Below are positions 1-33,098 of a stretch of 33,098 nt of DNA, one piece after another. The notes under the pieces were generated by a model. It saw only the letters and a list, made by a program, of their open reading frames with translations, had not been told where the DNA came from and made no database searches. The DNA comes from a virus. Positions within the stretch are counted from its first letter, which is position 1. Each line of letters starts with the position of its first letter. A program made the translations under genes and the position numbers. The stretch lies in IMG/VR virus record IMGVR_UViG_3300043395_001176, positions 1-33,098 of that record. One strand, written 5' to 3'.

Positions 1-270
1 CAGCTGCCAGATCCACGCACCGGCAGGCCCGTGCAATTCGGCCTTGCACGTGGTTCAGCAGACCTCATCGGCTGGCGCACCATCACCATCACGCCCGATA
101 TGGTGGGCCGTCAGCTCGCCGTGTTCATCAGCATCGAGGTGAAGACGGAGCGTGGCAGGGTTCGCCCTGAGCAGCACGCATGGCTAGCCGCGGTCACCGG
201 CGCAGGCGGCATCGCAGGCGTGGCCAGATCTGTCACAGATGCTCACGCCATCCTGAAAACCACCCCATAA
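1..270 (+). CDS. VRR-NUC domain nuclease, 5' end outside window
   Basis: The reading frame is open from the first base, so the visible 89 residues are the C-terminal part of a longer protein. The sequence shows GLARGSADLIGW, then an IEVKTERG core, then PEQHAWL followed by a glycine/alanine-rich end. This is the VRR-NUC pattern: an acidic residue followed by an E-x-K pair in a PD-(D/E)XK fold. Families of this type are stand-alone phage nucleases of about 90-130 residues, often encoded beside helicases and primases and thought to cut branched DNA. The gene lies 72 bases upstream of the primase-helicase on the same strand. A GTG at 31 could be read as a start, but the conserved pattern begins close enough to it that the true start probably lies before the window. 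Confidence 0.8.
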   Translation, partial: QLPDPRTGRPVQFGLARGSADLIGWRTITITPDMVGRQLAVFISIEVKTERGRVRPEQHAWLAAVTGAGGIAGVARSVTDAHAILKTTP

Positions 271-276
271 TGCGCA

Positions 277-292
277 GGCCAATAGGTTGGCC
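277..292 (+). other. Perfect hairpin after the VRR-NUC gene
   Basis: GGCCAA and TTGGCC form a perfect 6-bp stem around the loop TAGG, starting 7 bases after the stop codon. There is no T-tract, so it is not a standard intrinsic terminator. It could be an mRNA 3'-end stabiliser or an attenuator between the nuclease and primase genes. Confidence 0.4.
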
Positions 293-324
293 GGCGGTGC
301 TCCACACACCCCGGCCGCGGCCTA

Positions 325-335
325 CAGCCCTTACC
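325..335 (+). promoter_or_regulatory. 11-base leader motif CAGCCCTTACC, copy 1
   Basis: CAGCCCTTACC ends 7 bases before the primase start codon. The identical 11-mer recurs at 2980-2990, ahead of the next early gene. Neither copy resembles a Shine-Dalgarno sequence. The element may be a shared control site or leader; its function is unknown. Confidence 0.35.
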
Positions 336-342
336 TGCAGAC

Positions 343-2742
343 ATGTCGAATCTACAGAAGGCGCCTGATTTCGGCGCTATTCGTCAATTCCTCGCCATCC
401 TCGGCAAACCAACAGGCACTGCACGCCTTCGCGGTTTCTATCCATCAGGTCACCCCAATAAACCAGGCGACCCCGGCCGCAAAGCACCGCCATCACGTAA
501 CACCGTTGAGCAATGGCAAGCAGAAGGCCGCGGCGTTTATGTCGTCATCAATGACGGCGGCGATACTGACGCGGACATCACAGCCTGCCGTGCATTCTTC
601 TGCGAATGGGATGACCGCCCAAAGGATTGGCAGATCAATGCCTGGAACGATCTCGGCCTGCCAGAGCCCACTATCCAGATCGATACCGGTGGCAAGTCAA
701 TCCACAACTACTGGGTGCTGAGCGAACAGATCAGCCCGCAACATTGGCGCATCATCCAGAAACGGCTCCTTGAGCACGCAGACGCTGATCGCACCCTTAA
801 AAATCCATCTCGCGTGATGCGCCTTCCAGGCACCTATCACGTCGGTGCAGATGGCACCCTGGGCGCTCAAGCATCAATCATCCACACATCAGACAACCTC
901 TACACCGTCGAGCAGATCGAGGCGGCACTGCCTGATGATCAGATCTTCGAAGAACTAGACCGCGCAAGCCGTCACACCGATTACGACCCCCGTCCACTCG
1001 ATCAAATCGAACAAGCACTGAGCTGCATCCCAGCAGCCGTGCCGAAGCAAAAGCAATATCCCTATTACCGCAACCTCCTATGGGGTCTCATCAAAGCCTG
1101 CGAAGAGGCCGGCGGCACCGCTGACTACGCCATCACACTGCTGAAAAAGCACAGCCCCTTATTCGCAGAGATCGATCAGGTCGCCCACTCAGGTGGTGAT
1201 CGCGTCAACGCCGGCACCTTCTGGTATTTCGCCCAGCAACACGGCTGGCGGCCCCCATCAGCCATGAAGGTGGTACGCAAAAAGCCCGCCACCACGACGC
1301 CTGAGCTAGTCGATGTAATCAATACCCAACTCGGCAGCAAGAGCGCTGACTACCTCCCAGAAGTCCTAAAGGGCGTCTTCCGTCATCCCGTTGATCGCTG
1401 GATTTGTCACGACAACATCCTGCACAAGTGGAACGGCACCCACTACGAACCCATCCCCGATTCAAAGCTCACCCCACGGCTCGCCAACTTCCTCGCAACC
1501 CTTGAAGCACGCGATGGCAAAAATGGTCCCATCATCCATCCATGGGCACGGCCTCGCTACGTAGCCGAATCCCTCGCGTGGTTTCGCGATCAACTCGGTG
1601 GCTGTGAAGTCAACCCACCGAATGCCATCAACTGCCGTAATGGCGTTGTCAGCTGGTACTGGCAAGACGGCCGCTATCACCAAGATTTCAGCCCACACGA
1701 TCCTGAGGTGCCCTTCACCTACGTGACCGGTTACGACTACGACCCGGCCGCAAACCCCGAGCACATGCACCGCCTGCTCGAGGCCGTAGAGCCCACCGAC
1801 CAGGACACCCTGCAGCGCATCCTCGGCTCATCCCTAGACCTCGCCAAATATCGCGCCACACGTGGCCGCCCTAGAGCACTGCTGATGATCGGCTCAGGCT
1901 CCAACGGCAAGGACACCATCCGCACCGCACTGCGCGACACCCTAGGCGCTCGCAACTTCAGCTCATGCACGCTCGCTGATTTCCGCCAATACGACCAAGG
2001 CCGCAAGTTTCCCATCGCTCCACTGCGCGATGCATCGATCAATTGGTCATCAGAAAACAGCCAATTTGTTCACATCGATTCACTTCAAGCTCTTAAAAGC
2101 GCCATCTCAGGTGAGGAACTTGCGTGGGAAGTCAAAGGCATTCAAGAGGCAACATTCACCCCGAACTGCCTGTTCGTTTTCAACCTCAACAAGGAACCAT
2201 CACTTACCGGTGAGCAGGCCGCAATCGAGACACGTTTCCACGTCTTTCAGTTCAAACGCACCTACATGTCGGTGCCGAATCGCCCTGAACATCTAAAGGC
2301 CGATCCACGCCTAAAAGACGATCCAGAGTTCATCCATCGCCACATCTGTCCAGCCTTCCTCAACTGGCTCTTAGAGGGTCTTCAGCTCTCAGTTGAACAC
2401 GGCATCGACTACGAAACCGGTCGCGAGGCAATGCGTGCTGTACGCCGCAAGGGCAGCCACCTATGGGACTTCTGCGATGAGGTGGGCCTCGAGTGGCACG
2501 AGGGCGCCAGAACGCCCTTGTCGCAGGTTTGGGCGCTCTTATGCGACTGGTACGCCACAGAGGGCTTCAAGGACGCTCACGGCCGCTGGGTGATCGATCC
2601 ACCCAACGACCCCCCAATCAAGGCATCACGGCTCTTGGTGCCGCGGCTGCTGGCGGTCTTCCCCGAACTCAAGATCGAAAGGGAGGGCAAGTCCAGAAGC
2701 GCAGCGTTGGTGGGGGTCACTTTGCCTCCAACCATCGGCTGA
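343..2742 (+). CDS. P4-type primase-helicase (RepB-like primase plus SF3 ATPase)
   Basis: This is a 799-residue replication protein. The N-terminal part looks like an archaeo-eukaryotic/RepB-type primase: FFCEWDD near residues 85-91 would supply the metal-binding acids, followed by HNYWVL (121-126) and NPSRVMRLPG (154-163). The C-terminal half is a D5/P4-alpha-like superfamily 3 helicase, with Walker A GSGSNGKDT at 517-525, a likely Walker B segment near 565-572, a sensor-like FVFNLNKEPS near 611-620 and an arginine-containing ETRFHVF near 629-635. The domain pair and length match P4-family primase-helicases, which prime and unwind DNA at an iteron-containing origin. ATG at 343 is the first in-frame start. 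An iteron-like array follows the gene and its first degenerate copy lies inside the 3' end. Third positions are strongly C-rich. Confidence 0.9.
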   Translation: MSNLQKAPDFGAIRQFLAILGKPTGTARLRGFYPSGHPNKPGDPGRKAPPSRNTVEQWQAEGRGVYVVINDGGDTDADITACRAFFCEWDDRPKDWQINAWNDLGLPEPTIQIDTGGKSIHNYWVLSEQISPQHWRIIQKRLLEHADADRTLKNPSRVMRLPGTYHVGADGTLGAQASIIHTSDNLYTVEQIEAALPDDQIFEELDRASRHTDYDPRPLDQIEQALSCIPAAVPKQKQYPYYRNLLWGLIKACEEAGGTADYAITLLKKHSPLFAEIDQVAHSGGDRVNAGTFWYFAQQHGWRPPSAMKVVRKKPATTTPELVDVINTQLGSKSADYLPEVLKGVFRHPVDRWICHDNILHKWNGTHYEPIPDSKLTPRLANFLATLEARDGKNGPIIHPWARPRYVAESLAWFRDQLGGCEVNPPNAINCRNGVVSWYWQDGRYHQDFSPHDPEVPFTYVTGYDYDPAANPEHMHRLLEAVEPTDQDTLQRILGSSLDLAKYRATRGRPRALLMIGSGSNGKDTIRTALRDTLGARNFSSCTLADFRQYDQGRKFPIAPLRDASINWSSENSQFVHIDSLQALKSAISGEELAWEVKGIQEATFTPNCLFVFNLNKEPSLTGEQAAIETRFHVFQFKRTYMSVPNRPEHLKADPRLKDDPEFIHRHICPAFLNWLLEGLQLSVEHGIDYETGREAMRAVRRKGSHLWDFCDEVGLEWHEGARTPLSQVWALLCDWYATEGFKDAHGRWVIDPPNDPPIKASRLLVPRLLAVFPELKIEREGKSRSAALVGVTLPPTIG

Positions 2743-2977
2743 ACCCATCGGAGGCAATTGCCTCCGCCGCGTAGGCAAATCGGAGCCAAATCGGAGGCAA
2801 AACCCCTTGCCATTACTAGGCGGAGCCTAATACCCCCTTACATATACACATACACGGGGGTAAAGGGCTCTATATACGTGTGTAGAAAGAGAGTGGCTTT
2901 TTGCCCGTTTTGCCTCCGCCCCCGTCAACACTGGGGTTTTGCCTCCGCTCTGCCTCCGCCCTGTTAAATTGCCTCCG
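2722..2977. repeat. Iteron-like array of TTGCCTCCG, candidate replication origin
   Basis: The nonamer TTGCCTCCG occurs exactly six times on the two strands: 2749-2757 (-), 2758-2766 (+), 2792-2800 (-), 2910-2918, 2939-2947 and 2969-2977 (+). Degenerate copies lie at 2722-2730, 2781-2789 and 2950-2958. The first two exact copies abut head to head and form the perfect 18-bp palindrome CGGAGGCAATTGCCTCCG. Between the left (mixed or inverted) and right (direct) groups is an A/T-richer stretch at about 2826-2890. Repeats beside a P4-type primase-helicase resemble the iterons that such proteins bind. The alternative is a repressor operator array. No reading frame in this non-coding interval (2743-3003) looks real. 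Confidence 0.65.
2831..2862. repeat. Inverted repeat inside the iteron region
   Basis: TACCCCC (2831-2837) and GGGGGTA (2856-2862) are perfect 7-base arms around an 18-base A/T-rich spacer. The element sits between the two iteron groups and could be a structured part of an origin or a protein-binding dyad. A second short dyad, TAGGC-GGA-GCCTA, lies just before it at 2817-2829. Confidence 0.5.
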
Positions 2978-2979
2978 TC

Positions 2980-2990
2980 CAGCCCTTACC
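2980..2990 (+). promoter_or_regulatory. 11-base leader motif CAGCCCTTACC, copy 2
   Basis: This is an exact second copy of the leader 11-mer found at 325-335. It lies 13 bases upstream of the ATG at 3004 and 2 bases after the last exact iteron-like nonamer. Confidence 0.35.
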
Positions 2991-3003
2991 CGGACACCAA
3001 GAC

Positions 3004-3615
3004 ATGCCCAACCAACGGGATGGCGGCCTGCCATTGCAGGTCCTGCCGCGCCTTGCACATCACTTCCACATCCACCAAGAGGTGACCGGCCTCCACCCTT
3101 CCGGCAAGCGCCTCAGGATCGATGCCATCGCAGTCCCACGTGACCCATCTCAATGGGCGCGACCTGATATCGCCCTTGGCATTGAGTTCAAAAGGGCCAC
3201 GGCCTCAGGCCGTCGCGACAGCAGCAAGGTGATTCGTCAGTGCATTGATTACACCTTGACCGATTGGAAAGGTTTCGGTGCCGGCCTGCCGATCTTCTAT
3301 TGCCCTGGTTTTGATTCCATTCAGGTCTGGCGTGATCTCAGAAACTGGTCGGCGTTTAGCTTCCGCGATGATGGTTTTCTTGGTGAATGGGTACCAAACG
3401 ATCCTCCTACTAATCAACAACGTTTCAGGGCTGGCATGGGCTATGCAATCAGTGGCATCCTTGGCCAGCACAACGTCGGTGAGTTGATCCAGCGGGATGA
3501 CGATGGTTGGTCGTTCATTAAGCATGGCGGCGGCTTCCATGTGCAGTGGTGTGAGCGCCGCGGCGTATGCGAAGCGCAGCGCAATCAACTAAGGCGTCGC
3601 ATCGGGTCAGGCTGA
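3004..3615 (+). CDS. Possible PD-(D/E)XK-type nuclease, otherwise unknown
   Basis: This 203-residue protein is not assigned to a named family. Residues about 38-60 carry RIDAI followed by ALGIEFKRA. A D ... E-x-K arrangement of this kind, followed by a helix with QCIDYT, fits a PD-(D/E)XK nuclease core like that of restriction or Holliday-junction enzymes. The C-terminal half is rich in W, G and F and carries no motif I recognise. It starts at ATG 3004, directly after the iteron-like array, which suggests a role in replication or recombination. Third positions are C-rich, as in the primase. It could also be a non-catalytic structural protein; the nuclease call rests only on the short motif and the neighbours. 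Confidence 0.5.
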   Translation: MPNQRDGGLPLQVLPRLAHHFHIHQEVTGLHPSGKRLRIDAIAVPRDPSQWARPDIALGIEFKRATASGRRDSSKVIRQCIDYTLTDWKGFGAGLPIFYCPGFDSIQVWRDLRNWSAFSFRDDGFLGEWVPNDPPTNQQRFRAGMGYAISGILGQHNVGELIQRDDDGWSFIKHGGGFHVQWCERRGVCEAQRNQLRRRIGSG

Positions 3616-3633
3616 CCCGCCTACCCTTGGGGC

Positions 3634-4326
3634 ATGGCCATCACCCTTGAGATCGATCAGCAGGGCCTCGTGCAAGCCTCGAGGTGGTCGCAGGCTGTCG
3701 CCAAGCAGCTGCCGTTTGCCACGTCCGTTGCCCTCAATGACGTGGCCTTCAAGGCCCGCACATCGCTGAATGGCGCAACCCGCCAATACTTCCAAGGGCC
3801 CGTCAAGTTCACGCAGACCGCCTTCTTGGTAGACAAGGCCAAGAAGTCCACACTCACCGCCTACGTCTTCGCCAACAACCAGCAAGGCCGCAACAGAGCC
3901 CGCTACCTGCGCTATGGCATCCAAGGCGGGCAGCGTGTAGCCAAAGGCTTTGAGCGCTACTTCGCTGGCGCTGACAACGACGGCACCCTCCCCCCTGGTA
4001 CCACCCTGGTGCCCACCTCCCTGGTCAAGACCACAGACGCAGGCAACGTGTCACTCGCCACGCTGCGATCAATCAGCAAAGGACTGAGCACCACCAACAA
4101 GCGAGGCGGCTTCTTCGTTGGCACACCACGAGGTGCAGGCGACAGACCGCCTGGCATCTATCGCCGCTCACGTGAGCAGCTGTTCCCTTACTTCATCGCA
4201 GCATCAGCAGCACCGCGATACACAGGCCGCTTCCCGATTCAAGACATCGGAGAGAAGATCGTTGCTCGCAACTTCAACGATGCACTCAGCGCTGCGCTCG
4301 ACAAGGCCATCGCGACCGCTCGCTGA
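3634..4326 (+). CDS. Minor tail protein Z / gp10-like virion protein
   Basis: The protein has 230 residues. The N-terminus has the pattern PFATSVALNDVAFKART, typical of gpZ/gp10-like phage neck or tail-completion proteins. It is followed by RYLRYGIQGG, a KGFERY segment and, near the end, PPGIYRRSREQLFPYF and APRYTGRFPI. I recall this ordered set of motifs in larger gpZ-like proteins of other prophages. Such proteins act at the head-tail junction. The position is odd: lambda places Z between the connector and tail-terminator genes, whereas here it precedes the small terminase and is separated from it by 184 non-coding bases. Its C-rich codon use matches the upstream replication genes rather than the terminases. 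Confidence 0.5.
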   Translation: MAITLEIDQQGLVQASRWSQAVAKQLPFATSVALNDVAFKARTSLNGATRQYFQGPVKFTQTAFLVDKAKKSTLTAYVFANNQQGRNRARYLRYGIQGGQRVAKGFERYFAGADNDGTLPPGTTLVPTSLVKTTDAGNVSLATLRSISKGLSTTNKRGGFFVGTPRGAGDRPPGIYRRSREQLFPYFIAASAAPRYTGRFPIQDIGEKIVARNFNDALSAALDKAIATAR

Positions 4327-4510
4327 CGCCGCGCGGGTCCTTCCAAGCCAATACTGTGTGGGTCGTTCGTTCGCACCCGCTTCCGCTAGCGTCAGCCCCC
4401 GAACCTCTCAAACCCATTGCGGCGCAGGGGATCTCAGTAATCTCACCCCAATCCCAGTTTGAGAGTTCAATAATTCCATAGTATTGAACTGAATTAGAGG
4501 CGTTTAACGC
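4327..4510. other. Non-coding interval before the small terminase; candidate cos/packaging region
   Basis: No convincing gene lies here. The interval holds an 8-base palindrome CCGCGCGG (4329-4336), a long-loop inverted repeat CTCTCAAAC (4405-4413) / GTTTGAGAG (4457-4465), and the strong dyad listed at 4464-4490. In lambda-like phages with a GpA terminase, cos lies just upstream of the small-terminase gene. This is therefore the natural place to look for it, but I cannot identify the nick positions. The base-composition skew also flips across this interval. Confidence 0.4.
4459..4490 (+). promoter_or_regulatory. Candidate late promoter with an operator-like dyad
   Basis: TTGAGA (4459-4464) could be a -35 box, with TATTGA (4482-4487) as a weak -10 at 17-base spacing. 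The perfect dyad AGTTCAATA (4464-4472) / TATTGAACT (4482-4490), with 9-base arms and a 9-base spacer, covers the same span, as an operator would. It could instead be a terminase binding site. The small terminase starts 20 bases downstream. Confidence 0.4.
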
Positions 4511-5047
4511 TTGCTAGTCACGTTTAGTGAGTTTGCAGCGATCAAAGGGTGCGCGAAGGGCACGGTTACGGCTGCGAGCAAGGCGCGGATTGCTGCAGCT
4601 GTGGTGGAGAAGGATGGCAAACGCTGGCTGGATCGTGATCTTGCGATTGAGCTATGGGACAAGAACACGAGGGCGACGCACAACAGCAAGGTGCGGCGAG
4701 CTGATCCGATTGAGGTGGAACCACCCCGCGATGCGGCTGAGTTGAAGCGGCGTGTTGAGGGGTTGCCGGATGATGCGATCCCGGATCTGAATGAGAGCCG
4801 TGCGCGGCGTGAGCACTATCAGGCGGAGCTAGCGAAGCTGCAAGTGACGCAGCAGCGTGGTGAGCTGGTGCCTGCTGATGAGGTGAAAAAGGAAGCGTTC
4901 AAGATGGGCCGCAGTGTGCGTGAGGCGCTGGCGAATTTGGCGGACAGGTTGAGCCACCAGCTGGCGGGCGAGACGGATCCGACGGTGATCCATCAGGTGC
5001 TGACGCAGGAGCACCGTGCGGCGCTTGTGGAGCTGTGTGATGGCTGA
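4511..5047 (+). CDS. Terminase small subunit (Nu1-like)
   Basis: This 178-residue protein would recognise the packaging site. Residues 1-50 form a small helix-turn-helix-like segment (FSEFAAIKGCAKGTVTAASK), comparable to the winged-helix end of lambda gpNu1. A charged helical region follows (SRARREHYQAELAKLQVTQQRG), then a C-terminal helical part. The start is TTG at 4511: the frame is closed by TAA at 4505-4507, and AGAGG at 4496-4500 gives a usable ribosome site 10 bases upstream. The gene overlaps the large terminase start by 8 bases, so the two are probably translationally coupled. Codon use switches here to strongly G-rich third positions, unlike the genes before it. Confidence 0.8.
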   Translation: MLVTFSEFAAIKGCAKGTVTAASKARIAAAVVEKDGKRWLDRDLAIELWDKNTRATHNSKVRRADPIEVEPPRDAAELKRRVEGLPDDAIPDLNESRARREHYQAELAKLQVTQQRGELVPADEVKKEAFKMGRSVREALANLADRLSHQLAGETDPTVIHQVLTQEHRAALVELCDG

Positions 5048-6896
5048 TGCGTGGCGTGATGGGTTTTTGGAGGGCCTGCGGCCTGAGCAGCCGCTGACGG
5101 TGAGCGAGTGGGCTGATCGGTATCGGAAGCTGAGCAGCAAGGCGAGCGCTGAGCCGGGCCCATGGCGGACGGATCGGACGCCTTACCTGCGCGAGCCGAT
5201 GGACTGCCTGAGCAGTGAAAGCCCGGTGCAGAGGGTGGTGATGATGTTTGCAGCGCAGACGGGCAAGACGGAGGCCGGCAGCAACTGGCTGGGGTATGTG
5301 ATCGACCATGCGCCGGGGCCGATGCTGTGCGTGCAGCCGACGGTGGAGATGGCGAAGCGGCTGAGTAAGCAGCGGCTCGAGAGCATGATCACGGAGACGC
5401 CGTGCTTGGCGGCCAAGATCGCGCCGGCTCGGAGCCGTGACAGTGGCAACACGATGTTTGCCAAAGAGTATGTGGGCGGAATCATGTTGTTGACCGGGGC
5501 GAACAGTGCCACCGGATTGCGATCAGCGCCGTGTAGGTATTTGTTCTGCGATGAGGTGGATGGCTTTCCCGCTGATGTGGATGGGGAGGGTGACCCGGTG
5601 AGCTTGGCGGAGCGGCGGACGACGACGTTCGCGCGGCGGAAGATCTTGCTCACCAGCACCCCGACCGTGAAGGACTTCAGCCGGATCGAGGCGGAATATC
5701 AACGGAGCGATCAGCGGCGGTTCTATGTGCCGTGCCCATCGTGCGGCGCGATGGAGTGGTTGAAGTGGGGGCAGCTGAAATGGGACGAGGGCAAGCCGGA
5801 GAGCGCGAGGTATCAGTGCGAGCACTGCGGCGAGCGGTTCGCTGAGATGCACAAGCCGGCGATGCTCAGGGGTGGCGAGTGGCGTGCGACAGCACCGAGC
5901 AATGGGCGCACGGCTGGCTTCCATCTGTCGGGGTTGTATAGCCCGCTGGGATGGTGCAGCTGGGGGCAACTGGTGGATGACTTCCTGCGTGCCAAGGGCG
6001 ACGCGCCGGCGTTGAAGTCGTTCGTGAATACGCGGCTGGCTGAGACGTGGGAGGAGGATTACGCGGCAAAGGTGAGCGCCGATGGATTGATGGCGCGGCG
6101 GATGGATTACAAGCCGGGCGTGTGCCCTGCTGGTGTGGTGCTGTTGACGGCTGGCGTTGACGTGCAGGACAACCGGCTAGCGGTGAGTGTGTGGGGTTGG
6201 GGTGAGGGTGAGACCGGATGGCTGGTGTGGCATCAGGAGCTGATGGGCGACCCGACGCAGACGGAGGTATGGGAGCAACTGGATCAGGTGATCGCTACTG
6301 AGTGGGAAACGGAGAGCAAGCGCCACCTGAAGCTGGCGCAGGTGGCGGTGGACTCTGGCGGCCACTGCACGCATGAGGTGTATCGGTACGTGCGTGATCG
6401 CGTGAGCCAAGGCGTGGTGGCGATCAAGGGCAGCAGTAGGCGCAATAGTCCGGCAGTGGGCAAGGGCAGCAAGGTGGATGTGAACTGGCGCGGGCGGGTG
6501 ATCAAGCGTGGTGTGACGCTGTATCAGCTGGGCACCGACACGATCAAGACGACGTTGTTTGGCCGGCTCCGCCATAACGAGACAAAGGGCGGCTTGAACT
6601 TTGGATTGGCTGCTGATGATGAGTACTACCGGCAGCTCACGAGTGAGCGGCAGGCGCTCAGGTATCACCGTGGCTTTCCGATCAGGGAGTGGGTGAAGAA
6701 AGCGGGTGATCGCAATGAAGCGTTGGATTGTGCGGTGTATGGCTATGCGGCGATGTTGATCTATGGGCGGAGGATGAATAAGGCGACGATGTGGGAACAG
6801 TTGAGAGTGCAGTTGGAAGAAGGCAAGAAAGCACCGCTAAGATCGAGGAAGCAACAGCCGGCAGCGGCTGGGCCTGGCTTTGTTGGCAACTGGTAG
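5040..6896 (+). CDS. Terminase large subunit (GpA family)
   Basis: This 618-residue DNA-packaging motor ATPase and nuclease translocates DNA into the prohead. Visible motifs are a Walker A-like AAQTGKTE at residues 71-78, Walker B RYLFCDEVDG around 166-175, a zinc-binding CPSC (232-235) paired with CEHC (260-263), and a nuclease-type GVDVQD near 372-377. Length and motif order match lambda gpA-type terminases, which make cos cuts. A GTG at 5016 would extend the frame. ATG at 5040 is preferred because the family N-terminus (WRDGFLEGLRPEQPLTVSEW) begins there. The gene overlaps the small subunit by 8 bases. Codons are G-rich throughout. Confidence 0.95.
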   Translation: MADAWRDGFLEGLRPEQPLTVSEWADRYRKLSSKASAEPGPWRTDRTPYLREPMDCLSSESPVQRVVMMFAAQTGKTEAGSNWLGYVIDHAPGPMLCVQPTVEMAKRLSKQRLESMITETPCLAAKIAPARSRDSGNTMFAKEYVGGIMLLTGANSATGLRSAPCRYLFCDEVDGFPADVDGEGDPVSLAERRTTTFARRKILLTSTPTVKDFSRIEAEYQRSDQRRFYVPCPSCGAMEWLKWGQLKWDEGKPESARYQCEHCGERFAEMHKPAMLRGGEWRATAPSNGRTAGFHLSGLYSPLGWCSWGQLVDDFLRAKGDAPALKSFVNTRLAETWEEDYAAKVSADGLMARRMDYKPGVCPAGVVLLTAGVDVQDNRLAVSVWGWGEGETGWLVWHQELMGDPTQTEVWEQLDQVIATEWETESKRHLKLAQVAVDSGGHCTHEVYRYVRDRVSQGVVAIKGSSRRNSPAVGKGSKVDVNWRGRVIKRGVTLYQLGTDTIKTTLFGRLRHNETKGGLNFGLAADDEYYRQLTSERQALRYHRGFPIREWVKKAGDRNEALDCAVYGYAAMLIYGRRMNKATMWEQLRVQLEEGKKAPLRSRKQQPAAAGPGFVGNW

Positions 6897-6898
6897 CC

Positions 6899-7465
6899 GT
6901 GAACATCCCCGCGACAATCAGGGCAGGCGACACGGTGAAGTGGCGTGATATTGCGGGCGTCGACAATCTCGGCAATGAGATCAGCAGCGGCACGTGGACG
7001 CTGACGTACTACCTGCGCACTAACACTGCAAGCGAGGGTGCCACGGTGGTGGGCACTGCCTATGGCACGGGGTGGGAGTTCACCATCGCGGCTAGCACGA
7101 GCGCCGGGTTTGATGCTGGGCAGTGGTATTGGCAGGCGATTGCTACGGCCGGCAGTGAGAAGGTGACGCTGGGCGCTGGCCAGCTGACTGTGGATGCGGC
7201 GTTGTCATATGCCGGTTCGCCTGGTGCGTTTGATGGACGGTCACAAGCGCAGATTGATTTGGATGCCGTACAGGCTGCAATCCGCGCGATTGTTAGCGCT
7301 GGCGCTAAGCAATACACAATCGGCAGCCGGAGCTTTACCAAGCTGGATCTAGGTGAGCTGATGGAGCGCGAAAGTAAGCTGAAGGCTGAGGTGAAGCGCG
7401 AGCAAATGGCGGACCTGATCGCCAACGGCTTGGGCAATCCGCACAACCTATTCGTGAGGTTCTGA
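6899..7465 (+). CDS. gpW-like head-tail joining protein with an extra N-terminal domain
   Basis: The protein has 188 residues from GTG at 6899, two bases after the terminase stop; an upstream frame reaches 6791 inside the terminase gene but is unlikely. The last 60 or so residues (QYTIGSRSFTKLDLGELMER followed by a charged helix) resemble lambda gpW, which closes the filled head before tail attachment. gpW is normally about 68 residues. Here roughly 110 N-terminal residues look like a beta-sandwich (GDTVKW, SGTWTLTYYLRT, GQWYWQAIAT). The position between terminase and portal is exactly that of lambda W. Its stop overlaps the portal start by one base (TGATG). Confidence 0.7.
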   Translation: MNIPATIRAGDTVKWRDIAGVDNLGNEISSGTWTLTYYLRTNTASEGATVVGTAYGTGWEFTIAASTSAGFDAGQWYWQAIATAGSEKVTLGAGQLTVDAALSYAGSPGAFDGRSQAQIDLDAVQAAIRAIVSAGAKQYTIGSRSFTKLDLGELMERESKLKAEVKREQMADLIANGLGNPHNLFVRF

Positions 7466-9045
7466 TGGGATTGCGGACGCGGCTATTCAAGGCGATGGGT
7501 TTTGAGCCGATGCGGCCACGTGCGCGGGCGTATCAGGGCGCAAGGGTTAGCCGGCTCACGGCTGACTGGGTGACAAGCGGCACGAGTGCCGACAGCGAAA
7601 TCAAGAGCAGCTTCAAGGCGCTGCGCAATCGTGCGCGTCAGCTGTGCCGTGACAACGACTATGCGCGGCAAGCGTTGCGGAGCATCCAGAACAATGTGAT
7701 TGGGCACGGCATCAAGCACCAGTCGCAGGTGCGGATGCTGCGTGGCGGCCGGTTGGATGAGGCGATCAACGGCCAGATCCACGAGGCATGGGAACGGTGG
7801 ATGCACAAGAGCCGCTGTGATGTGAGCGGGCTGCTGGGCTTCCATGATATGGAGCGCCTGCTATGCCGCAGCTTGGCGGAGAGCGGTGAGGTGTTCGTGC
7901 GGATGATCCGCAAGCCGTTTGGTGATTCGCGTGTGCCGTTCGCGCTGCAGGTGCTCGAGGCTGACTACCTGATCGACGACGACATTCCGCAGGCCAAGGA
8001 AGGCAACACGGTGCGGATGGGCATTGAGGTCGATAGCTACCTGCGGCCGCAGGCGTACCACTTCTACGCCAACCACCCTGGCGACACGTATGCGGGCAAC
8101 CCACGCACAAATGGGCGGCGTGTGCGTGTGCCTGCTGATGAGTGCATACATCTTTTCCTGCCTGAGCGCCCCGGCCAGACACGAGGAGTCACTTGGTTCG
8201 CCTCGGCACTGATGCGGCTGCACATGCTGCAAGGTTATGAGGAGGCCGAGGTGGTGCGGGCCAGGGCGAGCAGTGCGCTGATGGGATTCATCCAATCGCC
8301 TGAGGGTGAGCTGATTGGTGATGAGGTGTATGAGAACGAGCGCGTGAGCGATTTCCAGCCTGGTGTGTTCAAGTATCTGGCGCCAGGCGAAAGCGTGACG
8401 GTGCCGGATCTGAATGCACCGGACGGCCAGCTGGAACCATTCACGCGTTCGATGCTGCGTGCTGTGGCGGCTGGCGTTGGGGTGAGCTTCGAGAGCATTA
8501 GCAAGAACTTCTCAGAGAGCAACTACAGCAGCAGCCGGCTGAGCCTGCTTGAGGAGCGCGATACGTACAAGGTGCTGCAGCGGTTCTTCATCGAGAACTT
8601 CCACCAGACGGTGTTTGAGAACTGGCTCGAGATGGCGGTGCTGAGCGGTGAGCTGAACTTGCCTGCATATGAGACAAACCCGGACCGCTACCGCGCCAGC
8701 CGCTGGATTCCACGCAGCTGGGAGTGGGTGGACCCGCAGAAGGAAGTGAATGCCTACAAGGATGCGGTGCGATGTGGCTTCAAGACATTGGGCCAGGTGA
8801 TCAGCGAGCAGGGTGGCGATCTCGATGATGTGCTGATGGCGCGTCAGGCTGAGCTGGCGATGTTGGATGAGATGGATATTGTTCTCGACACGGATCCCAG
8901 TGAGGTGAATGCTGGCGGTGGTTCGCAGCCTGCTGTGACGATGGGCGGCCAGCCGGCGTTTGAGGATACGGAACCGCCGATGAATGAAGAGGAATACGAA
9001 GAGGAATCAGTTCTCGAGGATCCGCTCGAAGGGCCTGAGGACTGA
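7465..9045 (+). CDS. Portal protein (lambda gpB family)
   Basis: This 526-residue protein would form the dodecameric ring at one capsid vertex through which DNA enters and leaves. The N-terminus (RVSRLTADWVTSGTSADSEI, then LRNRARQLCRDNDYARQAL) and the following IQNNVIGHGI segment are characteristic of the lambda-type portal family. The C-terminus is strongly acidic (EEEYEEESVLEDPLEGPED), as is common in portals. It starts with ATG at 7465 overlapping the gpW stop, and its own stop overlaps the next start by one base. No break or frameshift is seen. Confidence 0.95.
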   Translation: MGLRTRLFKAMGFEPMRPRARAYQGARVSRLTADWVTSGTSADSEIKSSFKALRNRARQLCRDNDYARQALRSIQNNVIGHGIKHQSQVRMLRGGRLDEAINGQIHEAWERWMHKSRCDVSGLLGFHDMERLLCRSLAESGEVFVRMIRKPFGDSRVPFALQVLEADYLIDDDIPQAKEGNTVRMGIEVDSYLRPQAYHFYANHPGDTYAGNPRTNGRRVRVPADECIHLFLPERPGQTRGVTWFASALMRLHMLQGYEEAEVVRARASSALMGFIQSPEGELIGDEVYENERVSDFQPGVFKYLAPGESVTVPDLNAPDGQLEPFTRSMLRAVAAGVGVSFESISKNFSESNYSSSRLSLLEERDTYKVLQRFFIENFHQTVFENWLEMAVLSGELNLPAYETNPDRYRASRWIPRSWEWVDPQKEVNAYKDAVRCGFKTLGQVISEQGGDLDDVLMARQAELAMLDEMDIVLDTDPSEVNAGGGSQPAVTMGGQPAFEDTEPPMNEEEYEEESVLEDPLEGPED

Positions 9046-11675
9046 TGGCAACTGTTGCCGGCACTGAGGTTGACCTGATGCCTACTGAAGGCATGAGGGA
9101 AGAGGCGCAGCGGTATCGCGATTGGAAGGCTGATGGCAAAGCAGGTGGCACTGAGGTTGCCGCGGCCAGGTCGCGTCAGATCCTGAGCGGTGATGAGTTA
9201 TCACCTGACACAGTGATCACGATGGCGGCATGGTTCGCCCGCCATGAGGTTGATAAGCAAGGCGAGGGATTCAGCCCCGGTGAGGATGGCTATCCATCAG
9301 CCGGTCGCGTTGCATGGGCCGCATGGGGCGGTGATGCTGGGCAGAGTTGGGCGAATGAGAAGGCGGATAGAATCAAGGCATTGCAGGATAGACAAATGGA
9401 AGAGGCGCGCCCTTATCCAAATGAACATGCCGCGAGGTTGACTGATCCCGATCAGTACGACGAACTGCGCCGGGAGAATGGCGCCGGCGGTGAAGGGATT
9501 GATTTCATCTACGGAATAAAGGAAGGCGAGAGCGAGATTCAGGCAGTGCGGTTTGACGCGCAGCAATTCACGCCATCCGAAGCGCGTGATTGGCTGAGTG
9601 AGCACGAGATGGATCCGATCATGTTTGAGGAGGCAACAGGCGAGCAGCGCGTGCTGCGTGCTGAACCTGATGAGCTTTCAGAGGGTGACTTTGTGCAGTG
9701 GGATTCGAGCGGTGGCACTGCCCGCGGCCGGATCGAGCATGTAATGCGCGAGGGCACGCTGGGCGTACCCGGCACTGAGTTCAGCATTGAAGCCAGCGCT
9801 GATGATCCGGCTGCATTGATTCGGATCTACAGCGAGGGCGAGGATGGATGGGAAGCCACCGAGACACTGGTGGGCCATAAATTCTCGACGCTGCGCAAGA
9901 TCGCTGAGCTGCGTGCGATGCCCGGCATCGGGCGGCACCAACGCGCTGAGATCACAACCTTCGATGAGGTTGAAGATCGCACCTATGAGTTTCCTTTCAG
10001 CTCTGAGTATCCCGTTGCCCGTTACTTCGGCAATGAGATCCTGAGCCACGAGGGCAATGCCGCTGATCTCAGTCGCCTGAATGATGGCGCACCGCTGCTG
10101 TTCAACCACAACCCTGATCGTGTGATTGGTGTTGTGGAGCGTGCATACATCGATGGCAAACGTCGCCGCGGTTATGCACGTGTGCGGTTCAGCCGCAATC
10201 CATTCGCTCAGGAAGTCCTGAACGATGTAAAGGATGGCGTTCTTCGGAATGTCTCCTTTGGCTACTCCATCGACAAAATGGAGGAGCGCGGCAGCGGTGA
10301 CTTTGTTGCCACTGCCTGGTCTCCTTATGAGGTTTCTGTTGTCTCGGTGCCGGCTGATCCCGGCGTCGGGATCGGCAGATCCTTAGAGGCCGAGCAAGCT
10401 GCCTCGGCAGCACCTACACCTGATCCCATTCCTGCAATGGAAAACACCACCCCTGATCTGGCAGTGGTGCGGGCCGAAGCCGCTGAGGCTGAGCGCTCCC
10501 GCATCGCTGGCATTTCTGCACTGACCGAAAAGCACGGTATGGCCGATCTCGGCCGCCAGCTGATCGAGTCTGGTCGTTCTATCGACGAGGCCCGCGCTGC
10601 TGTGCTCGACAACCTCGACATCAAACAGGAGCCTGTGAACATGAGCGCCGCTGAAATCGGCCTGACTGAGAAGGAGAGCCGCAGCTTCTCCTTCATGCGT
10701 GCCATTAACTATCTGGCCAACCCGACCGACCGCGCTGCCCGCGAGGCTGCTGCATTCGAGATCGAGGCATCTGAAGCTGCTGCTGCAAAGCTCGGCCGTC
10801 AGTCCCGCGGCATCACCATCCCCCAGGATGTGCTGCGCCGTGACCTGAACGTCGGTGCTGCAACCGCCGGCGGCAACCTGGTTGCCACTGAGCTGGATGC
10901 TGGCAGCTTCATCGATCTGCTGCGCAATGCCTCGGCTCTGGATCAGGCTGGCGCCACTGTGCTGACCGGCCTTACCGGCAACGTGGCCATTCCCCGTCAG
11001 TCGGGGGCGGGGACCGCTTATTGGGTTGCTGAATCCGGTGCTCCCACCGAGTCGCAGCAAACCGTGGATCAGGTGAGCCTGACTCCTAAGACCGTGGCTG
11101 CCTTCACTGACTACAGCCGCCGCCTGATGATCCAGTCCTCCATCGATGTGGAGAACATGGTGCGCACCGACTTGGCTCGTGTGCTGGCACTCAAGATCGA
11201 TCTGGCTGGCCTCTATGGCACCGGCTCCAACGGTGAGCCCCTCGGCCTGAAGCTGACCACCGGCATCGGCACCGAAGACTTCGCCGCTGATACCCCTACC
11301 TTCGCTGAGGTGGTGGCACTTGAGAGCGACGTGGCAACCGCCAACGCACTGCTCGGCAACCCCGTCTACCTGATGAACGCTGCCATGCGCGGCGGCCTCA
11401 AGACCAAAGCCAAGGACGCAGGTTCCGGCATGTTCGTCATGGAAGGCAATGAAGTGAACGGCTATCAGGGTGTGCTGTCCAACCAAGTCGCCTCTGGCGA
11501 TCTGTGGTTTGGCAACTTCGCTGACCTGATCATTGGCTACTTCTCCGGCCTGGATCTGATGGTGGATCCCTACACCAACAGCACCTCCGGCACCGTGCGC
11601 GTGGTGGCTATGCAGGATGTGGACATTGCCGTCCGTCACCCTGAATCCTTCAGCCGCGGCAACAACACCCTCTGA
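9045..11675 (+). CDS. Fused prohead protease and major capsid protein with extra N-terminal modules
   Basis: One 876-residue frame carries several modules. Residues 1-110 are an XkdF-like charged region (PSAGRVAWAAWGGDAGQSW). Residues 120-200 are a second small conserved region (DFIYGIKEGESEIQAVRFD). Residues 210-285 resemble a small beta-barrel/Tudor-like domain (EGDFVQWDSSGGTARGRIEH). Residues 300-445 form an S78/HK97-type prohead protease, with candidate catalytic His355 in LLFNHNP and Ser404 in RNVSFGYS. Residues 465-550 are a helical scaffold-like delta domain. Residues 560-876 are an HK97-fold major capsid protein (AYWVAESGAPTESQQ, LYGTGSNGEPLGL, DVDIAVRHPESF). An in-frame ATG at 10437 (residue 465) could start separate capsid synthesis, but I see no good ribosome site. 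Codon use becomes C-rich in the capsid part. Confidence 0.88.
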   Translation: MATVAGTEVDLMPTEGMREEAQRYRDWKADGKAGGTEVAAARSRQILSGDELSPDTVITMAAWFARHEVDKQGEGFSPGEDGYPSAGRVAWAAWGGDAGQSWANEKADRIKALQDRQMEEARPYPNEHAARLTDPDQYDELRRENGAGGEGIDFIYGIKEGESEIQAVRFDAQQFTPSEARDWLSEHEMDPIMFEEATGEQRVLRAEPDELSEGDFVQWDSSGGTARGRIEHVMREGTLGVPGTEFSIEASADDPAALIRIYSEGEDGWEATETLVGHKFSTLRKIAELRAMPGIGRHQRAEITTFDEVEDRTYEFPFSSEYPVARYFGNEILSHEGNAADLSRLNDGAPLLFNHNPDRVIGVVERAYIDGKRRRGYARVRFSRNPFAQEVLNDVKDGVLRNVSFGYSIDKMEERGSGDFVATAWSPYEVSVVSVPADPGVGIGRSLEAEQAASAAPTPDPIPAMENTTPDLAVVRAEAAEAERSRIAGISALTEKHGMADLGRQLIESGRSIDEARAAVLDNLDIKQEPVNMSAAEIGLTEKESRSFSFMRAINYLANPTDRAAREAAAFEIEASEAAAAKLGRQSRGITIPQDVLRRDLNVGAATAGGNLVATELDAGSFIDLLRNASALDQAGATVLTGLTGNVAIPRQSGAGTAYWVAESGAPTESQQTVDQVSLTPKTVAAFTDYSRRLMIQSSIDVENMVRTDLARVLALKIDLAGLYGTGSNGEPLGLKLTTGIGTEDFAADTPTFAEVVALESDVATANALLGNPVYLMNAAMRGGLKTKAKDAGSGMFVMEGNEVNGYQGVLSNQVASGDLWFGNFADLIIGYFSGLDLMVDPYTNSTSGTVRVVAMQDVDIAVRHPESFSRGNNTL

Positions 11676-11677
11676 TC

Positions 11678-11884
11678 ATGTTGATCAAGGTCTTACGGCA
11701 AACGATGCTGGCGGGCCGGGTCGTCAAAACTGGGGAAGTCCTAGAGGCTTCCCCCTCTGACGCCAAACTCCTGATCGGTATCGGCAAAGCTGTTGAGGCT
11801 GTTGCCTCTGTAGTAGACGCAGTTGAGACCATTGCTCAACCTGCACCTAAACCAACCACCCCCCGACGGAGGGCAAAATCATGA
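11678..11884 (+). CDS. Small conserved head-region protein, unknown function
   Basis: This 68-residue protein has an N-terminus (MLIKVLRQTMLAGRVVKTGE, then VLEASPSDAKLLIGIGKA) matching a pattern common in small proteins encoded just after phage capsid genes: a short beta-hairpin domain followed by an alanine-rich, basic tail (PTTPRRRAKS). Function is unknown; a minor capsid or assembly role is possible. ATG at 11678 lies 3 bases after the capsid stop, and the gene overlaps the next one by 4 bases (ATGA). Confidence 0.65.
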   Translation: MLIKVLRQTMLAGRVVKTGEVLEASPSDAKLLIGIGKAVEAVASVVDAVETIAQPAPKPTTPRRRAKS

Positions 11885-12270
11885 CCATCCACAACCTCGG
11901 ATCTAAAACCGATCTGCTCGAGCTGCATAACAACGCAGTCGTGGCATCCACCGGCGCTGGCACCCCCGCCAACGTTGATCTCGTGGATTATGAGGGCGAC
12001 ATTGCCTTCATCATCGATGCAGCTGCTGCAGGCTCTGGCGTCACCCTGACTGCCAAGATCCAGCACAGCAACACCACTACTTCCGGCGATTTCGTGGACG
12101 TGACCGGTGGCGGCTTCACCGCTGCTGCCGCTAACACTGCATTCCAAGAGAAGATCTACCTGAACAGCAACGATCTCCGTCGCTACGTTCGCGTGCTCTT
12201 CACTGTGACCGGCGGCACCGGCACCGGCGCCGTTTCCGTGGTGGCTCTCGGCTCTAAGAAGTACAGCTGA
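11881..12270 (+). CDS. Probable capsid decoration or auxiliary head protein
   Basis: The protein has 129 residues, rich in G, A, T and V, with alternating beta-strand-like segments (DIAFIIDAAAAGSG, VTLTAKIQHSNTTTSGDF, RRYVRVLFTVTGG). It matches a family of small beta-sandwich phage proteins encoded immediately after the capsid gene, where decoration proteins normally lie. The decoration role is inferred from position and fold type, not from a catalytic or binding motif. It starts with ATG overlapping the previous stop. Confidence 0.55.
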   Translation: MTIHNLGSKTDLLELHNNAVVASTGAGTPANVDLVDYEGDIAFIIDAAAAGSGVTLTAKIQHSNTTTSGDFVDVTGGGFTAAAANTAFQEKIYLNSNDLRRYVRVLFTVTGGTGTGAVSVVALGSKKYS

Positions 12271-12272
12271 GC

Positions 12273-12551
12273 ATGGCGTTCACTGAGGATCTGGATGTGT
12301 TCCTCGCAGACTTCGGCGTCAGCTGCACCGCTGGCGCCGTTACTGCGAAAGGAATCCTGGACATGCCAAGCCAGGTGATCAGCAATGGGATGGTGCTCAG
12401 CACTGACTACACGCTGACGGCCAGATCCTCAAACTTCGGCAGTCTCATCCGCGGCGATTCGATCACTGTGGATGGGACTGCTTATACCGTCAGAGAGACC
12501 ATGCTCATGGATGATGGCAAGTTCGTACAACTCGGATTGCAAAAGACATGA
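12273..12551 (+). CDS. Head-tail connector (gpFII-like)
   Basis: This 92-residue protein has a short helical N-terminus (AFTEDLDVFLADFGVSCTAG) followed by a small beta domain with LTARSSNFGSLIRGDSITVD, GTAYTVRE and LMDDGKFVQLGLQ. This matches the gpFII/phage-attach family, which forms the head-tail interface. The position between capsid and tail-terminator genes fits. It is slightly shorter than lambda gpFII (117 residues). The stop overlaps the next start (ATGA). Confidence 0.75.
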   Translation: MAFTEDLDVFLADFGVSCTAGAVTAKGILDMPSQVISNGMVLSTDYTLTARSSNFGSLIRGDSITVDGTAYTVRETMLMDDGKFVQLGLQKT

Positions 12552-13186
12552 GCGGTCCATTCAAGGTCAACACCAGAAGCCAATGGACAGCGCTGAATCC
12601 TGTGCTTATGGCAGGAGAGCCTGGCCTTGAGAGCGATACGCAGAACCTCAAGATCGGCAATGGCCTGACGCCATGGAGCAAGCTGCCATATCACGGCTGC
12701 CCTGGTTACTGGGGATCGTTCTGGGATACGACTTCACAAGTTGCGGCGGCGATCAACACTGCCTATCCGATTTTTTTAGGACAGGTTGATCTGACAAGCC
12801 GTGGCGTAAGAATCGTCTCGGACAGCCGGATCACGGTTGACCATCCCGGAATCTATAGCTTCACGTTCTCGATCCAGTTCAGCAATAGTGACGCGCAGAT
12901 CCATGATGTGAACGTCTGGTTGCGCAAGAACGACAGCGGTAGCAGTGGTGATGTGCCTGCTAGCGACAGCAAGTTCAGTGTCATTTCCAGCCATGGAGGC
13001 GTGGAAGGCAACGTTATCGGCACCGTAAACTTTGTGCTGGGCTTGGTAGGTGGTGACTACATTGAGCTGATGTGGATGACCAGCAATGTGGCAGCCTATA
13101 TAAATGCCGATCCGGCATCAAGTAGTCCGGCACATCCCAGCATCCCCGGCATCATCTGCACAGTGGTGCAGGTTGCCTCCGCATAA
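12548..13186 (+). CDS. Probable head or neck fibre with C1q/jelly-roll-like C-terminus
   Basis: The protein has 212 residues. The N-terminus (LNPVLMAGEPGLESDTQNLK followed by IGNGLTPWSKLPY) is the short attachment motif found at the start of many phage fibres, and it recurs in the tail fibre at 20978-22312. The remainder (GIYSFTFSIQFSNSDAQIHD and GDYIELMWMTSN) looks like a C1q/TNF-type beta-sandwich, a common trimeric receptor-binding fold. Lying between connector and tail-terminator genes, it is not with the tail fibres, so a head or neck appendage is inferred. It overlaps the connector by 4 bases. Codon use is less G-rich than in the terminases. Confidence 0.55.
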   Translation: MSGPFKVNTRSQWTALNPVLMAGEPGLESDTQNLKIGNGLTPWSKLPYHGCPGYWGSFWDTTSQVAAAINTAYPIFLGQVDLTSRGVRIVSDSRITVDHPGIYSFTFSIQFSNSDAQIHDVNVWLRKNDSGSSGDVPASDSKFSVISSHGGVEGNVIGTVNFVLGLVGGDYIELMWMTSNVAAYINADPASSSPAHPSIPGIICTVVQVASA

Positions 13187-13188
13187 CC

Positions 13189-13617
13189 ATGACTACCAAG
13201 CGCGAACAGGTACTGACGGCGATTCGCACGGCGCTCACCGGAACCACTGGCGTCAGCACCCGGATCTATCGCAGCAGGGTGGAACCACTGAGCCGCGGCG
13301 AAAGCCCGGCACTTGTGATCGAGCCGATCTCGGATACAGCGCAGCAGAACACCAGTTTGCCCACGCTGGATTGGAGCCTTACCGTGCGGATCGCGGTGAT
13401 CGTGCGCGGCACGGTGCCGGATCAGACGGCTGATCCAATCATCGAGAGCCTGCACGCCAAGATGATGGCCGATCTCACCCTGGGCGGATATGCCATTGAT
13501 GTGCAACCGCAATCGGTGAGCTTCGAGATGGTGGAAGCTGATCAACCGGCTGGCGTGATTGGCTGTGAATATCTTGTGCGTTATCGCACCTCAGTCACCA
13601 ATTTGACTATCAGCTGA
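13189..13617 (+). CDS. Tail terminator (gpU-like)
   Basis: This 142-residue protein has the usual gpU layout: an N-terminal helix (KREQVLTAIRTALTG), a strand-rich core containing RIYRSRVEPLSRGESPALVI and DWSLTVRIAVIVRG, and a C-terminal strand ending in YLVRYRTSV. These proteins form a hexameric cap that stops tail-tube growth and binds the head connector. The gene sits just before the tail tube gene, exactly where U precedes V in lambda. It starts two bases after the upstream stop. Confidence 0.75.
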   Translation: MTTKREQVLTAIRTALTGTTGVSTRIYRSRVEPLSRGESPALVIEPISDTAQQNTSLPTLDWSLTVRIAVIVRGTVPDQTADPIIESLHAKMMADLTLGGYAIDVQPQSVSFEMVEADQPAGVIGCEYLVRYRTSVTNLTIS

Positions 13618-13651
13618 GCCGGCTACGATGGGTTGAAAGATTCCATCCGGC
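13618..13651 (+). other. Hairpin in the leader of the tail tube gene
   Basis: CCATCCGGC (13643-13651) pairs with GCCGG (13618-13622) and ATGG (13628-13631), giving a 9-bp stem with a 5-base bulge and an 11-base loop. It lies 6 bases before the tail tube start codon, where no Shine-Dalgarno sequence is visible. It may stabilise or process the mRNA of this abundantly needed protein. A poor promoter-like pair, TTGACT (13603) and TACGAT (13624), spans it with only a 15-base spacer. Confidence 0.4.
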
Positions 13652-13657
13652 CAAGCC

Positions 13658-14596
13658 ATGCCGCTGCTTTCCCGCCGCCAGCTGCTGCTGGCCGAAATTG
13701 AAACTACTTACGGTGTTGACCCTACGCCAACTGTTGGCGCCAACGCCATCCTGGTGCGCAATATCGAGGTGACGCCCCTCGAGGCTGACACCGTTAGCCG
13801 TGAGCTGATTCGCCCTTACCTCGGCCAATCCGAGCAGCTGCTGGCGCAAACCCGTGTGCTGGTGAACTTCGAGGTTGAACTGGCAGGTTCCGGCACTGCT
13901 GGCACTGCGCCGGCTTATGGTCCGCTGCTGAAAGCCTGTTCGTTCACTGAGACCGTATCGGCCAGCACGAGCGTGACCTATACGCCCAACAGCAATACCT
14001 CGCCCGGTTCGGTCACGATCTATTTCAACAACGATGGCGTGCTGCACAAGGCCACTGGCTGCCGCGGCACCTTCTCCCTGAACTGCACCGTGGGCGAAAT
14101 CCCCACCATCGCCTTTGAGTTCACGGGCATCTACAACGCTCCGACTGCATCGGCCATCAGCAGCCCGACCTACGCCAATCAGGCTGATCCGGTGGTGTTC
14201 AAGCAGGGCAACACCACTGGCTTCGAGGTATTTAGCTATGCAGGCTGCCTTCAGAGTTTCACGATGGAACTGGCCAATGAGCTGGTCTATCGCGAGCTGG
14301 TGGGCTGCACCAAGGAAGTGATCATCACCAACCGCGCCCCTGCTGGTGAAGTGATGATTGAAGCTGTCTCGGTCAGCGCTCACAACTTCTTCAACGATGC
14401 CACCGGCAGCAGCACTGGAAACCTGACCTTCCAGCACGGCCAGACCGCTGGCAACATCGTGACCTTCACCGCTGATCAGATCGATCTGGGCAACCCGTCC
14501 TACAGCGATGAAGACGGCATCCAGATGCTGACCCTGCCATACATTGCCACTCCGACCGATTCGGGCAATGATGAGATGGAGATTGTCTTCACCTGA
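13658..14596 (+). CDS. Major tail tube protein
   Basis: This 312-residue protein would polymerise as stacked hexamers to build the tail tube. It starts LLSRRQLLLAEIETTYGVDP, a typical start for tail-tube proteins of lambda-like siphoviruses, and continues with a beta-rich body (VNFEVELAGSGTAG, CRGTFSLNCTVGEIPTIAFE). The C-terminal half (FTADQIDLGNPSYSDEDGIQ, then MLTLPYIATP) matches the same family. The position between tail terminator and tail chaperone fits lambda V. Start is ATG 13658 after a 40-base leader with a hairpin. Confidence 0.85.
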   Translation: MPLLSRRQLLLAEIETTYGVDPTPTVGANAILVRNIEVTPLEADTVSRELIRPYLGQSEQLLAQTRVLVNFEVELAGSGTAGTAPAYGPLLKACSFTETVSASTSVTYTPNSNTSPGSVTIYFNNDGVLHKATGCRGTFSLNCTVGEIPTIAFEFTGIYNAPTASAISSPTYANQADPVVFKQGNTTGFEVFSYAGCLQSFTMELANELVYRELVGCTKEVIITNRAPAGEVMIEAVSVSAHNFFNDATGSSTGNLTFQHGQTAGNIVTFTADQIDLGNPSYSDEDGIQMLTLPYIATPTDSGNDEMEIVFT

Positions 14597-14601
14597 TCCG
14601 C

Positions 14602-14982
14602 GTGGCATTTGTCCTTAAGCAGTCGGACTCCTACACCTGGCCGGTGAGCATCAAGCTCCCGGCCAACGGTGGGAAACGAGAGCGGCAGACATTTGACGCT
14701 GAGTTCAAGCGGCTGGCACAGAGCCGCATCAATGAGATCCAGCGCGAAGTACAGCTGCGCGTTAAGGCGAACGAAAAGGGCGAAGACACTGGCGAGGGCG
14801 TCAGTGATCAGAGCATTGCCGATGAGATCCTGGTGGGCTGGGATGGCATCGTGGACGGCGATGGTGAGCCAGTGCCATTCAGCAATGCGGTGAAGGCGCA
14901 ACTGCTGGATGTCCCGATGATGGCCGGTGCATTAGTTGCCGCCTACTTCGAGTCGCTGGTGGAGCAGAAGAGAAAAAACTGA
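14602..14982 (+). CDS. Tail assembly chaperone gpG
   Basis: The protein has 126 residues from GTG at 14602. It is the short product of the frameshifting chaperone gene and helps load tail-tube protein around the tape measure. It has an N-terminal beta segment (VLKQSDSYTWPVSIKLPANG), charged helices and a helical C-terminus ending EQKRKN. The stop codon at 14980-14982 follows directly after the slippery heptamer AAAAAAC, so a fraction of ribosomes is expected to shift into the gpT frame. The position between tail tube and tape measure is diagnostic. Confidence 0.85.
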   Translation: MAFVLKQSDSYTWPVSIKLPANGGKRERQTFDAEFKRLAQSRINEIQREVQLRVKANEKGEDTGEGVSDQSIADEILVGWDGIVDGDGEPVPFSNAVKAQLLDVPMMAGALVAAYFESLVEQKRKN

Positions 14983-15011
14983 TCGGGGCCGCTGAGCATT
15001 GGCTAGGCGGC
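14973..15011 (+). promoter_or_regulatory. Programmed -1 frameshift signal
   Basis: The heptamer A AAA AAC (14973-14979) is in the correct phase relative to the gpG frame. A stem-loop follows after an 8-base spacer: GCCGC (14988-14992) pairs with GCGGC (15007-15011), then a T-G wobble, one G-A mismatch and AGC (14995-14997) with GCT (15002-15004), closing on the loop ATTG. Slippage by one base places the ribosome in a frame open from 14979 to the stop at 15302. Heptamer, spacing, stem and downstream frame all agree. Confidence 0.88.
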
Positions 15012-15302
15012 ATGGAGGTTGACGACACAGCAAAGGATGCAGCTGTGTTCGGCATCGAACCACCACCGAGCAAAGCGGCCGTCAACTTCGAGGTGGAGCC
15101 AGAGGCATGGGCAGCCGTGCGTGTGTTCCTAAAGGTGCAGACACAATGGCGTACTGATTCAGGTACCATGATCGGCCTCGACTATGGCGCCGTGCGCTGG
15201 GTGTTTGATCTGCTGCAGATCGATGATCCGGCCGAGGTTCTAGGTGATCTGCAGATCATCGAGGCTACAGTGGTTGCAGCAGTCAACAAGCGCAAGAAAT
15301 AG
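14979..15302 (+). CDS. gpT domain, expressed as gpGT by -1 frameshift
   Basis: The frame reads without a stop from the slippery site, beginning LIGAAEHWLGGMEVDD, and adds 107 residues to give a 233-residue gpGT fusion. An ATG at 15012 exists but has no ribosome site, and it lies in the lower arm just after the frameshift hairpin. Motifs such as EPEAWAAVRVFLKVQTQW and GLDYGAVRWVFDLLQ resemble the gpT/DUF1799-like part of tail chaperones. In lambda, the minor gpGT product recruits the tail tube protein through T and the tape measure through G. The next gene, the tape measure, starts 2 bases after the stop. Confidence 0.8.
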   Translation: MIGAAEHWLGGMEVDDTAKDAAVFGIEPPPSKAAVNFEVEPEAWAAVRVFLKVQTQWRTDSGTMIGLDYGAVRWVFDLLQIDDPAEVLGDLQIIEATVVAAVNKRKK

Positions 15303-15304
15303 CC

Positions 15305-17230
15305 ATGGCGCTGGACATGACAACCGCCCTGACGATCAGGGCCAAGGTTGACGGTCTGGCGCAGATTGATGGTTTGACTCGTTCGCTTGATAAGGCGAAC
15401 AATCAAGCCAGTGGCTTGAGTGGTGCATTCAGCAAGCTGGGCGGAATGGCCAAGAATGCCGGCATCGCCATTGCCGGTCTCGGTGCTGCTGCAGTTGGCG
15501 GTCTTGCGGTGCTTGGCAAGAACGCGATTGATGCAGCAGACAATCTCAACGATCTGAGCCAACGCACTGGTGTTGGCGTTGAGACGCTCAGCAAGTTTGG
15601 CGCAGCAGCAGAAGATAGCGGCAGCAGCATCGAGGAAGTCGCCAAGGCGATGGGCAAGTTGTCGAAGGGGATTGTTGATCCATCTTCAAAGGTCAACGAA
15701 GCCTTGAGATCGATTGGCATCAGCTCGACCGATACACAAGGCAAGATCCGCAGCGTTGATCAGGTGATGCTCGACATTGCCGACAAGTTCAGCAAGCTGC
15801 CAGATGGTGCGCAGAAGACTGCTCTGGCTATGGAAATCTTCGGCAAATCAGGCGCCAACCTGATTCCGATGTTGAACGGTGGCCGCGAGGCGATGAGTCA
15901 ATATTCAGCGACCATCACTAAGGAGATGGCTGAGGCTGCCGACCGATTCAATGATGCGATCAATATGATCATGCGTGAACTGGCGGGGCCGTTTAATCAG
16001 GCGATTGCAGCCTCACTGCCATACATCACGCAACTGGCGCAGCAGCTTGGTGCCGCATTGCCTGGGGCGATTGCAGCCTTAGTTCCAATCTTGACTGGCT
16101 TTGTCAGCACACTGGCTCAGATCGGCCAGTGGTTCGCCACGCTGACGCCGCAACAGCAAGGATTCGTAGCCGGCGCTGCTGCACTCACAGTGGCCTTCAT
16201 CGCATTGGCGCCTGCCATCACAGCAATCGTCACAGTACTGACTACGTTCGGCCCGCTAGTGGCTGGCATTGCTGCAGCGATTGTCGGAATCCCTGCTGTG
16301 ATCGCCGGCTGGGCTGGTGCCATTGGTCCACTGGTGGCTGGCCTTGGCAGTCTCGGCCAGATACTGGTGGCGGTGTTCAGCGGCCCAGTTGGATGGGTGG
16401 CGCTTGCTGTTGCTGCTGGCGTAGCGATCTACGCCTTCCGTGATCAGATCGGTGCAGCGTTTCAAGCGATTGGCGGATTCATCGCTGATGCAGCGATGGG
16501 ATTCAAGACGGTCTTCATCGATCCCGTGATCCAGCTTGGGCAGCAGGTCATTGATTTCTATGCCAAGCCATGGATTCAGATTTTTCAATTTCTCAAGCAG
16601 CCATTCGAGCAAGGCTGGCAGTGGATTCAGCAGAACTTCATCACGCCGTTGCAGAGCGCCTTCCAGCAGTCGGTGCAGTTCATCCAGAACGCATGGGCCG
16701 GGATGCAGCAGATCATCTCGGCTCCATTCACCGCTGCCCTTGGCGTAGTGAAGGGTGCGCTGAACGGCATCATGGGCGCGATTGAAGGCGGCATTAATGG
16801 TGCTGTGAGTGCAATCAATGCACTGATTGCCGCGGCCAACCGCGTACCTGGCGTCAGCATCCCGAAGGTTAGCCCGGTCAAGTTACCTCGATTTGCTGAG
16901 GGTGGCGTTGTCAGTGGCCCGACCATCGCCATGGTGGGTGAGGGCGGCGAGCCGGAATACATCGTGCCGCAATCCAAGGCCAGCGGATTCGCCGCTAACT
17001 GGATGGCCGGCAAGCGTGGCGCAAGCGCTATCCCACGCTTTGCTGAGGGTGGCGTGGTTGTGCCCAGCAGCGCCAATGTCAGCATTCAAACTGGCCCGGT
17101 GATGCAGATGAATGGCAGCAATTATGTGACGACACAAGATCTCAGCCGTGCCGTACAGGCTGGCGTTAATCAAACGCTGAGCCTGATTGCAGGCGATGGC
17201 AGCGTGCGCCGGCAGCTGGGGATGGCCTGA
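15305..17230 (+). CDS. Tape measure protein
   Basis: This 641-residue protein sets tail length and is ejected with the DNA. The N-terminal 60 or so residues are helical and polar (GLAQIDGLTRSLDKANNQAS). The segment DAADNLNDLSQRTGVGVETL with SKFGAAAEDSG is a very common tape-measure signature. A long hydrophobic region spans residues of about 227-378 and could form membrane segments during DNA entry. The C-terminal part has two copies of PRFAEGGVV around residues 525-590 flanking a VGEGGEPEYIVP motif, also usual for the family. The rule of about 1.5 angstrom per residue predicts a tail near 95 nm, a short siphovirus tail. The stop overlaps the next start. Confidence 0.93.
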   Translation: MALDMTTALTIRAKVDGLAQIDGLTRSLDKANNQASGLSGAFSKLGGMAKNAGIAIAGLGAAAVGGLAVLGKNAIDAADNLNDLSQRTGVGVETLSKFGAAAEDSGSSIEEVAKAMGKLSKGIVDPSSKVNEALRSIGISSTDTQGKIRSVDQVMLDIADKFSKLPDGAQKTALAMEIFGKSGANLIPMLNGGREAMSQYSATITKEMAEAADRFNDAINMIMRELAGPFNQAIAASLPYITQLAQQLGAALPGAIAALVPILTGFVSTLAQIGQWFATLTPQQQGFVAGAAALTVAFIALAPAITAIVTVLTTFGPLVAGIAAAIVGIPAVIAGWAGAIGPLVAGLGSLGQILVAVFSGPVGWVALAVAAGVAIYAFRDQIGAAFQAIGGFIADAAMGFKTVFIDPVIQLGQQVIDFYAKPWIQIFQFLKQPFEQGWQWIQQNFITPLQSAFQQSVQFIQNAWAGMQQIISAPFTAALGVVKGALNGIMGAIEGGINGAVSAINALIAAANRVPGVSIPKVSPVKLPRFAEGGVVSGPTIAMVGEGGEPEYIVPQSKASGFAANWMAGKRGASAIPRFAEGGVVVPSSANVSIQTGPVMQMNGSNYVTTQDLSRAVQAGVNQTLSLIAGDGSVRRQLGMA

Positions 17231-17739
17231 TGGCTTATTACGATCTGCTTTGCTTCCTTGAGTATTACGCTGATCGCAGCAGCGTGTACGATCCAAGCAC
17301 CGGCAAACGCTCACCAACGCGGCGCTGGCAGAACTTCTACCAAGTGCCGCAGGATCTATCAACAGTCGATAGCGCCGTGCAGGGCAGATTCGTATATATC
17401 CCATTCAGTGTCTCCGGTTTTACGTTGAAGTCCGCTAGTGGCATTGGCGAGCTATCGGTTGAGATCGCAGCAACTGGTGATATCATCGATTTGACTGACA
17501 CAGCCATTGGGGCAAATCGCCTTGTGATCGCCTCGCTGTATCTGCAGGATGCTGGCGAGGATCAACTCGACCCTGCTAGCGCCACGCTTGTCAGCAGATA
17601 CATTGGCGGTATCGATGGGGCTGAAGTAAATGACACATCTGTCAACTGGGCCATTACCCCAGTGATTGATAAGACAAGGCCGCAGATTCCAACTCGCAAG
17701 ATTGCATCCGATCTGATCGGGAGATTTGTGGGACGATGA
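17230..17739 (+). CDS. Minor tail protein, tail-tip region
   Basis: The protein has 169 residues. It begins AYYDLLCFLEYYADRSSVYD followed by an arginine-rich turn, then a beta-rich body with GELSVEIAATGDIIDLTDTA and TLVSRYIGGIDGAEVND. The strand-rich C-terminus resembles small minor tail proteins of the lambda L/M region, which build the tail tip between the tape measure and the J-type hub. I cannot assign it to one of the lambda letters. It starts with ATG overlapping the tape-measure stop (TGATG), as part of one continuous operon. Confidence 0.55.
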   Translation: MAYYDLLCFLEYYADRSSVYDPSTGKRSPTRRWQNFYQVPQDLSTVDSAVQGRFVYIPFSVSGFTLKSASGIGELSVEIAATGDIIDLTDTAIGANRLVIASLYLQDAGEDQLDPASATLVSRYIGGIDGAEVNDTSVNWAITPVIDKTRPQIPTRKIASDLIGRFVGR

Positions 17740-17954
17740 CGATGCAGATTCTTGCGATCAATGTTGAAGTGGAGTGCTCTGATGGCACTACACATCAGGG
17801 CGTGAGACTGGCCGTAGATGGAACACGCCGCGTCTACCTTGCTGCTGATGACACAGAAATCAGCGATGTGCAGACTGTGACCAAGTGTTTGACTATCGTG
17901 CCACCGATGGTCTTGGCTGCGGCGTTGCAACGCTGCAAGGAGTGTGAGCAATGA
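17736..17954 (+). CDS. Small tail-region protein, unknown function
   Basis: This 72-residue protein has a beta-strand-like first half (ILAINVEVECSDGTTHQGVR) and a C-terminal helix with cysteines (LAAALQRCKECEQ). I do not recognise the family. It overlaps both neighbours by 4 bases, which supports real translation. Its position between a minor tail protein and the J-like hub suggests a tail-tip component or chaperone. A second ATG two codons in (17742) is an alternative start. Confidence 0.5.
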   Translation: MTMQILAINVEVECSDGTTHQGVRLAVDGTRRVYLAADDTEISDVQTVTKCLTIVPPMVLAAALQRCKECEQ

Positions 17955-20107
17955 CTAATTCAGCCTATAACCGTGGACCACAGATCAATCAGCAAGTAAT
18001 GCCTGCAAAGGCACCGCCAGGACAGCGTGGTCCACAGGGTGCAGATGAAGTTTCCGATTGGGTAGTCAAGGAGCAGAATCGATTAAATCCTGGGCAGACT
18101 TGGGCAAAGCGTCCATCTGGCTCTGGAAGTGGATGGATTGTCTATCGCGTAAAAGATGGACAGCAAGGTGCTGCTCAACAAAAGGGCTCACCCAATCAAG
18201 CCATATCACAACGCGACAAATCACCAGAAAACCGCAAGACACCTAGCGCTGATCTAGGTGCTGAACAGCGCATCGCGACAGCTGGCGAAACCGTGCCGAT
18301 TGTGTTCGGCAAGCGTGTGAACGATAACGGTGGCATCTGGGTGCAACCCTCGCTTGTGCGTGCTGGATCTAACTTCTTTGTCGGCAGCTTCCTGTTTCCG
18401 ATCAGTCAGGGGCAGATTGTCAGCAGCCCGGTGAAGCACCGAACATGGGTTGGCCTCAGCAATATGGCATTTCTAGAGGATCAAACGATCACAATCAGCG
18501 CGATCTATAACAGTGCCGCCACGCTTGCCAGCAATCCGGGCACCTGCCCGATTCTTGGCGCGGGTTTGTATTGCGGCAATGAGACGTATTCATACCTGAC
18601 AGAACCTTTACCGGCATCCGGCGAGCAAACGCAAAGGCAAGATTTCCTGGGTACTTCATACTATGGCGTGCGACGCATTGCCAGAGGTACAGGTGACACG
18701 ACAAACTCAGTGATCACGGCGACGATACAAGTTTTCGACAACATTACTGGCGCTGATTTGACTTCTGCATGGTGGGGATATTACGGCCTGCCGACCAACT
18801 CGGAAATACTTTTAAACGCAGTGATCCTGTCAACGGGCACTATCACAGGTGGATATGGCGTTGGCGTTGTGCAAGATTTCATCGGGGGCACAAACATCCC
18901 AGCTGGCACAGCATCTGGCTATGTTGCCCCGCCTGATCCCGTGCTTGCCGCAATCGGATCATCTGGCAGTGTGACTTGGAAATACACAGCGACATCTGTA
19001 GACAATCAAATCAATGGCAGCTTCCCCCCCAGCACGGGGACGTTGGAGGCATTGCAAGAGGAGTACGTTGTCAGTAAATATGCCAACCCTGCCAGCACGC
19101 CAACGGCCAATAACTCAGCCTTTGCAGACATCACGTTCCTGAAGGTGGTTGGCAATATCTACGATCCGCCGGAGTCTGGATCGTATCCAACCACCACGCG
19201 GCAACTCTCGGTTTACTACGAGCAGGGCGTGAGCGTTGATCTTTATAGCGTCGGCCTTGTGGGTGGCGTCTACACGCAAGGCGCCAGCAACCAGCTGGTG
19301 GACTTGGCGATGTACCTGTTCACGATCTATAAGCGCACCAGCAACACCGATCCAGATGTGGCGGCGCCGATCTACACCGGCAACATGGAAGACCTCGCCA
19401 CGTTCTGCGATGAATATGGCCTCCACTTCAATGGCGTGATCTCGGACTCCTTCAACATCGTGGAGTTTCTTAGCGAGACCTCTCCTTATTTCCTGCTCTC
19501 CTTCCAATCCAATGGCGGCCAGTATCGATTCGAGCCGCTGCTGCCATTGAACGGCAGCCAAGAGATCGATGTAACAGCGCTGACTCCAGCGGCAACGTTT
19601 ACCGAAGATGAGATCCTGCCAGGCTCATTCAGCAAGACCTATGTGGCAGCAGCAGACAAAACCGACGTGACGGCTACGGTGCTCTATCGCCTGAATGGCC
19701 CTGATGCCATCGGCACACAGCAAAGCGTGCAGGTGCGTTACAGCGGGGTGAGCCTTGATGCGCCGGTTGAGCAGTTTGATATGTCGGACTTCTGCGCCAA
19801 TCGCGATCATGCCGTGATCTACGCCAAGCACTACCTGGCCCGGCGCAAGTATTCGGTGCATTCGATCAGCTTCGCCACGCCGCTTTCAACTGCTGGCCTG
19901 AAGCCAACCGACGTGATCAAAATCGAGCGGCAGCGCATCACCAGCACAGGCGACAACCGCACCGAAATTGAGTGGTATCAGATCACAACGATCAACCACC
20001 AGACCGATGGAACCACCAGCATCGAGGCAGCCCAGTTCCCAGTGAACGGCAGTGATATTGCTCGCATCAGCAATGATGTGCTCAATGGCACCTTTACAGT
20101 GGTGTGA
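17951..20107 (+). CDS. Tail hub / host-specificity protein, gpJ-like
   Basis: The protein has 718 residues. After a disordered, Gly/Pro-rich start (APPGQRGPQGADEVSDWVV) comes the J-family signature TAGETVPIVFGKRVNDNGG with IWVQPSLV near residues 110-133. The middle and C-terminal regions are beta-rich (VDLAMYLFTIYKRTSN; FCDEYGLHFNGVISDSFNIV; FEPLLPLNGS), as in the tip-attachment domain of central tail-fibre hubs. Such proteins seal the tail tip and carry or position the receptor-binding parts. At about 720 residues it is shorter than lambda J (over 1100), lacking most of its fibre part, which fits with separate fibres being encoded downstream. Confidence 0.72.
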   Translation: MTNSAYNRGPQINQQVMPAKAPPGQRGPQGADEVSDWVVKEQNRLNPGQTWAKRPSGSGSGWIVYRVKDGQQGAAQQKGSPNQAISQRDKSPENRKTPSADLGAEQRIATAGETVPIVFGKRVNDNGGIWVQPSLVRAGSNFFVGSFLFPISQGQIVSSPVKHRTWVGLSNMAFLEDQTITISAIYNSAATLASNPGTCPILGAGLYCGNETYSYLTEPLPASGEQTQRQDFLGTSYYGVRRIARGTGDTTNSVITATIQVFDNITGADLTSAWWGYYGLPTNSEILLNAVILSTGTITGGYGVGVVQDFIGGTNIPAGTASGYVAPPDPVLAAIGSSGSVTWKYTATSVDNQINGSFPPSTGTLEALQEEYVVSKYANPASTPTANNSAFADITFLKVVGNIYDPPESGSYPTTTRQLSVYYEQGVSVDLYSVGLVGGVYTQGASNQLVDLAMYLFTIYKRTSNTDPDVAAPIYTGNMEDLATFCDEYGLHFNGVISDSFNIVEFLSETSPYFLLSFQSNGGQYRFEPLLPLNGSQEIDVTALTPAATFTEDEILPGSFSKTYVAAADKTDVTATVLYRLNGPDAIGTQQSVQVRYSGVSLDAPVEQFDMSDFCANRDHAVIYAKHYLARRKYSVHSISFATPLSTAGLKPTDVIKIERQRITSTGDNRTEIEWYQITTINHQTDGTTSIEAAQFPVNGSDIARISNDVLNGTFTVV

Positions 20108-20478
20108 TGGCCACCTTCCCTGCGCTGGCACCGCGTACACGTTCGCTCTCGCTGGGCGACATACCGCAGCAGCAATACGTCGGCACCAGTGGTGGTGAAG
20201 TGCGATTCAAGCAAGGCAACTCCTACATCGCTCAAACGCTGAACATTGGCTATGAGTATCTGACCGAGGCTGAGGCTCAGCAGTTGCTGGATCACTATGC
20301 CGGCCAAGAGGGCAGCCTGATCCCTTTCGATCTATCCGCTGAGGTATGGGGCGGCTACACCACGCCGCCAGTCAGCTCAGCCAGTTACCAATGGCGATAT
20401 ACCGGGCCATTTGGCGTGGATATTGCAGCGCCGAGGCGATACAACATCAGCATCGAGCTTGAAACGGTGCCGATTTAG
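20107..20478 (+). CDS. Tail-tip protein, first of a tandem paralogous pair
   Basis: The protein has 123 residues from ATG 20107, which overlaps the hub stop; a GTG three bases earlier is less likely. It carries LGDIPQQQYVGTSGGEVRFK, GNSYIAQTLNIGY, LTEAEAQQLLDHYAGQEG and FDLSAEVWGGYTTPPV. All these blocks recur in order in the next gene, so the two arose by duplication. The pattern of short strands and a helix before an aromatic loop suggests a small beta-rich baseplate or fibre-attachment protein, but the function is not known. Confidence 0.6.
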   Translation: MATFPALAPRTRSLSLGDIPQQQYVGTSGGEVRFKQGNSYIAQTLNIGYEYLTEAEAQQLLDHYAGQEGSLIPFDLSAEVWGGYTTPPVSSASYQWRYTGPFGVDIAAPRRYNISIELETVPI

Positions 20479-20480
20479 CC

Positions 20481-20981
20481 ATGGCCTTTCCTGCTCTAAT
20501 CCCATCGGCTCGCGTCTACACACCTGGCGATGTGCCACAGCAGCAGCAGGTGACCCTCTCAGGCGTCAACAGCGGCTACAGGCAAGGCAACCGCAGGATC
20601 GCGCAGACCCTACAGCTGGCGTTCAACAACATCAGCGAATCAGATCTGAATCTGATCAAGGCGCACTATCTGGATCGGCAAGGCACGTTTGACATCTTCT
20701 ATCTGTCCGCTGAGGTGTGGAATGGCTACGCCACGCCACCAGTTGGTTTGCTCAGTGATTACGCCTGGCGGTATGCCGGGCCGCCGGTCATCACTGATGG
20801 ATCTTGCGATCTGTGGAGCGTTGAACTTGAGCTGACAACCTATGCGATCAACACCGGCGATCTGGTGTTTGATGGCGGCTTGGCGGCTGCAACACCAGCC
20901 CGCGACTATATTCTCAATGGTGGGCTGGCTGCTGCCACGCCAGCACGCGACTATGTGATCAGCCCTGGCGCAGCGACATGA
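20481..20981 (+). CDS. Tail-tip protein, second of the pair, with C-terminal repeats
   Basis: The protein has 166 residues. The first 120 or so align with the preceding protein (PGDVPQQQ; GNRRIAQTLQLAFNNISESD; YLSAEVWNGYATPPVG; YAWRYAGPP). It then adds a tail in which GGLAAATPARDY occurs twice, separated by two residues, followed by VISPGAAT. Repeats of this sort are seen in cyanophage tail proteins. They may serve as a flexible link to the adjacent tail fibre, whose start overlaps this stop by 4 bases. The paralogues have diverged at the DNA level, so the duplication is not recent. Confidence 0.6.
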   Translation: MAFPALIPSARVYTPGDVPQQQQVTLSGVNSGYRQGNRRIAQTLQLAFNNISESDLNLIKAHYLDRQGTFDIFYLSAEVWNGYATPPVGLLSDYAWRYAGPPVITDGSCDLWSVELELTTYAINTGDLVFDGGLAAATPARDYILNGGLAAATPARDYVISPGAAT

Positions 20982-22312
20982 GTATCACCCTCTCAGCACT
21001 GCAGCGGCAGCGCCGCGATACGGCAGCCAACTGGACGGCCGAGAATCCAACGCTGCTGGCTGGCGAGATTGGTGTTGAGAGTGATACCGGCTACTGGAAA
21101 ATCGGCAACGGCAGCACAGCATGGGCCAGCCTTGGCTATGTGCGTGGTACGCAGCTGAGCGCCTATCCGCTGGTCAATGCGGATATCGCCAGCAATGCTG
21201 AGATCGCCGTCAGCAAACTGGCTGATGGCACGGCCAGGCAGCTGCTGCAGACCGATGCGGCTGGTACTGGCGTTGAGTGGGCTAGCAATATCGATGTGCC
21301 TGGCACGCTCGACGTGACTGGTGCGGCAACCTTTGACAACAATGTCATCATTCAAGGCGACCTAACGGTCAACGGCACCGAGACGATTATCAACACTCAG
21401 ACGCTGGACGTTGAAGATAAAAACATCATCATCGGCAAGGTCACCACGCCAACCGATGTAACGGCTGATGGTGGTGGCATCACGCTCAAGGGCACTACTG
21501 ATAAGACGATCAACTGGATCGATGCCACAGATGCGTGGACGTTCAGCGAGCACGTCAATATCGCTAGCGGCAAGGAATACCGCATCGCTGGCACCAAGGT
21601 TCTGGATGCCACCAGCTTGGGTAGTGGCGTCACCGGATCCAGCCTCACCAGCGTTGGCACAATCGGCACCGGCGTTTGGCAGGGCACCACAGTTGCCACC
21701 GGCTATGGCGGCACCGGGCAGACCACTTACAGCAACGGCCAGCTGCTGATCGGCAAGACCGATGGCACGCTCGCCAAATCAACCATCACACAAGGCACTG
21801 GCGTCACCATTACCAATGGCGATGGCAGTATCACGATCAGCGCCACGGGCACAGGTGGCACCGTCACAAACGTAACGGGCACAGCTCCGATCAGCGTGGC
21901 GAATGGCACCACCACGCCAGCAATCTCTATTGCATCAGCAAGCACCAGTGCAGCGGGTGCAGTGCAGCTGACTGATTCCACCAGCAGCACAAGCACAACG
22001 ACAGCGGCAACGCCAAACTCAGTCAAGTCGGCATATGACCTAGCCAATGCAGCGCTGCCCAAAGCAGGCGGCACGCTCACTGGTGATGTAACTCTTAATG
22101 CCCAATCTGATCTGCGCTTTGCAGATTCAGACAGCAGCAACTGGGTGGCATTTCAGGCACCAGCAACCATCGCAAGTAATGTCACTTGGACATTGCCGGC
22201 TACAGATGGCACCAACGGTCAACTGCTAAGCACAAATGGCTCGGGTACGCTGAGCTGGCAGACGCCGCCGACTGCTGCCGTAAGCCTTGGCCTAGTCATC
22301 GCCCTATCCTGA
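20978..22312 (+). CDS. Tail fibre / structural protein
   Basis: This 444-residue protein starts with the fibre attachment motif (ENPTLLAGEIGVESDTGYWK, then IGNGSTAWASLGY). Beta-helical or beta-spiral stretches follow (GDLTVNGTETIINTQTLDVE, DKNIIIG), of a sort I recall from marine cyanophage structural proteins. A very T/S/G-rich region of low charge runs from about 200 to 350, and the C-terminal part has DLRFADSDSSNWVAFQAPAT and WTLPATDGTNGQLLSTNGSG, common in phage fibres. The likely role is a trimeric side or tip fibre. No enzymatic motif is seen. Confidence 0.75.
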   Translation: MSITLSALQRQRRDTAANWTAENPTLLAGEIGVESDTGYWKIGNGSTAWASLGYVRGTQLSAYPLVNADIASNAEIAVSKLADGTARQLLQTDAAGTGVEWASNIDVPGTLDVTGAATFDNNVIIQGDLTVNGTETIINTQTLDVEDKNIIIGKVTTPTDVTADGGGITLKGTTDKTINWIDATDAWTFSEHVNIASGKEYRIAGTKVLDATSLGSGVTGSSLTSVGTIGTGVWQGTTVATGYGGTGQTTYSNGQLLIGKTDGTLAKSTITQGTGVTITNGDGSITISATGTGGTVTNVTGTAPISVANGTTTPAISIASASTSAAGAVQLTDSTSSTSTTTAATPNSVKSAYDLANAALPKAGGTLTGDVTLNAQSDLRFADSDSSNWVAFQAPATIASNVTWTLPATDGTNGQLLSTNGSGTLSWQTPPTAAVSLGLVIALS

Positions 22313-22316
22313 ACCC

Positions 22317-22658
22317 ATGGCTGAAACTTTCAACAACGCCAGCGTCAAGCTGACCACCACCAGCGCCACTAATATCTATCAAGCGCCAACCGGTAACGCC
22401 GCTGATCGTGCCATTGTGCTCAGCTGCTTGGTGGCGAATGTGGATGGTACAAACCCCGCCACCGTAACAGTAACAGTGACAGACGGCAGCAATAATGTAC
22501 TCAGCACTTTGGCAAGCACGATCACTGTGCCGGCCGATGCTTCGCTGGAGGTGATCGCTAACAAGCTCATCCTCAAGCAATCGCAAAAGGTGCGCGCTAC
22601 CGCATCAGCCGCAAACGATCTTGAAGTCACTCTCAGCGCATTGGAGATCACGGTATGA
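22317..22658 (+). CDS. Small fibre-associated protein, unknown function
   Basis: This 113-residue protein, rich in A, T and V and with regular beta-strands (ASVKLTTTSATNIYQAPTGN; TVTVTVTDGSNNVLSTLAST; VRATASAANDLEVTLSALEI), resembles short conserved proteins next to cyanophage tail fibres. It starts 4 bases after the fibre stop and overlaps the polyglycine gene by 4 bases. A structural or fibre-assembly role is inferred from position only. Confidence 0.5.
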   Translation: MAETFNNASVKLTTTSATNIYQAPTGNAADRAIVLSCLVANVDGTNPATVTVTVTDGSNNVLSTLASTITVPADASLEVIANKLILKQSQKVRATASAANDLEVTLSALEITV

Positions 22659-23599
22659 GCAACGGTGGAATCATTGGCGTTGCGAACATTCCGACCACAA
22701 CAACGGCCTCGGGTGTTTGGACTATTAATGAAGTCTTACTAGCAAGATCACAAAACATTTGGCCGTTAATAACTTTAAACGTTCATTTCCTTGTTATTGC
22801 AGGCGGCGGCGGCGGCGGCAGTGGCGGCGGCGGCGCCGGTGGATACAGAACGTCATTCAGCACATCTGGCGGCGGTGCAAGTGCTGAATCTCAATCAGCT
22901 TTAGAACCAGGCGTTAGTTATACGGTAACAGTCGGGGCTGGGGGCACAGCCGGCACAACACAAACAGGTGGCGGCAATGGTTCTAATTCAGTCTTTGCGA
23001 CTATCACCTCAACAGGCGGCGGCTCAGGCGGCGGCTATGGAACACAGCTCAATGGAAATACAGGCGGTTCTGGTGGTGGTGGCCATGGACGAATTGGTGG
23101 CGCGCCTGGCAGTGGTGGCAGTGGGACTGCAAATCAGGGCTATGCAGGAGGCGGTGGCTCGACTCCTAATTTTGGCGCTGGCGGCGGCGGCGGCGCTGCT
23201 GCTGTTGGCGACAATGCAACATCAACTGTTGCAGGTAATGGTGGAAACGGTGTCGCATCATCTATCACCGGTTCATCAGTAACTCGCGCTGGTGGTGGCG
23301 GCGGAGGCATTCAATCTGGCTCCACAGCAGGAACAGGTGGCACAGGCGGTGGAGGTAACGGAGGCACCGCAGATGGCACAGCTGGCACAGCAAACACCGG
23401 CGGTGGCGGTGGCGGCGCTGGATATAGTCCATCAGATAGAAATGCAGGCGCTGGCGGTTCAGGCATAGTCATCCTTCGCTATTCAGATATTTACACAATC
23501 TCGAATCCAGGCGGTGGCCTGACCTACTCCACGTCAACTGTTGGCAGCGATAAAGTCACCACATTTACCGCCGGCACCGGCAACATTCAATTTGCATAG
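22655..23599 (+). CDS. Glycine-rich tail fibre adhesin
   Basis: The protein has 314 residues. A short N-terminal segment (ASGVWTINEVLLARSQNIWP) resembles the usual start of phage glycine-rich proteins. FLVIAGGGGGGSGGGGAGGY opens a region of about 220 residues dominated by Gly runs separated by S, T, N and A, which closes with AGGSGIVILRY, the usual end of this domain. Polyglycine-rich domains of this kind pack as polyglycine-II sandwiches in adhesins such as Salmonella phage S16 gp38, where variable loops between the Gly strands bind the receptor. That makes this the best candidate for the receptor-binding tip. The Gly runs have many different codons, so it is not a sequencing artefact. Confidence 0.75.
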   Translation: MSNGGIIGVANIPTTTTASGVWTINEVLLARSQNIWPLITLNVHFLVIAGGGGGGSGGGGAGGYRTSFSTSGGGASAESQSALEPGVSYTVTVGAGGTAGTTQTGGGNGSNSVFATITSTGGGSGGGYGTQLNGNTGGSGGGGHGRIGGAPGSGGSGTANQGYAGGGGSTPNFGAGGGGGAAAVGDNATSTVAGNGGNGVASSITGSSVTRAGGGGGGIQSGSTAGTGGTGGGGNGGTADGTAGTANTGGGGGGAGYSPSDRNAGAGGSGIVILRYSDIYTISNPGGGLTYSTSTVGSDKVTTFTAGTGNIQFA

Positions 23600-23601
23600 C
23601 C

Positions 23602-23967
23602 ATGGCTCACTACGCATTTCTCGATACCAGCAACATTGTCACTGAGGTGATCGTCGGCAAGGATGAGGGCGAGAATGGTGTGGACTGGGAGCAGCATTAT
23701 GGCGAGTTTCGCGGGCAGGTTTGCAAGCGCACCAGCTACAACACTCACGGCGGCATTCACTTAGGTGGTGGCACGCCATTCCGCAAGAACTATGCCGGCA
23801 TTGGTTACAGCTATGACGCTGATCGTGATGCCTTCATCCCACCGCAGCCTTTTGCTAGTTGGCTGCTAGATGATGACAGCTGCCTCTGGCGGGCTCCTAT
23901 GCCAATGCCTGAGGATGGGCAGCTGTATCAGTGGGATGAAGATGCTGGCGACTGGGTGCTTAGCTGA
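23602..23967 (+). CDS. Conserved cyanophage protein of unknown function (GGTPFRKNYAGIGY motif)
   Basis: This 121-residue protein has the segment TSYNTHGGIHLGGGTPFRKN followed by YAGIGYSYDADRDAFIPPQP and a W-containing C-terminus (DDDSCLWRAPMPMPEDG). I recognise this combination from small proteins that recur in marine T4-like cyanophages and pelagiphages near fibre genes. The function is unknown. Tryptophans and aspartates at fixed spacing suggest a compact beta domain, perhaps a fibre chaperone or tip protein. It starts 2 bases after the glycine-rich gene. Confidence 0.7.
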   Translation: MAHYAFLDTSNIVTEVIVGKDEGENGVDWEQHYGEFRGQVCKRTSYNTHGGIHLGGGTPFRKNYAGIGYSYDADRDAFIPPQPFASWLLDDDSCLWRAPMPMPEDGQLYQWDEDAGDWVLS

Positions 23968-24104
23968 TGGCTGTAAAATCCAAAACCGGCACCGCGCGGA
24001 TCGACCACCAGCCAGGGCCGCCGAAAACTACACGGGCTGGATTCGGCCAACACTCTCGCCCGCGCCGCCGCGGCAAGAAACCCTTACGCGGTCAGGGTCG
24101 GTAA
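23967..24104 (+). CDS. Tiny very basic protein conserved in cyanophages
   Basis: The protein has 45 residues, beginning MAVKSKTGTARIDHQPGPPK and ending with an Arg/Lys-rich tail (RPRRRGKKPLRGQGR). Start ATG overlaps the previous stop by one base (TGATG). About one third of its residues are basic and there are almost no acidic ones, so it probably binds nucleic acid or an acidic protein and is likely disordered. I recall similar short proteins in many cyanophages; no function is known. Confidence 0.65.
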   Translation: MAVKSKTGTARIDHQPGPPKTTRAGFGQHSRPRRRGKKPLRGQGR

Positions 24105-24129
24105 GCTGGACAGGTAGCCCCATGGCGCC

Positions 24130-24378
24130 ATGATCGAAGTCATCGCCGCCATCGCTGGCGCTTCAATCTCAGTTGCAGCCATGGGTGCTGCTGGTTTCAG
24201 CCGCAAATCTGATGAAGCCCGCGAGGCCGTAATCCGCCTTACCTCAGCCGTGGAGCACATCGCTTCACAGCTCGAGGTGCTTCACACTGATATCAAGGAA
24301 GATCGCAAAGAGACATTCGGCCGGCTATCGACGGTAGAGCAACGTGTCTCTAGGTTGGAGGCATCACCCAACCGCTAG
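24130..24378 (+). CDS. Holin-like or lysis-accessory membrane protein with coiled coil
   Basis: This 82-residue protein has one N-terminal hydrophobic segment (VIAAIAGASISVAAMGAAGF, residues about 4-23) followed by a charged helix with heptad-like spacing (AVIRLTSAVEHIASQLEVLH; LSTVEQRVSRLEA). The layout is that of XhlA-type or cyanophage membrane proteins encoded just before the endolysin, where holins or their partners usually lie. I infer a lysis role from this position only. The interval 24105-24129 before it holds no gene. Confidence 0.5.
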   Translation: MIEVIAAIAGASISVAAMGAAGFSRKSDEAREAVIRLTSAVEHIASQLEVLHTDIKEDRKETFGRLSTVEQRVSRLEASPNR

Positions 24379-24380
24379 CA

Positions 24381-24527
24381 ATGGAACAGGCAACCACTCT
24401 CGCCATCGTCGCGATCATCGTGGCCGCTGGCTCTGAAATCATTGCCATCAGCCCTCTGAAATCCAACAGCTGGCTGCAACTGCTATTTCAAGCGCTGCGC
24501 CTGATGTTCCCAAAGCAGCGCCGCTGA
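24381..24527 (+). CDS. Small membrane protein beside the endolysin, possible holin partner
   Basis: The protein has 48 residues, beginning MEQATTLAIVAIIVAAGSEI followed by IAISPLKSNSWLQLLFQALR and a basic tail (FPKQRR). Residues about 7-23 form one transmembrane segment, and a short amphipathic helix follows. I recall this type of protein in cyanophages next to lysis genes. It starts 2 bases after the previous stop and ends 3 bases before the endolysin. Holin or antiholin function is plausible but unproven. Confidence 0.6.
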   Translation: MEQATTLAIVAIIVAAGSEIIAISPLKSNSWLQLLFQALRLMFPKQRR

Positions 24528-24530
24528 ATC

Positions 24531-25610
24531 ATGGCGAACGACGCGCCAATCTCATTGCAGCAGCTCTTCAAGTATTACAAGGGCCAGCCGCATCAGACCG
24601 CCGCGATTCAGCAGCTCGAATCCGATCTCTCCGCCAACGGCTACGACGCCGCGATGCGCAGAGATCGCGCGTGGTTTCAAACGTGGAGCCAAGACGGCAA
24701 GCAAACTGATCTGGCCGCGGCCATCAAACTCATCAAGGAGTTCGAGGGCTGCCACCTCTCGGCATACCCCGATCCACTGAGCGGTGGCGATCCGTGGACC
24801 ATCGGCTATGGCACCACGCGCTATAGCAACGGCAATGCCGTGAAGCGTGGCGACCTGATCAACGTGATCGAAGCCGACATGCTGCTACGCCTCGAGATCG
24901 ACCGCATCACTGACAAGCTGCGCACCACCATCCCGCACTGGAATGTGATGGATGACAATCAGCGCTCAGCGTTGGTGAGCTTCGCCTACAACCTCGGCGC
25001 TGGCTTCTACGGTTCTGCTGGATTCGAGACCATCAGCCGGTGCCTGCGTGAGCATGACTGGGCTGCAGTGCCAGCAGCGCTCGAGCTCTACCGCAACCCT
25101 GGCACCCCAGTTGAGGCTGGACTATTGCGCCGCCGCCGCGCTGAGGGCGAGCTATGGGGCAGCCATGCCAGCCAGGCTGCACCGGAAACCGCAAAGCTAA
25201 GACCCGGAAGCCCATTCACCGCACGCATCACGCCACACATCCGGCTGGGTGAGTTCGCGCTTGATCAGGAGGCCAGGCGCTTTCAAAATCAGGGCCAGCT
25301 CGATATCGCAGCGGAGCTAGCGGCGTTTCTTGAGCGCGTGCGTGTGCAGTTCGGCGGCAAACCCATCGTGATCACATCTGGCTATCGCCCGCCTGCTATC
25401 AATGCCGCAGCCGGTGGCGCCAGCAACAGCGAGCACATCTACAAACCCGGTTGCGGTGCGGTCGATTTCTACATCGATGGCGCCGATATCTACGCGGTCC
25501 AGAACTGGTGCGATAAGAACTGGCCGTACTCAATCGGCTACGGCGCTTATAAAGGTTTCATCCACGTAGGCATCCGCAGCAGCAGGGCTAAAGTCCGCTG
25601 GGATTATTGA
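24531..25610 (+). CDS. Two-domain endolysin: GH24 lysozyme plus M15 peptidase
   Basis: The protein has 359 residues. Residues 1-55 are a small helical N-terminal region. Residues 60-208 are a phage T4-type lysozyme (glycoside hydrolase 24): IKEFEG places the catalytic glutamate at Glu72, followed by the family's TIGYGT (90-95) and a RRRRAEGELW end (199-208). Residues 232-359 are a zinc peptidase of the M15/VanY type: SGYR (283-286), candidate metal ligands His302 in SEH, Asp312 in AVDFYI and His345 in GFIHVGI. The first domain would cut the glycan strands and the second the peptide stems of peptidoglycan. No signal peptide is seen, so release would need a holin. Both sets of key residues are present. 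Confidence 0.88.
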   Translation: MANDAPISLQQLFKYYKGQPHQTAAIQQLESDLSANGYDAAMRRDRAWFQTWSQDGKQTDLAAAIKLIKEFEGCHLSAYPDPLSGGDPWTIGYGTTRYSNGNAVKRGDLINVIEADMLLRLEIDRITDKLRTTIPHWNVMDDNQRSALVSFAYNLGAGFYGSAGFETISRCLREHDWAAVPAALELYRNPGTPVEAGLLRRRRAEGELWGSHASQAAPETAKLRPGSPFTARITPHIRLGEFALDQEARRFQNQGQLDIAAELAAFLERVRVQFGGKPIVITSGYRPPAINAAAGGASNSEHIYKPGCGAVDFYIDGADIYAVQNWCDKNWPYSIGYGAYKGFIHVGIRSSRAKVRWDY

Positions 25611-25616
25611 GGGCCT

Positions 25617-26132
25617 GTGCTCGTTCCTGATCATGAAATCCGGCGGCTGTGCAAGCAGCACGCCATGGTGATGCCGTTCGATGAAGAGCTGCTAAACCCG
25701 GCCAGCTTGGATGTGACGCTGGGCAGCCGGATCATGATCGAGATTGCCGATACGCCTGAGCTGCAGGTGGTCGATATCCTCGGCCACACGGCAGATGATC
25801 CATATCTGATCCAGCCGGGCGAGTTCTTCCTGGCTGAAACCCGGGAGATCTTCAACCTGCCGAATCACATCGGCGCTCAGTTCGTGCTCAAATCCAGCCG
25901 CGCACGTGAGGGCTGGGATCATGCTGAGGCCGGCTGGTGTGATCCCGGTTGGTATGGCAGCAGGCTCACGATGGAGATCTGCAATCAACGCCGCCTGCAT
26001 CCTCTCGGCATCTGGCCCGGCATGAAGATCGGGCAGATGAAGTTCATTCTCGTGAGCGGCACCGTGGAGCGCAGTTACGCAGAGACTGGGCGTTATAATG
26101 GACACTTAGGAGTTCACCCGTCTCTTGGATGA
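25617..26132 (+). CDS. dcd: dCTP deaminase
   Basis: The protein has 171 residues. It converts dCTP to dUTP, feeding dTMP synthesis. It belongs to the dUTPase/dCTP deaminase fold: LNPASLDVTLG, SSRAREG (93-99), AGWCDPGWYGSRLTMEI with the likely catalytic Glu120, and a C-terminal GRYNGHLGVHPSLG comparable to the substrate-closing tail. The start is GTG at 25617, because the usual N-terminal block (PDHEIRRLC) begins right after it. The Shine-Dalgarno is poorly placed: GAGGG lies only 3 bases upstream and overlaps the endolysin stop. A bifunctional deaminase/dUTPase is the alternative. The stop overlaps the following HNH gene. Confidence 0.85.
   Translation: MLVPDHEIRRLCKQHAMVMPFDEELLNPASLDVTLGSRIMIEIADTPELQVVDILGHTADDPYLIQPGEFFLAETREIFNLPNHIGAQFVLKSSRAREGWDHAEAGWCDPGWYGSRLTMEICNQRRLHPLGIWPGMKIGQMKFILVSGTVERSYAETGRYNGHLGVHPSLG
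26094..26099 (+). promoter_or_regulatory. Perfect -10 box TATAAT inside the dcd gene
   Basis: TATAAT at 26094-26099 lies 29 bases before the HNH gene start. The -35 at 17-base spacing (GCAGTT) is poor, and there is no extended -10 TG. If active, it would give the HNH gene its own transcript. Confidence 0.35.
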
Positions 26133-26644
26133 ATTGGTCAGTTGCGGCCAGTGCGCCAACTTTGTTAGTTAGTGATACCGGGCGCGTTGTCCGAATGGCT
26201 AGCTCAAGGCTTAGGAAACGCAGTTGGCAAACCTTCCCAGAGTGTGAGTTAAAACCTCGACGCATAGGCGCTGGATACCTTGCGGTGAACAGCAAGGATC
26301 GAGGAGTAAAACGCACGCTTTACGTGCATCGGCTAGTCGCAGAAGCTTTTCTAGGTAAGCCAGCTGATGCCAACGAGGTGAACCATATCGACGGAAACAA
26401 AGAAAACAACAACCTCGACAACCTCGAATGGACAACGCATTCTGCAAATTTGCAACATGCTTATAAGGAAGGTTTGCATCCAAACAGATCGCTTACGCCT
26501 GAGCAGGTACGGCAAGCCAGAGCCAAACTGGCCACCGGCCAATCACTGCGGCAAGTTGCAGCAGAGTTTGGCGTCAGTCGATCAGCGATCAATCATCTCA
26601 AGCAAGGGCGCAGCTGGGCGTGGCTGGCAGATTCTGCAGCGTAG
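26129..26644 (+). CDS. HNH homing endonuclease (NUMOD4-like)
   Basis: The protein has 171 residues. The N-terminus begins VSDTGRVVRM, as in NUMOD4-type domains. YVHRLVAEAF (65-74), VNHIDGNKENN (84-94) and NLEW (98-101) form the HNH nuclease core, with SANLQHAYKEGL (105-116) following. The C-terminus is a helix-turn-helix (LTPEQVRQARAKLATGQSLR, VAAEFGVSRSAINHLKQG). Free-standing enzymes of this group nick or cut phage DNA and spread their own genes. It sits directly after dcd, with ATG overlapping the dcd stop, and is followed by an intrinsic terminator, like an inserted unit. No inteinic or intronic splice signals are seen in dcd. Confidence 0.9.
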   Translation: MNWSVAASAPTLLVSDTGRVVRMASSRLRKRSWQTFPECELKPRRIGAGYLAVNSKDRGVKRTLYVHRLVAEAFLGKPADANEVNHIDGNKENNNLDNLEWTTHSANLQHAYKEGLHPNRSLTPEQVRQARAKLATGQSLRQVAAEFGVSRSAINHLKQGRSWAWLADSAA

Positions 26645-26653
26645 GGCTAGCGT

Positions 26654-26890
26654 TCAATCGGAGAGCCAAAGGTCCCCTAAGCGCTGGCCTGAGCAACTGG
26701 CGCTTTTTTTCATGGGATGCACCAACTCACCCATCCGCAGGCGATAGATCTTGTTTGGCGCCTCGGCAGGATCATCCATTGGGATCATCGTGTAATCATC
26801 GCAGCCGTGCGATTCAGCAAAGTGGCTGGCGGCTGTGTGGCTGGGGAATGGCCCAACGTGCCACGGGCCGATGCGGAGGATGTAGGTCAT
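26654..26890 (-). CDS. Small conserved cyanophage protein, unknown function
   Basis: This 78-residue minus-strand protein reads MTYILRIGPWHVGPFPSHTA followed by FAESHGCDDYTMIPMDDPAE. I recall the IGPWHVGPFP ... PMDDP combination in small cyanophage proteins. The frame extends upstream to 26929, but ATG 26890 matches the conserved start. It converges on the HNH gene with 9 bases between the stops. The last 20 or so residues are encoded across the terminator hairpin and its T-tract (read as KKSAS), which may mean the C-terminal end is not conserved. Confidence 0.6.
   Translation of the reverse strand: MTYILRIGPWHVGPFPSHTAASHFAESHGCDDYTMIPMDDPAEAPNKIYRLRMGELVHPMKKSASCSGQRLGDLWLSD
26679..26710 (+). 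terminator. Intrinsic terminator after the HNH gene
   Basis: AAGCGC (26679-26684) pairs with GCGCTT (26700-26705), extended inward by two wobble pairs and one G-C pair to leave the loop CCTGAGCAA. Seven Ts follow (26704-26710), the first two shared with the stem. It lies 34 bases after the HNH stop and would end the long plus-strand transcript, probably including the late operon. Confidence 0.8.
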
Positions 26891-26994
26891 GCGCGAGACC
26901 GTAGCGCGAATCCTGCGCTGCAATCCCATAGCAATTCTGTAATCCCATGAGACTCAGTGGCGACCGCTACCGTTAGCCAAGCGGCGGCCAGCCC

Positions 26995-27177
26995 ATGCGG
27001 GCGTTCTACCTAGAGATCTCCGCCAAGCTGATCATCCGCTCTGATACGGAGCCGGATGATTTGCCTGCTGATATCTATAGCCATCTGGCTGAGTTCATCC
27101 CATCCGATGAGGACATCATCGATATCGAGGTGAATTGCGTTCCCCTGCCGCCAGACCTTGGATCGCCATCACATTGA
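26995..27177 (+). CDS. Small acidic phage protein, unknown function
   Basis: The protein has 60 residues, beginning RAFYLEISAKLIIRSDTEPD and continuing with a helix and IPSDEDIIDIEVN. It is acidic, with strand-helix-strand character. I recall related short proteins in cyanophages but no function. It overlaps the downstream HNH gene by 20 bases. The interval 26891-26994 before it holds no gene that I can support. Confidence 0.6.
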   Translation: MRAFYLEISAKLIIRSDTEPDDLPADIYSHLAEFIPSDEDIIDIEVNCVPLPPDLGSPSH

Positions 27178-27475
27178 AGAGACGCGCCTGATCACACGGC
27201 GGTCAGCACGCGATCAGATTCTCTTGGCCTGGAACTATCGCTGCGCCTATTGCGGCGATCAGCTGGGCCGCTCGCCAACGCTCGATCACGTCATCCCGAA
27301 GGCACACGGCGGCCTGACCGTCCGCAACAATCTGGTTGCCTGCTGCTGGGCGTGCAACAGTTCAAAGGGGCATAAGCCATGGGTCGATTGGTATCGCGCT
27401 CAGCCGTTCTGGTCTTCCCTCGGTGAATGGGCGCTAGCGCGATGGCTAGGGCAGGATGCGACTGCACACCCATAG
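27158..27475 (+). CDS. HNH nuclease, zinc-binding type
   Basis: This 105-residue protein is a compact McrA-like HNH domain: CAYC (29-32), TLDHVIPKAHGG (41-52), NNLVACC (57-63) and CWACNSSKG. The DH pair, the conserved Asn and two Cys pairs (29/32 and 63/66) are present, so it should be active and zinc-stabilised. Such proteins act in packaging or as mobile nucleases. The TTG at 27158 is the best start I see because the conserved block begins HHIEETRLITRRSA; the start is not certain. The end overlaps a minus-strand mini-gene. Confidence 0.85.
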   Translation: MDRHHIEETRLITRRSARDQILLAWNYRCAYCGDQLGRSPTLDHVIPKAHGGLTVRNNLVACCWACNSSKGHKPWVDWYRAQPFWSSLGEWALARWLGQDATAHP

Positions 27476-27532
27476 CGCGATCAGGCACGTCGCCCAATAC
27501 TCGACGATGAGGATCAGCACATCGCGTAGCAT
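27446..27532 (-). CDS. 28-residue membrane peptide
   Basis: The gene reads MLRDVLILIVEYWATCLIAL followed by WVCSRILP and a TAG stop. Almost the whole peptide is one transmembrane segment with two cysteines. Its ATG overlaps the stop of the upstream mini-gene by one base (TGATG), so translation by coupling is plausible. It is the last gene of the minus-strand operon and overlaps the 3' end of the HNH gene on the other strand. The short length keeps confidence moderate. Confidence 0.45.
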   Translation of the reverse strand: MLRDVLILIVEYWATCLIALWVCSRILP

Positions 27533-27702
27533 CAGCGGGCCAGCAGATGATTGAGATACAGCTCGGCCTGCCATAGGTCGGAGCTATACCGGCAGACACC
27601 ACCGACGCAGCTGCGGTAGTAGACCTCACCCTGCACTGGCATCAGGGTTTCGATGTAGCCGCCGTCTCGATCAGTGCGGCTGATGACTTCCGTGCCGAAC
27701 AT
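27532..27702 (-). CDS. Small phage protein, unknown function
   Basis: The protein has 56 residues from ATG 27702: FGTEVISRTDRDGGYIETLM, then VYYRSCVGGVCRYSSDLWQA and a helical end. The frame is open further upstream, but the part before 27702 duplicates the coding of the upstream gene. A CVGGVC pair might bind metal or form a disulphide. It is a member of the coupled minus-strand operon; the function is unknown. Confidence 0.55.
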   Translation of the reverse strand: MFGTEVISRTDRDGGYIETLMPVQGEVYYRSCVGGVCRYSSDLWQAELYLNHLLAR

Positions 27703-28009
27703 ACAACTCGCACCTGGCCGCGTAACGGCCGCCGCTTCTCTTTGATTCTGGCAACTCAAAAGCGCAGCGCTGCCTGCCCATATCCCACTGCTGACAATCC
27801 CAGCACATCAATGGTTCAGCAGGCCGTAGCTTGCGCCTAGCAGCCTGATAGAACTGCTGGGCCTTCAACAGTGCTGGCTGTAGTTGGATGGCGCCGGTAT
27901 CCATCTCGATCTGATGCTCTGGCTTGGGCCCCAGAATCACTCGAGCGTGCCAGGTGCGATCTGAGCGACTGCACAGCAGCAACAATCGGCCGCCGTGCAG
28001 GCTGATCAT
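27671..28009 (-). CDS. Four-cysteine, probably zinc-binding phage protein
   Basis: The protein has 112 residues. The N-terminal half is strand-rich (GGRLLLLCSRSDRTWHARVI), and the C-terminal half has Cys69, Cys72, Cys82 and Cys100 (CWDCQQWDMGRQRC ... ARCELY). A CxxC followed by two more cysteines is typical of a small treble-clef or zinc-ribbon-like knuckle. I recall the same block in cyanophage proteins. Its start overlaps the upstream stop (ATGA) and its end overlaps the next gene by 32 bases. Confidence 0.6.
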   Translation of the reverse strand: MISLHGGRLLLLCSRSDRTWHARVILGPKPEHQIEMDTGAIQLQPALLKAQQFYQAARRKLRPAEPLMCWDCQQWDMGRQRCAFELPESKRSGGRYAARCELYVRHGSHQPH

Positions 28010-28239
28010 TCCACCTCGCCTGCCGCTGGCTGGTGATAAATCCGCTCCAGCAGCATTGAAGCCGGCTCACTTGGCGTATCGGTCACATACGCAGCAACTG
28101 GATCAGTGCCATCAGATGCCACATAGATGCAGGGGTAGCCGTATGGCTTCACCACCACCAGCCCGGTGTTGCGGCTGCGCGTGAGAATCCGAAGCGCAAG
28201 GCGCTCGAGGATATTCAGTCCCGGCAGCTGTTGCATCAT
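28006..28239 (-). CDS. Small phage protein, unknown function
   Basis: The protein has 77 residues from ATG 28239, which overlaps the DUF3310 stop (ATGA). It begins MMQQLPGLNILERLALRILT and continues GLVVVKPYGYPCIYVASDGT. It has a helical N-terminus followed by short strands. A longer frame reaches 28314, but that part lies wholly inside the DUF3310 gene. I do not recognise the function; it is part of the minus-strand operon. Confidence 0.6.
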   Translation of the reverse strand: MMQQLPGLNILERLALRILTRSRNTGLVVVKPYGYPCIYVASDGTDPVAAYVTDTPSEPASMLLERIYHQPAAGEVE

Positions 28240-28457
28240 CCCTCCAGTTTGGCAATCAATCGCTCGATATACCATCGGCATTTGCGGGCATCCTCGAGGG
28301 CGTTCCCTTTGCACCAGATCCGCAGCAGATATTTCAACGCCTGGCCCTGCAGGTAAGCGGGCACCATGTGGGGTGCATCGCTCACCGCAGCCTCGATCAC
28401 ATCAATCGCCTCGACCGGGCCGCGACGGTAGTGGGCTGGGTTAATCGGGTCGGTCAT
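28236..28457 (-). CDS. DUF3310 (SaV-like) protein
   Basis: The protein has 73 residues: PAHYRRGPVEAIDVIEAAV, then YLQGQALKYLLRIWCKGN and ARKCRWYIERLIAKL. This is the complete DUF3310 pattern, found in many phages and sometimes annotated as a nucleotide-kinase-like SaV protein; its biochemical role is not established. It overlaps its neighbours by 4 bases on both sides, in the middle of the minus-strand operon. Confidence 0.85.
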   Translation of the reverse strand: MTDPINPAHYRRGPVEAIDVIEAAVSDAPHMVPAYLQGQALKYLLRIWCKGNALEDARKCRWYIERLIAKLEG

Positions 28458-28618
28458 GCCGCCACCTGCCGTTCGGCGTTCTTCCAGCGCTTGCGGTTCA
28501 CAATGTCGCAGACGTGTGGGACGCTGATGTCATAGGTGAGCGCAATATCAAGCATCGTCTGCCCACCCTTGGCGTATAACTCGCGAATCTCAACGGCGTT
28601 CTGCGGGGTCAGCTTCAC
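28454..28618 (-). CDS. Small helix-turn-helix protein
   Basis: The protein has 54 residues from GTG 28618, which overlaps the upstream stop as GTGA: KLTPQNAVEIRELYAKGGQT, then MLDIALTYDISVPHVCDIVN and RKRWKNA. This resembles a homeodomain-like/resolvase-type helix-turn-helix of the sort seen in phage HNH proteins and small regulators. A GTG at 28624 or an ATG at 28651 could extend it. It may regulate the operon or be a separated DNA-binding domain of an HNH-type enzyme. Confidence 0.7.
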   Translation of the reverse strand: MKLTPQNAVEIRELYAKGGQTMLDIALTYDISVPHVCDIVNRKRWKNAERQVAA

Positions 28619-28908
28619 TTCCACTTGTCTCCCAGAAGTTGCTGGCGACACACCTCGATGGCCTGCTGTGCGTTCTTCTGTGTCATCACAGATTCCGTTG
28701 CATCCATGGCACGCACCACGCGGTCAAGCAGATCGGGGTAGTACGTGTCGCGGAAATTGGCGGCCAGATCGCGGGCGAACTCATCCCAGAGGCCGGTATA
28801 GGTGCAGCGCAATGGGTGACCGTATGGCAGGTCATCACGGCCGCTGCGTTCATACAGCGCTTCCATCATGTTGGCGCGTTGCTGATCCAATCGAAGGCGG
28901 TCGTTCAT
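28615..28908 (-). CDS. Conserved phage protein, unknown function
   Basis: The protein has 97 residues and is predicted mainly helical: RLRLDQQRANMMEALYERSG, LRCTYTGLWDEFARDLAANF and NAQQAIEVCRQQLLGDKWK. I recall related proteins in cyanophages but no function. ATG 28908 overlaps the upstream stop (ATGA), and the stop overlaps the HTH start. Confidence 0.6.
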   Translation of the reverse strand: MNDRLRLDQQRANMMEALYERSGRDDLPYGHPLRCTYTGLWDEFARDLAANFRDTYYPDLLDRVVRAMDATESVMTQKNAQQAIEVCRQQLLGDKWK

Positions 28909-29093
28909 GGCTCAAGTAGCTGGGAGATGTGTTGCAGTTCAGCGCAGAGCTGCTGAGTTCGGGGTATGGCACGAAGCTGCTGGATTCTGAAATCAATCAG
29001 GTGCTGCAGGCGCTCACGCTCATCCTGTCGCCCTTGCTGGTATGCGCCCGAGTCTGTGATCAACTGATTGATGCGGTCGCGGATGGTGCTCAC
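28905..29093 (-). CDS. Small coiled-coil-like phage protein
   Basis: The protein has 62 residues from GTG 29093, which overlaps the upstream stop (GTGA): STIRDRINQLITDSGAYQQG, then RQDERERLQHLIDFRIQQLR and a final helix. It is almost entirely helical and rich in Q, R and L, suggesting a coiled-coil dimer. The frame extends to 29177, but the extension is Arg/Cys-rich antisense-like sequence and was not used. Confidence 0.55.
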   Translation of the reverse strand: MSTIRDRINQLITDSGAYQQGRQDERERLQHLIDFRIQQLRAIPRTQQLCAELQHISQLLEP

Positions 29094-29320
29094 TCCACCT
29101 CCACTGCAGCGGCATCTGGCCAGCGGTTGCGGGCATAGCGCTCGGCGGCGCGTTTGGATTCGGCGCGCGTGTACCACGTGACAGGCCGTGCACCTTTCGG
29201 GTAGACGATCACTTTGAAGTCACGCACGCGAGCGTTATGGCGTGGCCGGCTGATGCCCTCGCCATAGCTTCCAAGAGTCTCAGGATCTGTGCGCCACTGG
29301 AATGCAGCAACCTCAGCCAT
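29090..29320 (-). CDS. Small basic phage protein, unknown function
   Basis: The protein has 76 residues: AEVAAFQWRTDPETLGSYGE, VRDFKVIVYPKGARPVTWYT and RAESKRAAERYARNRWPDAA. A beta-hairpin followed by a basic helix suggests nucleic-acid binding or dsRBD-like packing, but I cannot assign a family. ATG 29320 overlaps the upstream stop by 8 bases. Confidence 0.6.
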   Translation of the reverse strand: MAEVAAFQWRTDPETLGSYGEGISRPRHNARVRDFKVIVYPKGARPVTWYTRAESKRAAERYARNRWPDAAAVEVE

Positions 29321-29486
29321 GGCAGTTCGGATCAGTAACGGTTTCAGGGTTCAGCCATTCGATTTGGTTCCACCAAGGGAGCCACGTATCGGCGGCGATC
29401 AATTTGGCCTCGGTGAGGCTATGCGCTGAGATGCACTCGACGACGTTGGCGGCCTTGATTGTGAAGTAGAAACGGCGTTCAGTCAT
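29313..29486 (-). CDS. Small phage protein, unknown function
   Basis: The protein has 57 residues from ATG 29486: TERRFYFTIKAANVVECISA, then HSLTEAKLIAADTWLPWWNQ and a polar end. The strand-helix-strand character with a W-rich turn is like other mini-proteins in this operon. The start lies inside the last codons of the upstream membrane peptide gene. Confidence 0.6.
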   Translation of the reverse strand: MTERRFYFTIKAANVVECISAHSLTEAKLIAADTWLPWWNQIEWLNPETVTDPNCHG

Positions 29487-29610
29487 GACGCACCACCTGC
29501 TGCGTTCCTGAGTGGGTGGTGGTGTGATGTGCGCCGGATTCAATGCCGATCATCGCGAACACGGCCGCGGCGATCAGAACACAGATGGCGTTATTGATGC
29601 GGTTGATCAT
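29479..29610 (-). CDS. 43-residue membrane protein
   Basis: The gene reads MINRINNAICVLIAAAVFAM followed by IGIESGAHHTTTHSGTQQVV and RHD, then TGA. Residues about 7-22 form one transmembrane helix and the remainder is His/Thr-rich and polar. The stop overlaps the next start by 8 bases. A Shine-Dalgarno sequence is not evident at the ATG. Confidence 0.5.
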   Translation of the reverse strand: MINRINNAICVLIAAAVFAMIGIESGAHHTTTHSGTQQVVRHD

Positions 29611-29631
29611 GGCTTTGCGGAATAGGTGGGA

Positions 29632-29647
29632 GAGCCCCGAAGGGCTC
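29632..29647 (-). other. Hairpin with UUCG tetraloop at the end of a mini-gene
   Basis: On the minus strand GAGCCC-TTCG-GGGCTC is a perfect 6-bp stem closed by a stable UUCG loop. It overlaps the stop codon of the 29646-29777 gene. There is no T-tract, so a processing or stabilising element is more likely than an intrinsic terminator. Confidence 0.5.
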
Positions 29648-29777
29648 AGGCATCAAGCAGTCGGATGATCTCCTGGCGGCGCTGAGTGATCGCCCACCAC
29701 TGATCGAACTGCTCGGGCTCCATCAGGGCTTCAGCCTGATCGTTCAGCTCAATCAGCTCGTTCAGGAGAGCTTCCAT
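29646..29777 (-). CDS. Small helical phage protein
   Basis: The protein has 43 residues: MEALLNELIELNDQAEALME, then PEQFDQWWAITQRRQEIIRL and LDA. It is acidic and almost fully helical, with WW near the middle. The ATG at 29777 is preceded by AGAGG on the minus strand at 29793-29789. That AGAGG lies partly in the loop and partly in the 3' arm of a perfect hairpin, so translation may depend on opening it. The longer frame to 29900 is not supported. Confidence 0.55.
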   Translation of the reverse strand: MEALLNELIELNDQAEALMEPEQFDQWWAITQRRQEIIRLLDA

Positions 29778-29784
29778 GTTCAGC

Positions 29785-29800
29785 GCAGCCTCTGGGCTGC
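29785..29800 (-). promoter_or_regulatory. Hairpin covering a ribosome-binding site
   Basis: GCAGCC-CAGA-GGCTGC (minus strand) is a perfect 6-bp stem with a 4-base loop. The Shine-Dalgarno-like AGAGG spans the loop and the start of the 3' arm, 11 bases before the ATG at 29777. It could limit translation of the 43-residue protein. Confidence 0.4.
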
Positions 29801-29832
29801 CGAGTGGAGGACTGACCGCCTCCGGTCCCCTA

Positions 29833-29838
29833 ATTATG
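29833..29838 (-). promoter_or_regulatory. Possible -10 box for the mini-gene operon
   Basis: The minus strand reads CATAAT here, 55 bases before the ATG at 29777. The hexamer 17 bases upstream (AGCAGG) is a poor -35. Promoter activity is a guess; the operon may instead be read from upstream of 30114. Confidence 0.25.
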
Positions 29839-29880
29839 CCCCGCCGACGGTTCACCCTGCTAGGGCCCTGTGACAGTTCT

Positions 29881-30114
29881 TCACACTGCCTGGCTGCCAA
29901 CCGCCAAGTCCACCGGCACCCGCAGAACGGGCACGCTCTTCTTGGTATCCGGCGTTCGCCCCCAACCGATCACAGCCACGCTCACTGGCAGTTCGACCGT
30001 GTACCAAACGTGCCTGCACTGCACGCACCGCCGTTGGCGCGTCACCTTGTCCGCTTCCTTCCCATTGGTGCTGATCGCCCTAATCTCACTGCTACCGCAA
30101 CGCGGGCATTCCAT
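29881..30114 (-). CDS. Zinc-ribbon protein (NrdR-like N-terminal ribbon)
   Basis: The protein has 77 residues from ATG 30114: MECPRCGSSEIRAISTNGKE followed by RQRRCVQCRHVWYTVE. Cys3/Cys6 and Cys30/Cys33 form a zinc ribbon very like the first 45 residues of the NrdR repressor, but the ATP-cone that NrdR uses to sense nucleotides is absent. It is probably a small DNA- or RNA-binding regulator. I recall the same short form in cyanophages. It is the first gene of the minus-strand mini-gene run and is divergent from the gene at 30169. Confidence 0.75.
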   Translation of the reverse strand: MECPRCGSSEIRAISTNGKEADKVTRQRRCVQCRHVWYTVELPVSVAVIGWGRTPDTKKSVPVLRVPVDLAVGSQAV

Positions 30115-30168
30115 AGGTAACCTGAACCTGTACCCCGTCACTATGGCACAATGAACTTCGGGGAGTGG
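30115..30168. promoter_or_regulatory. Divergent intergenic region
   Basis: This 54-base gap separates the zinc-ribbon gene (-) and the small plus-strand gene. It holds the direct repeat ACCTGA / ACCTGT and the plus-strand stretch TATGGCACAAT, which could act as a -10. No convincing -35 is present on either strand. Both transcripts presumably start in or near here. Confidence 0.35.
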
Positions 30169-30357
30169 ATGGTGGTGGAACTCACCACCGAGCAGCAATT
30201 TCAGATCGAAAAACAAGCCCGCACCCTCATCGCAAGCGAGGATGCAGGCTTCATGGCAGCGGCTTTGCTTAAGCAAGCCTGCTATCAGCAGCAGCTGCTG
30301 CAGCAGGCCGTGAACGAGATCGCTCGCCTTGAGTGCGAGCTGATGGGCCGGCCCTAG
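30169..30357 (+). CDS. Small helical protein, unknown function
   Basis: The protein has 62 residues from ATG 30169: VVELTTEQQFQIEKQARTLI, then LKQACYQQQLLQQAVNEIAR and LECELMGRP. It is strongly helical and Gln-rich, likely a coiled coil. GGGGAG at 30160-30165 is a good ribosome site but only 3 bases from this ATG, so the GTG codons at 30172 or 30175, or the ATG at 30151, are alternatives. It converges with the ssDNA-binding-like gene, with the ends overlapping by 4 bases. Confidence 0.5.
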   Translation: MVVELTTEQQFQIEKQARTLIASEDAGFMAAALLKQACYQQQLLQQAVNEIARLECELMGRP

Positions 30358-30680
30358 AACAGGTCCGCCTCAATATCAACCACCACGCCATCTGTGGCGG
30401 CGGCCAGGTTTTGCGCTGCAGCGGTCACCTGGGTGGCAGGCGGCACCCAATCACGTGGCGGTTGCGCCACAGCGCTCACATACGCAAGCCCCTTCTGGCT
30501 GGTCTTCTTCCAGCCGCTGATGGGCACCTGAACCGAGCCGTACTGATCAGGCGTCTGGCTCATCACGAAAGCGCAGAAGGCGTCAAGCTCTTCGACTTTG
30601 ACGTTCATCATTCCGCTGAAGTCCACCTTGCTATCGGGCTTGGTGCTCTTGAAGATGCTCAGGTTCAGCTTGAAGCTCAT
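30354..30680 (-). CDS. Possible ssDNA-binding-like protein
   Basis: The protein has 108 residues. The N-terminal 75 residues are beta-rich (SFKLNLSIFKSTKPDSKVDF; YGSVQVPISGWKKTSQKGLA). A Pro/Ala/Gln-rich linker follows, then an acidic end, VVVDIEADLF. A beta-barrel-sized domain, disordered linker and acidic tip ending in Phe is the layout of bacterial SSB, although I do not see the classic SSB sequence. It lies at the end of a RecE/RecT-like operon, where phages often encode an SSB. The start overlaps the upstream HTH gene by 4 bases. Confidence 0.45.
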   Translation of the reverse strand: MSFKLNLSIFKSTKPDSKVDFSGMMNVKVEELDAFCAFVMSQTPDQYGSVQVPISGWKKTSQKGLAYVSAVAQPPRDWVPPATQVTAAAQNLAAATDGVVVDIEADLF

Positions 30681-30868
30681 GATTGTCCTGGGGTGATGGT
30701 GTTGGCCTGTTCGTAGCGCTCCACCTCGGCCAAGGGATAGAGCACGAATCCGGGCGTCCTGAAATAAGCAGGGCCCTTGCCGGCATCACGCCAGCGCTTC
30801 AACGTGTCGCGATGCACGCCCCAACGTTTTGCCAGCTGGGGCGCCGTCAAATACTCAGAAGAGCTCAT
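30677..30868 (-). CDS. MerR/excisionase-family helix-turn-helix protein
   Basis: The protein has 63 residues from ATG 30868: YLTAPQLAKRWGVHRDTLKR followed by WRDAGKGPAYFRTPGFVLYP and LAEVERYEQ. This is the HTH_17 winged-helix pattern of excisionases and small phage regulators. No integrase is seen in the window, so a transcriptional or replication role is as likely as excision. It overlaps the RecT-like gene by 14 bases. Confidence 0.8.
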   Translation of the reverse strand: MSSSEYLTAPQLAKRWGVHRDTLKRWRDAGKGPAYFRTPGFVLYPLAEVERYEQANTITPGQS

Positions 30869-31505
30869 CCTGATCGGCCTCCACTGGTGCCGGCTGCGCG
30901 ATGGCAGCATTCAGATCCGCCACGCTGGTCTCAGTCACAGTGACTGGCTGCACATCGAGCACCTCTTCCTGGCTCTGCATCCCGAGCAACATATCGCTGG
31001 CATACAGACGCCCCCAGAAGGCAGCGGCCCGGTAACGGATCATCAGCTCAGGCATCGTGAGCCACTTGCTGCCACTCTTGGTGGCCCATCCTTCTTTCTT
31101 GGCCATCGCCATCGTGATGGTGGGCCCCTTGAGCTCCTGGCCGCTGGCGAGATCCTTGGCGACCGCGTAGCAGGCGAGGCTGTCACCGCTGCCGCTCAGC
31201 TCAAACCGCAACGGGCTGAACCGGCCGCAGCCGTTCACCATCGCAATGATGAAACTGCTGCTCCAGCTGGGGCGGCCATGGATCACGTGCAGGTGCTGCA
31301 TCGCCAGAAATGGGCTGATGCCCATCCGGTTCGCGATCTCGAGCGCCACCAGGCAATTAGCGAAACCCTGCTGCCCTTGGAACTGAGGCGGGATCAGCGT
31401 GCTGCTGGCCAGCGCCTTAGCGATCCGCTGGGCATCCTCGAAGGCTTGGATGCCGCTGAACACTGAACCGCTGGGGCTGGTAGTGATGGCTGATTGTGAA
31501 TCCAT
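30855..31505 (-). CDS. RecT-like ssDNA annealing protein
   Basis: The protein has 216 residues: AFEDAQRIAKALASSTLIPP, CLVALEIANRMGISPFLAMQ, HLHVIHGRPSWSSSFIIAMV and, further on, KKEGWATKSGSKWLTMPELM with IRYRAAAFWGRLY. I recall this family in prophages as RecT-like. The order of helical blocks, then a W-K-T motif, then an arginine/aromatic block parallels RecT/Red-beta annealing proteins, which pair ssDNA made by a partner exonuclease. The RecE-like gene directly upstream (ATG within TAATG) supports the call. The C-terminus ends in an acidic DQDELF tip. I rate it likely but not certain. Confidence 0.65.
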   Translation of the reverse strand: MDSQSAITTSPSGSVFSGIQAFEDAQRIAKALASSTLIPPQFQGQQGFANCLVALEIANRMGISPFLAMQHLHVIHGRPSWSSSFIIAMVNGCGRFSPLRFELSGSGDSLACYAVAKDLASGQELKGPTITMAMAKKEGWATKSGSKWLTMPELMIRYRAAAFWGRLYASDMLLGMQSQEEVLDVQPVTVTETSVADLNAAIAQPAPVEADQDELF

Positions 31506-32344
31506 TAGTAAGTTTCGATCTCAGTGGTTGCCTGTTGCTGGCCAGTGGCGCCAGTCATCCACCCCGGCAGGCTGATGGTTTCGATCTGATCGCTGTAGCT
31601 CGGCCAGTGATCAGCGGCCTTGCACACAGCCAGCTTGGCTAGATCGCGCATCGCCTGATCGTGGCCGCGCTCGATCATCTCCGCATCGGCGGCGTACACG
31701 GCGCACGCATAGGGCGCACTCGATTCGACGCAGATGAAGATGAACTGATCCGGGCGCTTGCCGGTGGACTGCTGCACCCCGTGTAGGTACCAGGCCGCCT
31801 GCTTCTGATAGGAGAAATTGGCGATGCTCTGTTTGAACCCGCGAGGGCTTGCATCCTTGGTGGTCTTGAGATCCACCACGATGGCCCCATCGTCGGTCAA
31901 CCAATCGGGCCGGCATTTGCACTCGAGCCCCGTGCTGGCATCAGTCCACATGTGAGTGGTCTCCGCCTTACCCGGCAGGCCCAGCAGCATCGCAGCAGCA
32001 GGGTGACGCATCACTGCGCGACCCATCGCCATGACCTGCGCGGCATCGTCGGCGGTGATGACAGTGCGGCCAGTGGAGGCAGCCTCGAATGCGGCCCACT
32101 CTTCACGGCCCGCTTTTGTCTTGCGGTTGATATCACCGGGCGCTACGGCGATCTCTTCATCCCATCGGCTGAGTTCCAACACGTGCGTGTGGAGTGCAGT
32201 GCCGAGGCGCATCTGCGGCGTTGGCTCTGGCGCCACACGATCAGGGTCCAGATACCGCGCCCAGTAGTGCAGCGGTGATCTCGCGATGAGATCTAAGTGA
32301 GACTTTGAGACAGCAGGATGCGCGTGGTACGCGGTGTTGTCCAT
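31505..32344 (-). CDS. RecE-like exonuclease (PD-(D/E)XK)
   Basis: The protein has 279 residues from ATG 32344; a TTG at 32356 would add four. It begins YHAHPAVSKSHLDLIARSPL, has LGTALHTHVLE (47-57), ECKCRPDWL (141-149), IVVDLKTT (155-162) with Asp158 and Lys160, and a YQKQAAWY block (179-186). These are the motifs of the RecE C-terminal / DUF3799 nuclease family, which digests one strand of a DNA duplex 5' to 3'. With the RecT-like gene it forms a phage recombination pair. The start is divergent from the helicase gene with 50 bases between. Confidence 0.85.
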   Translation of the reverse strand: MDNTAYHAHPAVSKSHLDLIARSPLHYWARYLDPDRVAPEPTPQMRLGTALHTHVLELSRWDEEIAVAPGDINRKTKAGREEWAAFEAASTGRTVITADDAAQVMAMGRAVMRHPAAAMLLGLPGKAETTHMWTDASTGLECKCRPDWLTDDGAIVVDLKTTKDASPRGFKQSIANFSYQKQAAWYLHGVQQSTGKRPDQFIFICVESSAPYACAVYAADAEMIERGHDQAMRDLAKLAVCKAADHWPSYSDQIETISLPGWMTGATGQQQATTEIETY

Positions 32345-32350
32345 GGATGC

Positions 32351-32362
32351 TGGCAACTGCCA
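32351..32362. promoter_or_regulatory. Small dyad between the RecE-like and helicase genes
   Basis: TGGCA-AC-TGCCA is a perfect 5+5-base inverted repeat in the 50-base gap between divergent starts. It could be a binding site controlling both genes. Its short length makes chance possible. Confidence 0.3.
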
Positions 32363-32394
32363 TGATTGTGCGCAGATGCGGCGAATCCGTCAAG

Positions 32395-33098
32395 ATGCAA
32401 CTCCGCGGCTATCAGCAGCAGGCCATCGATGATCTGCGCTCTGCCTACCGCGCTGGTAGCCGTGCACCGCTGCTATGCCTACCCACCGGCGGCGGCAAGA
32501 CGGTCATCCTCGCCACCATCGCTGCACAGGCAGCAGCCAAAGGCCGTCAGGTGCTCATCATGGTGCATCGTCGTGAGCTGATCCACCAAACCGCCATCAA
32601 GCTGCAATGGGCCGGCCTCGATCACGGCATCATCGCCGCGGGCCACCCTGCATCCAATCACGCGGTGCAGGTGGCATCGGTGCAAACGCTGGTGCGTCGC
32701 CTCTCGCGCATGGCGTGGCAGCCATCGCTGGTGATCATCGATGAAGCCCACCACGCAGCTGCAGGCTCATGGCGCCAAATCCTTGAGCACTGGCCTGATG
32801 CCTATCGCCTCGGCGTCACAGCCACACCATGCCGGCTTGATGGCCGCGGCCTTGGCGAAGCATTCGATCAGCTGGTGATGGGGCCCAGCGTTGCTGATCT
32901 GATCACCGCAGGATTCCTATCTGCCGCGCGTATCTATGCGCCACCTGTCGTTGCTGATCTATCCGGCATCCGGCGCCGCGCTGGTGATTATGCCAACGAT
33001 CAGGCTGCAGCCGCCATGGATCGCCCCACGGTCACGGGTGATGCAATCGCGCACTATCAGCGCCTGGCCGCTGGGCAGCAGGCCATCGCCTTCTGCTG
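32395..33098 (+). CDS. DEAD/DEAH-box helicase, N-terminal part (3' end outside window)
   Basis: The first 234 residues of a superfamily 2 helicase are visible. They show QLRGYQQQAID (Q-like start), Walker A LPTGGGKT (29-36), motif Ia near MVHRRELI, motif II IIDEAHH (114-120) with DEAH at 116-119, and motif III GVTATP (140-145). The downstream RecA-like domain lies outside the window. Full-length relatives (UvsW- or SSL2-like) are about 450-550 residues and unwind branched DNA in replication and repair. ATG at 32395 fits the usual start; an in-frame ATG at 32362 would add 11 residues. No clear ribosome site is seen. It is divergent from the RecE-like gene. Confidence 0.92.
   Translation, partial: MQLRGYQQQAIDDLRSAYRAGSRAPLLCLPTGGGKTVILATIAAQAAAKGRQVLIMVHRRELIHQTAIKLQWAGLDHGIIAAGHPASNHAVQVASVQTLVRRLSRMAWQPSLVIIDEAHHAAAGSWRQILEHWPDAYRLGVTATPCRLDGRGLGEAFDQLVMGPSVADLITAGFLSAARIYAPPVVADLSGIRRRAGDYANDQAAAAMDRPTVTGDAIAHYQRLAAGQQAIAFC

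Follow-up and report, generated by a model that had tools for sequence, protein, structure and literature searches.

How does a phage obtain capsid subunits from a gene that joins accessory modules, a protease, a scaffold and a capsid protein in one reading frame? The question is raised by an 876-codon open frame (plus strand, exactly 9045 to 11675; 94.5 kDa) in the viral record IMGVR_UViG_3300043395_001176, whose 33,098 nucleotides are the window analysed here. The ATG of this frame overlaps the stop codon of the portal gene (TGATG). The original prediction had seen a single 876-residue frame and left two alternatives for its expression: massive self-cleavage, with the N-terminal modules acting as scaffold, or an internal start at 10437 from which the capsid protein is translated separately. 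We consider it very probable that the one frame encodes two nested products, a bulk 43-kDa scaffold-capsid protein started at M465 and a minor 95-kDa protease-carrying form started at 9045.

The single frame is borne out by its relatives. It is open in most sister contigs and runs without a break through dozens of independent IMG/VR contigs, and this rules out a frameshift or sequencing error as the origin of the fusion; one 37,426-bp contig (L007) encodes a protein identical across all 876 residues. Stops between modules in sister genomes, named in advance as evidence against the fusion, do occur in rare cases, namely one stop at codon 51 (L014), a contig with frameshifts (L084) and the isolate CRP-823 (L004) with a frameshift, while most contigs are intact. 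Protease-capsid fusions are, as had been stated, an already known family: the profile of PHROG 617, 'major head protein', matches residues 304-875 with an E value of 6e-170 and spans protease, scaffold and capsid.

All features described in the following lie on the plus strand. The N-terminal part opens with module 1, an accessory domain (residues about 9-109; 9069 to 9371) that matches phrog_2859, a family of unassigned function, and that is also carried by prohead proteases, by minor head proteins and by a haloarchaeal portal. Module 2, at residues about 122-200 (9408 to 9644), is confined to the present capsid-fusion family within the phage records searched. These two had been taken for XkdF-like modules, a membership that is not supported, since XkdF (PF14550) gave no Pfam match at E<=1 and no PHROG matched is so named; a structural identity was likewise dropped, as a PDB search with the AlphaFold model of residues 1-299 gave nothing at E<=0.001. 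The Tudor-like small barrel that had been proposed next to them is found at residues 214-260 (9684 to 9824), where Hva1_TUDOR (PF11160) scores 26.4 bits against a cutoff of 24.1, a narrow margin. Modules are swapped among relatives: modules 1 and 2 are each absent in some of them, and the barrel is replaced by a Cys-rich insert in the contig L059.

The S78 prohead protease domain follows at residues 298-445 (9936 to 10379). Peptidase_S78 (PF04586) matches residues 326-441 (E 2e-10; 41.3 bits against a cutoff of 21), AlphaFold delimits the domain at 298-433, and the candidate residues His355 (10107) and Ser404 (10254) of the original prediction are invariant in 48 aligned relatives, as is Glu429 (10329). 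The domain is a predicted protease with conserved catalytic residues. According to AlphaFold, a disordered linker (438-469), which contains M465, separates it from the helices of the scaffold (residues 472-583; 10458 to 10793), and a second disordered stretch (600-619) precedes the HK97 fold. Both the scaffold-like segment and the complete HK97-fold capsid protein had been recognised correctly. The latter, with a mature part at residues 609-876 (10869 to 11672; 28.0 kDa), matches Phage_capsid (PF05065) at 609-871 with an E value of 9e-43, and Foldseek places the R4C capsid (8GTA, E 7e-21) as its best PDB match, with HK97 heads matched as well. Because the solved R4C virion model is limited to the C-terminal 268 of 629 residues, removal of the scaffold by the protease is still to be expected.

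Several lines of evidence converge on the boundary between protease and scaffold as a place of translation initiation. The ATG of M465 (10437 to 10439) is present in all 56 kept sequences of the window's clade, which are not independent of each other, and a start codon occupies this boundary in 41 of 41 clusters (38 ATG, 3 GTG); where aligned loci lack a methionine there, the codon is GTG in five out of five. Codons 452-486 (10398 to 10502) show synonymous change at 16% of expectation in the window's clade (observed/expected 0.16, z -11.7), the lowest value of the frame, and the CRP-406 and S-CBS clades likewise dip at the internal start. The ep3/Persinger clade has no such dip and displays a step in codon usage at +20 from the internal start. 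Another module boundary coincides with a second synonymous dip, at codons 107-118. In a clade-wide scan of data not used for training, codon usage turns capsid-like at residue 467; an earlier scan of the window alone, less powerful and trained differently, had put it at residue 404 (t 5.6). In four clades the changepoint lies at most eight codons from the internal start, in two others it is at +20, and it could partly be a relic of ancient gene fusion. The relatives FP_Epona and phi39:1, which have separate protease and capsid genes, are split at or near the point of M465, and the separate capsid gene of FP_Epona has, close to its N-terminus, a stretch homologous to part of the scaffold segment (residues 472-583). 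M533 (10641), with AGGAG nearby, was dropped as an alternative internal start because M465 is the codon to which the constraint, the codon step and the conserved codons point. Separate translation from 10437, the very codon named in the original prediction, is strongly supported as a reading of these signals, and would yield a nested gene (10437 to 11675) for a predicted scaffold-capsid precursor of 412 aa and 43.4 kDa.

The signals that could recruit ribosomes to this codon are of two kinds. Phages of heterotrophs carry a Shine-Dalgarno sequence at the internal start, as in R4C (GGAGGACGCA-ATG), and in clusters of this type it is the strongest among the in-frame methionines (z -6.3); per-site synonymous shuffles for its strength were mostly not significant. 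The window itself has no Shine-Dalgarno sequence at M465. It belongs with the cyanophage-type loci, in which a covarying hairpin precedes the internal start at a distance of exactly 25 or 28 nt; in the window this is GCUGC-CUCG-GCAGC (10398 to 10411), 25 nt upstream. The hairpin occurs at the fixed distance in 141 of 155 loci that lack a Shine-Dalgarno sequence and in 4 of 77 that have one, so that the two signals are largely mutually exclusive. Its stem shows compensatory changes, the leader between hairpin and start is G-poor and unstructured, and the codons directly upstream change freely; an Rfam search with the hairpin returned nothing relevant. We tentatively suggest that it may be a distinct Shine-Dalgarno-independent ribosome-recruiting element, serving a cyanosiphovirus capsid start inside another gene, with a nested start at codon 118 possibly giving a third product devoid of module 1.

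We therefore propose a model that draws, from sequence, on the start codon, the synonymous constraint, the codon-usage step, the Shine-Dalgarno sequence or covarying hairpin, and the boundary of the split relatives; the making of both products, their ratio, co-assembly and cleavage are what we infer. Initiation at 9045, coupled to the portal, would give a 95-kDa subunit with accessory modules and S78 protease, which is most likely minor, and initiation at M465 the 43-kDa precursor, most likely the bulk product. Since both forms share the scaffold and capsid domains, they would co-assemble through them, and the long form would thereby bring protease and modules into the procapsid in few copies. 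A cut by the protease near residue 609 would then remove the scaffold.

Alternatively, every capsid subunit could be made at full length, its N-terminal 608 residues serving as scaffold and being lost by massive self-cleavage. The frame is indeed open throughout, its catalytic residues are invariant, and the N-terminal part is missing from the mature R4C chain. However, 415 copies of an N-terminal part of 66.6 kDa would fill about 86-116% of the interior of a T=7 procapsid at solid-protein density, for an assumed radius of 19-21 nm, and self-cleavage can thus not account for all subunits; it also leaves the conserved start codon, the synonymous constraint, the covarying hairpin and the codon-usage step unexplained. 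We regard this half of the original pair of alternatives as very unlikely.

The conserved element might also belong to a separate capsid mRNA, arising at an internal promoter or at an RNA-processing site where the hairpin would protect the 5' end; the capsid product would start at M465 in this case too. A processed transcript could well have a stable hairpin at its 5' end and an unstructured leader behind it, and herpesvirus UL26/UL26.5 uses an internal promoter. Against this, no sigma-70-like promoter was found within 9000-10600, the codons immediately 5' of the hairpin are free to vary, and relatives of the other type have a ribosome-binding signal in the hairpin's stead, which makes such an mRNA unlikely, if less so than universal self-cleavage. 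Least probable to us is that the element, at a module boundary, serves as a co-translational pause or is a joint left by recombination, with the codon step as a relic of an old fusion and no internal initiation at all. The exchange of modules among relatives and the dip at codons 107-118 agree with it, but compensatory changes in the hairpin, a boundary codon restricted to ATG or GTG, the fixed 25/28-nt spacing and the near-exclusive use of hairpin or Shine-Dalgarno sequence do not.

If translation from two nested starts is correct, the "major capsid protein" of a large phage family that is abundant in the environment has been annotated with the wrong N-terminus: the real capsid precursor would be a nested product of 410-470 aa, and the annotated protein a rare protease-bearing subunit. 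This would explain the low copy number of the fused protease, which the fusion annotation leaves open, and would indicate a covarying RNA element for translation start without Shine-Dalgarno sequence in cyanophages.

Other PHROG 617 fusions (S-CBS1/3, S-LBS1, RcRhea, R4C, ep3, phiHAP-1), annotated as one capsid protein, display the same one-frame order of S78 protease, scaffold and HK97-fold capsid, and all members examined have the internal start codon; the nested arrangement most likely recurs across this large family. The N-terminal modules also occur in the isolates S-CBS1, S-CBS3 and CRP-811, and the window, with 876 aa against 836 and 631, has the largest module set of the Synechococcus relatives examined. 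No relatives came from a scan of viral_contigs with the R4C protein. The papers found, from largely open-access literature, give no account of an internal start in protease-capsid fusions. HK97 likewise combines an S78-type protease (gp4) with a precursor of delta domain plus capsid (gp5), but as two genes, whereas the window has one frame; FP_Epona and phi39:1 represent the split state in nearer relatives. Herpesvirus UL26/UL26.5 yields in-frame nested protease-scaffold and scaffold-only products, the short one via an internal promoter and without capsid protein, whereas the signal in the window looks translational. A further parallel is lambda C/Nu3, in which the C-terminal part of the protease gene is made separately too, from an in-frame internal start. 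The same holds for Mu I/Z (PMC4378225). The window shares with both an in-frame internal start with an initiation signal, known here from sequence. In those phages only the scaffold is made as a nested product and the capsid has a gene of its own, whereas here the nested frame runs through the capsid domain; nested-gene head assembly would thereby reach beyond the scaffold to include the capsid. The predicted arrangement of the window is a new variant of the nested-gene strategy of lambda C/Nu3 and Mu I/Z.

As originally predicted, positions 9045-11675 hold a single 876-aa frame, whose first ATG overlaps the portal stop codon. Pfam places Phage_capsid, Peptidase_S78 and a Tudor-type barrel in this frame, which also matches the PHROG 617 "major head protein" family; neither database supports the XkdF identity proposed for both N-terminal modules. 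The same layout extends across essentially the full length in S-CBS3 and S-CBS1 and is also present in the CRP roseophages, and most of the 80 IMG/VR relatives fetched have an uninterrupted frame. Since isolated phages share this layout, the fusion itself is known, and a sequencing error as its cause is therefore excluded. In Roseobacter phage CRP-823 (3980-6908), a frameshift, either a sequencing error or a tolerated loss, cuts module 1 off the protease-capsid frame, which is intact in the sister phage CRP-821.

Modules at the N-terminus are interchangeable. The relatives' loci L016, L020 and several of L061-L076 lack module 1, and L077, L080, L081 and L086 lack module 2; RcRhea and R4C are without some or all of the modules, and S-LBS1 has none. 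At L059 (frame 4001-6712), the Tudor barrel gives way, at about residues 230-300, to a Cys-rich insert (CSNCAFY...C...C) that weakly matches high-potential iron-sulfur protein (PF01355, E 0.14). Module 1 occurs elsewhere in prohead proteases, minor head proteins and the portal of one haloarchaeal virus, and the modules look like accessory domains of a protease-bearing head protein.

Separate translation from an internal start at 10437 (M465), originally envisaged as the alternative to self-cleavage of giant copies, has strong sequence support in synonymous constraint, codon usage, start codon conservation and an upstream Shine-Dalgarno (SD) or hairpin. When 56 non-redundant homologs (mean nucleotide divergence 17%) are aligned by codon, ATG 465 is invariant, and codons 452-486 (10398-10502) form the deepest dip of the entire frame, with synonymous change at 16% of expected (z -11.7); the homologous start lies in a dip in two further clades, with z -9.1 for the 24 S-CBS sequences and z -5.7 for the 15 from CRP-406; CRP-811 relatives show a weak dip (z -3.0) and the ep3/Persinger clade none, and all these z-scores overstate independence because sequences inside clades are related. 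A second hairpin (CACCAC...GTGGTG) is predicted at 10445-10469, directly 3' of the internal ATG and within the constrained region. A second dip covers codons 107-118 (9363-9400; observed/expected 0.24, z -9), where codon 118 in the window clade is ATG (20) or GTG (35) and no other Val codon, and the stretch GATAGAATCAAGGCA includes a -10-like TAGAAT; possible readings of this site are an additional internal start, a promoter and a recombination joint.

Codon-usage log-odds, trained on residues 1-300 versus 609-876 and scored on the untrained residues 301-608, rise in a step from roughly -0.3 to roughly +0.3. The optimal changepoint (t 6.3) falls at residue 467, two codons away from M465. Scored clade by clade, the step lies at +2 codons from the internal start in the window clade (scored again) and S-CBS, -1 in CRP-821 (three sequences), -8 in CRP-406 and +20 both in CRP-811 and relatives and in ep3/Persinger; the two R4C/RcRhea sequences gave no usable changepoint. 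The step is thus at or near the internal start, and not at the protease start or the mature capsid boundary.

The protease motif VGxGR is followed by a hypervariable linker, and in all 17 isolates' proteins, window included, this linker contains an in-frame Met. The internal start was taken as the first ATG at least 8 codons past VGxGR, a rule that leaves some ambiguity at a few loci (e.g., L102, L116, L123, L154, L181). The linker holds ATG at 226 of 232 loci and GTG at 6; at 75% clustering the counts are 38/41 and 3/41, and control windows elsewhere hold ATG in 65%. Where the aligned Met is missing, GTG replaces it in 5/5 S-LBS1/S-CBS-type and related loci (L242, L243, L250, L267, L270).

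Phages that infect heterotrophic bacteria, and metagenomic relatives of these phages, have an SD before the internal codon, as in R4C (GGAGGACGCA-ATG), CRP-821 (AAAGGAGTGATCCC-ATG), L174 (AAGGAGATAAAA-ATG), L272 (AAGGAGGTCACC-ATG), phiHAP-1 (GAGGATCGGAA-ATG) and ep3 (GAGGATTCACGA-ATG). Ranked among the in-frame Mets, this site averages 0.17 over 31 SD-type clusters (z -6.3), and SD strength against per-site synonymous shuffles is only modestly significant. The window, S-CBS and S-LBS1 have no SD before the internal start; about half of this genome's gene starts have none.

At SD-less loci, a 5-bp, 4-nt-loop hairpin (10398-10411 in the window) precedes the internal start by exactly 25 or 28 nt, in codon phase (141/155 SD-less versus 4/77 SD loci), with stems including GCUGC/GCAGC, GCGGC/GCCGC, GCGGC/GUCGC, ACGGC/GCCGU, GCCGC/GCGGC and GCGAC/GUCGC. 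Assignment of this type to cyanophages is based on three isolates. Among 21 distinct hairpins, 105/105 cells pair, a percentage favored by selection partly for pairing, and 3/5 pairs change on both sides; covariation scores 0.291, whereas shuffling gives 0.118 and sliding no more than 0.091. Codon resampling of the Ala-rich protein sequence forms the hairpin in about one third of cases, so no single hairpin is remarkable and constancy is the remarkable part; none of 30 other gene starts examined in this genome has one at 25-28 nt. Ahead of the internal start, L258-L260 and L270 carry both a hairpin (ACGGC/GCCGU) and an SD-like GAGG or GGAG, which suggests a switch between two initiation signals.

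Split relatives exist. In Faecalibacterium phage FP_Epona (2983-5119), a protease gene 43% identical to window residues 311-448 is followed by a stop, AGGAGGT and the capsid-gene ATG; some of the homologous scaffold segment lies in this capsid gene (E 4e-10), which encodes a capsid of a different family, Phage_capsid_4, so that scaffold and capsid have recombined. Cellulophaga phage phi39:1 has separate protease (200 aa) and capsid (439 aa) genes, the latter in line with nested products of 412-470 aa. In Bordetella phage PBb002 (2875-4965), an S78 protease is joined in one frame to a capsid of another family (gpT-type), and AAAGGGGAAGGT precedes an internal ATG (M218 of 697 codons, stop counted), so other protease-capsid fusions may have acquired nested starts as well.

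The R4C structure paper reports a T=7 virion with 415 capsid proteins, assigned to a 629-aa ORF (2920-4809) of which 268 residues are modeled, and mentions neither protease nor cleavage. The solved chain begins at the equivalent of window residue 609. In the AlphaFold model, M465 lies within a disordered linker (438-469) between the protease and the scaffold helices. If all 415 copies included the 66.6-kDa N-terminal part, this part would, at solid-protein density, fill 0.86-1.16 of an interior of 19-21 nm radius, assumed from T=7 procapsids generally and not from the window's own capsid, and the 15.4-kDa scaffold of the nested product 0.20-0.27 of it. A minor long form with a bulk nested capsid precursor is the best supported reading and is favored over the alternatives; we infer the ratio, co-assembly and cleavage. 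The long form would be a minor, portal-coupled product carrying protease and modules into the procapsid via the scaffold and capsid domains common to both products; the nested form would be the bulk capsid precursor, whose scaffold the protease would cut off near residue 609.

Within the searchable literature, no account of an internal start in protease-capsid fusions turned up, although absence there is no proof. The same working principle is found in lambda C/Nu3 and Mu I/Z, and for Mu an in-frame scaffold start has been described (PMC4378225). Unlike in those systems, the nested product of the window contains the capsid protein, so the arrangement is a variant of the C/Nu3-I/Z strategy and not a member by strict definition.
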